Origin: Dasypus novemcinctus
Lineage: Eukaryota; Chordata; Mammalia; Cingulata; Dasypodidae
Direction: 5' to 3'
Assembly: GCF_030445035.2 (NCBI RefSeq)
Contig: NC_080694.1
Location: 75,822,094 to 75,886,093, forward strand
DNA length: 64,000 nucleotides
The position numbers were made by a program, and so were the translations under genes. The notes under the pieces were generated by a model. The model did no database searches, was not told the origin of the DNA, and saw nothing but the letters and a program-made list of their open reading frames with translations. Within the stretch, counting starts at the first letter, position 1; each line of letters starts with the position of its first letter. Positions 1-64,000 of this stretch are shown here, piece after piece.

Positions 1-1190
1 ATGCCGGGGCTGGACATTCCCCGGGCAGGAGTCACCGTGGGGAGGCCGCCCGGGGGCTTGGCGGGGCTGGGCGGGGCCGGCAGCGGCATGTGCCAACTCA
101 GCAGCGGCGGGGGCAGTGGGGCTGCCACGGCCGGCCGCCCCGTTGCCCAACTCGGAACCCGGCGCCCCGCCCGCGGCGCCCACTGCCCGCCGCCCACGGC
201 CGCCCGCCCCGTCCCGGCCCCGCTGCGCTTTCCCTTCCGCGGCCCCGGGGCCCCGCCCCTCGCCTCGGCGCCCCTCCAGCTCTGCTCCTGTCGGCGCCCA
301 CGGCCCAGGCTCCGTCGCTGGCGAAAACGCCCCTTCTGGGGCTCGGGGACGCAGGCGTGTGCTGTGGGTCCAGGGACGGGCAGGGGGTGGCCGGTCAGAG
401 CGGGGCCTCTGCGCGCAGCCCCTCCCCGCCGCGGCCCTGACTCCCGAGGTGAGCAAGAGGCTAATCAGGCTAATTGGAAGGTGGGGCCTGCGGCCAGTGA
501 GCCCGGCCTGGGTGAGTGGACAGGAAGCGGCCGGCTGTGTTTAGGACGGAGCCAGGCCGGCTCCGGGCCCCGAGGAGGAGGAGAAGGAAGGGGAGGACGG
601 AGGACAGAGCCTGAGTGTGCGCCGCTTCGCCCCCATGCGCCCCTCCCTCGCCGCCCCGCCCCAGCCAATTAGTTGCTCACTGGTATTGCCGAGAGTATCA
701 GTATCAGGGGAGAGGCTGGGAGGCGGTCAGCTGCTCTCCCCGGCCCACGGGAGCCCCAGCCCACTGCCCAGACTCTCCTGTGCCCCAGGCGCGAGCCGCC
801 CCCTCGCCCTCTGCCTCCCGACCGCCTGCAGCTCCCCAGCGCCGCCCCAGCTCCTGAACCGCACCGCGAGTGAAGTTACTGGACCTCCCGTCCACCCCGG
901 ACATGGCCAGTTCTCACACTGGGAGTGGGAAGGAGGGGCGCGGGGGTGCTGCGGGGGGAGGAGGCACTCGGGGAGCTGCCCCAGGGGGCTGGGTGGTCTG
1001 GGGGCAGCTCTGGAATCAGCTGCTGGGGGCGCGAGGCCCGGCAACACATGAGACCCCGCTGACCCTCAACTCCTCGCCTGTGAAATGGGCACCTCTAACC
1101 ACGTCGCCCTGTAGGACGTTGGTGAGGAGCAGACCACAAGGAAGGGGACAAGGGGTCTTCCCAGCAGGGGCCGCGGTCGTGCTGTCACGG
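1..1190. other. GC-rich, CpG-dense intergenic segment (CpG-island-like)
   Basis: The first ~900 bases are extremely G+C rich with many CpG dinucleotides, and density falls off after about 950. Several overlapping open frames exist on both strands. Their translations are low-complexity Gly/Pro/Arg/Ala stretches, as expected from base composition. I see no splice structure or recognisable protein. By human synteny this side faces CDSN/PSORS1C1, so an untranslated first exon is possible but cannot be shown. Confidence 0.5.
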
Positions 1191-1199
1191 GGGAGCAAG

Positions 1200-1600
1200 T
1201 AGGACGGGCTGCCCCTGTCCAGCTCTCCTCTGAGCCCCCTGCTCCTGCCCCCTGTCCAGCTCTCCTCCAAGCCGCCCTGCTTGGCCTACTCTGGTCCAGG
1301 TCTCCTCTGATCTCCCCTGCTCCTGCCCTCGTCCAGCTCTCCACCAAGGCCCCCTGCTTGGCCTGCCCCCGTCCAGCTCTCCTCCGAGCCCCCTGCTCCT
1401 GCCCTTGTCCAGCTCTCCTCTGAGCCCCCTGCTCCTGCCCCCGTCCAGCTCTCCTCTGAGCTCTCCTGCTCCTGCCCCCGTCCAGCTCTCCTCTCAGCAC
1501 CCTGCTCCTGCCCTCGTCCAGCTCTCCTCCGAGCCCCCTGCTCCTGCCCCCGTCCAGCTCTCCTCTGAGCCCCCTGCTTGGCTTGCCCTCATCCAGGGTC
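1200..1600. repeat. Minisatellite, ~30-36 bp unit (GTCCAGCTCTCCTC... type)
   Basis: The phrase GTCCAGCTCTCCTCTGAGCC followed by CCCTGCTCCTGCCC recurs about ten times with small variants. Open frames across it on both strands come only from the repeat. Confidence 0.85.
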
Positions 1601-3050
1601 CAGGCAGACCGACACACTGCCGTGGAGACCCCACTGCGCACCACTGCGTCCTGCGACGCCTCCTGCCCACATCTGTCCCCGCCCTCGCGCTCGGCGGCTC
1701 CCTCCTTTCTAGGGCGAGGAGAGGTGTCGGCCTCGGGGCCCAGCACCTGCCGGCCGTCCGCGTGTGGGCGGCCAGCAGGCCCTGGTTCCCTTTCCAGCAT
1801 GCGCTCCCTGGGAGCCAGACGCACGGCCGTCTCGTTGTTGTCCTCGCATTCCTCCCGGGTGCCGTCACGCCGCGGCGAGGCTGTGGCTGGCAGTCTCTCT
1901 GGGCCGGCAGCCAGGGCTCCAGCCGCCCACGCGGCCGTGTTTCGGCCATTCCTTGCTCCCGCGCTCCGTCCTCTGCAGCCACCTCCCTGGGCTGCGGGGC
2001 CCTCAGCCGCTGTCCACAGCGTGGCCCTGCCCAGCTGCCGTGCTCTCGTCCTTGATTTTACTCTGCTGTGTCCTGAGCAGCTCCCAGTAGCCTTTCCCCC
2101 AGCCCACGCCGTGGAACCCTGGAGCTAACGGGGCCACGAGGGAAGGGCCAGCGCCGAGGCCGGCTGGACGATGCCCCTGGCAGCTCACGAGGGTCTGCTG
2201 CAACCACAGCCGTGGGACGCCCGGCAGCTCACGCCCGGAGCGGGTGCCTCCCAGGGCAGGGGCTGGGGTCCTGCTCGCGGCGAAGAGGGCGGGTCCTGCC
2301 CCACCGGCCGCTGCGGTGCCCGGCCGTCGTCCCGGCCTGAGCTCGGAAGGTGCCGCAGTGAGGAGTGGAGGGGCGGCAGGTGCAGGCCTCCAGGAGGGCT
2401 CGGGCGGGAGAGCTCAGAGGCGGGTCTGGCGGCTAAAGGCTGAACGCAGGGGAACGGTGGGTGGAGGGACGGCGGGCTCCCGGTGACCTGAACGCCGTGG
2501 CCGCCCCCTGCCCCACGCCTCGGTGCTGGCGGTCTTCTGCACGCCCTCCAGAGCCTGCCCCTCGCAGGGGGAGGCAGGGGCCCAGCCATTTGCCCCCCGC
2601 CAGCGGACAGGTTTGGGCCCGACGCGGTGCCAGGCCTGGTGGGCTTCGGCCTCTGAGCCCATGTCGCGCTGTGAATCCATCCCCGTGGCTCTGGGCGCGT
2701 CGGGGCTCCTGACGCCCCGAGAACCCGAGCCATGCTCCCGTGCGCGTCTCTCTGGTCACAGGACGCCGCTCGCACTGAGCCTCCCGCGGGAAGAAACGCG
2801 GAGTGGGACGGCGCGCGGCGCGGGCCGCCCTGCCTCTCGACTCCTTCCTCCGTGTGGCACCACGGAAGTCCCAGAGCAGACGTTGGTGAGGCCGGCCTCG
2901 GAGACCCCGGCGGAGAAGAGCGCCGTGTCAGAGGGCCCTGCTGGGAGCTTGTGCTCCTGCCGGCGGGGGAGCTGGACTCAGCGGGGACCCTCTACACACG
3001 CCTCTTCTGTCCCTTGTACTGAACTTGTCATTGGCTCTGGGGTTGGTGTA
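1601..3050. other. GC-rich unique intergenic DNA, no gene seen
   Basis: Moderately CpG-rich single-copy-looking sequence. The open frames have compositionally biased translations and no recognisable domain. I see nothing here that I can name. Confidence 0.4.
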
Positions 3051-3089
3051 TGCCCAGGAGACTTGACTCTCTGGACTGTCCACGTGCCA

Positions 3090-3755
3090 GCTGGGCCCGA
3101 GTCTCAGCAGAGCTGTGACACCTACTCTCGGGTTAGCTGGACTTACCCAGGTCAGCTAACAGGATGGCAAGGTCGACCACCACACCAGGGAGCCGAGAGT
3201 GCCTACAGCTGCAAGCAGGAGAGTCGCACCTTCAGCCGTGTGGGATCTAAGCCCCCTCTCTATTTAGAGGCAGAGTGGACTTTTCACCATTCCGGGGGCA
3301 CAGAGTGGAGGAATAAAATACGGATTAGAGTGGACTTACTGGTATTCTACTATAGAACTATTGTGACTAGCAATGGAAGAAATTGTGTCAACGATGTGGA
3401 GAAAGTGGCCACGGGAGATGCTGAGGGCAGGGAGAGGGAAAGGAGGTGTGAAGTGGGGGCATGTTTGGGGCTTGGATTTGTCCTGAATGATATTGCAGGG
3501 ACAGATGCTGGACATCGTGTATCCTGCCGTCACCCACTGAATGGACTGGGGGAGAGTGTGAACTACAGTATGACAACAATCCATGTGGTGCAGCAGAGCT
3601 CTAAAACGTATTCTCCAAATGCAATGAATGCCGCACAGTGATGAAAGAGGTTCTTGATGTGGGGGGAGGGGGGAGGGGATGGGGGCTATATGGGAACCTT
3701 TTATGTTTTTCAATGTGACATTTTTTGTGACCTATGTATCTTCAAAAAAATTAGA
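3090..3755 (+). mobile_element. L1 3' end (5'-truncated), copy 1 of a local family
   Basis: This stretch aligns by eye with 9780-10425: both share the blocks TGGAGTGGAC, GATATTGCAGGGACAGATGC, CACTGAATGGACTG and GATGAAAGAGGTT..TTGATGTG. Both then have a G-rich patch, TATGGGAACCT, a T-rich stretch and CTATGTATCTT-type sequence before an A-run. This is the layout of a LINE-1 3' UTR. The long open frame across 2523-3641 is an artefact. Confidence 0.7.
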
Positions 3756-3999
3756 AAGGAAGTAAAGGAAGGACGACGTGCCCCCTAGAGGAGGGCCCTG
3801 GGCAGGGAGACGGGCGCGCACCGCGCGGCTGGGGCACGTCCGGCTGGCCCTCCTCCCCTGCCGGTGGACTCCGCTGCTGGTCGCACTTGCCCCTCCCCCT
3901 GGTGTGTGCGCAGAGCTGTTTTCCCACCGTGGGGATGGGGGGACGTGAGTCACCGCATCTCCACCGGGTCGCGCGTGACCAAGAAGCCTCGGGGGGCGC

Positions 4000-4850
4000 C
4001 CTGCCGGGAGTGCGTGGGGGTGCGCGGGGGTGAGCGGGAGCCCCTACCAGGCGGGGGCTCAGGGTGGGGGCTCAGCCACGGGGGGGGCCCTGCTGGGAGT
4101 GTGTGGGGGTGTGCGGGGGTGAGCGGGGGTGAGCGGGAGCCCCTACCAGGCGGGGGCTCAGCTGCAGGGGTGCGCCCTGCCGGGAGTGCGTGGGGGTGCG
4201 TGGGGGTGAGCGGGAGCCCCTACCAGGGTGGGGCTCAGCAGCAGGGGGGCACCCTGCTGGGAGTGCGTGGGGGTGCGTGGGGCTGCGCGGGAGCCCCTAC
4301 CAGGTGGGGGCTCGGGGTGGGGGCTCAGCCGCGGGGGGCGCCCTGCTGGGAGTGCGTGGGGTGTGCGGGAGCCCCTACCAGGCGGGGGCTCAGCCGGGGG
4401 GGGGTGCGCCCTTCTGGGAGTGTGTGGGGGTGCATGGGAGCCCCTACCAGGCGGGGGCTCAGCCCCAGGGGGGGGCTCAGCCACGGGGGGGCGCCCTATC
4501 AGGAGTGCGTGGGGTGTGCGGGAGCCCCTAGCAGGCGGGGGCTCAGCCACAGGGAGGGGGCTCAGCCATGGGGGAGGGGGCTCAGCCGCGAGGGGGTCCC
4601 TGCTGGGAGTGCGTGGGGTGTGCGGGAGCCCCTACCAGGCCAGGACTCAGCCGCAGGGGGGTGCCCGGCCGGGAGTGCGTGGGGGTGCATGGGACTGCGC
4701 GGGAGCCCCTACCAGGCGGGGGCTCGGGGTGGGGGCTCAGCCGCGGGGGAGGGGGCTCAGCCGCGGGGGGGCGCCCTGCTGGGAGTGCGTGGGGGTGCGT
4801 GGGGTGCACGGGAGCCCCTACCAGGCGGGGGCTCGGGGTGGGGGCTCTGC
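4000..4850. repeat. Minisatellite, complex ~65-75 bp unit
   Basis: About a dozen imperfect repeats built from GGGAGTGCGTGGGGGTGCG, GGGAGCCCCTACCAGGCGGG and GGCTCAGCCGCGGGGGG. G-runs of 5-9 on the plus strand make it a strong candidate for G-quadruplex formation. Reading frames of up to ~400 aa across it are repeat artefacts. Confidence 0.9.
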
Positions 4851-5653
4851 GTCTTCACCCCCTTTTACTCTCTCCCTCTCCGCCTCTCAGGTGCCCACCC
4901 CTTCTGGGCAGGTGACCTCTGGCCACTCCACGTCCCTCTGCCCTGGCTCACCTGCCCTGTCCGCGGCCTCTGCAGCCGGTGGTCCAGCCAGCCCCACACG
5001 GGCCACGACAGCAGCCGTTTCCCCGGGCCTGGGGGTCCGGGGCGGCAAAGCGCGTGGTCGTGGCATTCCCAGCCCTGGGCGCTGGTTGGTACTTGGTGAT
5101 TTTTCTGAAACAGAAGAGTGAGTGGATGTGTGCAGGCCATGCTCCGCCTCCACGTGGCGCTGGGCCACATCTCCCTCCTCTCTGGCTTCCTGGACGCAAA
5201 GCCGTGGCGCACAGGGTCCGACTGCGAGCGGCTCACGGCCTCGTGGGCGACTCTCCAGAGCCAGGCTTCTCTCCGGAGTCAGCTCTTTTTCCCGATGCAG
5301 CTTCCAGTGTCCCCATGGCGCGGCGAGGACGTGGCGGGTCTCCCGTGGCTCTGGGGTCCCTCCCCAGCACCCCGCTCTCCTCCAGAGCTCACCTCCGAGC
5401 CTGCCTGTTCGGCCTCCATGTCCACTCTGCCGCGCCCTGCGCTGCCCTCACAGCCTCTCCAAGGGACACAGGCCGTGGCTGGACCTGGAGGCCCGGCCCA
5501 GAGCAGGGCAGGAGGGGAGCTGGGCGGCTCCTCCCCCAGGCTCCCTGGAGCCACCGGGGGTCAGCTGAGGGCCCCCCCCACCCCCAGCCCCCACTCTGAC
5601 CCTGAGAGGGTGATGGCAGAGGGGTGAGGGGCTCTGAGGTCAGTCTTTCTCTT
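4851..5653. other. Intergenic, no gene seen
   Basis: Mixed GC-rich sequence with overlapping short frames on both strands and no recognisable protein, RNA or repeat. Confidence 0.4.
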
Positions 5654-6068
5654 TTTATTTTTAATTTTTATTTATTTCTCTCCCCTTCCCCTCTCTCCCC
5701 CGCCGCGTTGTCTGCTCTCTGTGTCTATTCACTGTGTGTTCTTCTGCCTCCACCTGTATTCTTGTCAGTGGCATGGGAATCTGTGTCTCTCTTTGTTGCG
5801 TCATCTTGCTGAGTCAGCTCTCGTTGTGCGGTGCTGCTCCTGGGCAGGCTGCACTTTCTTTCGCGCTGGGCGGCTCTCCTTACGGGTGCACTCCTTGGGC
5901 GTGGGGCTCCCCTACGCGGGGGACACCCCTGCGTGGCTCGGCACTCCTTGCACGCATCAGCACTGCGCATGGGCCAGCTCATCACATGGGTCAGGAGGCC
6001 TGGGGTTTGAACCCTGGACCTCCGCTGTGGTAGGCGGGCGCTCTGTCTGTTGAGCCAAATCTGCTTCC
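5654..6068 (-). mobile_element. DAS-type tRNA-derived SINE
   Basis: The tRNA-like head lies at the right end (reverse complement of GTTGAGCCAAATCTGCTTCCC). Its B-box-like GGTTCAAACCC reads on the minus strand at about 6005-6015. The A-rich tail lies at the left as T-rich DNA. Flanks CAGTCTTTCTCTT and CAGCCCTTCTCTT may be a worn target-site duplication. Confidence 0.9.
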
Positions 6069-6069
6069 C

Positions 6070-7242
6070 AGCCCTTCTCTTCCTGCTCTGCCGAGCCCGC
6101 GGAGGGAGCCGGGCGCTGCCCTCTACCCCTGCGCCTGCTCCCAGCCACTGTTCCTCCCACAGCCGCTGTCAATGCTGCTTATTGTTTTGGTCACCCTGGG
6201 GAGGACGGCCGCACAGGAGAGGGGCCGGGAGGTGGGCTGGGGGCTGCCTGGGGCTGGGTATGTGGGGCCCATCTCCCCCTGGCACCGAGCTCTTCCCTGG
6301 CAGGGAGCCGATGCGCTGCCTGCCCCGCAGGCGAGCAGGAACGTGGAATCGCGTGACAAGCTGGCCCCGTCCCAGCTCAGCCCTTGCACCCCTGAGGCCC
6401 CTGGCGCTGGTTTTCTTGATTCTCAGCGATCCTGGGAGACGGGGATGCTGCTCCTCCCGTGGAGCTGGAGCGCCTGGTCCTTCTGCAGGAGCGGGCGCTG
6501 CTGAACCTGCGGCCATCGTGCTGCCCTCTGCCTGCTGCACACAGCCGGCCCTCTCCCCTGCCCCAGGGCCCGCTCGCTCCCGTTTCTTCCAGTTCCTGCT
6601 CCCCTCTCCTGCCCCAGGGGTGGGGGTTCCACCCCCAGCCCCACACCGTGTCCTCTGCCCCCCCACGGGCTCCAGCTGCCTGCAGCCCCTCCCACTGGAA
6701 GACAAGCCTGGAGCAGGGCCTTGCGCAGCTCCTGCGCGGTGCGTGGCTCCCGGGCGGAAGGAGCTCAGTAAATGGATGGGAGCAGGACTGACGTGGGCAC
6801 CGCTCGCCCAGTGGCCTGTGCCGGCTCTTCCGGATCGGCCTGGCTGCCCAGGGGACCCGCTCCACTGTGGGAGACGCCAGGGGAAGCAAAGGGCGAGAAT
6901 CCAGGGAGGGCTCCACGCTGCCCCCTGGCGGCAGGCCCTGGAACGGCGCCTCCTGGGTCCTCGGCGTTGCACCGGGAGCTTAGAGATGATTAGAGGAGTT
7001 CCCTGAGTGCTCTGAGGCCACACAGAGGGCGAGTGGCCGAAAGGGGACAAGGGCCGGGTCACCTGCTGCTTTCACCACTGTGCTGTCCTACCCGCCCACC
7101 ACAGGAGCCGAGACCACGTCACAGAAAGGAAGGCTAGGGGGTGATTGATTACAGGCTTAGACTGTGAGGGGGAAAACTTGAAGAGGGGGAGTTTATTTAA
7201 TTCAACGAGGTTTTGGAGCCAGCGCCAGTCACCTGATGGACA
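6070..7242. other. GC-rich intergenic DNA, no gene seen
   Basis: No protein, RNA or interspersed repeat recognised. The open frames on both strands are low-complexity. Confidence 0.4.
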
Positions 7243-7256
7243 CTTATTATTAGAGG

Positions 7257-7669
7257 GAAAGCAGACTTGGCCCAGTGGACATGGGAGGTCCACGGTTCAA
7301 ACCCCGGGCCTCCTTGACCCGCGTGGAGCTGGCCCATGTGCAGTGCTGATGAGCGCAAGGAGTGCCGTGCCACGCAGGGGTGTCCCCCGCATAGGGGAGC
7401 CCCATGCACAAGGATTGCGCCCCGTAAGGAGAGCCGCCCAGCAGGAAAGAAAATGCAGCCTGCCCAGGAATGGTGCCGCACACACGGAGAGCTGACACAG
7501 CAAGATGACACAACAAAAAGAAACACAGATTCCCGTGCTGCTGACAACAACAGAAGCAGACAAAGAACACGCAGCAAATAGACACAGAGAACAGACAACT
7601 GGGGCAGGGGGGAGGGGAGAGAAATAAATAACTTAAAAAAAAATGGAATGGATTGTCTTTGGAAAAAAA
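7257..7669 (+). mobile_element. DAS-type tRNA-derived SINE with target-site duplication
   Basis: Head AAGCAGACTTGGCCCAGTGG with a B box at about 7290 (GGTTCAAACCCC), body, then GAGAAATAAATAA and A-rich tail. The 14-bp duplication TTATTATTAGAGGG lies at 7243-7256, with a near-identical copy at 7670-7683. About 30 bp of non-SINE-like sequence (ATGGAATGGATTGTCTTTGG) separates the usual tail from the second copy and may be a transduced 3' flank. Confidence 0.9.
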
Positions 7670-7683
7670 ATTATTATTAGAGG

Positions 7684-8410
7684 GGAAAGAATGTACAGTA
7701 AGAGAGCGTAAGTTTGTACCAGAGGGAGTCACGGGCAAATCTGAAACACAAAACTGGCAGGAGCTGTGCCACCCTCCCCGGCTCCAACCTCGGGTGTGCC
7801 GTCTGACTTAATTCTGATCGCATTTTCATGCCGTGATTTGCATGTTTGTTTCCTCCTGAGACACAGAGCTCCTGGAGGGCAGGGAGGGCGGACCCTGCTC
7901 CCAGGCCTGTCGCCCCCACCCGGCATCCAACCCACAGCAGATGCTCCCTAAACGTCTGTCGTGTGGACCAGTGGACGAGCGAAGGAGGGGTGTGGGGTTT
8001 CCCTGCCTGGAGACCTCAGCGCTGGACAACCGCCTCTCCTGTCCCTTCACTGGCCCAAGGGCCTGGCCCGATGCCAGGGCCGTGCACGCTTCCCCGTGGC
8101 CGCTGTCAGTGGGTGATACCACAACACTAGGTCTGGGTTATTTTCCTTCCCTGGCCAAACGGCGCTGACTCCCTTCTCAGGGTGCTGGGCCCCCGTTGCG
8201 TCAACCTGAGCTCCGAGCCTCTTATTTATTTCCATGACCTCATGTTGACGTACACCTGGGCGAGGTCGGCCCAAGCAGGTGGGGAGGAGCTCAGCCTCGC
8301 TCCAGGCCCCCCCCAGCGAGGAAGCACGCCGCATCTGAGTCCACACCCACGGCCTAGTAATAGGCTTCAAAGTCTTCGGGGATCTCCTGCCTCCCTCTTC
8401 TTCACCCACT
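7684..8410. other. Intergenic, no gene seen
   Basis: Single-copy-looking sequence without a recognisable feature. Confidence 0.35.
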
Positions 8411-8424
8411 CACCTGCCCGTGTA

Positions 8425-8545
8425 CTGAGCTGGGAAAACCGGGTTTGGAGTCAGGGAGCCCTGCCTTCGCACTCATGCGTGTGCCAGGGGAGTTATGTCA
8501 CGTGTAGTTCCCAGCTCTGTGAAGTGGGGCTAATCTTTTGCTTTA
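8425..8545 (+). mobile_element. Worn MIR fragment
   Basis: Contains MIR-like phrases: CTGAGCTGGGAAAACCGGGTTTGGAGTC, a TCACGTG..AGTTCCCAGCTCTGTGAAGTGGGG core and GGCTAAT. The order and spacing match the MIR core but it is highly diverged. Confidence 0.5.
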
Positions 8546-8600
8546 TTAAACACAGTGGACCAAGTACTAGGAGAGAGATAAGGCATACAAAAACAGTTTA

Positions 8601-9010
8601 GGGAAGTGGATTTGGCTCAATGGATAGAGCATCTACCTACCACATGGGAGGTCCAGGGTTCAAACCCAGGGTCTCCTGACCGGTGCGATGAGCTGGTCCA
8701 CGCGCAGTGCTGCTGTGCGCGAAGAGTGCCGTGCCATGCAGGGGTGTCCCCTGTGTAGGGGAGCCCCATGCACAAAGAGTGCACCCCGTAAGGAGAGCCG
8801 CCCAGTGCGATAAAAGCGCAGCCTGCCCAGGAGTGGCACCGCACACATGGAGAGCTGATGCAGCAAGATGACGTAACAAAACGTAACAGATTCCCAGTGC
8901 CGCTGACAAGAATGCAAGTGGACATAGAAAAACACACAGCAAATGGATAGAGAGAGCAGACCATGGGGGAGGGGGAAAGGGGAGAGAAATAAATAATAAA
9001 ATTTAAAACG
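8601..9010 (+). mobile_element. DAS-type tRNA-derived SINE
   Basis: Head GGGAAGTGGATTTGGCTCAATGG with B box GGTTCAAACCC at about 8658, full body, then GAGAAATAAATAATAAA tail. ACAGTTTA precedes it (8593-8600) and recurs after the tail (9011-9018), consistent with a target-site duplication. Confidence 0.9.
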
Positions 9011-9018
9011 ACAGTTTA

Positions 9019-9474
9019 TACTTTACAAGGGGAGAAAGACGGGGAGGCCAGTAAAATGCTGTGAAAAGTAAGGAAGACAGCCTGACGGAAATCTCATTCT
9101 CGGGCCACAGCACTCCCTCTCCTGGAAGAGTTTTGTGTTGTTGTTTTTTCTCTCTTTCTTTTCCCAACTCACTGGCTTGGGAGATGCCGAGGTCAGTTGA
9201 GGGGTTCAGGGCCCCTTCTTCCCTCTTCCCCTTCACCCCACGCATCCTGCTCAGGGTACAGACCCGTGTCCCTCCCCATGCTGGACACAAGACCATCCCC
9301 GACCAGCCTGCTCAGCAGGTGCTCCCTCCGCAGGCTGTAAACCCTTCACTCTCTCTTGCCCCAAATCACGCTTCATTAGTGAAGTCAGCCATTCATAGAA
9401 CACTTCAGGGGTGCTTTATGGCCCAGCAGAGCAGTCTGTATTGAGGTTACAAAGATGAATAAAGAAATGGGAAA
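9019..9474. other. Intergenic, no gene seen
   Basis: No feature recognised in this stretch. Confidence 0.35.
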
Positions 9475-9700
9475 CTATAGTGGTTAAAGCCAGAGGCTTA
9501 GGCCAGGCCTGAGTTCAAGTCCAGCTCTGCCATTTTCCAGCATGACCTCACAGGAGTCACCGCTCCTGGCTGGCCTGTTTCTCTTTTCTGTGAACTGGAG
9601 GTAACGACCGGGCTGTTGTGCAGAACAAGGGAGAGCGTCATCTGCAGAACTTTGGGCCACAGCGTGCATAGCACCTGGGCTGTCAAAAGCATCTGTTAGG
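9475..9700 (+). mobile_element. MIR element
   Basis: Starts ATAGTGGTTAAAGCCAGAGG, followed by GAGTTCAAGTCCAGCTCTGCCA, a CTGTGAACTGGAGGTAA block and GTGCATAGCACCTGGGCTGTC. This is the standard order of MIR landmarks from the tRNA head to the LINE-related tail. Confidence 0.8.
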
Positions 9701-9779
9701 ATACACAGCAGCAAATGGTACTTTGTGTCTTAAGTTGCCTTCCCCAACTAACCCGAGAGTAGGCACTGCAATTCTGCTG

Positions 9780-10435
9780 AGGCTCAGGGCCCAGCTGGCA
9801 CATGGATGGTTCATGATTCAAGTCTCCTGAGCCTACACCAACCTCAGTGCAACAGCCAACAGGTCAACCACCACACTAGGGAACCCAGAGTCTACAGCTG
9901 CAAGCGGGAGAATCCCATCCATCAGCCATGTGGGAGCTAAGCCCCCTCTTGATTTAGAGGTGGAGTGGACATCACCATCCCACGGTCCACAGAATGGAGG
10001 AATATAAAATATGGATTAGAGTGGACTTACTGATACTCTACTATGGAAATATTGTGACTCTAGCAATGGAAGAAATTATGTCATTGTGGAGACAGTGGCC
10101 CCAGGAGTTGCTGAAGGCAGGGAGAGGGAAAAAGAGGTATGGTCTGGGGGCATTTTCAGGATGTGGAGTTGTCCTCAATGATATTGCAGGGACAGATGCA
10201 AGGCATTATATGTCCTGCCATAACCCACTGAATGGACTGAGGGACAGTGTAAACACAATGTATACTGTGTAGCAGTGCTCCAAAATGCACTCATCAAATG
10301 CAGTGAATGTGCCACATTGATGAAAGAGGTTGTTGATGTGGGAGGAGTAGGGATGGGGGGTGCGGTATATGGGAACCTCATATTTTTTAATGTAACATTT
10401 TGTGTGATCCATGTATCTTTTTTAAAAAAACATAG
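9780..10435 (+). mobile_element. L1 3' end (5'-truncated), copy 2
   Basis: Homologous by eye to 3090-3755. Shared blocks are AAGCCCCCTCT, GATTAGAGTGGACTTACT, GATATTGCAGGGACAGATGC and GATGAAAGAGGTTGTTGATG. It ends with TTTTTAATGTAACATTTTGTGTGATC and CATGTATCTTTTTTAAAAAAA, typical of an L1 3' terminus. Confidence 0.75.
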
Positions 10436-10449
10436 AATTAAAAAGAAAA

Positions 10450-11290
10450 GTTGCATTCCCCAGAAGCTGACACAGGTAAGATTCAGGAGGAAGGGACCTG
10501 TTGGAAAGCGTTCCCAAGCGGAGATGGGGGTGGGGAGGCAGAGCGGTGGGTCCCGGCGTCTGGAGAGGCGCCCACCCAGACGTGTGGAGCCAAGCACCGT
10601 CTCCTGCAGGACGATCCGGGCCGCGGAGGACGGGAGCATTTAGCCCCATGTCTGGGGCAGGGGAGGGAAAAACGTCAGGTGCTTCCAGCACACCTGGCCC
10701 AGCCTGAGGCAGGAGGGGGAGTCCGCCGCGAACAATCCCTGCTCTGCGTGTCGTCCAGGCACCGCGACCCGCAGCGCACGGAGACGAGGCGGGTTGGAGA
10801 GGCTTCCCGGAGAAGAGCACGGCGGGCGGCGGGCAGGGAGGTCGGTCCAGGCGGAAAGGCAGAGGCCGGCCACCGCCTGAGGCCGCGAGCAATGTCGCTC
10901 GGGACAGCGGTCGCAATGCACCACGGCGGCCTGGGCGCCTGCCCTCGGAGCAAGGCTCCCACGCTCCTGCCGCGCCCCTCGCGGCGCACGCCCTGCCCTG
11001 CCTGGAAGCCTCCCCTGACCACTTCCGCTCCGCCGGACCCTCCTGGGGAACTCCTGGTGTTTCCTGCTGAGGCCGTTCCTTTGGTGCTTACTCATGTGAT
11101 GATTCGGTTATATGCCTCCTTACGATCATTGCAATTTAAGTCTGTGTGTAAATCCCTAGGCGTAATTGTAAGCTCCCTGAGAAGGACACTTTTTAGAAGT
11201 TCTCTGTATTACGCACTGCACTTGGCATCAGGGGCATATAAAGGGCATAAAATAACGAATGAGTGAATTAGCACACTTTCGGCTCTGTGA
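10450..11290. other. Intergenic, GC-rich then AT-rich, no gene seen
   Basis: The 10450-11060 part is GC-rich with overlapping frames on both strands and no recognisable product. The rest is AT-richer and unremarkable. Confidence 0.35.
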
Positions 11291-11329
11291 CATTCTGCTA
11301 GGATCAGCCCTACGACTTGCTCTAGGAGG

Positions 11330-11515
11330 GACCAGAGATGGAACCCAGGACCTCGTGCATGGGAAGCAGGCGCTCAACCACTGAGCTACTTCCACTCCCC
11401 AACGAGGGTTCTTTTTTCGTTTGTTTTGTTTTTAAGAGGCAGTGGGGATTGAACCCAGGACCTTGTACATGGGAAGCAGGTGCTCAACCACTTGAGCTAC
11501 ATCTGTTCTCTGCCC
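11330..11515 (-). mobile_element. Two adjacent ~80-bp tRNA-Ala-like SINE units
   Basis: On the minus strand each unit reads as a tRNA-like head: GAGCTCAGTGGTTGAGC-type A box, then CCTGCTTCCCATGCACGAGG, then a GGTTCAATCC-type B box. The units lie at about 11333-11398 and 11440-11510, separated by a T-rich spacer that may be the tail of one of them. Confidence 0.7.
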
Positions 11516-11519
11516 TAAA

Positions 11520-12470
11520 ATTCTTAGGTGTTCTAAAATTATTTCTAAGTCCTAACTTTAGTTTCCATCCTACCACATGTAGCACTTGTGGGAGTTGCCA
11601 CTGAGGGACTTCATTTCTCTGAGCCCCTCTCCAGTCCCAGCTCTGGTCAGCCCCTTGAGTGACATTAGATCACTGGGAGCTCTGGATTGTCCTGCTTTCC
11701 TGCTCAAATAGTCCCTTAAGGAATTTTGAAAAACTACACACCCCTTCCATATTTTTAAGCCAACACCTAACATTTTATTATAAGTTTAAACTTGTAAAAG
11801 TTATACATTCCAGGGAGCCATAAATACGCACGTATCGAAAGTCACATCACTCAAATGTAGTTGATGGAATGGGAAACCTTAGCAATTTCATATCCAACAC
11901 TTTAACAGAGTAAATGAGCAAGCCTTTCCTTAAGTCAGAAAATGCACCTCCTTCTTTATTGATTCCTTTTCCCCTACAGAACTTAATTCTAATGCAATTA
12001 ATTCTAATATATGTCTATAACAGAAATGTTTACAAATCGAAGTTTCCTATGACAAGTGCTAAAATGTTATTCTGCGGCGTTTCTAATTACGACTACAAGA
12101 CACATTTGATCAAAATGACCAGTACTCTCATTGAAAGCACGTCTTAGCGAGATGCAGGGGCCGACTGTTTCCCTGGAAGAGCGTCCGGCTCGGATACAGG
12201 GCGGCCACACAGCGCTGCCGCTCTCCACCCCGGGCTCCAGCACAGGAGCTGGGAAGGGGCACCCTCCGGCCCCCCCACCCTGGGGAAGTTCCCATAAGCC
12301 TCCAGGGCACAAGCCGCGAGGACAGCGGGCTGGGTGCAGCCTCAACAGAGCTGGGAGACGCCTGTGCCTCCCACCTGCCTCCCTGCAGGACCGACACCGG
12401 GTCCTGGCGCTCACCCGTGCGCTCACCACGAGTGTGCCAAGACGAGCCGCGGCAAAGAAGCAGTCTAGAT
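11520..12470. other. Intergenic between SINEs and PSORS1C2, no gene seen
   Basis: AT-rich to 12130, then GC-rich. No exon-like or repeat signal that I can name. Confidence 0.35.
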
Positions 12471-12490
12471 TCAGAGCTAGGGCACACGGT

Positions 12491-12496
12491 TTTATT
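12491..12496 (-). terminator. PSORS1C2: PSORS1C2 polyadenylation signal
   Basis: AATAAA on the minus strand, ~175 nt downstream of the PSORS1C2 stop codon. It is the first canonical signal after the stop. Confidence 0.7.
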
Positions 12497-12669
12497 TTTG
12501 CGAGGGGGGGGGGGGGTGAGGCTTGGACTGCAGCCAAAGCAGGACCTGGGGAGGCTCAGGGTCCGGAACAGAAGCGAGGGGACGAGCACGGGCCTGGGAG
12601 CCGACCCCACCGGGCGTGCCTGCCACGGGGCGAGCGGCCGAGCGCGGCGCTGGGTGGGGGCGGCTGCCT

Positions 12670-13316
<647 letters not shown>

Positions 13317-13560
13317 GGCTGCTCCAGCTGCCCGGGAGGCTGGCGGACTGGGGGGCGCGCAGTGACCGCGCCAAGCGCAGAGGGAGCGCGGCGGGGCAGG
13401 GAGGACCGCACGGGCGAGAGGGCCGACGATCTTGAGGGAGCGCGGAGCACCGCGCCAGGCGGAGAGCGAGCGCAGGAGCAGGAGGGCCGCACTGGGAGCA
13501 GAGGGCCGATGGCCTTCTCATAAGGGAGCGGAGCCCAGAGCACCACGCCCACGGGGCGGG
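13317..13560 (-). promoter_or_regulatory. PSORS1C2 upstream region with diverged tandem duplication
   Basis: Just upstream of the PSORS1C2 start, two ~85-90 bp imperfect copies lie head to tail at about 13368-13453 and 13455-13548. Each runs CC(A)GGCG-GAG.., GGGCCGCAC, AGAGGGCCGA, a short spacer, GGGAGCG and AGCACC(A/G)CG. The region is CpG-rich with no clear TATA box. Promoter role is inferred from position. Confidence 0.45.
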
Positions 13561-14740
13561 GTCGCCCAGCACCAGCCTAACTGGCCACCCCGCCCGCCCG
13601 GAGGCCCGGCTACCAGAGGCTGGGGCTTTGGTCCCCCCAGGACCCAGCGCCGTGGCCCTCAGGCACCCGAGCTGGTCCCGGCCCCTCCGTCATGCCTGCA
13701 GCAGCCGGTGCCCAGACCTCCTCGTGCCCGGTCCTCCCAGGTGGGGAAGCCGAGGCGGGCGCCGGGCGCCCAGCAGCAGCCTCTAACCTCGCGCCTTCTT
13801 CCCTCCCAGAACCGGTCGGGGCGCCCGCACCCTCAGCGCTCCCTGCCCCCACCTCCGGCACCCGCGGGCCGGGGCTCCACCCTCTCCCACCTCCCCTCCC
13901 CTCCGCTCAGCTCCCTTGTCCAGCCTGAGGTCCCCATGGATCTCTTTCCAAGGACCTCCTGCCCGCCAGCCTAAGGGGCTTTCAGAACGTCCTTCCCGGG
14001 CTGTCCCAGCTCAGGGGCACCACTGTCCACTCTGTGGCTCAAGAGAGACACCTCCGTGCCTCCCCCAGCCCCGTTCACTCCACATCCAGCACGCAGCCCC
14101 GCCGCCCTCTCCAGGGCAGGAGCCATCTGCCCCTCGCCCCCCAACACCTCCCACTCGTCGCCCGGCGCCCGCTGAAGAAGGTCCATCAATGCCCCTGTCC
14201 TGTTTAGAACTACTGGGGACTCAGTGAACCCCACACTCTGCACAGCCTCGGCCTCCCAGCACCGTCCACGCCTCGAGCCCCGGGTCTGCGCCGGCGCTTG
14301 CTTCCTCGGCTACCAGGCCGGGCGGGTCCCCTTCTCGGTGCTGCCCTCTGCCGCCAGCTTCTCTCACGGTTCCTCCTCAGGGCACTTCATCTTCTTTGCT
14401 CCTCTCGGGCCTGCCTTTTGTCTCTGTCCCTCCTGGAGCCTGCGAGCTTGGAGCAAGCCCCTTGCCTGGTGAGCCCACCTCCAGGCCGGGGTTAGGACTC
14501 TGCCCTGCACGGGTGATTCTCATCGAGTGAAACAAGTTTATCTTCCTCACTCACTCCTGGCATTTATCATCTTCTACAGGCAAACACCAGGACAAAGAAA
14601 ACCCGGAGCTTTGCAAAAAGGCTCCCAGAGCAACCAGAGAGAGGGTGTGAAGGACCATCCCGAGACAAAGCCGGGACCACCTCCCACTCCAGAGCTCCCC
14701 TCTCCTCCCAGACAGCACCTCCAGCCGCGGCTCCCTCCGT
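13561..14740. other. Intergenic between PSORS1C2 and CCHCR1 3' end
   Basis: GC-rich sequence with no recognisable gene. Open frames on both strands lack conserved features. Confidence 0.4.
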
Positions 14741-14746
14741 CCCATC

Positions 14747-14752
14747 TTTATT
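14747..14752 (-). terminator. CCHCR1: CCHCR1 polyadenylation signal
   Basis: AATAAA on the minus strand, 114 nt past the CCHCR1 stop codon. It predicts a short 3' UTR ending near 14725-14735. Confidence 0.8.
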
Positions 14753-14865
14753 GAGTGAGGGGTCCGGGTCTGGAGAGGGCAGGGCAGGCCCTGGGCACAG
14801 CTGCTCAGGGCGCCTGAGGCCAGCATGCTGGGCCGTTCTGGACGGCGCGTCCTCTGGAGAGGGCT

Positions 14866-17800
14866 TCACTCAGGCCCGCTGGGGCCGCCCTGGGGACTGG
14901 CGCCGTCCTCCCTGGAGATGGCTTCGCTGGGGCCGTCCTCCCTGGAGATGGCTTCGCTCAGGCCCTGCAGGTCGTCCAGCAGGGCAAAGAGCGACCCTGG
15001 AGAGAAGCACCAGGAGGAGGCCCCTGCAGCGGCAGGCAGGGCCGGGCCGCACGAGCCGAGGGCAAGAGGACGGCCCTTGGCCAGGGTGGGCACGGGTAAG
15101 AGCAGACCCCTGCGGTCCCGGGTACCTCTCTTGGACTCCCTGGTGGAGTCAGCCACCGTGGGAGGGGACCCGAGAGGCCTGGGGCTGGGGGCCGGCGTCC
15201 TCTTGTCCAGCAGGGAAGGGAGAACTGCCAACAGCCGCTGCTGCTTGTAACGGGAGAGGAGACCCTCCTGCCGCAAGGTGGCCTGGGAAGGAGAGGGTCA
15301 GAGGCCACCGAGCCCAACAGAGCCTCCCCTTCCTCCAGACCCCCAGCTCAGGCCGTCCTGGTTTCCGCTGGCCCCCCAGCTCAGGCTGCCCCCCCAGCTC
15401 AGGCCGTCCCTCATCTCCGCTGCCCCCTAAGCTCAGGCCATCCCTCATCTCTGCTGCCCCCCCAGCTCAGGCCGCCCCCCCAGCTCAGGCCATTCCTGGT
15501 CTCCACTGCCCCCCCAGCTCAGGCTGTCTCCCCAGCTCAGGCCGTCCCTGGTCTCCGCTGGCCCCCCAGCCCCCGCTGTCCCTCGTCTCCGCTGCGCCCC
15601 CCAGCTCAGGCCGTCCCTGGTCTCCGCTGCCACCCAGCTCACACTGTCCCTTGTCTCCGCTGCCCCCCCAGCTCAGGCCGTCCCTGATCTCCGCTGGCCC
15701 CCCAGCTCAGGCTGCCCCCCCAGCTAAGGCCATTCCTGGTCTCCACTGCCCCCCAGCTCAGGCTGCCCCCCCAGCTCAGGCCGTCCCTGATCTCCGCTGG
15801 CCCCCCAGCTCAGGCTGCCCCCCCAGCTCAGGCCATCCCTGGTCTCTGCTGCCCCCCAGCCCCTGCTGTCCCTCGTCTCCGCTGCCCCCCCAGCTCAGGC
15901 CGTCCCCCCACCTCAGGCCGTCCCTGGTCTCCGCTGCCCCCCAGCTCACGCTGTCCCTCGTCTCCGCTGCCCCCTCAGCTCAGGCCGCCCCTGGTCTCCG
16001 CTGCCCCCCCAGCTCAGGCCGTCCCCCCAGCTCACGCTGTCCCTCGTCTCCGCTGCCCCCCCAGCTCAGGCCATCCCTGGTCCCCGCTGCCCCCCAGCTC
16101 AGGCCGCCCCCCCCAGCTCAGGCTCTACGTCCCTCGCCCGCGGCCCACCAGCATGAGGTTCTTGTCCCTCTCCAGCTCCTGCAGGCGCCGGGTCAGCCGC
16201 AGCCCCTCCTCCTTCCGGGCCTCGTCCTGCAGGTGCCTGAGCTCCTGGTTCCGCTCCTTTTCCCGGGCAGATTTGCGCTGGATCTGGCGCAGGGAGACCA
16301 CTATAGCACACAGAAAGCGGGACGCCATGAAGACGAGCCTAGAGGCTCGTGGGGAGTCCCGAGGACGCAGGTACGTGGCCCCGCCTCTCCCGTGCCGTGG
16401 GAGGGCCCCGTGGGTCTGGACCCCCAAGAACTTCCCCATCCCGAGGGGAAGTCTGAACAGGGACTGGACGTTGGAGTCCGTGCAGTTTTCTTCAGGTTAA
16501 CGATGGTGAGGTTACAAAGGCGTTTCCTACTTGTGGGGGATGTAGCTGAAGAGTCACGACGTTTGCAAGTTAACTTGAAGTGGTTTAAAGAAATACATAA
16601 AGGCGTGTGGCTAATGCTGCTCCTGGGCCTAAGGCGCCCAGGGCCATCACTGCTCCCCTCCCCTCGGCGAGGGGCTTGCAGGTGCTCCTAAGAGCTGGGG
16701 CTGCTCTTTGGAGGGCACGAGGGGGCTCCGGGCTGGCCGCACGTGTGCTCCCCTAGTGCAGATTCGCCTGAGCCTGTCCTGTCGACACACTCCTCGTCCA
16801 CGTGGGAGGCTTTAGGCCACGCTCCTGCTGCTGGAAGGCCCGGCCCTGCCCTGGCAACCCTCACCGGCCTTGGTGTGCTCCCTCCGAGCCTCGCTCAGCC
16901 TCCTCTCCGTTTCTGACAGCTGTTCCCGCAGCCGCGTCTCCACCTCCGTCACCTTCTCCTGCAGGGCTGGGGGGCAGACATGTTGGGGGACGCCTGGCCC
17001 ACAGACCCGCCCCACAGTGGCACCCACGCCCCCACCTTTCCCGTAAATCTCCTGCTGCTGGGTCAGCTCGTGCCGGAGGCTGGCGGCCTCCGCTGTGCTC
17101 TCCTGCTGGCCTTGGCGCGCCACCTCCAGCTGCAGCCCCACGCTGGCCAGGGACTCCTGGGCCCGCTGCAGCTCCTGCTCCAGCTGCTGGGCCACCACGC
17201 TCAGCTGCTGCCGCTCTGCCTCCCCTGCAAGAAGGGGACTCAGCCCGGGCCCTGGGCTGGCCCTGCCATGCCGCACCGCGCCCAGCGCCCGGGTACCTTG
17301 CTCCCGGGCCCGGCCCACCTCCTGCTGGATGAGGCGGGCACTCAGCTGCAGCTCTGCATCCAGGCGGTTGCGCTCTTCCCGCAGCTGCTGCAACTCGAGG
17401 CTCACGTCTGTGGGGGGTGGGGGTGGGGGTGGGGGCGAGGGTGGGGGGCAGCTGGACCAGGAGGAGAAACAGTCAGGGAAACCACTGGCCGCCTGACCCT
17501 GCCCGGGCCTCCTGCTTGAGTCCCCGCAGCCAACACCCGACGCCCCACCCTCCTCCCCGCGGCCCACAGATCTGTGCCTCCAAATTCACCTCTCCTGGCG
17601 CAGCTGGGCAAGGGCCACTTTCCGAGCCATCAGGCCTGGAGGGGGACAGGGCATAGAGCAACGGAGAGATGAGTTTTTCAGAAAGCAAAGGGGAAGCGGG
17701 GAGTAAGAGAAAAGGGGGAAGAGAGGGAGGAGGGAAGAGGGAGGGGGGGCTGGGCCAGGAGCAGGGTGGCCAGAGGGCAGGGCGGGATGTGGCCCACGCT

Positions 17801-20800
17801 ACCCACCCTGAATGGTGAGGACCCTGCGGGTGGCGTAGCTGAGCCTTGCGCTGAGGCTGGGGATCCGGGACGCCGCCTCGTCCACCTTCGCCACAGTGCT
17901 CAGGAGCCAGACCTGAGAGCTGGGGGACACGGTCGCTGAGGCCCTGGCCCTCCGCATACCCAGAGGACTTAGGGAGCCTCCAACTGACAGCTCACACTCT
18001 CCTGTGCTCTGCCTGAGCAGGGGAGCAGCGAAGGAATGGGTGGGAAAGAGACTGAAGCCCAGGCAGGGCCAGGAGCTGCAGTGCGTGTGCTGAGCCCTCT
18101 GCCCCTGCCGGAGCTGTGCCGTGTGTACGCTGACCCCCGTGCCCCTGCTGGAGCTGCGCCGTGCGCATGCTGAGTCCTCTGCCCCTGCCGGAGCTGCGCC
18201 GAGTGTATGCTGACCCCCATGCCCCTTCCAGAGCTGCGCCGAGCGTGCGCTGAACCCCTGCCCCTGCCGGAGCTGCGCCGTGCGTGCACTGAGCCCCCTG
18301 CCCCTGCCGGAGCTGCGCCACGCGCACGCTGAACCCCACGCCCCTGCTGGAACTGCGCTGATCCCCCTGCCCCTGCCGGAGCTGTGCCGAGCGTGCACTG
18401 ACCCCTCTGCCCCTGCTGGAGCTGCGCTGCGCGCACGCTGAGCCCTCTGCCCCTGCCGGAGCTGCGCCGAGTGTACGCTGACCCCTGTGCCCCTGCTGGT
18501 GCTGCACCGAGCATGCACTGACCCCTCTGCCCCTGCCGGAGCTGCGCCGTGCATGCGCTCACCCCTCTGCCCCTGCCGGAGCTGCGCCGTGCATGCGCTC
18601 ACCCCTCTGCCCCTGCTGGAGCTGCGCTGTGCGTGCGCTGACCCCTCTGCCCCTGCTGGAGCTGCGCCATGCGTGCGCTGAACCCCTGCCCCTGCCGGAG
18701 CTGCGCCGTGCATGCGCTCACCCCTCTGCCCCTGCCGGAGCTGCGCCGGGCGCACGCTGAGCCCTCTGCCCCTGCCGGAGCTGCGCCGTGTGCACGCTGA
18801 GCCCTCTGCCCCTGCCGGAGCTGCGCCAAGTGTACGCTGACCCCCGTGCCCCTGCCGGAGCTGCGCCGTACATGCGCTGAGTTTGCCCCTGCCGGAGCTG
18901 TGCTGTGCGTGCGCTGACCCCCGTGCCCCTGCCGGAGCTGCGCCAAGTGTACGCTGACCCCCGTGCCCCTGCCGGAGCTGCGCCGTACGTGCGCTGAGCC
19001 CCCTGCCCCTGCTGGAGCTGCGCCGTGCGTGCGCTCACCTCTCTGCCCCTGCCGGAGCTGTGCTGTGCGTGCGCTGACCCCTCTGCCCCTGCTGGAGCTG
19101 CGCCGTGCGTGCGCTGACTCCTCTGCCCCTGCCGGAGCCGCACCGTGCGTGCGCTGACCCATGTCCCTGCCAGAGCTGCGCCGTGCATGCGCTCACCCCT
19201 CTGCCCCTGCTGGAGCTGCGCTGCAATCCTGTCTGAGCTCCTCAGCAGGCAAAAGAAGAGAGAGCCCGAGCTCTTAAATGCCTTACCAACTGTCAGGTAA
19301 AAACAACCCAGGTGCTTATATGAAAGAGCGCTGCTGTTCCTGCTGCTGGGACCCACGGCAAGCTTCTCATTTGGTGTCTTCCCTAACAGTGCCCGGGTAA
19401 AGAGAATAGCTGCTCGGACCTGGCGCTGTGATGCGGGACCCAGACGGCCACGCCAGGAAGCTCTCCCGGCCCCAGCTATGGTCAGGCCTCAGGCCTCAAG
19501 GGCCACATCTGGGTGCAGGAACTGATGGTGCTTTCTAAGGTCAAATGCCAGAGGCTCTGACTCACCTCCGACCTTTCAAACAACCTGCTGCACTATTTCA
19601 GAACCAGTTTCTGTTCACTACTATGCACCAAAGCTCGGTGAGCCGAGGGGGCTTCTCCATGGGCAGGACTGACGGGCGGTGCCAGCAGCAGGCCAGGCCC
19701 CAGACCCCCAGGAGGGCCGAGGGTGGCTCAGAGAGGGTCAGACACTGCCCTGTAACGCCAGGGGAGCCTCAGGCACTCAGCACTAAGGCTGAGAGGAGGT
19801 CATCACCAGGGAAAGCGGTTCTTGTTTTCCACGGAGGTGATTCTACGGGACAATGAAGGCCGCGCAGCAAGTCGGTAATGGGGCTAAGAGGCTGGTTGAG
19901 AAACACAGGCTTGCAAATGATTAAGAAGGAAACTGGTGTATATTTCAGGTGGATTATCTAGCAAGTAGGTGTAGTTTTAAGAGAAATAGATGAAATGTTT
20001 TCCCAACTCAACAGGGCATGCCTGTGAAATTCTAGAGAGAAGGGAAGGGGAGAGGAGGAAGGGGAGGGCAGGGGAGGGAGGGGAAGGACGGGGGAGGGGA
20101 GGGAAGGGGAGGGTGCCCAAGCCCCCGTCCACGGGGAAGGCCTGCCCAGGACCCTGCTCGGCTCCAGCTGCTCAGACGGGGCTGCAGGAGCCGCCAGCGA
20201 TCCTGGTGATGGAGAAGGCAGCGCACGCCCCACACTGCCAGCGCTCTGGCCTCTCCTGCCTGGGGCCCAGGGCCCGGAAATGGATGCACCCGCCCTCCAC
20301 CCACTGGTACCTGCTCACAGAGTCCACCACCAGCCGGAGCTGCTCCTCGGCCGCAGCCGCCTGCTGCTGCTGCCTGAGCCTGGCCTCCTGGGCCCGGCTC
20401 AGCTCCCCCTGCAGGGCCTGGGGGGCAGGCTGGTCAGGAGGAGGCCGCTCCCTGGGCCCCAGGACCAGGAGTCTCCCTCCTTTCGGCCGGGCCGTCCCAG
20501 ACACTGACCTTGGCACCCATCCGCTCCATCTCCACCTGGGCGGCTTTGTCCTGCAGGGCGCGCTGGAGGACGGCCTCCTTCTGGCTCTGGGACGCGACCC
20601 TCCCCTCGAGTCCGGCCACCTGGGGAGGGGAGCAGGTGCGGGGGTCTCTGAGACAAGAAGCTCAGGTTCCCGAGAACGGCCTGAGCCCATTTCCTTCCAG
20701 AAACCCCTCCGGTGTGCCGCAGCCCGCCCCACACCCATATCCCCAACTCGCCTTCCGGCCATCCCAGCTCCGGCAGGCCCATCCCGCAGCCCTCTCGCTC

Positions 20801-23800
20801 ATTATCCACCAGCTTCTTCTCCACACCACCTCTCACCCCGTGGCATCGTCTCCCTGCTTTCTCCCTGCTTGCCTGCCCCCCAAGGGTAAGCTCCACGCAG
20901 GCAGGCGCTCCGCCTGTCCCCCCAGTGTGTGGCTCTACACTTAACAAATCCCTGTGGAGTCAACGAACACCGTCCTTGATCAAAGGAGCAAGGAACCGGC
21001 AGGGAGGGGGGTCGCGGCACCTGTGCCTTCAGCTGCCCCACGCGCTGCTGGTGGGCCAGGTCCTGAGCCTTCAGCTGCACCATGAGGGCGAACACCTTCT
21101 CCCGCCAGCAGCTCAGCAAGGACTGGACCTTCCGCACACACTCGGGCTCCAGGGGATCTGCAGGGTGAGCCTGGGTGGGGGTGGCGGGGGCGCGTGGGCT
21201 CCGGGAGCAGGGGCAGGAGCTGGCCCGCGGCTTCTTCGCCACCTGCCCACCCGCCCGCTCGAGGGGAGTTCTGACAACCCGCCACCCCTCCCTCCCTGGG
21301 TGAGCGCCAGGCAGGGGCCCCTACCTCCCGGGCCAGGTCCTCCTCCTGCAGGGCGAGGATGCAGGCGAGGCTCTGGACGCGCACCTGCAGCAGCTCTGCG
21401 GTGGAGCGCAGCGCGTCCCGGTCCTCCTGCACGTGCTGCGGGGGGAGGGCGGCCTCAGCTCTCCCCCAGGGCCGCCCGCCCCGCGCGCCTCTCGCTGTCG
21501 CCCGCCCCGTGCGCTTCTCGCTGTCGCCCGTGCCTGCCTCACCTGCAGGGTGTTGAGGAGCTCCTGCCGCTCCAGCTCCCACGGCTGGCTGTGCGCCTCA
21601 GGCGGGACCTGCTCCCCCACGTAGTTCCGCAGGGTCGCCACCAGGGCCACCTGAGCCTCCAGGTCTTCTTGGGTCTTGCTAGGGATGGGGTGGGGACAGG
21701 GGCCATCAGCGGGCGCCTGGACAGCCCGCGCCGCCCCGCCGTGCCGCCCCGCGCCGGCCCCCGCCCCGCCCCGGCCCACACACCTCAGCTGCTTCTGCAG
21801 CAGCTCGGCCTCCTTGCGGGCCATGGCCAGCTCCTCGACGTCCTCTGCCTTCCTGGCTTCCAAGCTACTCAAGGACTTCTCTAAGCCCTCAGCCTTGCTG
21901 GTCAAACTGGAAAGAGCCTCCTGGTGAGCCTCCATCAGGCGGGAGAGCTGTGGGGAGAAGAGGGCTCGGCAGGGCCCGGCTATCCCCACATCTTGCCTTC
22001 CAAATCTCCCTCCCCCATTTTGGCCTTGTCCCGTCACTTCCATGTTCTGTGGCCAACAAACCACCCAACTGCACACGGCAAAACGGAGACCCCTTCTGGG
22101 CACCTCACTGCCCCACAGGTTCCATCGTCTCCCCCCAAAACACATCTTCATCCTCCCCCCTCCACACCAACACCCTCATCTCCACCTCCCAACTAGTTCT
22201 TTAAAACCTGCGATAGCTTACCTCTGCTTTCAGCATAAAACCCAAACTCGTCCCACCGCCTGCAAAGCCCCAGGGCCCTGGCCACTGCCTGCTTCTCTGC
22301 GCTCACCTCCTCCAGCTCTCCCAGCACTCACACCGCTCCTTTCTTTAAATGAATAAGCCAAGCCTTTTTCCTCTCGGAGTCTCCCAGCTCTTCCAATCCT
22401 GGAGGCCTCACTTGGCCCTCCGCCCCTGCCGGCCCCTTGCGCTGTCCCGCCCCCCGCCGGCCCCTCGCTGTCCTGCTGCACACTGCTCACTTCCTCAAGA
22501 CCGTACCTGGGTACCCCTCAGAAAGGACGCTCCGGGCAGGGAGGACCCGTCTGCTCTGCTTACTGCTCTCTCCCAGCACCTCCAGCAGCAGGTGCAGGAG
22601 AGACAGAGAGAGAGGCGGACAGTGAAGGCACAAAAAGAGTGCCCTGACCCCACCCTGACCCAATCACCATCATCTTGTAGGATATGAGCCATAAAACCAG
22701 ATTTTTTAGACACAAAATACAGAACTGATTTTAGTTACCTTATGTTTTACATTATGTTTTACATTTTAGCCTATAGACTTTTATACATTTTTGGTGTAAT
22801 TTAAGATGTCCTACACCCATCACTATATGATCTTATGGAATACTTCCATTGCCCCCCAGTTACCATGCTTCTATCTATTCTATACCTCTCTCACCCTCCC
22901 TTAGGGCCCAGAGTCACAAACAACCTTCACTACTTGTAGGACCAGATTCACAAATACATGCAACAATGCTGAGTGCTTGACATACTAGACTGCCCTAACC
23001 TATTGGGAGCTACCAATTCTCTCCAGAAGCACAATTCCCTCTGTTTGAGAACATCGGGCCTCCCCAGGATGTGGGTACACCTTCACTCTCATTGTATGGG
23101 TCTCCACCCAATGATATAACACACTATAACACTCATAAGTCTTCTTAAAATTTATCATTTCGTACCATCAAACTGACAATGAATTACCTACTATAATACC
23201 TGTATTTCAGTGTCCAAAAATGTACAACTTTCTAGATTGTGAGGTGCACAAGAGCAAATGTATCAATACTTATTGCCCTCTTTCCCTAGAGTGTATAAAT
23301 ATTCTACATAGAAATAGCACAAAGTTTCTTCTCTTTGAAGAGTACCGGGGCATGTACCTCAGCCATCTACCAATACGGGACTGAGTAGCTGGCTTCCCTT
23401 AGATACTGGCCATAATTGTATCTCTTCTCCAGCTCTTTGGAGCATTTGTGCTAAGTAATAAATTGTTCATTTATTTAAAAAAAAAAAAATACAGAACTGA
23501 CAACGTCCCTTCACTGCTTACTCACTGCTCTCAGGAGAGGCCTGTGGGCCCTAGGCTGGCTCTGCCCAGGCTGGCCGGAGGCCCCCCACCCCCCACCCCC
23601 AGCCGGCTGGAGGTCGCTGCCTGGCCTGCCCTCCAGCACCAGGGCCATTCTGTCATTTTGTCAGGCAGCTCTCTCGAGTTTAGGCCATTTGGACTTCTCT
23701 CCTTTGAACTGCTGGCTGCCTGTGCTCCGCCTTCTGAGTGACCACTGGCCTTTTCCTTCTCCTGGGATGGGAGGTCTTCCCTGGTTCATCCTTTGCCTTC

Positions 23801-26800
23801 TGACTCTGCTTTTTTTTTATGATGCGTAACTTTACTATTAGAGAGTCAACGAAACAGTCTTTTCCGGCTTCCAGGTTTTGACTCACAGTTAAAAGGTTTT
23901 TCCCTCTCCCAGCACAGAGGAACAACCGTTTTCCTCCCGACCTTCTCACAGGCTGACTGGCTAGGCAGCCTTCCCTAACTCCCCAGGGTGGGCGCCCTTC
24001 CCTTCCTCAAGGCCCTCTCCCCGCCGAGGCTAACCAGCCGTGCCTGGATCGAGGGTTTGGTGGTGTCTCCTCACTAGGCTGCAGGTGTGTCCACCACTCC
24101 ACCCCCGCGCCTAGCTCGGGAATCCGGGGGAAGCTCTGACCAGCGGTGCCTGCTCCACCTCAGGACCCCGCTCCCGCCACGCTCCCAGATAGCTGGGCTC
24201 CTGGAGCAAGCAGGTCCTGCAAGGGGAAGGGGGGCGTCCAGTGGTGGGCGGTCCCTGAGTCCTGGGGAAAGGTAATCTGAGTAAGGCCCAAACACCCCCA
24301 GCTGGCTGGCTTTCTCCTTCACCACCCCACGCCGCAGGGGCTTCTCCGCAGCACCCGTGGTCCATGCTGGACGCTGCCCGGTGAGTGCTGCTGTGACGCC
24401 GAGCCCCCCCCTCTCCTCTGCCCCTCAAGCCCCGCTCACCTGCTCCTGGTGCAGCCTCCGGACCTCCTCCAGCTCCCGCTGGCTTCCCTCCTCCAGGTTC
24501 TTCCGGACCAGCTCAGCCCCGGCCAAGGCGGCCCGCAGGCCCTCCGCCTCCGCTCGGCCCGCCTTCTCCGCCTGGGCCAGAGCCTCCAGCTCCAGGGCCT
24601 GGGCCTCCAGCCTCTTCTTCTGCTGCAGCGAGGTCTCCCGCAGGAGCCGCACCTCCTCCTCGAGCCGCCGTAGCTCCTGCAGCTGCCGAAAGATCAGCTC
24701 AGCCTGCTGGCTCAGGGCCTGTGAGCCCTGCAAGTCCAGGGACCTTCAAAGACAGGTAGCGCAGGTGAGATGTGGCTCCAGAGCTGGGAGGTGGATGCAG
24801 ACACCTGGGCCTCTCTGCTCCGATGAGGGCAGGAGCAGAGACAGGAGGGGAGGACGCCTGCACTCCCACGTGGGGAGACTGGGGCGCCAGGACACAGGGC
24901 TCTGCTCTTCCAGCACCAGCGTGCTCGTCATCGCCCACCAAGCAGAGGAAGTCCACCGCCTGGGCTCGCTCGACCTAGAGGCCGGCTGAGGTCAAGAGCC
25001 CAGCACGGGCAGGTACAGCACACACCAAGCGCACAGCTCAGTGTCGTGCCAGAAGGGGACGTGTGTATGGACAGCGTGTCAGTAGACCACACGTTGTGAG
25101 TGGAGAGCTAGGAAGAACACAGCCTTCTGAATTTTGATTTAAGGGCAAGGAAAGGTTTGAGGGAGAAGTGGGGCATCAAGGTCAGGAGCTAGCTGGGAGC
25201 ATCTACTGCGTGTGCTGCGTGACAAGTTCAGCAGGGACGCACTCTCCTCGCCAGGACGGCACGAGAAGCACAGTTTAAACCATTGCAAGTCGCTCTGAAG
25301 ACGGTGCCCTCCCCGGGGCCTCAAGGGGCAGGGGTCTGCAGCCTAGAGAAATCAAGGGACTGGCCAAGGTCCCCTGGCTGGTAGCCAAACTAGCATCTGA
25401 GCATGTCTCCTGACACCCAGTCCAGAGCTCCCCTCTCATCCTCATCGATGGCGTCCACCAAAGAACCATCTGTAATCCCACTCTAGAGCAAAACGGCAGA
25501 TGACAATCCATCAGAAGGCATCTACGCCGCCAAGGTGTCAGTGAATGTGAAGTCACTTCCACCTTACAGGACAGTTACAAAAACAACGCCACACACACTC
25601 AGACCTCCAGCACACACCTCCTCCGAGACACCCAGACCCACCAATTTAACATTTTGCCACATTTGGTGTATCATTCCATCTACCCAATCTACCCTCTCTC
25701 TCCATTTTATAAACTCTTGAGAGTAGGGTGTCACATCATGCTTCCACGTATACCTCCTAAGGACGAGGATGGTCATTTACGTGAGTACATTTATCGAGTT
25801 CAAGAAGTTTTGTCTATATTCCAGTTTTTTTCATATATTCCAACAAAGTCCTTTGAGGCTTTTCTCCTCCGTAATTGATCCAATCCAGGATCACGCACTG
25901 CATTTAACGGTCATTGTCTCTTTAGCTGCTCTGTTTTTGTTATTTATTTTTTTAGGTTTTTTTTTTTTTTAATTGAGGAACACATATACAGCATAAATTT
26001 TCCCATGTGACCCACTTCCAAGCACACCATTCAGTGGAATTAATCACATTCTCAGGACTGCCTTATCCTCACCACCATCCATTACCACAACCTTCCCATC
26101 ACCCCCAAACAGAAACTCTATGCCCATTTTGCATTAAGCCCCCTTTCCTTCCCCCATTCCAACCCCTGGTAACCTATACTCTACTTGCTATCCAAGTTGG
26201 CACATTCTAGGTGTGTCTGAATTATTTCATTCAACGTGATGTCTCCAAGATTCATCCATGATATCTATAACCAAAAGAATGAAAGAGGAACCCTCTCTCA
26301 CTCCTTATACAAGAATCTATTTAAAATGGATCAAACACTATATGTACAAGCTGGGACCATAGAAAGTTCTAGAAGAAAATGTAGGGAAACATCTTAAAGA
26401 CTTAATGGTACGTGGTGATATCTTGGATCTTATACCCAAAACAGGCTCAACAAAAGAAAAAATAGATGAATGTCACCTCCTCAAAATTAAATGCTTTTGC
26501 ACCTCAAAGGACTTTGTAAAAGGGTGAAAGGGCAACTGACTCAATGGAGAAAATACTTGGAAAGCACATGTCCAATAAGGGTTTAATATTCATGATATAT
26601 AAATGAGATGTTACAACTCAACCATAAAAAGGCAAATGACCCAATTTAAGAAGGGCAAAAAATTTGAACAGGCATTTGTTCAAGAAATAAATACAAATTG
26701 GGGAAAAAAAAAAACACATGAAAAAATGTTCACCATTAGCAGCTAGGGAAACGCAAATCAAAACTACAATGAGATATCAGTTCACACCTATCAGAAAGGC

Positions 26801-29504
26801 CCTGTTAAAAAGACAGGGAGCCAGGAGTGCCAGAGAGGCTGTGGCGAGATAGGAACACTTCACTGCTGGTGGAATGCACAACGGTACAGCCAGCCACTGT
26901 GGGCAGTGTGGCAGTTCTTTTTTTTTTTTTAAAGATTTATTTATTTAATTTCCCCCCCTCCCCTGGTTGTCTGTTCTTGGTGTCTATTTGCTGCGTCTTG
27001 TTTCTTTGTCCACTTCTGTTGTCGTCAGCGGCACGGGAAGTGTGGGCGGCGCCATTCCTGGGCAGGCTGCACTTTTTTTCGCGCTGGGCTGCTCTCCTTA
27101 CGGGTGCACTCCTTGCGCGTGGGGCTCCCCTACGCGGGGGACACCCCTGCGTGGCGCGGCACTCCTTGCGTGCATCAGCACTAGTTTGGCAGTTCTTAAG
27201 GACATTGACTAGATCTGCCACGTGACCTGGCCACACCACTACCGGGTATATATACCCAGAGTAAGAAGCGGCATTATTCACAATTGCCAAAAGTTGGAAA
27301 CAACCCAGGTGCCCATCAACCGATGAACGGACAAACTGTGGTCTATTCACACAATGGAATATTGTGCAGCTGTAAGCAGAAATGAAGGTGTAAAGCATAT
27401 GACAACATGGATGAACCTGGAGGACATTAAGCAAGCCAGACACAAAAAGACAAATACTGCATGGTTGTATTACTATGAATATATTGTGTAACATACTATA
27501 TGAGTCTATTTATATAATATGAAAATATAAATTAACTTATAAAGTTGAAATTAGATTAGTAGTTATATAGGGTTAGAGGCAGCATGTTAAGGGGTGTGGA
27601 GTGTTTTTATTTTGAGTAATGAAATGGTTCTAAATTTTTTGTGGTGATGAATGCACAACATTGTGATTACACTAAAAACCATTGATTATATACTTTGGAT
27701 AGGTTATATGGTACTTGTATATATCTCAATAAAACTGTTTAGTAAGTAAATAATTCTGCAAGAATAGAAATAGCAGCATGGGAAACAAAGAGATGGAAAG
27801 GTAAAGAATTTTGTTTACTTGTCTGTTTTTTGCTTATTATTGAAATAATGAAAATGCTCTAATAATGATTGAAGTGATGGATGCACAACTATGTGATAAG
27901 ACTAAATAATCACTGACTGTACATTTTGGATGAATTATATGCTTTATTAATATGTACCAATAAATTGACTTGTTTTTAAAAAAAAAGCAATAGATGTTCT
28001 TTGTAGAAAATTTAAAAAGTGCAGATTAATAAAAGAAAATAAAAAAACAAAAAAAATAAAATAATAAAAGACTCATCCAGAAGTGGAATGTACCAGATCT
28101 TCATTTCTTTTTAAGGCTGAATAATATCTTATTGTATGTGTACACCACATTTTTTAATTCATTCATCTACTGACGACACTTGAGTTGCTTCCACCTGTCG
28201 GCCACTCTGGATGCAGCTGTTGTGAACACTGGTGTACAAATGTGTGAGTCCACGTTTTCAATCCTTTTGGGTATATACCTATAAGTGGGGTTGCCAGATT
28301 TTATGGTAGTTTTTTATGTCTAACTTTTTGAGGCTCCACCAAACTGTTTTCCGCAGTAGCTGAACCATTTTACATTCCCACCAACAAAGTACAAGGGTTG
28401 CAATTTCTCCACATCCTTGCCAGTACTTGCTATTTTCATTAAAAAAAAATAATAGTCATTCTAGTGGATATGAAGCATTGTTTCATTATGGTTTTGATTT
28501 TCATTTCCCTAATGGGGAATATGTGAACTTTTTCATGTGCTTTTTAGGAGAAAGTACATGAAAGGACTATTAAAGTCCTTTGCCCATTTTCTAATTGGAC
28601 TGTCTTTTTGTTGTTGAATTGTAGGATTTCTTTTTATATTCTGGATGCTAAGCCATTATCAGATATATGGTTTCTAAATATTTTCTCCCATTCCATGCGT
28701 TGTCTCTTCACCTTCTTGATATCCTATGATGCATAAAAGTTTTTTAATTTTGATGAAGTCCAATTTACCTACTTTTTCTTTTGTTACTTGTACTTCTGGT
28801 ATAAACCATCCCATTATTTTAAATTCCTTAATATCAGAATCTCTCATAATCATCTTTGTATCTTCACCCCTAGTCTCTGGCACAGTTACTTGTTACTTTT
28901 ACATTGTAGGCCACCGGAATTATGAAAAATGAATAAATTACATTAATTACATTCACAACATCATACTACCATCACCATCATTCATTACCAAAACTTCACA
29001 CCACTGAATTGTGTACCTGAAAGTTTTTAAAGTGGGAAATGTTATGTTGTATAGATATTACAATAACAATTTTTTAAAGTCTCAGGTCAAAAGAAAAATC
29101 GAGGAACCAAGGGCGGAAATAGGGTAAGGAACCTATTTTGGTAAAGAAGGGTCCCTGGTGCACGAGCCTAAGGAGACGGTGCTGATGGATGCCTACCTGT
29201 CTCTCCTCGCCGGCTCCTGCCCATCGCCAGGAGCAGCCCTTTCCCACATGCCCACTTGCAGTCTCTGGTTGTCTAGCCGCCTCTCTGGGACCTCTTGATG
29301 GGCCGGGGATTGGACCGGGGGACTGTCAGAGACCCACGTGGGAGCCAATCTTGGCACAGGTGGAAAGGGCCGAGCTTGGAAGTGGGATGGGGGAATCAGC
29401 CTGGTGGAACCTGAGGAATCACAAGGGCACACGTGGTCAGTTTCCCAAGGGGAGGGCTTCACCAGTCCCCTTGTCCGGTCCCACTGACCTGAAGGTCGGA
29501 ACAT
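14866..29504 (-). CDS. CCHCR1: CCHCR1 (HCR), coiled-coil alpha-helical rod protein 1, 17 coding exons
   Basis: Predicted join, 5' to 3': 29489-29504, 29197-29410, 24440-24743, 21784-21947, 21543-21678, 21325-21435, 21021-21170, 20509-20619, 20311-20417, 17807-17919, 17590-17635, 17297-17451, 17036-17224, 16865-16966, 16149-16300, 15126-15282, 14866-14996. All junctions are GT-AG, all phases agree, total 2358 nt = 785 aa plus stop (human main isoform 782 aa). Recognisable blocks are [10 protein letters not shown] near the start, [84 protein letters not shown] and [20 protein letters not shown]. Most of the protein is leucine/glutamate/glutamine-rich heptad coiled coil. In human it is a centrosomal and P-body protein tied by linkage to psoriasis (PSORS1). 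Oddities: a proline run encoded at the start of exon 12, and a 10-residue tandem duplication in the last exon. Confidence 0.96.
14904..14961 (-). repeat. 30-bp tandem duplication inside the last CCHCR1 coding exon
   Basis: CGTCCTCCCTGGAGATGGCT and following bases repeat with a period of 30 (14904 and 14934). It encodes [10 protein letters not shown] then [10 protein letters not shown] in tandem, keeping the frame to the stop at 14866. Confidence 0.9.
15340..16125. repeat. Minisatellite filling CCHCR1 intron 15
   Basis: More than twenty imperfect copies of CCCCCCAGCTCAGGCCGTCC + CTGGTCTCCGCTG, unit ~33-38 bp, with higher-order blocks. The array occupies nearly the whole 866-bp intron (15283-16148) and reaches ~25 nt from the exon 15 donor. 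The minus-strand transcript is G-rich. Confidence 0.92.
17408..17450 (-). repeat. Coding simple repeat (poly-proline) in CCHCR1 exon 12
   Basis: On the minus strand a (CCCCCA)n-like tract follows the TGGTCCAG acceptor. It encodes SCPPPS, then eight prolines, then TDV. The human protein has a shorter Pro-rich stretch at the same place, as I recall, so length is likely variable. Confidence 0.8.
18075..19225. repeat. Minisatellite in CCHCR1 intron 9, ~36-37 bp unit
   Basis: About 30 copies of CCCCTGCCGGAGCTGCGCCG + TGCGTGCGCTGACCCCTCTG with scattered CpG and C/T variants. The long open frames on both strands come from the repeat. Intron 9 spans 17920-20310. Confidence 0.93.
19226..20037. other. 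CCHCR1 intron 9, no further feature
   Basis: Single-copy-looking intronic sequence between the minisatellite and a short G/A-rich tract. Confidence 0.5.
20038..20115. repeat. Polypurine tract in CCHCR1 intron 9
   Basis: About 75 bases almost purely G and A (GGGGAGGGGA-like units) on the plus strand, 200 bp from exon 9. It can potentially form triplex or quadruplex structures. Confidence 0.8.
22729..23485 (+). mobile_element. Unidentified retroposed insert with TSD and poly(A), CCHCR1 intron 3
   Basis: AAAATACAGAACTGA occurs at 22714-22728 and again at 23486-23500, flanking the insert exactly. The insert ends in a 13-base A-run preceded by AATAAA at 23457-23462, so it was copied from a polyadenylated RNA read on the plus strand. 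The sequence is AT-rich (~57-60%) with no long frame. It could be a 5'-truncated L1 3' UTR of a xenarthran subfamily or a retroposed non-coding transcript. I do not recognise it. Confidence 0.75.
23501..24439. other. Rest of CCHCR1 intron 3, no feature
   Basis: No exon, repeat or RNA gene recognised between the retroposed insert and coding exon 3. Confidence 0.4.
24744..25554. other. Start of CCHCR1 intron 2, possible MIR/L2 remnant
   Basis: Mostly unremarkable. About 25340-25430 carries an antique MIR/L2-like phrase (AGAAATCAAGGGACTGGCCAAGGTC) with low confidence. Confidence 0.35.
25555..26255 (-). mobile_element. Old L1 3' UTR fragments (antisense)
   Basis: Reads as the complement of old L1 3' UTRs: TTTTGCCACATTTGGTGTAT, ATCCAATCCAGGATCACGCA, and then TTTAATTGAGGAACACATATACAG with CATCCATTACCACAACCTTCCC and CCCCAAACAGAAACTCTATG. 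At least two joined fragments, around 25555-25930 and 25950-26255. Confidence 0.7.
26262..27986 (+). mobile_element. L1, 5'-truncated, interrupted by a SINE
   Basis: Contains the L1 ORF2 end and 3' UTR landmarks: GGGCAAAAAATTTGAACAGGCA, GCAAATCAAAACTACAATGAG, then after the SINE CAAAAGTTGGAAACAACCCAGG, GGAATATTGTGCAGC, and a CAATAAATTGACTTG stretch with A-rich end near 27986. The reading frame is heavily damaged. It lies in CCHCR1 intron 2, antisense to the gene. Confidence 0.85.
26920..27186 (-). mobile_element. DAS-type SINE nested in L1, 5'-truncated, with TSD
   Basis: TGGCAGTTCTT flanks it at 26909-26919 and 27187-27197. The body is the standard SINE complement (CTGGTTGTCTGTTCTTGGTG to CATCAGCACT), but the tRNA-like head is missing. 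Confidence 0.92.
28080..29080 (-). mobile_element. L1 fragment(s), antisense
   Basis: Complement of L1 ORF2 end/3' UTR: AAGGCTGAATAATATCTTAT, GGGTATATACCTATAAGTGG, CCACCAAACTGTTTTCCGCAG, CCACATCCTTGCCAGTACTTG, and TTCTCCCATTCCATGCGTTG. The last 200 bp (CATCACCATCATTCATTACC) is another L1 3' UTR piece. Confidence 0.8.
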
Positions 29505-29846
29505 CCCCGCAGTATGTGAAGGCTCTAGAGTCTGTCTCCAGCTATCCATGATCCCCTGGGCAAGAGGAAAAACAAGGGCTCTCCAATCCAGGGTCCACGC
29601 CCCTCCCACAGAGAAAGCCCCTCCAGTAAAGTCACCCTTCCCAAATAACAGCCAGGGCCACGCCCCTCTTCTCCTGCACCCCGAACAAGGGGAAGCCCCC
29701 AAGATGGCTCGCTTGTCCCACCCCGATTCCTGGCAGAACCCTGGCACTACTAGGAGGTGGGCTCTGGGCGGTCTTTACCCTCCTCAGATTTCCGGGCTCC
29801 CCGATGGTCCCGCACTCCTGAGGCGCGGGGCGCGGGGGCTGCGGGC

Positions 29847-29982
29847 CCGACCCCCAGAGCTCTCTCCACGGCTCCGCCAGGCCCCGGGGAAGCCCCTCCA
29901 GACACCACCAAGCCACGGCCCCGGGCTCCTTCGCCAGGAAGGCGCTGGCCCAGGGCCTGGCCGCGGAGGGGCGGGCCCACAT
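29847..29982 (-). CDS. CCHCR1: Possible alternative 5' coding exon of a long CCHCR1 isoform
   Basis: An open frame from the ATG at 29982 begins MWARPSAARPWASAF and continues WWCLEGLPRGLAEPWRELW. I recall a longer human CCHCR1 isoform whose N-terminus has the same pattern (ARPWAS.. then WCL-GLP-GLAEPWRELW). A donor is not certain: GTCGGG follows the WRELW codons around 29847. It would join to the main frame through the region upstream of 29410. The end coordinate is tentative. Confidence 0.45.
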
Positions 29983-30618
29983 GGGGGTGCCTGGGGCCCG
30001 GCCCCCCGCCCCGCGGCCCCTCCTCAGGCTGGGGCACGCAGCCGGCCCCCGCCTCCCGCGGGCGGCGCTGTCTCCCCAGGCGGCTACGTCCTATTCCGTT
30101 TCCGTTTCATCCCGCGCTCTCGCCCTCATCTCCAGGCCGAAAGCCCCGCTTCCCCAGACGCCCCCGGGCCCCCCGGGCCCACGCCCCCTGGATTCCGAGC
30201 CGAAGGCCGGTCTGACCAACGCGCCCGCCCCTTTACCAGGCCCCTGTCCCCCTCGTCCATACGGACCCCTCACCCACCCCACACCCAGTCAGCCCCTTCC
30301 CGCCCCCAACCGACGACCCGGAACGCCCCTCACCCAGCGCGAGCGCCCCCTCGGCCCGCAGGCCAAGCCCAGCCGCCTCCCCGAACTGCGCCTGCGCAGA
30401 GCGGGCAGGTTGGCGGGCCTGTTCGGAAGCCTACTTCACCCCGGAAGAGGGCGGAGAGAAGGTGCACGCATGCGTAGAAGCGTCTCAAGCCGGGCCAATT
30501 AAGGTGTTCGAGCCCCTCCGCGCCCTGGCGGCTCCTCCCAACTCCGGGAACCCGGGAAAGTTTGTGAACGAATCACATCAAGCGGAAGGCGGGACACCGG
30601 ACCCCCTTCGTGCGCTAC

Positions 30619-30655
30619 CCAATGAAATGCAGCGAGGCCGGATGGGCTGGCCAAT
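30619..30655 (+). promoter_or_regulatory. Pair of CCAAT boxes spaced 32 bp
   Basis: CCAAT at 30619-30623 and 30651-30655 in the same orientation. NF-Y-bound cell-cycle promoters often carry CCAAT boxes ~31-33 bp apart. TCF19 is a late growth-regulated gene, so this suits it. The role is inferred. Confidence 0.55.
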
Positions 30656-30780
30656 CAGGAACGGCCAGGGGGCGGGGCCCGGGGCGACGCTCAGACCCGG
30701 GAACCCCGGGGGCGGGGCCGCGCTCTGCCCGCGCGCGGAGGCCCCGCCCCGGCCCGAGTCCTCGCTGTCAAACGGGGCGG

Positions 30781-30880
30781 CTGCGGGCGCGGGGCGCGGG
30801 GCGCGGGGCCGGGGCGCGGGGCGCGGGGCGGCTGCGGGCGCGGGGCGCGGGGCGCGGGGCCGGGGCGCGGGCCGGAGCGA
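30781..30880. repeat. 51-bp tandem duplication of GCGGGGCGC-type DNA in the promoter
   Basis: CTGCGGGCGCGGGGCGCGGG starts at 30781 and again at 30832, and the surrounding sequence matches for about one 51-bp period, itself made of GCGGGGCGCGGGG units. Confidence 0.85.
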
Positions 30881-31032
30881 GGCGGGGCGCGGCCGTGGTC
30901 GCCGTGCGCGGGGCAGCGCCGTGTGCCTCCGCCCGGCCGGCCCCCGGGGCGCGCGGGCTGCAGCGCTCCGGGGGACGCGGGCCCGCGGCGCGGGCATGGG
31001 CGCCTAGCGGAGGCGAGCCCGCGGGCCGGCCC

Positions 31033-33034
31033 ATGCTGCCCTGCTTCCAGCTGCTGCGCATCGGCGGCGGCGGCGGCGGCGACCTCTACACCTTCCACCC
31101 CCCGACCGGGGCCGGCTGCACCTACCGCCTGGGCCGCAGGGCGGACCTGTGCGATGTGGCCCTGCGGCCCCAGCAGGAGCCCGGCCTCATCTCCGGGGTC
31201 CACGCGGAGCTGCATGCCGAGCGCCGGGGCGACGGCTGGAGGGTCAGCCTGGAGGACCTGAGCAGCCAAGGTGAGCAGCGAGCCCGGCCGCGAGCCCCCG
31301 AGCGCCCGGCCGGCGGACCCTCAGGGGCGTCCAGCTCCACGGCCGGGACCTCAGCCCGCGCTGACCCCGTCCGCAGCTGCTGAGGGGCTCAGCCTGCCTG
31401 AATCGTGGGGGTCACGCGTTGGAGTGGCCTCAGGAGGGCTTGGGGCCGGGTCGCGCCCACCGCTTCTGGTGGAGCCTCAGGCCTGTCTTGTTTCTTGAGG
31501 TGGGGCTCGGAAGGCTCGTTTCGGTTCTGGGGTCCCAGGGGTGCGGTTTACCAGCCAGGCGGTCTGTGTGCGCTGAGTGTAGGTGGGCCCAGGCACTGCC
31601 CTATTCCAGAAGAGGAAAAGGAGGCGCAAAGAGGCTCAGAAGCCTGTCCACACTGGCAAGTGGTGGAGCCGGGCTGAGCTGAGACACGGAGGGTGGGAAG
31701 AGCCTTCCCTCGCGGGCTCCCCAGCTCCCAGGGAGCCCTTGAGCAGAGGCCGACGGGGGCCAGCTCGAAGGCCTAGATTTCCCCGCAGCTGATTCTGCCG
31801 TTTCTTTGGTTTTTCCTGTTGTTCTCCGTCTGTCTGGTGCCGGCCACAACAGGGACCTTGGTCAACAATGTCCGAATCCCAAGAGGTCACAGGCTGGAGT
31901 TGAGCGATGGTGACCTCCTGACCTTTGGCCCCGAGGGGCTGCCGGGAACCAGCCCCTCCGAGTTCTACTTCATGTTCCAGCAAGTCCGAGTCAAGCCTCA
32001 GGACTTTGCTGCCATCACCACCCCCCGGTCGAGGGGAGAAGAGGGGGCCGGGGGTGGCTTCCGGCCCATGCTGCCCTCCCGGGGGACCCCACAGAGGCCC
32101 CTCAGCACCCCAAAGTCCACACTGATCCTCAACTCCATCGGCAGCCTCAGCAAGCTCCGGCCCCAGCCCCTCACCTTCTCCCGGAGCGGGGCTGGGCGCG
32201 AGCCTCAGGGCTTGTCCCTGCCCACCCCCCATGGGGAAGCGGGGAGCCCACCTTCCGCCCCGCCCCCGGCTCCCAGAAACCGGAGGAAATCGGCCCACCG
32301 AGTGCTGGCGGAGCTGGAAGACGAAAGGGGGTCCCCCGAAAGCCCCCCACCCGAGCACACAGAGCCCAGGAAGAAACTGCGCGGAGAGAAGTCACCGCTG
32401 ACGCCCAGCGGGTGAGTGGAGGGCCCCCTGCTCAGCTTTCCATGGCCTTTGGGTTCCTTTTTAGAGGCTGGGGGGCCCCCTGCTTGCGGGGTGCGGATGG
32501 GAAGAGGTGGACAGAGGTGCAGGAGGTGTGAGTGGCCACCCCTGGTCAACCAGAAAGCACGAGGCAAGGGGGTGAGCAGATCCCAGGTGCCTGCCTGCCA
32601 TGCGCCGCCGGGCCAGCGGGTGGGGAATCTCAGGGACTGCTGTCTGGGCCCACCCCACACTTCCTGGGTGTCTAGAGAGTTTATAGGTCGACTACAGGCT
32701 CTCAAGGAGCTCCCAGTTCCCCCTGGGTTCTCCAGGGGCAGTTCTAGGCTCCTGCTGCAGGTTTCCAGTGACCAGGTTTTGTGTCTCCCCCTCAACTTCC
32801 TTCAGAAATCGTCGTGGGCGTCCTCGGAAGCACCCGGCTAGCACCCCTGCGTTTGGGGGCGGGGAGCCGTGTGCAGCCCCTCGCTGCCGCCTGCCCCAGG
32901 AGGAGCCGGTGGCCTGGGTTCAGTGTGATGGCTGTGACGTTTGGTTCCACGTGGCCTGTGTTGGCTGCAGCTTCCAGGCTGCCAGGGAGAAGGACTTCCA
33001 GTGTCCAGGCTGCCGTGCTGGCTTGCCGACCTGA
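31033..33034 (+). CDS. TCF19: TCF19 (SC1), FHA and PHD-finger factor, 3 coding exons
   Basis: Predicted join 31033-31270, 31853-32411, 32806-33034 (1026 nt, 341 aa plus stop; human 345 aa). Start is MLPCFQLLRIG, followed by a five-to-six glycine run. An FHA domain covers roughly residues 10-105 (YRLGRRADLCDVAL, GLISGVHAELHAE, then exon 2 GTLVNNVRIPRGHRLELSDG). The middle is proline/serine-rich and carries NRRKSAHRVLAELEDE. Exon 3 begins GNRRGRPRKH, an AT-hook-like basic motif, and ends in a PHD finger (WVQCDGCDVWFHVACVGC, FQCPGC). TCF19 reads methylated H3K4 through the PHD finger in human work and is a late growth-regulated gene linked to beta-cell proliferation. Donors and acceptors are GT-AG and all phases match. 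It diverges from CCHCR1 and converges on POU5F1. Confidence 0.96.
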
Positions 33035-33469
33035 GGCCTGCCGGCAGGGCTGAACCTCTGGACCAGGGACACGGGGGCACACAATGCCTTCCCTTCCCAG
33101 GAGGGAAGGACTCCAGGGAAGCAGGATCCACGGCCACGGAACAGGCCATCCCAGCCAACATGACCCAGGAGGCTGGTTTCCTGTAAAGCTGTTGCCTCCA
33201 GGAGGCAGGCCAGTGAGCTGGGAATTCCGCTTGCTTCTGGCTGTGGAGGCTTGTGGCCAGGGACAGGAGAGCGTCCATCACCTGCAGAGGCTGTGCCTGA
33301 GGACTCAGAATTTGGGCCAGTGGGTTCCTAAATGTCCTTAATGTACCAACCCCCTACAGGACTCTGGGAAAACCTGGGCCACGGCCCCCAAACTTCCTTA
33401 GACTGTGGCTAATCCTGCCTGATCATGAAGCAGTTTTTGAGAACTTTGAACTTCCGGCTTCTGTTTCTA

Positions 33470-33475
33470 AATAAA
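33470..33475 (+). terminator. TCF19: TCF19 polyadenylation signal
   Basis: AATAAA 436 nt after the TGA stop, followed by AGAATGAGGC. Predicts a 3' end near 33490, consistent with a ~450-nt 3' UTR. Confidence 0.85.
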
Positions 33476-33494
33476 GAATGAGGCAGCTTCTTTC

Positions 33495-34325
33495 ACCCCT
33501 GGGTGTTTATTCTTGGGGCCTGATACCCCTTGCTTCCCAATGCTTGAGTATGGACCCTCGCAAAGGTCTGAAAAACATTCTTCAGGTGAAGGGAATGCTT
33601 GGCACAAAAAAAATGCATTTGCTCAGAAACAAATATAAAGGATAAACTGGAGGTAAGGGACAGAAAAGAATAAAAATTAAAAAAACGGGTCACTGCCCTT
33701 AAAACAAGGTAGCTGGGTGGTGGAATTTTCAGGCTTCACCTTGCACCAGCTGGAGCTGATGCTGACCTACAAGAGTAGGCAGCCTAACCTGTGTTTGGGG
33801 TACGTAGTTTTCTATAAGCTTCACGCCAGCAAAGATGCTATCAAAGCATCAAATATTCATTTCAACCTGCAGATCCATCCCCTCTGTCCTCACTGAAGGC
33901 ACCAACCCAGTGAGTGGCAGCACCGGGACTAAAACGTGAGGATTTGCTGGGTCTCTTTGACAGAGCAAACAAACACCTGAAGCAGAAAGAATGGGCCCTT
34001 ATAGCAGCAAACACCACGTGGTGTTTATGACTGGAGTGATGGTGTCCCAAAATTTAATATAAAGCCGCCTAGGACTGTACAGCAGGAAGGCAGGCTCCTT
34101 GTCCAAGAGCCCTCTACAAACAGAAGTGGGTTCTAAGCCCAGCTTTCCCGCTGATTGTGTGGCCACGGGCCTCTTGTGCACCCCTTGGTTTCCACGTGGC
34201 CTCTTGTGCACCCCTTGGTTTCCAGACACTTGAGCAGGGGAGTTACTATCTGGCATCGGGTGTCCCCACTGCCATCACCTCCTTCAGTAACTGCAGGAGA
34301 AGGAGCCAGACAAAATGATCAATCT
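33495..34325. other. Intergenic between TCF19 and POU5F1 3' ends
   Basis: About 0.8 kb separates the two convergent 3' ends. A perfect-looking 30-bp tandem duplication lies at 34168-34227 (GGCCTCTTGTGCACCCCTTG...). No gene recognised. Confidence 0.6.
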
Positions 34326-34342
34326 ACCGTGCCCCGGGATTC

Positions 34343-34348
34343 TTTATT
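34343..34348 (-). terminator. POU5F1: POU5F1 polyadenylation signal
   Basis: AATAAA on the minus strand, 236 nt after the POU5F1 stop. 3' UTR length is close to that of human POU5F1. Confidence 0.85.
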
Positions 34349-34583
34349 GAAGAACAAAGTAATGACTGGTGTGAGGATTAAAATCAAGAGCATCATTCAA
34401 TGTCACCTTCCCAACAACGGGTTTCCCCAAAACCCCTCTGCCCCCACCCTTTGTGGTCCCAATCCCTTCCTCGGTGAATTTAGAATTTAATCCCAGAACC
34501 CAATTACAAGGTTGCAAACCCAGGGTGCCATTTCTCCAGCTCCCCTTCTCCTCCTGCCCCAGCTCCCGGGAAGCTCCCGCACC

Positions 34584-37500
34584 TCAGCTGGAATGCATGG
34601 GAGAGCCCAGACTGCCCACCTGGACAGAGGGGAAGGCTTCCCCCTCTGGGAAAGGGACAGAGGAGTACAGGGCAGCGAAGTGAGGGCCCCCGTAGCCCGG
34701 GGCCCCGAAGTGGGGCCCTGGTGCCAGAGGAAAGGACACGGGTGCCCCTGGGAAAGGAGAGCCGGCAGCCTCGAATTCCTCCCGCTGTGGACAGTCACTG
34801 CTCGACCGCTTGCCCTTCTGGCGCCGGTTACAGAACCACACTCGGACCACCTGGAGAGGACAAAGGAGCACATCAGACGCAGCGGCTTGGCCGTCTCCCC
34901 CAAGCTCACCGTCGGGGAGGGGGGGCGGTGCTCACGTCCTTCTCCAGCCCGAGCTGCTGGGCGATGTGGCTGATCTGCTGCAGCGTGGGCTTTGGGCACT
35001 GCAGGAACATGCTCTCCAGGTTGCCCCTCACTCTGTTCTCGATGCTCGTCCGCTTTCTCTTCCGGGCCTGCTGCAGGAGGGTCTCCGTTTTGCATATCTG
35101 GGCCGATGAGAAGGGGAGGGCCTGCTTAGCAGCGGCACCTGGGGCCAGCAACGCCGGAGCCAACCGTGGGGGGGGCCCGGCCGGGGGTGCGCCCGGCTCG
35201 CCCCACCCTCCCTTCGGGGCTGGGGCGCCCTCACCTCCTGGAGGTTCTCGTTGCTGTCCGCCTCCTCCACCCACTTCTGGAGCAGGGGCCGCAGCTTGCA
35301 CATGTTCTTGAAGCTCAGCTGCAGGGCCTCGAAGCGGCAGATGGTCGTCTGGCTGAACACCTTGCCTGCGAGGCCGGGGAGAGAGGGGCAGTGGGGCCGC
35401 CACCCTGGGCCGCAGTGGGGCCGCCACCCAGGCCCTCGTGGCCCCGTCCTCCTGCGGGCCCAGGTGCCCCCAGCCCCGCCCGCCTTCCTGGGGGACCCAC
35501 CGAAAAGCACCCCCAGGGTGAGCCCCACGTCGGCCTGGGTGTACCCCAGCGTGATGCGCTTCTGCTTCAGGAGCTTGGCAAACTGCTCGAGTTCCTTCTG
35601 CAGGGCCTTGATGTCCTGGGCCTGAGACAAAGGAGCGCGGCTAGAACAAGCACCGGCCTCCCGCCCGGCCCGGGGCCCCCGGACCCCGGAGCCCGGAGCC
35701 CAGCTCTCCCCAGGACTGCGCCAGGCCGGGCCGCCCGCGAGGGGGGCGCCTCGGGCCCTGCCTCCCGGAGCCCGTGGGCGCTTTGAGCCAGGTGTTACCC
35801 CCCGTGCTCGAAGGCTTTGGGGACCAGAAAACAGAGCGCCACGTCTGCCTCCAAATTCACTGTTCTCTCCCTAACGTGCATCAAGGGTCCATGAGCTGAC
35901 ACAGGTATGAGGAGACGATACACTAGAGAGCAGGTGTCGTAATAGGGAAGAATCGAAACACGAATAAAGCAAAAAAGGGGAAAAAAAGATTCTAAACAAG
36001 AGCTAAGGATAAAGTGCTCTGTAGATAGTCAATCCTTGTTTTTTAAAAATCGGACTATTCCTCATTTAATTAACAAGGCATGGTAATTAATTCAGCCAGC
36101 TTCTGTGCAAAGTAGACCAAAATAATGATCCAGTACATTAGCAAAGCAGGCTAGGGGATTAGAGTAGAAAAGATGACAATTCATGTAAGACAGCCAAGGA
36201 AGGTAACATTTGATCTGGAGAAAGACTATTCTAGACAGGCCAGTGTGAAGGCCTGCCCGGGACCGTGGCAGGTGGGTTTGTGGCAGCAAGGCCAGTCATA
36301 GAGCGGCTGGAGCAGGGCCAGGGGCTGAGGAAAGGGGGGCCTGAGCAGGGGGTCAGGTGCATGGCAAGTGTGGCTCTGTCCCCCACCACTGACGCCTTGA
36401 GGGTACGGTGGCTTGGGACTGGGGCCAGCGGCCACCCAGAGACCAAGGAGGCACAGCCCTGCAATTCTTAAGGCAGTGCTTTTGGGGTGATCTCCGGTCC
36501 CAACTTCTGCTCTGCCGAAGGACCCTCAGCTGTCCCCTCCTTGCCTTTGCAAATCCTATTTTGAGGTTTTGGAGTAAAGTAATCCCATCTCAAATTCTTG
36601 CTTCACCACTAGCAGCTAAGACCTGTGAAAACAGGCTAATACCTGCCCTAGAAGACTCCAAGGCCACCAATGAGTTAAAGAGCTAATACCGCCCTTGGAG
36701 ACCGTGGCCGCTAATGAGTTAATAAGTATGAACCGGCGCAAGGCCAGGAGCTTAGGAAGTGGTCCACACTGGGCAGCCGCTGCCTCCCCGGCCCAGCAGC
36801 CAGCTCCCGGGTCCGGGCCCACTTCTCCAGGTCCGCAGGCCGCACACTTGACCTCTAATTGCTTGCACTTGTTTTTTCAGAGGACGGACGCACATCTTTA
36901 AGAGCAGGGCTGCCCAGAAGGCTTCAACCCCTCTGCAAACTTTTCCGCAACTTAAGGAATTGAGGCTGAACTCCATCAACGTTGAGAACTTTTGCACGAC
37001 CGCCCCAGGGCAGAGGCAGAGGGCAGACCAGAGCGGAACTCACTGGGGTAAAACCTGATTCCACACCCAAAGAGCTCCCATCAATCCAGTCACACCCTCA
37101 ACCTCCAGAACAATAACGGCCTCCAGAGCAAACAGCCGGCTGTGTCCTCAGGCCAGGCCGAGCCCCCGGCCACAGGCCTGCCGTGTGATAAGGATCATCC
37201 TCAATGCCGGCCGAGGGTGGGAGAAGGCTCCTCGGCCCGCGCAGCCCCGTGCTAGGTGTGTGCCGGGTCAGCTTGACAGGGCTGGTCGGCCATGGCACCC
37301 CTCGCCCCGCGCCCCCCTGCAGGCCGGCTCAGGTCCCCACCTGGACGCTGCCCCCAGGCCCGCCCGCAGAGCCCCGCGCCGCCCGTCAGCCCGCCCACCC
37401 GCTCCCCTCGGGGGCTGCAGGCGACCACCGCCCCCCGCCCGGCCCCTGCCCGGCCGTCACTTGCCTCCTCGGGGTTCTGTTCCAGCTTCTCCTTGTCCAG

Positions 37501-37869
37501 CTTCGCCGCTCCAGGGTCCGCAGCGTGGGGCTCGGGGGAGGCCCCATCGGGGCTGCCCTCGGCCCCAGCCGCGCCCTCGGCCGGCGCGAGCTCCAGGCCG
37601 CCCTGAGGCAGCAGCCCCACTCCCACCTGGGGCCCGCAGAAGGCTGCCCCTCCGCAGAAGTCGTAGGGCGGGGGGCACGGGGGCAGCCCCCACACCTCCG
37701 CGCCCGGCCCGGCCCCCGGCCCGGCCCCCGGCCCGCCGGGAGGGCCCTGGAAGCCCAGCCAGGCCCGGGGGTCGACCCAGCCGGCGGCGGCCTCGGGCCC
37801 GGCAGGCCCCTCGCCCCCCCCGCCCGGTGGCGGCGAGAAGGCGAAGTCCGGAGCCAGGTGTCCCGCCAT
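34584..37869 (-). CDS. POU5F1: POU5F1 (OCT4), POU-domain pluripotency transcription factor, 5 exons
   Basis: Predicted join, 5' to 3': 37465-37869, 35501-35621, 35235-35365, 34936-35097, 34584-34850 (405+121+131+162+267 nt = 361 aa plus stop; human 360). Starts [19 protein letters not shown]; the N-terminal transactivation region is Gly/Pro-rich and ends [11 protein letters not shown]. The POU-specific domain lies at about 139-213 ([40 protein letters not shown]). A basic linker follows, then the homeodomain at about 231-290 ([25 protein letters not shown]). The C-terminus ends LGSPMHSS. It binds octamer DNA, with SOX2 on composite sites, and maintains embryonic pluripotency. Oddities: intron 1 donor is GCAAGT (GC-AG), and the linker has one extra Gln ([10 protein letters not shown]). 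Other junctions are GT-AG and the frame is open, so this is the functional gene and not a processed copy. Confidence 0.97.
35622..37464 (-). other. POU5F1 intron 1 (1.84 kb)
   Basis: No interspersed element recognised apart from AT-rich stretches. A diverged ~50-bp tandem duplication is present at about 36633-36725 (GCTAATACC.. AATGAGTTAA twice). Confidence 0.6.
37464..37465 (-). other. POU5F1: Non-canonical GC splice donor of POU5F1 intron 1
   Basis: After the codons for NPEE the minus strand reads GAG|GCAAGTGACG. GCAAGT fits the GC-AG class donor consensus, and the acceptor is TTGTCTCAG at 35622. The nearest GT, 4 nt later, breaks the frame. Confidence 0.75.
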
Positions 37870-37950
37870 GGGGAGCACGGCGCCCCGAGCCGGGGCCTGC
37901 TGGAGTGAGGGCGCTTCGAGGCACTGCTCCACACCTCCTCCCTCCCCGAC

Positions 37951-37986
37951 CCCACCCACCAGCCTTGACCCCTGGCCCCGCCCCCT
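37951..37986 (-). promoter_or_regulatory. POU5F1: POU5F1 proximal promoter (CR1): GC box and hormone response element
   Basis: 82-117 bp upstream of the ATG the minus strand reads GGGGGCGGGGCC then AGGGGTCAAGGCTGGTGGG. This matches the conserved GC box and retinoid/orphan-receptor element I know from mammalian Oct4 promoters, in the same order and spacing. Confidence 0.8.
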
Positions 37987-39294
37987 GGACGGGTGGGGTG
38001 GGAGAAACTGAGGCGGAGGTGCCTGGGGAGGGAGCTCCCGCGGCGGCCCTGGGGGCCGTGCTGCAGGGCCCCTCCCGTTCCCAGCGAGCTGCTGGGAGCA
38101 TCTTGGCGCTGTCGGGGCCCTACCCCCCTCCACGCTCTTTAGTGACCCCTTCTCCAAAGACCCCCGGCCCTGGCCCCCAGGAGCCCAGCCACCTCGGCTC
38201 ACGTACAGGGCGCTGCGTGCTGAGGTCTGCGGGGACCACCCCTCAATTCACACCGGCGCCCAGGCCTGCCGCCCCCTCCTGCCCCCACGCCCTCTTCAGA
38301 AATCCAGGCTTCCAGGCAGACGCCCCCCACCCGGACCTCCCCGCCCTGCCGTCTTCCTAAACCCATCTCGAGGGCAGGCTGCCAGGCGCCCTGGCACCCG
38401 CCCACCCCTCAGCCTTCAGCTCCAGGGTCTCCTCTAAGCCTCGGGGGACCCCACGTCTCCTTGCCGGCCAAGGCCCCGGGCGCACCACATTGGTCCAGAC
38501 AGGAGCCAGGCTCTCGGCCCCCTTGGTGGGCCCACTCGGGGCTCTGGCTCCCCGCAGGGACCTGGGAGGGGAAAGCCGAGGAGGGCGTTGAGAACAGAAC
38601 TCCTGGGTCTGTTCTCCCGCCTCCGCGGCTCGAGCCCCAGCCCCGGGCCCTGGGTGGGGAAAGCTAGGAGAGCAACTGCACCTGACTTCAGGTTCAAAGC
38701 AGCCCGGGAGGGCCTGGGGGAAGGGGCCGGACAATGGCCTTGGCTGGACAATCCGGGTCCCCAGAGGGGGCAGCTCTAACCCTAAACAAGTGCTCGACCC
38801 TTGAATGGGCCTGATGGCTCCCCTGGGGACAGCTTCCTGCCCTGCAGCCTTCCAGCCCCCAGCCCCTCTCGCGGAATCCCCTCCGAGCGGCTAAAAGGAG
38901 CTCCGGCAACCCCCTCCCCAATCCCCCCAAAGACTGAGCCTCTTCAGACAGCCCGAGGCCCCCCGCGGGGACCGCGGCATCCTGCTCCTCGCTCGGCGTC
39001 CGCACGTCTTCCACCCCTCCCCCAGGCCCCGGGCCGCACTGTTTTGGGGGGCTGCAGAAAGGTGTGAGGGTCCCGGGCTACCACTTGACCATTTGCAAAA
39101 CAGCCCTCGGCCAGCCCGTCCGTGCAGGATGTCTGTCCCTCTGCTCCCGAAATCTGCCCTGAACGGCGGCCGCTGGGTGAATTAGAGATGGGGGGGGGGG
39201 GCTGCGGACCTGAGCCCCCCACTGCCTGGAAGGGCAGGGTTGGCAGCCTGGGACACGGGCCTGGCCGGTTCAAGGCATCTCCTCCCCTGGGCTG

Positions 39295-39580
39295 TGGGGG
39301 GCTGGGGGCTGCGGGCTGCAGGGGGCTGTGGGGGGCTGGGGGCTGCGGGGGAATTGGGAGGGGGCTAGGGGCTGCGGGAGCCTGGGGGGCTGCAGGCTGC
39401 AGGGGGCTGTGGGAGACTGGGGGGCTGCGGGGGAGCTGGGGAGGCTGTGAGGAAGTTGGGAGGGGACTAGGGACTGGGGGCTGGGGGCTGCAGGGGGCTA
39501 GGGGCTGCGGGAGCCTGGGGGACTGCTGGGGAGACTGGGGGCTGGGGCTGCAGGAGGCTGGGGGCTGGGGGCCTCTGGCT
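39295..39580. repeat. G-rich minisatellite in POU5F1 upstream region
   Basis: GGGGGCTGGGGGCTGCGGGA-type units repeat for about 285 bp, with many runs of 3-6 G on the plus strand. It sits about 240 bp from the SOX-OCT site, between it and the gene. Confidence 0.85.
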
Positions 39581-39821
39581 GTGGCCAGGCTGGCCACTCC
39601 CTTCCTGGTGGGATCTTCTGAGAGTCTTTTTATTTCTTCCTCTGAGTGTGTCGGACTTGGCCGTGTCCTGAGCCCACCGGGTGCACCGGCTGCAGCGTCT
39701 CACCCTCTCCGGGGGCGTGGGCTCAGTCCGGGCCGGGTAGACCGGGGCCCGAGGGGGAGGAGCGCTTTGGAGCGGGAGGGGCCTCCATCCACTCCCGCGC
39801 CGGGACCAGCCATCACCGCGC

Positions 39822-39834
39822 CTTTGTCATGCAT
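39822..39834 (+). promoter_or_regulatory. POU5F1: SOX-OCT composite site, candidate POU5F1 distal enhancer (CR4)
   Basis: CTTTGTCATGCAT followed by CGCTCTGCCG. This has a SOX half-site next to an octamer-like ATGCAT, and resembles the CR4 SOX2/OCT4 site known from Oct4 autoregulation, 1.95 kb upstream of the ATG as expected. One T-to-C change in the middle is relative to the sequence I recall. Confidence 0.7.
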
Positions 39835-40364
39835 CGCTCTGCCGTCTGCCGAGGTGACGGCTCCGGAGGAGGGGGAGGGGTGGGCCCGGGACGCGGCTGA
39901 GCCCCAGCACCCCCCCCCCGGCTCCACGGCCCAGCCCCCCGCCGGTGCGGAGCGCCCGCGGCCCCGAGCCCGCCCCGGCGTGCCCGCTGGCTGGTAGGGT
40001 CGTTTGCAGACGCTCTGTGGAGTGTATCTGCTTGGGGTGGAGGAGCATCAGGTGGGGGAGCGGCAGAGGAGGTCTGGACGCCCGGGGCAGGTGAGGGCCC
40101 CCCCGCACCCCGACTGGCTGCGCGGCTGCGGGGAGGTGCGGCGGGCGCCGTGCTGCTGTCGCCTGCCGCCCCCACCTCGAGGGGCTTGCTGTCAGGCGGG
40201 CAAACCAGCCGGAAGGGCCCGGAGGAGGAGCTCCGCGGAGCCTTGCTCCAGACCAGGTGGACACCACCCGCTGACCCCTGGGTCTGAAGCCAACGGGAGG
40301 ACAGACTCAGGCCCTGACCACCGACGCCTCAACTCACACCTCCCCCTGCTCGCTGTGGGCAGCG

Positions 40365-41215
40365 CCCCACCTCTGAGCAGCACCCCACCTTTGTAGACCA
40401 GTGCCCCACCTCTGTGGACCAGCACCACACCTCTGTGGGCAGCACCCCACCTCCAGGCCAGCACCCCACCTCTGTGGACCAGCACCCCACCTCTGTGGGC
40501 AGCACTCCACCTCCAGGTCAGCACCCCACCTCTGTGGACCAGCACCCCTCCTCTGAATGGCACCCCGTCTCTGGGCAGCACCCCACCTCTGTGGACCAGC
40601 ACCCCATCTCTTTAGGCAGCACCCCACCTCTGGGGACCCCACCTCTGGTCAGCACCCCACCTCTGGCAGCGCCCCACCTCTGGGCAGCACCCCACCTCTG
40701 GGCAGCACCCCACCTCTGTGGGAAGCACCCCACCTCTGGACCATCACCCCACCTCCGGGCAGCACCCCACCTCTGCGGGTAGCACCCCATCTCTTTAGGC
40801 AGCACCCCACCTCTGCGGGTAGCACCCCATCTCTTTAGGCAGCACCCCACTCTGGGGACCCCGCCTCTGGGCAGCACCCCACCTCTGGACCATCACCCCA
40901 CCTCTGGGCAGCACCCTACCTCTGTGGACCCCACCTCTGGGCAGCACCCCACCTCTGGGCCAGCACCCCATCTCTTTAGGCAGCACCCCACCTCCGGGCC
41001 AGCACCCCATCTCTTTAGGCAGCACCCACCTCTGGGCACCCCACCTCTGGGCACCCCACCTCTGCGGGTAGCACCCCATCTCTTTAGGCAGCACCCGCCT
41101 CTGGGCAGCACCCCACTTCCGGGCCAGCACCCCATCTCTTTAGGCAGCACCCCACCTCTGCGGGTAGCACTCCATCTCTTTAGGCAGCACCCACCTCTGG
41201 GCACCCCACATCTGG
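40365..41215. repeat. Minisatellite, ~18 bp unit (CAGCACCCCACCTCTGGG)
   Basis: About forty imperfect units of GGGCAGCACCCCACCTCT with ~36-bp higher-order variants, including TGGACCAGCACCCCACCTCT and CATCTCTTTAGG. Open frames across it are repeat artefacts. Confidence 0.93.
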
Positions 41216-41600
41216 CCTCCGTCCTCCTGTCCCTGCCCACCTTCTACCCCTTCGAGGCCTGCCTCTCTCCCCAGCCCAGACAGGAGCCGCCCGAGTATGT
41301 GTCTGCCGGCAGGCCCAGGGGCAAGGCGGGGCCGGCTGGAGGCCCGGGTGAGGAGCTTGTCCAGGAAGCCCTGGGCCGGACTGGGCTCCCCATGGAAGGC
41401 GGGGCTGCACCCCGTGGAGAGTGGACAGTGGGAAGGGCAGCGCATCTCCACAGGACCTCGTCCAGGCTCAGTGTCCAACTCCAGCCCTCCCATGCACATC
41501 GCACCTGTGTGTCCAGCCCTCTCTTGAGCATCTTGACTTAGGGTCCCACATCACCCCAAATCCAACACGTCCAGAACTGAGCACATGTGTGTCTTATTGT
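41216..41600. other. Short GC-rich unique stretch, no gene seen
   Basis: Nothing recognised between the minisatellite and the SINE fragment. Confidence 0.35.
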
Positions 41601-41602
41601 TA

Positions 41603-41675
41603 GGAGGCACTGGGGATTGAACCTGGGACCTTACAAGGTGCAGCAGGCGCTCAACCACTAAGCTTCGACCGCTCT
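41603..41675 (-). mobile_element. tRNA-Ala-like SINE unit fragment
   Basis: Minus strand carries TTAGTGGTTGAGCGCCTGCT and GGTTCAATCCCCAGTGCC, the A- and B-box halves of the same short unit seen at 11330 and 44890. Confidence 0.65.
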
Positions 41676-41984
41676 CTGAGCGTGTCCTCTTGACCCTCAT
41701 CATGGAGCAACCTGCCCCTCCTCCCGTAACCCTGGTGTGGCATTGCCTGCGGTCGCGCGGCTACTCAGGCAGAAGTGGGCTGCAGGTGGGAGTCACGCCG
41801 CAGTGGCAGCCTATGGCAGCCTCTTGGCGCAGACCCACGAAACCGCCCCAGAGGTCACGGAACGGAGGCCAGGCACGGCCCGCTCTGCTATGCTCTGCGC
41901 CACATCTCCACCGAGAGTGGGGCTGCAGGGACCAGGACACCTGCGTGGAGCAGGAGGGAACGCGCCCACCAGGGAGAGCAGGGG

Positions 41985-42690
41985 CGGGCGGGGGGACACA
42001 GGGACCCGCCCAGGGGGAGAGCCAGGGCGGGGGGCGCCCCCTCACAGGGAGAGTTGGGGAAGGGGGGACCTGCCCATGTGGAGAGCAGGGGCGGAGGGGT
42101 GGGCACCCGCCCACGGGGGAGAGCCGGGGAGGGGGGGCACCCGCCCACGGGGAGAGCTGGTGGGGGGGACACGGGGACCCGCCCATGGGGAGAGCCAGGG
42201 CAGGGGGCGCCCTCCCACGGGGAGAGCTGGCAGGGGGACACGGGGACCCACCCACGGGGAGAGCCAGGGCAGGGGGCACCCCCTCACAGGGAGAGTTGGG
42301 GCAGGGGGGACCCGCCCACGGTGAGAGCAGGGGTGGAGGGGTGGGCACCCGCCCACGGGGAGAGCCAGGGCAGGGGGCGCCCCCTCATGGGGGAAAGTTG
42401 GGGCACGGGGGGACCCGCCCATGTGGAGAGCAGGGGTGGAGGGAAAGCCGGCAGGGGGGGGACATGGGGACCCGCCCACAGGGAGAGCCAGGGCAGGGGG
42501 CACCCCCTCACAGGGGAGAGTTGGGGCAGAAGGGACACCCACCCATGTGGAGAGCAGGGGTGGGGGGAGAGCCTGGGGGGGGTACCCGCCCACGGGGAGA
42601 GCGGGGGGAGGTTCACCTGCCCACCGGGGCGAGCAGGGGTGGGGGTGGCGCTCATGGGGGAGGGGGGCACCCGCCCATGGGGAGAGCCGG
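41985..42690. repeat. Minisatellite, ~60-bp unit (CACCCGCCCACGGGGAGAGC...)
   Basis: GACCCGCCCACGGGGAGAGC, CAGGGCAGGGGGCGCCCCCT and CACAGGGAGAGTTGGGG alternate about a dozen times. G-runs are plentiful. Confidence 0.93.
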
Positions 42691-42699
42691 GGCCCGTTG

Positions 42700-43935
42700 C
42701 CCGCCCACCGCCTGAGCCGCCCTGTGCCTTTCCAAGGCAGAGGCGCGACCACGAGGGGTGCCACCAGCGGTGCTGAATCGCGCCCCGTGAATCCTGAGCG
42801 CTGGCGCGCCCGGTGCACACTCAGGGCCTCCGGACTGTTCAGTGCCTCCCCGTCCCTCTGTCAGGTTCTATCTCTTGTCGCACAAGTATGTCGGCTTATC
42901 TAGGTCCAACATTCTCACGGATTGTAAATCCCGTATCTATGCGTAGACACCACTGCCCATGAGCCCCAGCCATCCCGTTGGCTTTCTCGAATTCTAGAAC
43001 AAGCTGCCGATTCTCAACGGCAAGCGTGCTTTGCCTGGGTGCTACTCCAGGTTTGCCTGGGTGCTACTCCAGGTGGCCTCCTCCCTCCACACCCCGTTAC
43101 CACCCCGCCTGGCCTGCCCACTTCTTTTACCTCGTTCCTCGGGTCGGGAATCCTCCCTCCGGCCACCAAACCCGCCCTAGTTCACAGCTCTAACCCTCTT
43201 CCCGCCCGGGGCCTCACCACGTAGACCTGTCCTGCTCCCCTTCGTCCGCCTGACCTCTGGAAACCCAGCTGGCCGCACCTCTCTGCCGCTGCTCCGGGGT
43301 TCCCCTCGCCTGCACCCCACCGCGCGTCCTCCCAGCCTTCGGCCGCCTGTGTGGGCCGCTGTGCTCCTGACACTGCCCCTCTCCCTGGAGGACCCCTCCC
43401 TCCCTCCTGCTGCACACGCGTCGCCAGCTCACCGCGGCGGCGCTGCTGCCCCCCTGTCGCTCTGGAGGACTGGGGCCGTGCTGGCCTGGACTCCTGTGCT
43501 CTCCCCTCGGACCCAGAGGCGGCCCTCTGTGGCTTCTGCGGTTCAAAGCTGATCCCTGCCGCCTCCCTCGCGTCCCTTCCTTAGCCCGTCTCCAGCAGGG
43601 AATCCTCCGCGGAATATCAGCTCCCGAGAGGCAGCAGGGTGCAAGGCGGTCTCCCCGCGCGGCCAGAGCCGACGAATCACCCGGATGCTCCAGAATGTAT
43701 TCGCCAGGTGCAGTGGACGTGCCGCGGTGATGGAGGGGTTGTTGATGTGGGAGGAGTGGGGTGGGGGGGATATGGGGACCTCATATTTTTTTAATGTAAC
43801 ATTTAAAAGAAAATAAAGAAAAAAAAAGAATCGACTGGGCTCCTGGTTTCCAGGGCCTCTCCTCTTAGAGCCTGACTCCACCCACTGGGGTGGGCCCACG
43901 AGTCTATTTTTAACCGGCACCAAGAATATTCTTCT
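42700..43935. other. Intergenic, with one old L1 3' end remnant
   Basis: 42700-43670 shows no gene. 43675-43830 resembles the end of the L1 3' family at 3.1-3.75 kb (GGGTTGTTGATGTGGGAGGA, TATGGGGACCTCATATTTTT, AATGTAACATTT). 43040-43080 holds a small tandem duplication. Confidence 0.5.
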
Positions 43936-44314
43936 GGGAAGCAGACTTGGCCCAGTGGTTAGGGCGTCCGTCTACCACATGGGAGGTCCACGGTTCAAAC
44001 CCCGGGCCTCCTTGACCCGTGTGGATCTGGCCCATGCGCAGTGCTGATGCACGCAAGGAGTGCCGTGCCACACAGGGGTGTCCCCCGTGTAGGGGAGCCC
44101 CACACGCAAGGAGTGCGCCCCGTAAGGAGAGCCGCCCAGCGTGAAAGAAAGTTCAGCCAGCCCAGGAATGGTGCCGCACACACGGAGAGCTGACACAGAT
44201 GACACAACAAAAAGAGACACAGATTTCTGTGCTGCTGACAACAACAGAAGTGGGCAAAGAAGACACAGCAAATAGACACAGAGAACAGAAACTGGGGGGA
44301 GGGGAAAGAAAAAA
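43936..44314 (+). mobile_element. DAS-type SINE with TSD
   Basis: Head GGGAAGCAGACTTGGCCCAG, full body and A-rich tail. A 14-bp near-perfect target duplication (AAGAATATTCTTCT / AAGAATATACTTCT) lies at 43922-43935 and 44315-44328. Confidence 0.93.
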
Positions 44315-44474
44315 AAGAATATACTTCTTAGATGCAGGGTCTTGAACATAGTGTTAATTACCCCCCTCTCAGAGTGGAGGTGATGCGAAAAAGCACCTAC
44401 TAGATGCCTTTAAACTAGGCTAGCAGCTGCTTTCATTGGCTCCTTTTCAGAAACAACTCCCTTTATTTATTTTT

Positions 44475-44875
44475 TAAGATTTATTCTTTATTTATTTCTC
44501 TCCCCATCCCCCCAGCCCTCCCCCCGCGTTGTGTCGATTTGCTGTGTGTTCTTGTGTCCACTTGCATTCTTGTCAGTGGCACCAGGAATCTGTGTCTCTT
44601 TGTTGCATCATCTTGCTGTGTCACCGCTCCACGTGTGTGGCACCACTCCTGGGCAGGCTGCACTTTTTTCCACGTGGGGCAGCTCTCCTTACGGGATGCA
44701 TTCCTTACATATGGGACTCCCCTACATGGGGGATACCCCTGTGTGGCACAGCACTCCTTGTGTGCATCAGCACTGCACGTGGGCCAGCTCACTACACGGG
44801 TCAGGAGGCCCTGGGTTTGAACCCTGGACCTCCTGTGTGGTAGGTGGATGCTCTATCAGTTGAGCCAAATCTGCT
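44475..44875 (-). mobile_element. DAS-type SINE, antisense
   Basis: Complement of the full element, head at the right (GTTGAGCCAAATCTGCTTCC). Flanking TCCCTTTATTTATTTTT and TCCCTATTTATTTTT fit a target duplication. Confidence 0.9.
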
Positions 44876-44887
44876 TCCCTATTTATT

Positions 44888-44970
44888 TTTTAGGTGGTAC
44901 TGGGAATTGAACCGAGGACCTCGTGCATGGGAAGCAGGTGCTCAACCACTGAGCTCCATACCATCCCCAG
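44888..44970 (-). mobile_element. tRNA-Ala-like SINE unit
   Basis: Minus strand GAGCTCAGTGGTTGAGCACC, TGCTTCCCATGCACGAGGTC and GGTTCAATTCCC. Abuts the preceding SINE. Confidence 0.7.
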
Positions 44971-45112
44971 AAATCTCTCCCTTTAGACCCACTTCTCTTC
45001 CCAAATAAGCTCCTAGAATAACTTGTTCTTCTCTACTTCCTTAGCCCTTAGTTTTTTAAATTTCATTTTCATATTTGTGAGTCATACAATAATTCATATT
45101 TCTCTATTATTT

Positions 45113-45516
45113 TTTTAAGATTTATTTATTTATAATTCTCCCCTCCCCCCACCCCAGTTGTCTGTTTTCTGTGTCTATTTGCTACATCTTCTTTGTCCGC
45201 TTCTGTTGTTGTCAGCAGCCTGGGAATCTGCGTTTCTTTTTGTTGCGTCATCTTGTTGTGTCAGCTTTCCGTGTGGGCGGCGTCATTCCTGGGCAGGCTG
45301 CACTTTCTTTCGCGCTGGGTGGTTCTCCTTACAGGGTGCACTCCTTGCGCGTGGGACTCCCCTACGCGGGGGACACCCCTGCGTGGCAGGGCACTCCTTG
45401 CGTGCATCAGCACTGCGCATGGGCCAGCTCCACACGGGTCAAGGAGGCCCGGGATTTGAACCGCGGACCTCCCATGTGGTAGACAGACGCCCTAACCACT
45501 AGGCCAAGTCCGCCGC
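45113..45516 (-). mobile_element. DAS-type SINE, antisense, with TSD
   Basis: Full-length complement. The 14-bp direct repeat TTTCTCTATTATTT lies at 45099-45112 and 45517-45530. Confidence 0.95.
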
Positions 45517-45679
45517 TTTCTCTATTATTTATACAATGTGTATACCAGTTAGGAAAGACTGTAGCTTCAAGCACAAAATATTTGTCAAATGTGCCCCAAC
45601 TTACTTTTAACTTAAAAATATTTCACTTGACTGATTTTTTTTCCTGATAAAAAATAAAGGTGTAACTCTTCATTCCCTC

Positions 45680-45825
45680 CTCCCATGTATAGAATTTTGA
45701 TTTGGGTGATGGAACCGTTTTGGTAATGGGTGGTGGTGATGGTAGCACAACATTGTGAATGGAATTAACAGCACTGAACTATTTCAATGTGATTAAAAGG
45801 GGAAATTTCAAGTTATATATGCTTT
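45680..45825 (+). mobile_element. L1 3' end fragment
   Basis: GATGGAACCGTTTTGGTAAT and GTAGCACAACATTGTGAATG and GAACTATTTCAATGTGATTA have the wording of an L1 3' UTR. Confidence 0.55.
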
Positions 45826-45828
45826 TTT

Positions 45829-45940
45829 AAAAAAGATTTATTTTTTATTACTTATTTCTCTCCCCCTCCCCCATTGTCTGCCTCTGTGTCCATTCGCTGT
45901 GCTCTTGAGTCCACTTGCATTCTTGTCAGGCGGCACCTGA
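45829..45940 (-). mobile_element. DAS-type SINE fragment (tail and distal body)
   Basis: Complement of the 3' third of the SINE: AAGATTTATTTTTTATTACT, CTCTCCCCCTCCCCCATTGT, then CATTCTTGTCAGGCGGCACC. Confidence 0.8.
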
Positions 45941-46300
45941 CTCTATACATGTTTTTAGAAAACAAAAGTACCAACGTTCTCAGAATTGTGCTCCCGAGGA
46001 GGCGACGGCTCCGCCAGCTCTGCCCTCACCTTGGTGCTCTCCCACGTCGTCATCACCACAAACGCGCTTTTTAAAACAAAAGTGAGAGCCGACTCTTCGG
46101 GACTTCTGTTCCCTGAATTCTCACGTCTCACTCAGACCTCCCTTCTGGCTCCACCCCGGGAGATACTGGTGGGGTCACCAGCGCTTCCTAGTTGGGGCCT
46201 TATCTGACGTGCCCTCAGCAGCCCGTGACTCACGCCTCGTGACTCGTCTCCTCCTTCCCTCCACCTGCTCTGCTCCCTCTGCTCAGCCTGCAGGCATGCC

Positions 46301-46460
46301 TGGAGAACCCACCCACCTCGGGGTCCCTTCCCTCCCAGCCTGGAGAACCCACCCACCTCGGGGTCCCTTCCCTCCCAGCCTGGAGAACCCACCCACCTCG
46401 GGGTCCCTTCCCTCCCAGCCTGGAGAACCCACCCACCTCGGGGTCCCTTCCCTCCCAGCT
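46301..46460. repeat. Four identical 40-bp tandem repeats
   Basis: The unit TGGAGAACCCACCCACCTCG + GGGTCCCTTCCCTCCCAGCC is repeated at 46301, 46341, 46381 and 46421. The four copies differ only at the last base (C in three, T in the last). Confidence 0.98.
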
Positions 46461-46499
46461 CCCACAGCCGCTCTCCAGTGACCTTTCCCAAAGGCAAGT

Positions 46500-47040
46500 C
46501 TGATCCCGTTACTGCTCGGCCTGAGATCCTTCAGTAAGACACTGCCTTACAACAGTCCTTTCTCAGCAGAGGTAGCTGCCTGGGGCGTGGGGCGAAGAGC
46601 TGGGCCAACACAGCAGGGAAACTACTTGATTCTGAGCCCCTTTCTCATCTCTCAATAAAAAACAAGACCCCAGACCATCAGCAGTTCCCTTCTGCCTTTC
46701 AGAGCTACGTGCGGTTCCCGGAAGACCCCCGCCCGGCTGCCCGGGTCCTGGGTGCCCGTCCCCTCCGTTGGTCCCGGGAACCTGGGGCCCTCAGCAGCCC
46801 CCTCCCCTCCAGGCTTCCTGCGGCCCAGCGCTCACCGACCGGCCTCGGGGGGACTCCCGGCCTGCACAGTCCACTGCAAGAGAGCTACGGGGCCGGCTGC
46901 ACAATCTCTGGCCAGACCGGACGTCCCTCGAGCTGGGACATCTTCCCCTTTGCGCCTCCAGTGCCAAGCAGAGGGAGGCCGGCAGGAGGTGGCGCCGCGA
47001 TAGCAGTTTGAAATAAATCACTTTTTCTCCGCTCATCTCC
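46500..47040. other. Intergenic flank of the orphan CpG island
   Basis: Increasingly GC-rich; no recognised gene. AATAAATCA near 47011 (plus) lies just before the island. Confidence 0.4.
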
Positions 47041-47044
47041 TGCC

Positions 47045-47620
47045 GTGGCGTGGGACTCCCTGCAGCGGCCAAGTTTACGGTCCGCGCGTCGGGAGGGGAT
47101 TCGGGGTTTCCTTAGAGGCTGACGGCGGCGGGCCCGCCCCCGGCTCTCCACCCGGCGCCGCCCCCAGGCCGCGCGCCTGGCTCGGGGAGGCGTCGCGAAG
47201 GGCTCGGTCTGCGTTTCGGGAGCCGGGGGCGGTGCGGGTGGGGCGCGCGTGCGGGGCCGCGGGGCCCCCGCCAGGCCGCGGTGCGTGCGGGCGCGCCCGC
47301 CTTCCTCCTGGGAGCGCAGCCCCCGGCTGCGGGCCCGCGGGGTGGGGCGCGGGGTCTCCCGCGCCCCCTGCTCGGCTTCCGGAACCGGCCGCCTCCAGCC
47401 CGGGCCGCAGCGACGAGGGGCAGCGGGGCCTGCGGGGGTGGGCGGGGGGGTGGCGCGTCGCGGGAGGCCCCGCCCGCGGCCGACCCCGCCCCCGGCCCGC
47501 CGTTCCAGGGCGGCCCCGCTGGGTCGCCGCCGCGCGCGAGGCGGGACCGCGCCTTCCTGGAGGCCTGCTGGCCCCCTCGGCGGGGGCCCACGCGAGGCGG
47601 TGGATTCTGTCCCTCGGTCA
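47045..47620. promoter_or_regulatory. Orphan CpG island
   Basis: G+C well above 75% with very dense CpG (GCGCGCGTGCGGGGCCGCGG and similar) over ~550 bp and no simple repetition. ORFs on both strands are arginine/proline/glycine-rich, as composition predicts. No gene recognised nearby. It lies ~9 kb upstream of POU5F1, where human has non-coding transcripts. Confidence 0.65.
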
Positions 47621-47723
47621 TCGTGGGGTTACGAGTGTTTCTGTGTCCTGACCACCCCCTCCCCCCGCATTAAAGGTTATTATTTTTTAAAATCTGCTTT
47701 TGTATCTGACCTTTCAGCATCTA

Positions 47724-50208
47724 TTAGGCTGGTGCAAAAGTAATTGCGGTTTTACGTTGTTTGGTATTGGCATACATTCTTAAATAAATATGGTTGTTAT
47801 ACATCATTTTAATGTGCATTTCTTGCCTTTTTTTTTGCTAATGACTTATCACTTGCAATTTACCTTATATTTATTTTAGGCTATGGAAATGATGTTAGAC
47901 AGAAAGCAAATCTGAGTGGTTTTCTTATTTGAGTTCAAAATGGGTTGTAAAGCAGCATAGGCAACTCGCAGCATCAACAACGCATTTGGCCGGGAACTGC
48001 TAACGAGCGTACAGTGCAGTGGGAGTTCAAGGAGTTTTGCAAAGGAGACAGATCCTTGAAGGTGGGTGTAGCAGCCGGCTGCTGGACGTTGACCAGGACC
48101 AGCTGAGAGCAGTCGTCAAAGCTGATCCTCGCAACTGCAAGAGGAGTTACCGAAGATTCACATCAGCCATCTACTGTCCAGCATTTGAAGCAAATTGGAA
48201 AGGTGAAACAGCTTGTAAGTGGGTGCCTCATGAACTGACCGAAAATTTTTAAAAGTCATTGTTTTGAAGAGTCGTCTTTTCTTATTCTACACAACAGCGA
48301 GCCACTTGTTTGGATTGTGATGTGTGATGAAAAGTGGATTTTACACGAAAACCACCGATGACCAGCTCAGTGTTGGACTGAGAAGAAGCGACAAAGCGCT
48401 TCCCAAAGCCAAACTTGTACCTAAAAAAGGGCTTGGTCACTCTGTGGTGGCTGCTGGTGGCTGCTGGTGGCTGCTGGTGGCTGCTGGTGGCTGCTGGTGG
48501 CTGCTGGTGGCCTGCTGGTGGCTGCTGCGGCCTGCTGGTGGCCTGCTGGTGGCTGCTGGTGGCCTGCTGGTGGCTGCTGGTGGCCTGCTGGTGGCTGCTG
48601 GTGGCTGCTGGTGGCTGCTGGTGGCTGCTGGTGGCCTGCTGGTGCCTGCTGGTGGCTGCTGCGGCCTGCTGGTGGCTGCTGGTGGCTGCTGGTGGCCTGC
48701 TGGTGGCCTGCTGGTGGCCTGCTGGTGGCTGCTGCGGCCTGCTGGTGGCCTGCTGGTGGCCTGCTGATGGCCTGCTGGTGGCTGCTGGTGGCTGCTGGTG
48801 GCTGCTGGTGGCCTGCTGGTGGCTGCTGGTGGCCTGCTGGTGGCCTGCTGGTGGCTGCTGGTGGCTGCTGGTGGCTGCTGGTGGCCTGCTGGTGGCTGCT
48901 GGTGGCCTGCTGGTGGCCTGCTGGTGGCTGCTGGTGGCTGCTGCGGCCTGCTGGTGGCCTGCTGGTGGCCTGCTGATGGCCTGCTGGTGGCTGCTGCGGC
49001 CTGCTGGTGGCTGCTGGTGGCTGCTGGTGGCCTGCTGGTGGCTGCTGGTGGCCTGCTGGTGGCTGCTGCGGCCTGCTGGTGGCTGCTGGTGGCTGCTGGT
49101 GGCCTGCTGGTGGCTGCTGGTGGCTGCTGGTGGCCTGCTGGTGGCTGCTGGTGGCCTGCTGGTGGCCTGCTGGTGGCTGCTGCGGCCTGCTGGTGGCTGC
49201 TGGTGGCTGCTGGTGGCCTGCTGGTGGCCTGCTGGTGGCCTGCTGGTGGCTGCTGGTGGCCTGCTGGTGGCTGCTGGTGGCTGCTGGTGGCTGCTGGTGG
49301 CCTGCTGGTGGCTGCTGCGGCCTGCTGGTGGCTGCTGGTGGCTGCTGGTGGCTGCTGGTGGCCTGCTGGTGGCTGCTGCGGCCTGCTGGTGGCTGCTGGT
49401 GGCTGCTGGTGGCCTGCTGGTGGCTGCTGGTGGCTGCTGCCGGCCTGCTGGTGGCTGCTGGTGGCCTGCTGGTGGCTGCTGGTGGCTGCTGGTGGCTGCT
49501 GGTGGCCTGCTGGTGGCCTGCTGATGGCCTGCTGGTGGCTGCTGGTGGCTGCTGGTGGCTGCTGGTGGCTGCTGCCGGCCTGCTGGTGGCTGCTGGTGGC
49601 TGCTGGTGGCCTGCTGGTGGCTGCTGGTGGCTGCTGGTGGCCTGCTGGTGGCTGCTGCCTGTCTGCTGCCCGTCTGCTGCCCGCCTGCTCCACTGCGGCT
49701 TTCGGAATCCCAGCGAAACCATTCCACCTGAGAAGTACGCTCGCAAATCGGTGAGATGCACCAAAAGCTGCAATGCCTTCCGCAGCACTGGTCAACAGAA
49801 AGGGCCCAGTTCTTCTCCATGACAACGCCCGACCGCACATCGCACAACCAACGCTTCAAAAGTTGAACGAATTGGGCTATGAAGTTTTGCCTCATCTGCC
49901 ATAGTCACCTGACCTCTTGCCAACCAGCTTCCGTATACCCCCGATCCCAACCCCACCCCCCGACTACCACTTCTTCAAGCATCTCAGAAACTTTTTGCAA
50001 AACCTGCAGGATGCAGAAAATGCTTTCCAAGAGTTCTTTGAATCCTGAAGTGTGGGTTTTTATGCTACAAGAATAAACAAACTTATTTCTCATTGGCAAA
50101 AGTGTTGTGATTGTAATGTTTCCTATTTTAATAAAGATGTGTTTGAGCCTAGTTATAAAGATTTAAAATTCATGGTCTGAAACCACAATTCCTTTTGCAC
50201 CAAGCTAA
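47724..50208 (+). mobile_element. mariner DNA transposon (Hsmar1/cecropia-like), decayed, with internal minisatellite
   Basis: Begins TTAGGCTGGTGCAAAAGTAA and ends with its inverted counterpart (TTAGCTTGGTGCAAAAGGAA on the minus strand), flanked by TA at 47722-47723 and 50209-50210. Inside are transposase remnants on the plus strand: MEMMLDRKQ near 47883, a CDEKW catalytic-Asp motif near 48325, HDNARPH near 49816, and PDYHFF near 49970. Several stops and frameshifts break the frame (for example soon after the start), so it is inactive. The wording and ends are closest to Hsmar1, the primate mariner behind SETMAR, as I know it. A 1.24-kb minisatellite splits the catalytic region. No autonomous function expected. 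Confidence 0.93.
48444..49690 (+). repeat. 10/11-bp minisatellite inside the mariner (GGTGGCTGCT / GGTGGCCTGCT)
   Basis: About 115-120 units: GGTGGCTGCT, GGTGGCCTGCT and the variant GCGGCCTGCT, arranged in higher-order runs. It begins right after the transposase VTVWW-like codons (TCACTCTGTGGTGG) and gives way through GCCTGTCTGCTGCCCGTCTG back to transposase sequence (CACTGCGGCTTTCGGAATCC). Seven open frames over it are artefacts. The plus strand has GG every 3-5 bases and CTG pairs. Confidence 0.97.
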
Positions 50209-50214
50209 TAGTTC

Positions 50215-50757
50215 TATCTCCAACTTCCCAAGTTGCAAGATAACTGGAAGTTTTTAAAAATTACACACATATATATAATTTTAGTAGAGATATTTTCACT
50301 AATATTTTTGTTAGAGAAACTCTAGGTTTACAGACATATCATGCATAACATGTAAAATAGAGTTCCTATGTACAACCCCATTTGGAAGCATTAGATATAT
50401 TTAAACTATAAATTACAAAAGTAATACGTGCTTGTGACAGAGTGACAAATGGCCCAACCTGTTTCCACCACCAGGAAGTACGGAAACCCTAGCAACAGTC
50501 TGCCCTGTGCCCCTCCGCTCGGGTCTCTAATGACCATAAAACCCATAGCTGCATATTTGAGGGTTTTATTTTTTTGCTCTCATGAAGACAGAATAGTAGC
50601 CTTCGTGTTACTCTGCAACTCAACAGACATCCCTCCATGTACCAGGTGAAACTCATTCCTTTTAATAACTGCGTGGTAGTCTACAGTGTGGATGTATCAC
50701 AATTTGCCCAGGCTTTCCACTTGATGGACATTTGGGTTGTTTCCAGTTCCACACTAC
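50215..50757 (-). mobile_element. Old L1 fragment, antisense (left of SINE)
   Basis: Reads as the complement of an L1 3' UTR: ATTCCTTTTAATAACTGCGTGGTAG, GATGTATCACAATTTGCCCA, and TTGATGGACATTTGGGTTGTTTCC. Continues past the SINE at 51219. Confidence 0.65.
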
Positions 50758-50769
50758 AAATCAAACTGC

Positions 50770-51206
50770 AGGTGGTGGACTTGGCCCAGTGGTTAGGGCG
50801 ACCGTCTACAACACAGGAGGTCCGCGGTTCAAACCCCGGGCCTCCTTGACCCGTGTGGAGCTGGCCCACGCGCAGTGCTGATGCGCGCGCAAGAAGTGCC
50901 CTGCCATGCAGGGGTGTCCCCTGCGTAGGGGAGCCCCAAGCGCAAGGAGTGCGCCCTGTAAGGAGAGCTGCCCAGTGTGAAAGAAAGTGCAGCCTGCCCA
51001 GGAATGGCGCCGCCCACACGGAGAGCTGACACAGCAAGATGACGAAACCAAAAGTGACACAGCAAGGTGATGCAACCAAAAGAAACACAGATTCCCGTGC
51101 CGCCGACAACAGAAGTGGACAAAGAAGACGCAGCAAATAGACACAGAGAACAGACAACCGGGGTGGGAGGGGGGAGGGGAGAGATAAATAAATAAATCTT
51201 AAAAAA
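50770..51206 (+). mobile_element. DAS-type SINE with TSD and internal duplication
   Basis: AAATCAAACTGC flanks at 50758-50769 and 51207-51218. The tail contains an extra copy of ACACAGCAAGATGACG.. ACCAAAAG (about 51030-51080), so one ~33-bp block is duplicated. Confidence 0.93.
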
Positions 51207-51218
51207 AAATCAAACTGC

Positions 51219-52840
51219 GATAACGGTCTTCACGAATTCTTGCCTGGAATTGCCTTCTTATTCCTATAGGAGATATTCCCCGTGGCGGATTGTGAGGTCG
51301 GGGTGGTGGGTATTTTATTAAAACCCTCAGATCATGTTCACGAACGGTGGACAACACGCCCAGCTGCAGAACGAGAGCCTGCTCCTTTCCCTGCCTCTTC
51401 CTCAGCTGGACATGCTTGCTGACCGATTACGTAAGGTTCGCAGGCCGAGCCTGGAGCGTCAGGCCTCCAGGAGGCCTCCATAGAGGCCGTGTGGGCCGGC
51501 AGGCCTGTCCCAGGGCTGGCCGTGTCGTGTGAGCCACCAGGGGATGCACCGAGGGGTGAGGTCTGGAAGAAGGCTGCGCCACGGCAGTGTCGGGGGCTGG
51601 AGATGCCCCCCCCACCCGCCTCCCTTGTTGGGAACGTGCTGGCTCACCCACAGGAGACTGGAGAGATCAGCAAGACGTTATTTACGTGTCCAGACTCGAA
51701 TCCCCATCTGGAGAGTCCTGGAAGCGGCCGTGCCCTGTGCCAGCCCACCCAGGCCCGCTTCCCCGAACGCCCTGCCCCCTCCTCCACCGGCAGGGAGGGC
51801 GTCTGGCCTAACCCAGACCATCACCGCCGCCTGCGCGGGGGTCTGTGTGCGCAGACCGTGGACGCCCCGGCAGGGCCTGTCCAGCTGGTTCTTGGCACAT
51901 AATCCACACCAGCTGGTGGTGCTTAACGGATGGTGAGGGAAGAGTCACCCACGACGAGGCAGAGGCCCCGGGAGCGAGGCAAGGGAGGGGGGCGCTGCTG
52001 GGGAATCCCAGGGGGACATTCCAATCTGGGCAGGGGGACCTGGGGGGAGGGCCTTTCCTGGGCATTTCTCCCCAGCAATCTCAGGCCCCTCTGGGATCGC
52101 GGCCCTTTCCCAGCGTTGGGGTGGGAAGATGGGAGCAGGGCAGACGAGGAGGCCCCACGTCCACCAGCCACGCTGCTGGGCCACTCGTGGAGTGGCTGGA
52201 GGCTCTAAAATGGACTGTTCTGCCTCTGTGGGCGCTGTGGGAGTGAGAGATGACAGCACAGCTCCCGGCTAACAGAACCAGCTCGAAGTAGACCACTGCT
52301 TCCCTCGCGGCTGCCCCCTCCCCACGACAACCCCTGAGCCTGCTCCGGCCCCACGGGGAGGCGGGGCATCCCGAGCCCACTCTGGCCCCGCGCTTGGGGC
52401 TTTCCTTGACCCTGCAGGCCACACGGTGGCCCTGGCCTCCCAGAGGCCGCAGCACTGCCGGGGGGCTGCTGAGTGTCGGGCCTGAAGCTCTTCCCTCCAG
52501 CCCACGTGGCTGCTGGGCTGGGATCTCCCCGTCCCTCCTGCAAACCTGGTGGCGAATCTCCTTCCTCTCTCTCTGGGACCTCAGCCCCATACAAATGGCA
52601 TTTGATAGGTTGAAAGAGCGTGGGGTGGGGGGGTACAGACAGAGTCCCAAAGCTTAAAAACAAATTGTTCGTGTATTTCTAGGAATATTGGGGCAGAATG
52701 TTTGATTTTCAGACTATCAAAACATCCGTCCTTGGGACGTCCCCTAGGTTCAAGGAGTCCACGCTCGAAGGCAGATAGATGCAAGAGTATAACGTTACAT
52801 TCTAAAAAGAAATATGCCACAAAAATGGAGAATTCCATTA
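51219..52840. other. Intergenic, GC-rich centre, no gene seen
   Basis: The first ~80 bases may continue the L1 fragment. The rest is GC-rich (51480-52600) with overlapping ORFs on both strands but no recognised protein, splice structure or repeat. Confidence 0.35.
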
Positions 52841-53790
52841 TAGCCTAATTTATGTAACCTGCCTGTTATTCCCGATTTGGGTTGTTTCCACTGCTTTGCT
52901 TTGACATTGCTGTGGTGGGGGTCCTCACACATCTGCCTTGCCCCCCAATTATCTCATCTTTATAATTATCAACATTTCAAAATTGCGGTACAATTTGCAT
53001 GCAGTGAAATGAACGGGTCTCTAGAGTGTGTGCGTCCTGAATGTCAGTGAACCTTCAGCGGTGTCATCCAGACCTCGCTGAGATGAACCCCCACTGCTCT
53101 TGGGAGTTCCCTCTGCTCCCCGCCCGCCGAGCCTCGCCTTGCCCGCGCTAAGCTCGGTGGGAAGGCCCTCAGGCAGCACAGCTCCCTGGGGCTCGCTGTG
53201 ATTTCCTCCCTGCACGCCCCTGGCCGTGGGTCCTTCTCTTCTGAGGAGAATCCTATCACACGGTTGTGCCGCGGTCTTTGGATGTTCGCGGTTTCCTCGG
53301 CTTGCGGCCCTTATGAGTAAGCAACTTTAACCTTCTTGTACACATTTATCTTCGTTTCTCTTGACTACATAGCAGAAGGTACGTCAGTCAGAGAGCACTT
53401 GCTTATTTTACCTTCATGAGAATCATAGATACAAAAGTGATTTCCGAAGTGGTTGCTCCATTTTATTCCCCTCCCGGCAATGTGTGCCCCAGACCCTTGC
53501 CGACACACAGAATCGTTAACCTTTTTTTTTAGTTTTGACCATTCCAACACGTGTGGTGATTGCTCATTGTGATTTTACTTTGCATTTTTCCCTGATGACT
53601 AAATGATGGTTAGGAACTTTCTCATGTGCACGTTGGCCATTCACGTATCCCCTTGTAAAATGCCTGTCTTACACACATTATTTTTTATTATTGAATCATA
53701 AGATTTTATTATATATTCTGGAAATAAACCCTTTGTCAGATTCAAGTATTGCAAATATTCTAACAAAGAACTTTTCTTAAAAAAAACACA
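52841..53790 (-). mobile_element. Old L1 fragments, antisense
   Basis: Contains TTATTCCCGATTTGGGTTGT, GGTGATTGCTCATTGTGATTTTACTTTGCAT (partial), TCTGGAAATAAACCCTTTGTCAGATTC and an A-rich region at 53770. These read as complements of L1 ORF2/3' UTR. Boundaries are rough. Confidence 0.6.
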
Positions 53791-54799
53791 AAAACAAAAA
53801 AACCTCAAACCTTCCGGAGGGCAAAACCCACTGATTTCTCACACATTGTTGACAATTATGCCCTAGATTGTGAGGGCCAGGGCTCCAGGAATTTCACATT
53901 ATTCCCCTTTGTATTCAGAAACCAGGCAGGGCACAGTATTTAATTTCTAGGAGGGGCCCAGAAGCTGCTGGAGGAATTCATTCCTCAATTTGTAAAAACG
54001 AATTCAGAAGATTTTCCCAAAGATTGTGTAAAAAGCTAAATAATTGTCAATTCTCTTTTCTAAGCTTTGAACCTAAAGATGAATGCTCGGTGTCAAGCCC
54101 TCCCCTCATCCTGCCTACTCCACGCCCAGCGGTTGACACCTGCTGTCTACAACGCCTCTTCTCCATCCCGGCTTCAGCTCAAACTCCTCTAGGAAACGGG
54201 CTGAAGGTCGCTGCCATCCTCAGCGCTGCGTGTCCTCATCTCACATAACCTTTAGCAGCATTCCTCACACCAGACACTCCTTTTTATTTGTATTTTTTGC
54301 TTAGTTCCTGTGGATTTGTTTCACGAATGTTATTATGAAGTGGTTCTAGTGGGAAGAAAAAAAAAAGATTTATAAGGAACTTCTGTGACGCCAGCACTCA
54401 GCTTTGTCAAATAGTAACATTTTTATAATATTTTTTATTTGCAATATATATGGCAAATAATATAAATATACGCAGGCAGTCCTTGCTTTGCATAGTTCAG
54501 ATATGCTTGAGTTTCATTGCACCTTGCAAAGGAAGGACTGCCTGTGGGAGGACTTGTGTCTTGAATTTGGTCTATGCTTTTACGTTTTTCTAATTATTAT
54601 TATTTTTTATCCTGTGGTTTCCATGTTTTCAGACTTCATAAATGGTTTCTTGCTGGATGTATCATTTTGCAACTTGCTTTTTTAGTTAACATAGGACATG
54701 AATACATGTTTATACAAATAGTTAATTTGTTTGTGTTGCTGGTTGGTGTTTCAAGGTATAAATATGCTACAATTTATCTCTTTTCCTCTTAATTGGCCT
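53791..54799. other. AT-rich intergenic, possible L1 remnants
   Basis: No gene recognised. Parts between 54400 and 54790 (TTTTCAGACTTCATAAATGG, ACATAGGACATGAATACATG) may be further antisense L1 remnants. Confidence 0.35.
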
Positions 54800-55015
54800 T
54801 TAAGTTGTTTCTAGTATTTTCCTATTAAAATGTTGCTACACTGAAATTCTGGGACATCTCTCCTGATGCCTGGTGCAAGCTCCCCTGGGGTGTGCATTTG
54901 GGAGTGGAATTCCTGGGTAGCACGTGTGCACGTTTTTGGCTGCACATCACACCAAGCGGTTCTTCCCAGCGGTTGTGTTAATTTATACCCCTTCCTTCTT
55001 CTAAAAAACATTCTC
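54800..55015 (-). mobile_element. Old L1 3' UTR remnant, antisense
   Basis: GGGAGTGGAATTCCTGGGTAG followed by GCGGTTCTTCCCAGCGGTTGTG matches the L1 antisense pattern (GGAGTGGAATTGCTGGGT.. CCAAAGTGGTTGT). Confidence 0.5.
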
Positions 55016-55269
55016 TTTCTCCTTTTTTAATGTTTTTTTCTTGGCTTCTGGGGTGTCATGCAGTTCCAGTGTTCTTCCTGTCAGTCCTGCCCCTCTGGCT
55101 GCCCCTCAGCCCCCTTGGCCCGCCTTTCCCTCGAGGGTTGGGGTGCTCAGAGGGACCCATGCCCTGGCTCGCCCCCCTGCCCTCTTAATTGCTGTTCTTT
55201 CATCAGGTCCCAAGATTTTAAAGAGATGGCCCCAAATATGTCTTTCCACATATTTTTTATAATTAAAAA

Positions 55270-55960
55270 ATAACCACACCAAAACAATATTACTAGGAAT
55301 GGCAATTTGACAATAGCTTACCAAATTAAAAATGCATATACCCACAGTCCCCCTTGGAGAATTTGTTGTCCAAAAATATACTTGCATGCCTGCAAAACAA
55401 CTCTATTCAAATTACATAATGCAGCATTGTTTGGGGAAAGAAAAAACAAAGAAAGAAAAGAAAAAGGAATAGAGAAAAAGAAGAGTCCCAAATATCTATA
55501 GGCAAGGGACTGGATAAGCATCGCATAGCTAGCTATACAGTGGTATATCATGAAACAGAAACTTAAAAAAAAAAAGACTCAGAAGCTTTTGATGTACCCT
55601 CATAGGATGGGCTCCATGATAAATTGTTAAGGGGAAAAAAACCAAGGTGCAGAAAAGCATATGTAGTTGAAAATTTGAGTGAAAAGGGAAAAAGAATAAA
55701 TATATACCCATTCATGTTTCCTTGTATATGCACAAAATGTCTTTGGGAGAATAAACATAAAACTAACATCAGTGGTTGCCTGTTGGGGATGGGACAAGGT
55801 GAGAGGGAGACTTTTTAACTTTTGAATTTTGAACCAAGTCAAACCGCAAAAGATAATTCTAAGAAAGACAAAACCAACAAAACAAAACCTCGAAATAAAA
55901 AACATAAAAATCTCAAATGGAAATAAATCATTTACCTTTATTAGGATAAAAACAAATAGT
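55270..55960 (+). mobile_element. Probable old L1/LINE 3' end, sense
   Basis: GCAGCATTGTTTGGGGAAAG and GCAAGGGACTGGATAAGCAT and GTGGTATATCATGAAACAGA follow the L1 3' UTR order (GCATTGTTTG.. GGGACTGG.. TGG.ATAT). Diverged. Confidence 0.5.
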
Positions 55961-55979
55961 TTAAAAATGTTATCATTCC

Positions 55980-58335
55980 TTAAACAAGGATGTTTACTAC
56001 CATTTTAATTCACTATGTTGTTTTCTTTTGAACTGCATTACCTTTCTTTTTTTCTCTCTTGCATAGATGCAAGAATATTACATTATTACTGCTAACCACA
56101 GTCCATAGGTCACACCAGCTGTATTTTTCCCAGGCTTCTCCACATTCCCTTCACCCTGCAGTAGTGATGGACATTTGCTCTAGCTCATGAAGGATGCTCT
56201 TGCATCTGTCCCATCCACCACAATTCTCATCCACTTCTTGGTTTACCGTGCTATTCAGTTCCTAGATTATTCTCTAGCATTCTGTCAATTGGCATTTACA
56301 TCCCTAGACTACCATTTTCAACCACATCCTCGTTTATAAACCAGCTGTTACCCCATTATGTGTTACTATCCACTCTATACACTTCCACACTTTTACAGTA
56401 AAACTAATTAAAACTTCTACATATATTAAACATCAGTAGTCCATCTCACGCCTTCTCTTATCTCCTTTAAGAATCCACCACCTACCACCAGGTCTTGAAA
56501 ATATTTTCTTACAATTTCTTTTAGGATGTTTGCACATCTTTTGCTGTCATTTAGTTTCCTGAGAATTTGTTCATCTTTTTCCCATTCTTTTCTTCATCTG
56601 TTCTTTTGTATGTTCACTTTCAGAGGACATTTCTTCAAGCTCACCAATCCTTTCTTCTGCCTCCTCAAATCTGCTATTAGATTTCAATGTTTTTTAAAAA
56701 TTTCATTTATTGCACATTTCATTCCCATAAGATCTGCCATTTTTCTATGTATGCTTTCAAATTCTTCTTTGTGCTCATCCAGTGTCTTCTTGATATCCTT
56801 AATCTCTTTGGCCATCTCATTGAATTTATTAAGGAGATTTGTTTGAATATCTATGATTAGTTGTCTCAACTCCTTTATGTCATCTGGAGGCTTATCTTGT
56901 TCCTTTAACTAGGCCATAGCTCCTGTTTCCTGTGTGGATTGTAATTTTTTGTTGGTGTCTTGGCATCTGGCTTACTAGAGTATGTATTCTCTACATACAG
57001 TAGTTTTTCTCTTTGGTTTAGGGCTTCCTATCCTTTCTCCTGTGCTGGTTGTGCAGGAGGAGCCAAGCATGTAGTTGGTGCTGTCAGCTGTGGAGGCTCA
57101 AGCTGCCCTCATTGTGTCAGGGACCAATGAAGCTTCACACAACTTTCTCCTTTGCCAGGGGTAGGGACAGAGTCATAGGTGTGCGGAATAATCCAAGTCA
57201 TGCAGGCCTAGACTGTAGTTGCCCAGAGAGATTGACGAAGTGTCATGCCTCTTTCTCCCTTGCCTGGGGGAGGGATGGAGCTGCAGGTGTGGGCAGCAAT
57301 CTATGCAGTGCGGGTCCAAGATGACTGCAGTTGCCCTGGTAGACTTCCGATTTTCGGTCTGTGCCAGTCAAAGGTACCTGTAGTTGCCTGGATAGGCGGG
57401 AGTAGGGCTCCGTAGTCTCCTCCCTGCCAGAGACCCGGCTGAAGCCTAGGCTAGGACTGCAGACCGTCCTGGGTAAAAGAAACCTGTGATTTTTGGTCAG
57501 CCCAGCTTCCCCTCATGCTGGGGCAGTGTCAAAATGGCAGCCACCGCCATTTTCTGACTTGGGCAGAGTCACACCCCAGCTGTTCCCAGGGTTATACCTT
57601 AACCAGCCAAGTCTACTAATCAGTAGCTGAAATCAGCAGCCAACCGTCTCCTCCCCTGTTTCTGGGAAATGGACCTTCCAATTCCAGCCTCAGAACAGCT
57701 CCTGGGGTAGCTCATGCCACCAGAGTAGGATAATCACCGGCCTCCGCAGCTTGGCCTGTATTTTGCCGGAGAGGCTGGCGCAGGTCCCAGCAGCCTCCTC
57801 CCTGCTGGAAGTTGCAATGGGGCTAAGCTAGACCTGCAATCTGACCTGGATGCAAAGAAGCTGGTCACCACCTGCACTGTGATTCTCAGTCTGCCCCACT
57901 TCCCGTCATGGCAGGCGTGGAGCTAAGATGGCGGCTCCTGGCCTCTTTCTGACTTGGACAGGCTCAAACTTTAGCTGTTCTCAGGATTATACTTCAGCCC
58001 ACTGAATTTACTCATCAGTAGCTGAGCTGGTGCCCAACCATCTGTTCCTCCCCCTTTTTGGGAAGTGGAGCTTTCAATTCCAGCCACGGACCAGCTCCCC
58101 AGGCGGCTTGTGCCTCCAGCACAGGGTGGGCACCAGCCTCCGGGGCGTGGAGCCTCTACTCACGAGTCTTCTCTGCAGGTGGGCAGTTTCCTCCCTCCAC
58201 CGCTTCAAAGACGTTGCAGGGTGCTCTTCTGCTCTCCTGGAGCCCCCAAACAGTGCTTCAGCAGCTCCAGGGAGCTCTGGGGGTTTACTGACGGCCCTGT
58301 AGCAGGAGCTGACCAGGAGCTCCTTACTCCACTGC
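55980..58335 (-). mobile_element. L1/HAL1-like element, 5' UTR + ORF1 start joined to 3' end
   Basis: Read on the minus strand from the right: a GC-rich 5' UTR (about 58335-57000), including a YY1-like GCCATCTTAG site (complement at 57926), then an ORF1-like coiled coil around 56684-56869 (MRQLIIDIQTNLLNKFNEMA, EIKDIKKTLDEHKEEF), then 3' UTR-like sequence (GTGACCTATGGACTGTGGTT, TAATGTAATATTCTTGCATC) by 56000-56500. No ORF2 is seen. It could be a HAL1-type half-L1 or an internally deleted L1. Confidence 0.6.
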
Positions 58336-58401
58336 CATCTGCTGGTTGTCCTTCTGCATTACCTTTCTTTACACACTTCATTCATTAAAAGATCAAGTAA
58401 A

Positions 58402-58778
58402 GGGAAGCGGATTTGGTCAAGGGATAGAGCGTCCACCTACCCAGGGTTCAAACCCAGGGCCAGGGCCTCCTGACCTGTGTGGAGCTGGCCCACGCACAGT
58501 GCTGATGCGCGCAAGGAGTCCCCCGCCATGCAAGGGCGTCCCCCGTGTAGGGGAGCCCCACTCGCACCTGCGCCCCATAAAGGAGAGCTGCCCAGCACGA
58601 GAGCGCAGCCTGCCCAGGAGTGACACCGCACACGTGGAGAGCTGACTCAGCAAGATGATGCTACAAAAAGAGACACAAATTCCTGGTGCCGCTGGGGGTG
58701 GGGGGGGGTGGGGGGGTGGAGTAGGGTGGGGAAGGGGAGAGAAATACATGAAAAGTAAATCTTAAAAAAAAAAAAAAA
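58402..58778 (+). mobile_element. DAS-type SINE with short TSD
   Basis: Head GGGAAGCGGATTTGGTCAAGG; a segment between the A and B boxes is short by ~10-15 bp. Ends GAGAAATACATGAAAAGTAAAT and A-rich tail, with ATCAAGTAA flanks at 58393-58401 and 58779-58787. Confidence 0.88.
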
Positions 58779-58799
58779 ATCAAGTAAGGGCATTTGTCT

Positions 58800-59100
58800 G
58801 GAGGGAGGAATCCTTTTGCTGAAGGAAACCTTTACCCAATACTGGAGTGGGAAAGCCAATAGACACGGGGGTCAGCTTCAGTGAGCTCAGGGCGCCCTCT
58901 AGTGTCCGTGGGGGCGCAGTGGTGGACCGTGGGGCCCCGCCCCGCCCCCGAAGCCCCTGGCCAGGCCTTCCGGGCAGTCGCCCTGCCGTCACTGCGGGGC
59001 TCCTCAAACTTGCCCGCCCTGCCCCGGTGTTTGGATCAGGAAGTCCGTCGTAGACCAGACGGCCAGGGTGCACGGAGAAAGGCCTGGAGGGCAAGGACCA
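58800..59100. other. GC-rich unique stretch, no gene seen
   Basis: Some CpGs, no recognised feature. Confidence 0.3.
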
Positions 59101-59465
59101 GCCGCTGCCCTGCAGACCCCCAGGCAGCTGCAGACCCCCAGGCAGCCCGACCCCAGGCAGCCTGACCCCCCAGGTGGCCTGACCCCCAGGCGGCCTGACC
59201 CCCAGGCAGCCCGAGCCCAGGTGGCCTGACCCCAGGCAGCTGCGGACCCCCAGGCAGCCTGACCCCCAGGCAGTCGCTGCCCCAGGCAGCTGCGGACCCC
59301 CAGGCAGCCTGACCCCAGGCGGCCTGACCCCAGGCAGCCTGACCCCAGGTGGCCTGACCCCAGGCAGCCTGACCCCCCAGGCAGCCGCTGCCCCAGGCAG
59401 CTGCGGACCCCCAGGCAGCCCGACCCCAGGCAGACCGACCCCAGGCAGCCGCTGCCCCAGGCCGC
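59100..59465. repeat. Minisatellite, CAGGCAGC(CG/TG)... units
   Basis: CCCCAGGCAGCCTGACCCC and CCCCAGGCAGCTGCGGACC alternate for about 365 bp (14-19 bp units). Confidence 0.93.
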
Positions 59466-59775
59466 CTGTCCGTGTCTCCGTTCTTTGGGGCTGAAGGACA
59501 TCCAGCACGGGATCTCAGGGGAAGGGACCTCCCAGCTGGTCGTGTGCCACTCGCAGCCCCCCTGCAGCCCTCTTCTACGCGGGACCCTCACCAGAGGGGC
59601 TGGGCAGTGCCCTGAGTGTGCTCCTGGGGAAGCAGCAGCGCAGGACCCCGACGGGGACCTTGTTAGAGATGCAGTTTCCAGGCCCACCCGGACCACACCG
59701 ATCCCACACCTCAGGGCGGCCCGCAGCCTGCCTTTCATTTCCTCCGGGGTCCTGCCCTTCAAAGCCGGGGAGGCT
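59466..59775. other. Unique intergenic, no gene seen
   Basis: No feature recognised. Confidence 0.3.
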
Positions 59776-60018
59776 CCCCCGGGCCACCCCTCCCCCTTCC
59801 CTCCCCTCCACTCCCCCTTTCTCCCTTCCCTCCTCCCCTTTCCCACTGCCCCTCCTCTCCTACCCCTCCCTTCCCCTCCTCTCCTCCTCCTCCCCACTTT
59901 CTGCCCCTCCCCTCCCCCTCTCCCTCCTCCCCTTCTCCTCCTCCCACTTTCCCTTCTTCCTCTTCCCTTCTCCTTCCCTTTTCCTTCTAATCCCTCTCTT
60001 CCTTCTGCTTTTTCTCTT
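59776..60018. repeat. Long polypyrimidine tract
   Basis: About 240 bases of almost pure C/T on the plus strand (CCCCTCCCCTTCTCC-like). Confidence 0.9.
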
Positions 60019-60319
60019 TCTCAGGCACACACCCTTGGAGCTTTCAGAACTCTTGACCCGGCATGGACAATTCCTTCCCTGCTCCAAAGCTTCATCTGGA
60101 GTGCGGACTCCTGGGCCCGAGGCGTTGGCTCTGACAATGGGACTTGAGGGGGGCAGTGGCTTCACCCTGCTTCCTTTCTGGGGTCGATCAGAGCCAGCAC
60201 AGCCTTGGCCCCTGAGCCTGCAGACCCCTCTCCACAGCCTGAAGGTGAGGTGCTTCAGTCTTGAATAACCGGGTTAACTCCTGCCCACACCCCCTTATAC
60301 CTATGAAAATTGCGAAGAA

Positions 60320-60475
60320 ATTTTCATAATTTTTCTGAGCCTTATTTTACTCAATCATAAAATGGGCTCAGTCATGTGGACTTGCAGGACTTTATTGCGA
60401 GGATTAGAGGGGCTATATGGGAAAAGCATCTGGCACTCTGTTAAGTCTCAGTATTTAGGAGCTGAGATTTCTGAA
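60320..60475 (+). mobile_element. MIR fragment (3' half)
   Basis: GAGCCTTATTTTACTCAATC, ATAAAATGGGCTCAG, GCGAGGATTAGAGGGGCTAT and CATCTGGCACTCTGTTAAGT follow MIR order. Confidence 0.65.
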
Positions 60476-61830
60476 TAGCCAAATGGAGGTACGGAGAAGC
60501 AGCTCCTGCTGTTCGGGGGAGCCGTCCCATGTCTGGGCCCATGGGGCTCCCACTTGTCAAAACTCATCTCACGTGTCCTTCATGAAGCTGCTGTGGCTCC
60601 TTGAGCAGGTACCTGTCCACCTCTATGTTCATAAGGAGGCATACATGTTGCACTTTGCATGGCAACTCTCTCATCAATCTCTGCCTGAGCAGACGGTGCC
60701 AACCTGGGGGGCAGAGAGAATTCGATTCCTGCTGCACCTGCCCCAGCTTCCCCTAAAGACAACGCCCAGCATATAGTATGTGTTTGGCAAATGTTTGCTG
60801 AATAAATGCATCACTGTGACAATCTAGCCGACAAGGACTTGAAATGGGTAACGCCAGCCAAAAGTGGTGGGGAAGATGTTTTCCAAATCCCTTTGTTGGG
60901 TCATAGACACAGCTGAAGTTTGCTTTTGGAATCTTCCCGTATCTCTTTGTTCTCCTCTCCCTGGAGCCCACCTAGTAAAACCTGCTTCTGTTCAGGACTC
61001 CCTTGCTGATCAGCCAGGTCCAAACCCCCAAACGCCTTCCTGCCTTGGATCCAAGTGCTCGGTTAGGGCGTTACCGAATTGGGGCGACTCACTGGGGTGG
61101 CAATGGCTGTCCTGGGGAGAAGTCGGCTTAAGGGAAGCTTGGACCCTCATTCAGCGGCCGCCTGCCCCATCTGCCGAAGGAAGCAGGCGGATGGCGCCTT
61201 GCCCGGCTTTGTTCCAGCTCGGCGGCCTTGGCTTTCTGCTGCCATGGAGGGGGGCTTGGCGGAGGTCGAGTGCTCTTTAACTTTGTGGGGTTCATTCCTC
61301 AGCTGAGACAAGAAGGGATTCGTCCCTCTCTCCCAGGTGTGGTGGGTGCATGTGTGACCACAACTGGCTGTGTGTACACTGATGTACACTCAGCATTGCT
61401 TCTGCCACTCAGTCGCACCAACGATATGGATCAGGATTGCGGAGGAGTCCATATCTTTCCTTGAAGGAGTGAAGAGTGGGATTTCTGCCCTGTGGAGGCC
61501 AAAGGGGAGATATTGCTGCAAGCTGAGTTATGAAAGGAGATTTGGAATTTTCTCATTAATGTATTTCAAATGTTTTTAACCTCGTAATAGGTATTTTGTT
61601 GTATTTGAAAGAAAACCTGCTCAATGAGAAAATATAAAAATTTCTACAGAAGTAGAGAGATGCATGCCGAGGCCCTTGTTTCAGACTCGGGGTGAAGGTG
61701 CCCCTGGCACGCGCTTGTCGGTGGCCTTGGTTCCCCCCGGGGAACTCTATGGGTGCACCTGTGCAGGGCCACACAGCTGGAGTCATGCATTATGAACTAT
61801 GTTTGAAGCTTGCTCTGAAACCCGACTTAT
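60476..61830. other. Intergenic, no gene seen
   Basis: Mixed sequence. The 60763-60815 part (GCCCAGCATATAGTATGTG, GCTGAATAAATGCATC) looks like the tail of another MIR. No protein recognised. Confidence 0.4.
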
Positions 61831-61844
61831 CAGTAAGTAGTGGT

Positions 61845-62197
61845 AGGGAAGCGGATGTGGCTCAGGTGACTGACTGCCCGCCTACCACATGGGAGGTCCT
61901 GGTTTGGTTCCCAGGGCCTCCTGGAGAAGGCGAGCTGGTGCAGCAGGCTGGCGCAGCAAGCTGACATGACAGGATGACACAACAAAAGAGACAAAACGCC
62001 GCGCCATCATCACCCATCATCCATTATGAGAGACAACAAAGCAGGGAGCTGAGGTGGCTCAAGGGATCGAGCGCCTCTCTCCCACATGGGAGGGCCCAGG
62101 TTCGGTTCCAGGTGCCTCCTAAAGAGAAGACGAGGAGATGGAGAGTGCAGACAAGGGGGGGGGGGTGGAATAAATTAATAAAAATACATTAAAAAAA
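61845..62197 (+). mobile_element. Dimeric tRNA-derived SINE with TSD
   Basis: Two tRNA-like heads in tandem: AGGGAAGCGGATGTGGCTCA with CCACATGGGAGGTCC (61845-62035), and GGAGCTGAGGTGGCTCAAGG with CCACATGGGAGGGCCCAGG (about 62043 on). The A-rich tail carries a G-run. The direct repeat TAAGTAGTGGT lies at 61834-61844 and 62198-62208. It differs from the other DAS copies in having a second tRNA-like unit. Confidence 0.85.
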
Positions 62198-62404
62198 TAA
62201 GTAGTGGTTTATATTACAAAGCTGCATCCTATCTTCCATAAAGGGGATAGAACCACTCCTCTTTTGTATCTTTTTCCCATCATTGTAAACTAACATCTTG
62301 TTACTATCCTTATAACTGAAGAGGCTTCTTTATTTTGAATTTTGCTTTTAAAAAAAATAGATTTCTAGAATAGAAATTACTAGGTAAAAGGGCATCAAGA
62401 TTTG

Positions 62405-62485
62405 TTTTGGAGGCACCAGGTAGTGAACCTGAGACCTCGTCCGTGGGAAGGAGACCCCGACCACGGAGCTCTACCCCTCCCTGCA
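62405..62485 (-). mobile_element. tRNA-Ala-like SINE unit, worn
   Basis: Minus strand TAGAGCTCCGTGGTCGGGGT, CTCCTTCCCACGGACGAGG and GGTTCACTACCTGGTGCC. Same unit as 11330, 41603 and 44888 with more substitutions. Confidence 0.55.
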
Positions 62486-62489
62486 TCGA

Positions 62490-63200
62490 GATTCTGAGGC
62501 TGTTCACACATGATAGGAAACTGCTTTTCAAATGCATGTTGCTGAGTTATAGCCCTTCATTGAGCCCCTCTGCGTGTTCCAGATGCAGGGGTCTAGTGGT
62601 AAAGAAACAGGTAGGGCTCCTTGACTCAAGGGACATATATTTCTGTGACACAGACAGACAATAAACTAACACAGTGTTACTGTAAGATCAGTGATAATTG
62701 CTTCAAATAAAAATAAACCTGGCTAGAAGATCTCGGTGCTGGTGGGATGGCAAGGGGGATATTTCAGAAGAGAGGTCTGGAGAGGCCTTTTTGAGAAGCC
62801 CTTGAGCAGACACCTGCCTGGGGTGGGAGGGACGTGAGCACCTGGGGGAGGAGGTGCGGCAGGTGCAGTGTCCTGGACGGGACTGGGCTGTCAAGAGGCC
62901 AGTGGAAGCCAAGACAGTGAGCCCGGTGAGCGGGTGGGATGAGCCCCGGTGGTCCGAGCATCCTTATACCCGAGGGGTTGGGGGAATGGTGGGGGTTGGC
63001 TTTCCTTCTGCACAGGAAGGGAAGAGAGTGGAATGTTAGCTGGGATGTGGTGGTGGGGATGTGTTCCAACTCACAAAAGGTCCCTCTGTTGTGTGGGGTA
63101 GTGGACAACAGGACAGGTGACTACTGCAGAGAAGATGGCTACAGAATGCAAACAGCAGGGGTGTAAGAAGTATTGGATTTAGTGTCAATACATTTTTTTA
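62490..63200. other. Intergenic, no gene seen
   Basis: No feature recognised apart from general simple-sequence patches. Confidence 0.35.
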
Positions 63201-63204
63201 AACA

Positions 63205-63960
63205 AAACCTTTCTTATTGTGAAATACTACAAGCACAAAATATGCATCTTGAATGAATTATTCTAAAGCATTTGCTCAATTCAAGAAATGGCAATTCAAG
63301 AGGCTACCCTGGAAGCCTCTTTTATATTACTTTTCAATCACAACTCCCTCTCTCCCCCTAAAGAATTGTTTTTTTTAATTAGAGAAGTTGTAGGTTTTCA
63401 GAAAAATCTTGCAGGAAAATCCAGCGTTCCCACATGCCCACACCCACACCCAATTTTCCTTATCATTTGCACTTTGCATTAGTTCCTCTGTTACAACGGG
63501 AGAATCAATTTTATTATAATTGTGCTATTCACTATTGTGCATAGTTTCCATTGGGCTTCACTGTGTTGTGCAGTCCTGTTGTCGTTTTTTTTATTCTAGT
63601 AACATATACAACCTAAAATTTCCCCTTTTAATTACATTCAAATATAAAATCTGGTGGTGTTAGTTGCATTCACAAGGTTGTCCTATCATCACCACTGTCC
63701 ATTATCAAAACTTCTGTGGCCCCAAACAGAAACTGCACCCTTCCCTACCCCAGCCGAGCCCTGGATTCTGTTCTTGGCTGGACAAGCTTGCGTATCCTAC
63801 CATTCTCCTACCAGCAGGATCATACAGGATTCATCCCTTTGACTTATTTCACTCAACACGGAGTTGTCAAGGCTCATCCTGTTGTTGCATTTTCAGAACT
63901 TCATTCCCTTTTACTAGTTTTACTTTTACTCTGAAGTCAGTATCTAAAAAACAGTAATAC
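63205..63960 (-). mobile_element. Old L1 3' UTR fragments, antisense
   Basis: TTAGAGAAGTTGTAGGTTTTC, GAATCAATTTTATTATAATTG, and AATTACATTCAAATATAAAATCTGGTGG with CCATTATCAAAACTTC and CCCAAACAGAAACTGCACC. These read as L1 3' UTR complements. Confidence 0.65.
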
Positions 63961-64000
63961 AAACCTCGAAACCCAAGCCGACTCTATTTTTCTCCCCCAG

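What the first reader, a model, noticed from the sequence alone, without database searches (positions are those of the whole stretch)
48444..49690. Minisatellite born inside a transposase gene
About 115-120 units of GGTGGCTGCT / GGTGGCCTGCT lie exactly between the VWW-like codons and the next transposase block (GFRNPSETI). The unit reads like an amplified piece of the transposase codons themselves (TGGTGG..TCTGCTGCTGG type). A DNA transposon seems to have seeded a new VNTR. The G-rich strand with paired CTG could form hairpins or quadruplexes.
Basis: partly seen in the sequence, partly recalled or inferred. Interest (0 to 1): 0.78.

Follow-up and report, generated by a model that had tools for sequence, protein, structure and literature searches.

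The report
Minisatellite born inside a dead mariner
A decayed mariner "jumping gene" carries a run of about 119 ten- to eleven-letter repeats that appears to have grown out of a few of its own transposase codons; it is a tidy example of a known way in which new repeats are born, not a new kind of system.

Summary
Observation confirmed. A 1.2-kb tandem array (TRF 48445-49657; 119 units in my parse) sits inside a full-length but dead mariner at 47724-50208 (inverted ends 26 of 31 identical, TA on both sides; 1,263 bp without the array). The left flank reads to the WW codons of a SETMAR/Hsmar1-type transposase (end 48450); the right flank resumes with SAA, the next codons (from 49673). No codon need be missing, so the array looks like an expansion in place. 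Its + strand fits the back-translated SETMAR codons better (16.0 of 22) than eight other arrays of the window on either strand (13.3-14.9). Those codons can form a cryptic 11-bp repeat, as the Haber-Louis slippage model wants. The window is rich in minisatellites (30 arrays, 12% of its bases), a likely co-factor. Not testable here: length polymorphism, assembly error and sister copies, because the genome search did not complete; the seed rests on a human protein relative. TE-derived minisatellites are well documented. Verdict: real, core idea supported, new member of a known kind, modest interest.

The parts
47722..47723 (.). left TA target-site dinucleotide
   Evidence: sequence printed; TA duplication as a mariner hallmark is established knowledge
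47724..50208 (+). full-length but decayed mariner, 2,485 bp with the array, 1,263 bp without the 1,222 bases 48451-49672
   Evidence: inverted ends 26 of 31 identical and TA on both sides (whose script printed 1,264 through an off-by-one in the array length); transposase pieces match SETMAR and Mos1
47724..47754 (+). left terminal inverted repeat
   Evidence: BLAST finds the same pair at 87.5% over 32 bp
48388..48450 (+). transposase piece ATKRFPKPNLYLKKGLVTLWW; WW codons end at 48450
   Evidence: phmmer to 3f2k_A residues 59-80, E 0.0018 (query 48388-48462); Pfam Transposase_1 E 0.0075, below its cut-off
48445..49657 (+). minisatellite array of mixed 10/11-bp units
   Evidence: TRF; unit parse
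49652..49689 (+). 3' edge: 3.5 copies of an 11-bp unit CTGCTGCCCGT that resembles the SAA codons
   Evidence: TRF
49673..49744 (+). transposase resumes: SAARLLHCGFRNPSETIPPEKYAR
   Evidence: phmmer to 3f2k_A residues 80-103, E 0.0045; start located. A shorter query from 49682 matched residues 84-103 at E 0.066
49779..49901 (+). transposase piece SAALVNRKGPVLLHDNARPHIAQPTLQKLNELGYEVLPHLP
   Evidence: phmmer to SETMAR 3f2k_A E 3e-20, Mos1 E 0.034 (query 49755-49901)
50178..50208 (-). right terminal inverted repeat
50209..50210 (.). right TA target-site dinucleotide

Best explanation
The array was born in place from the transposase codons W-W-S-A-A-G-L of one dead mariner copy. Back-translated, these read TGGTGGTCNGCNGCNGGNCTN. 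They can form an imperfect 11-bp direct repeat (xTGGTGGTCNG then CNGCNGGNCTN) with a short word GGTCNG / GGNCTN 11 bp apart. Replication slippage or unequal exchange between these short repeats made the first duplications (inferred); the three and a half SAA-like 11-bp units at the right edge may be their trace (units shown, meaning inferred). A one-base loss gave the 10-bp form (inferred). Slippage, conversion or unequal exchange inside the longer homology then amplified the array to about 119 units (inferred). The element is now a fossil (shown: many stops and frame changes). The GC-rich, minisatellite-rich neighbourhood probably made expansion more likely (inferred). No function is indicated.
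For: Left flank matches SETMAR up to WW/S80 and right flank from S80 on. A peptide of the two flanks with four X for SAAG aligns without a gap to SETMAR 59-103, E 1.5e-11 (the number of X was my choice). The element without the array is 1,263 bp with both ends and TA. Mean best 22-bp fit to 300 random codings of the SETMAR piece: 16.0 for the array's + strand, 13.6 for its - strand, 13.35-14.86 for the 16 strands of eight other arrays. Shuffled proteins of the same composition reach the array's mean in 1.4% of 1000 cases. Letter-permuted units reach the consensus unit's score in 0 of 200. The 11-bp block repeat starting one base before WW is the second highest of 114 positions, 0.52 against a mean of 0.32. 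The model is described in passages of PMC6947457 and section 3.4 of PMC3389668.
Against: No uninterrupted DNA copy was obtained, so the seed is back-translated from human SETMAR with a recalled codon-usage table. The edges are ambiguous: TGGTGG is also part of the unit and the last SAA codons are one of the 3.5 edge units, so up to six codons (WWSAAG) could be either old coding sequence or array; the unambiguous flanks are VTL and LLHC. The place of the best fit is not specific: on the + strand the commonest best position of three of eight other arrays (from 3985, 39304 and 42004), and that of this array's own - strand, also covers WW. The strongest 11-bp self-repeat of the piece is at nt 40 (0.54), just upstream. 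The permutation margin is small: 14.73 against a maximum of 14.49.
Confidence: 0.8

Rival explanations
1. A pre-existing minisatellite or filler DNA was put into the mariner at WW|SAA, by break repair or gene conversion, and only happens to resemble the local codons.
For: The window holds 30 merged tandem arrays covering 7,842 bp, so such DNA is common nearby; the best-fit position is not specific to this array.
Against: The two exact unit words are absent elsewhere in the window. No codon need be missing. The fit to the local codons exceeds that of the other arrays.
Confidence: 0.08
2. Assembly artefact: the length, or even the presence, of the array comes from mis-joined or collapsed reads.
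For: Near-identical 10-11-bp units are hard to assemble; no reads could be examined.
Against: The units are a varied mix with singletons and edge variants, and both flanks belong to one transposase.
Confidence: 0.06
3. Regional proneness is the main cause: any suitable stretch here would have expanded, and the mariner merely supplied the letters. This can be true together with the best explanation.
For: 30 arrays, nine over 200 bp, in 64 kb at 59% GC. Minisatellites accumulate in (sub)telomeric regions (passage of PMC6947457).
Against: The chromosome position is unknown, and no other mariner copy could be compared.
Confidence: 0.45

Closest known systems
TE-derived minisatellites of the human genome (Ahmed and Liang 2012, PMC3389668)
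   Same: Tandem repeat inside an interspersed element, grown by local duplication; the paper counts 7,276 of 31,472 minisatellites by its criteria (abstract, first part of section 3, sections 3.3 and 3.4 seen).
   Different: Its criteria ask for units over 20 bp, and the sources it singles out are Alu, ERV/LTR, L1 and SVA; here the unit is 10/11 bp and the source a mariner coding region.
Haber and Louis 1998 model of minisatellite origin
   Same: Very short repeats one period apart at the seed (here only by back-translation).
   Different: The paper itself was not seen; its content is taken from PMC6947457 (passages) and PMC3389668.
Alu-, MaLR- and SINE B1-derived minisatellites (p-lambda-g3, Ms6-hm, (GGCAGA)n)
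   Same: Minisatellite with a TE as source (tables: PMC9659126; PMC6947457).
   Different: Class I elements; here class II.
CACTA-like Jozin Tnp2 transposase region (Chenopodium satellite) and Tc1-mariner MITE (Xenopus miDNA4)
   Same: Transposase or Tc1/mariner sequence tied to a tandem repeat (table of PMC9659126).
   Different: Listed as a satellite and as a repeat inside a MITE; here one local array inside transposase coding sequence.
SETMAR / Hsmar1 mariner
   Same: Transposase pieces match SETMAR chains best, up to E 3e-20.
   Different: This copy is dead and carries a 1.2-kb array between the positions of residues 79 and 80 of chain 3f2k_A.

Membership tests
mariner element, Hsmar1-like | TA on both sides of the element | tested here: met
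   47722-47723 and 50209-50210
mariner element, Hsmar1-like | terminal inverted repeats of about 30 bp | tested here: met
   26 of 31 bases identical
mariner element, Hsmar1-like | mariner transposase, nearest to SETMAR among solved structures | tested here: met
   SETMAR E 3e-20 against Mos1 E 0.034; flank peptide SETMAR E 1.5e-11 against Mos1 E 0.034. Pfam Transposase_1 is below its cut-off for one piece and not found for the other; the N-terminal part was not scanned because it holds stops
mariner element, Hsmar1-like | length about 1.3 kb (recalled) | tested here: met
   1,263 bp without the array (one search corrected by one base)
mariner element, Hsmar1-like | nucleotide match to the Hsmar1 consensus | not testable with these tools
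   no library of eukaryotic repeats on hand; pattern scans found nothing
minisatellite | local head-to-tail array of units of roughly 10-100 bp | tested here: met
   119 units of 10-12 bp
VNTR | copy number differs between individuals | not testable with these tools
   one assembly; genome search not answered
TE-derived tandem repeat | the unit comes from the element in which the array lies | tested here: inconclusive
   supported by the junction and the fit scores, but only through a protein relative; no sister DNA copy seen
G-quadruplex with three or more layers | four runs of at least three G with short loops | tested here: not met
   no GGG in the array. Two-G runs: 0 matches if loops hold no G, 52 non-overlapping if any letter is allowed

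The most novel reading that the evidence does not exclude
The WWSAAGL codons of Hsmar1-type transposases are a built-in expansion hotspot: TGGTGG followed by codons for SAAGL readily makes the cryptic 11-bp repeat, so independent minisatellites will be found at the same codons in other copies and species.
Probability: 0.12. Interest if true: 0.5.

Novelty: new member of a known kind. Interest (0 to 1): 0.27.

Why it matters
It is an unusually clean record of minisatellite birth: the parent is a coding element with a known protein relative, so the place of expansion can be fixed to a few codons and the seed can be named. With sister copies of the mariner the first duplication steps could be worked out, which is hard for arrays of unknown parentage. 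It also gives a testable prediction, recurrence at the same codons in other copies.

Tried and rejected
Sister copies in the source genome: the service did not answer in any of eight tries, so the key comparison is missing. Relatives in collections: viral contigs gave 32 pattern hits and two loci, L001 and L002, each with a 17-residue match at 71%, not followed further; genome contigs gave 234 pattern hits and no confirmed relative. The back-translated WWSAAGLIHY pattern gave 0 in viral contigs and 0 in genome contigs.

Papers: a 13-letter string recalled from Hsmar1 was found in one paper, by its title on osteosarcoma (listing only). A search for armadillo mariners gave one general paper, not opened (listing only). 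Searches listed 20 of 832, 7 of 7, 20 of 41 and 20 of 52 papers. Among the listed titles and abstract starts I saw no report of a minisatellite in Hsmar1-type transposase codons; I opened three papers, each in part (PMC3389668, PMC9659126, PMC6947457), and make no claim that none exists.

Higher-order repeats: not supported as strong. The longest repeated run is 9 units and 1005 of 2000 shuffles reach it. Distinct triplets of units number 29 against a mean of 37.2 (0 of 2000 shuffles as few) and quadruplets 48 against 57.9 (3 of 2000), but runs of 5, 6 and 8 are as few in 147, 189 and 551 of 2000, and mutual information at lags 1-12 is reached by at least 96 of 2000 shuffles. Part of the triplet effect is that the rarer units have one left neighbour each (9 of 9, 3 of 3 and 2 of 2).

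Folding: one 101-base piece of the + strand folds as DNA better than 199 of 200 shuffles (z -2.51); for the - strand 179 of 200 shuffles fold at least as well (z +1.31). This is a prediction on one piece. A quadruplex of three or more layers is rejected.

Full report
The observation. TRF reports an array at 48445-49657 with period 10 (117.2 copies) and period 31. My parse gives 119 contiguous units from 48442 to 49676, the edge units overlapping the flanking codons: 65 CTGGTGGCTG, 36 CTGGTGGCCTG, 9 CTGCGGCCTG, 3 CTGATGGCCTG, 2 CTGCCGGCCTG and four singletons. The 1,235 bases parsed hold 577 G, 348 T, 307 C and 3 A on the + strand.

The host element. The array lies in a full-length mariner at 47724-50208, with inverted ends of which 26 of 31 bases agree and TA on each side. 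Taking out the 1,222 bases between the WW and SAA codons leaves 1,263 bp (the script printed 1,264 through an off-by-one), close to the length I recall for Hsmar1. Pieces of transposase match SETMAR chains best: 49755-49901 at E 3e-20, Mos1 at E 0.034, and 48388-48462 at E 0.0018. Pfam gives Transposase_1 for the left piece only, E 0.0075 and below its cut-off; for the right piece it gave only an unrelated weak match. The frames left of the array hold many stops and the protein moves between frames, so the copy is dead.

The junctions. The left flank reads LVTLWW, the second W codon ending at 48450. The right flank reads SAARLLHCGFRNPSETI from 49673 and matches SETMAR from residue 80; a shorter query without SAA matched from residue 84 at E 0.066. 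SETMAR has IWWSAAGLIHYSF here. A peptide of the flanks with four X for SAAG aligns without a gap over 45 residues, E 1.5e-11; four was my choice. So the flanks can be read as consecutive codons. The edges blend into the array, however: TGGTGG is part of the unit, and the last SAA codons are one of 3.5 edge copies of an 11-bp unit. The unambiguous flanks are VTL and LLHC, and up to six codons could belong to either side. Either way the array stands where at most six codons stood.

Does the unit come from these codons? I had no uninterrupted DNA copy, so I used the SETMAR residues printed and random synonymous codings (codon usage recalled). In 1000 of 1000 codings the best 22-bp fit of the array starts at nt 41-56 of the 135-nt piece and so covers the WW codons at nt 57-62; 473 of 1000 lie within WWSAAGL plus 6 bases before or 8 after. 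Shuffled proteins of the same composition reach the mean best score in 1.4% of 1000 cases. With 300 codings the array's + strand scores 16.0 of 22, its - strand 13.6, and the eight other arrays over 200 bp 13.35-14.86 over both strands. A tandem of the consensus unit scores 14.73, above all 200 letter-permuted units (maximum 14.49), a small margin. Against: on the + strand three of the eight other arrays (from 3985, 39304 and 42004), and this array's own - strand, also have their commonest best position over WW, so the place of the fit is not specific and only the height of the score is. The strongest 11-bp self-repeat of the piece is at nt 40 (0.54); the one at nt 56, at WW, is second (0.52; mean 0.32). 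Local origin is well supported but rests on a protein relative, not on a sister copy.

Mechanism. The Haber and Louis model, as summarised in passages of PMC6947457 and in section 3.4 of PMC3389668, starts a minisatellite by slippage or unequal exchange between very short repeats and then expands it within the longer homology. The codons TGGTGGTCNGCNGCNGGNCTN allow such a repeat at 11 bp (GGTCNG and GGNCTN). The steps themselves are inferred. Shown are the junction, the 11-bp edge units and the mixture of 10- and 11-bp forms. Unit order is non-random for triplets (0 of 2000 shuffles as few) and quadruplets (3 of 2000), without a strong higher-order repeat. Of 119 units, 101 are of two types while the flanks are heavily decayed; this suggests an array younger than the insertion, or homogenised (inference).

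Surroundings. The window is 59% GC and holds 30 merged tandem arrays (period at least 7, score at least 50) covering 7,842 bp, nine of them over 200 bp; this one is the longest. A minisatellite-prone neighbourhood is a likely co-factor. A tRNA-like SINE at about 50770-51206, flanked by AAATCAAACTGC on both sides, has relatives in eight other places of the window. I recognise it from memory as an armadillo DAS-type SINE; no call confirms the species.

Structure. One 101-base piece of the + strand folds as DNA better than 199 of 200 shuffles (z -2.51); the - strand does not (z +1.31). There is no GGG run. The array holds 101 copies of GCTGGTGG on the + strand and none on the - strand; I recall this word as the E. 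coli Chi site. I know of no meaning for it in a mammal, but it could matter for clones in E. coli.

What is known. PMC3389668 (abstract, first part of section 3, sections 3.3 and 3.4) reports 7,276 TE-derived minisatellites in the human genome. The table of PMC9659126 lists many TE sources, among them a CACTA transposase region and a Tc1-mariner MITE. This is a new member of a known kind; its merit is that the place of birth can be fixed to a few codons.

Limits. The own-genome search did not complete in eight tries. Length polymorphism, other copies, orthologous sites and assembly errors remain untested.

Noticed in passing
48442-49676: 101 copies of the octamer GCTGGTGG on the + strand and 0 on the - strand; I recall it as the E. 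coli Chi site. The rest of the window has 5 on + and 6 on -.
   Followed up: partly
window 1-64000: High density of GC-rich minisatellites: 30 merged arrays covering 7,842 bp, for example 18081-19221 (40-bp unit), 3985-4847, 40353-41203 and 42004-42573.
   Followed up: partly
46298-46459: 4.1 copies of a 40-bp unit with 100% matches, perhaps a very recent tandem duplication.
   Followed up: no
50758-51218: tRNA-derived SINE with a 12-bp flanking duplication and relatives in eight other places, near 5.7-6.0, 7.3, 8.6, 27.0, 43.9, 44.6, 45.2 and 58.4 kb. Three of ARAGORN's four tRNA calls fall on such copies. From memory it looks like an armadillo DAS SINE.
   Followed up: partly
L001 2158-2208 and L002 665-715: Two viral-collection contigs with a 17-residue match (71%) to the transposase piece; nature not examined.
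   Followed up: no
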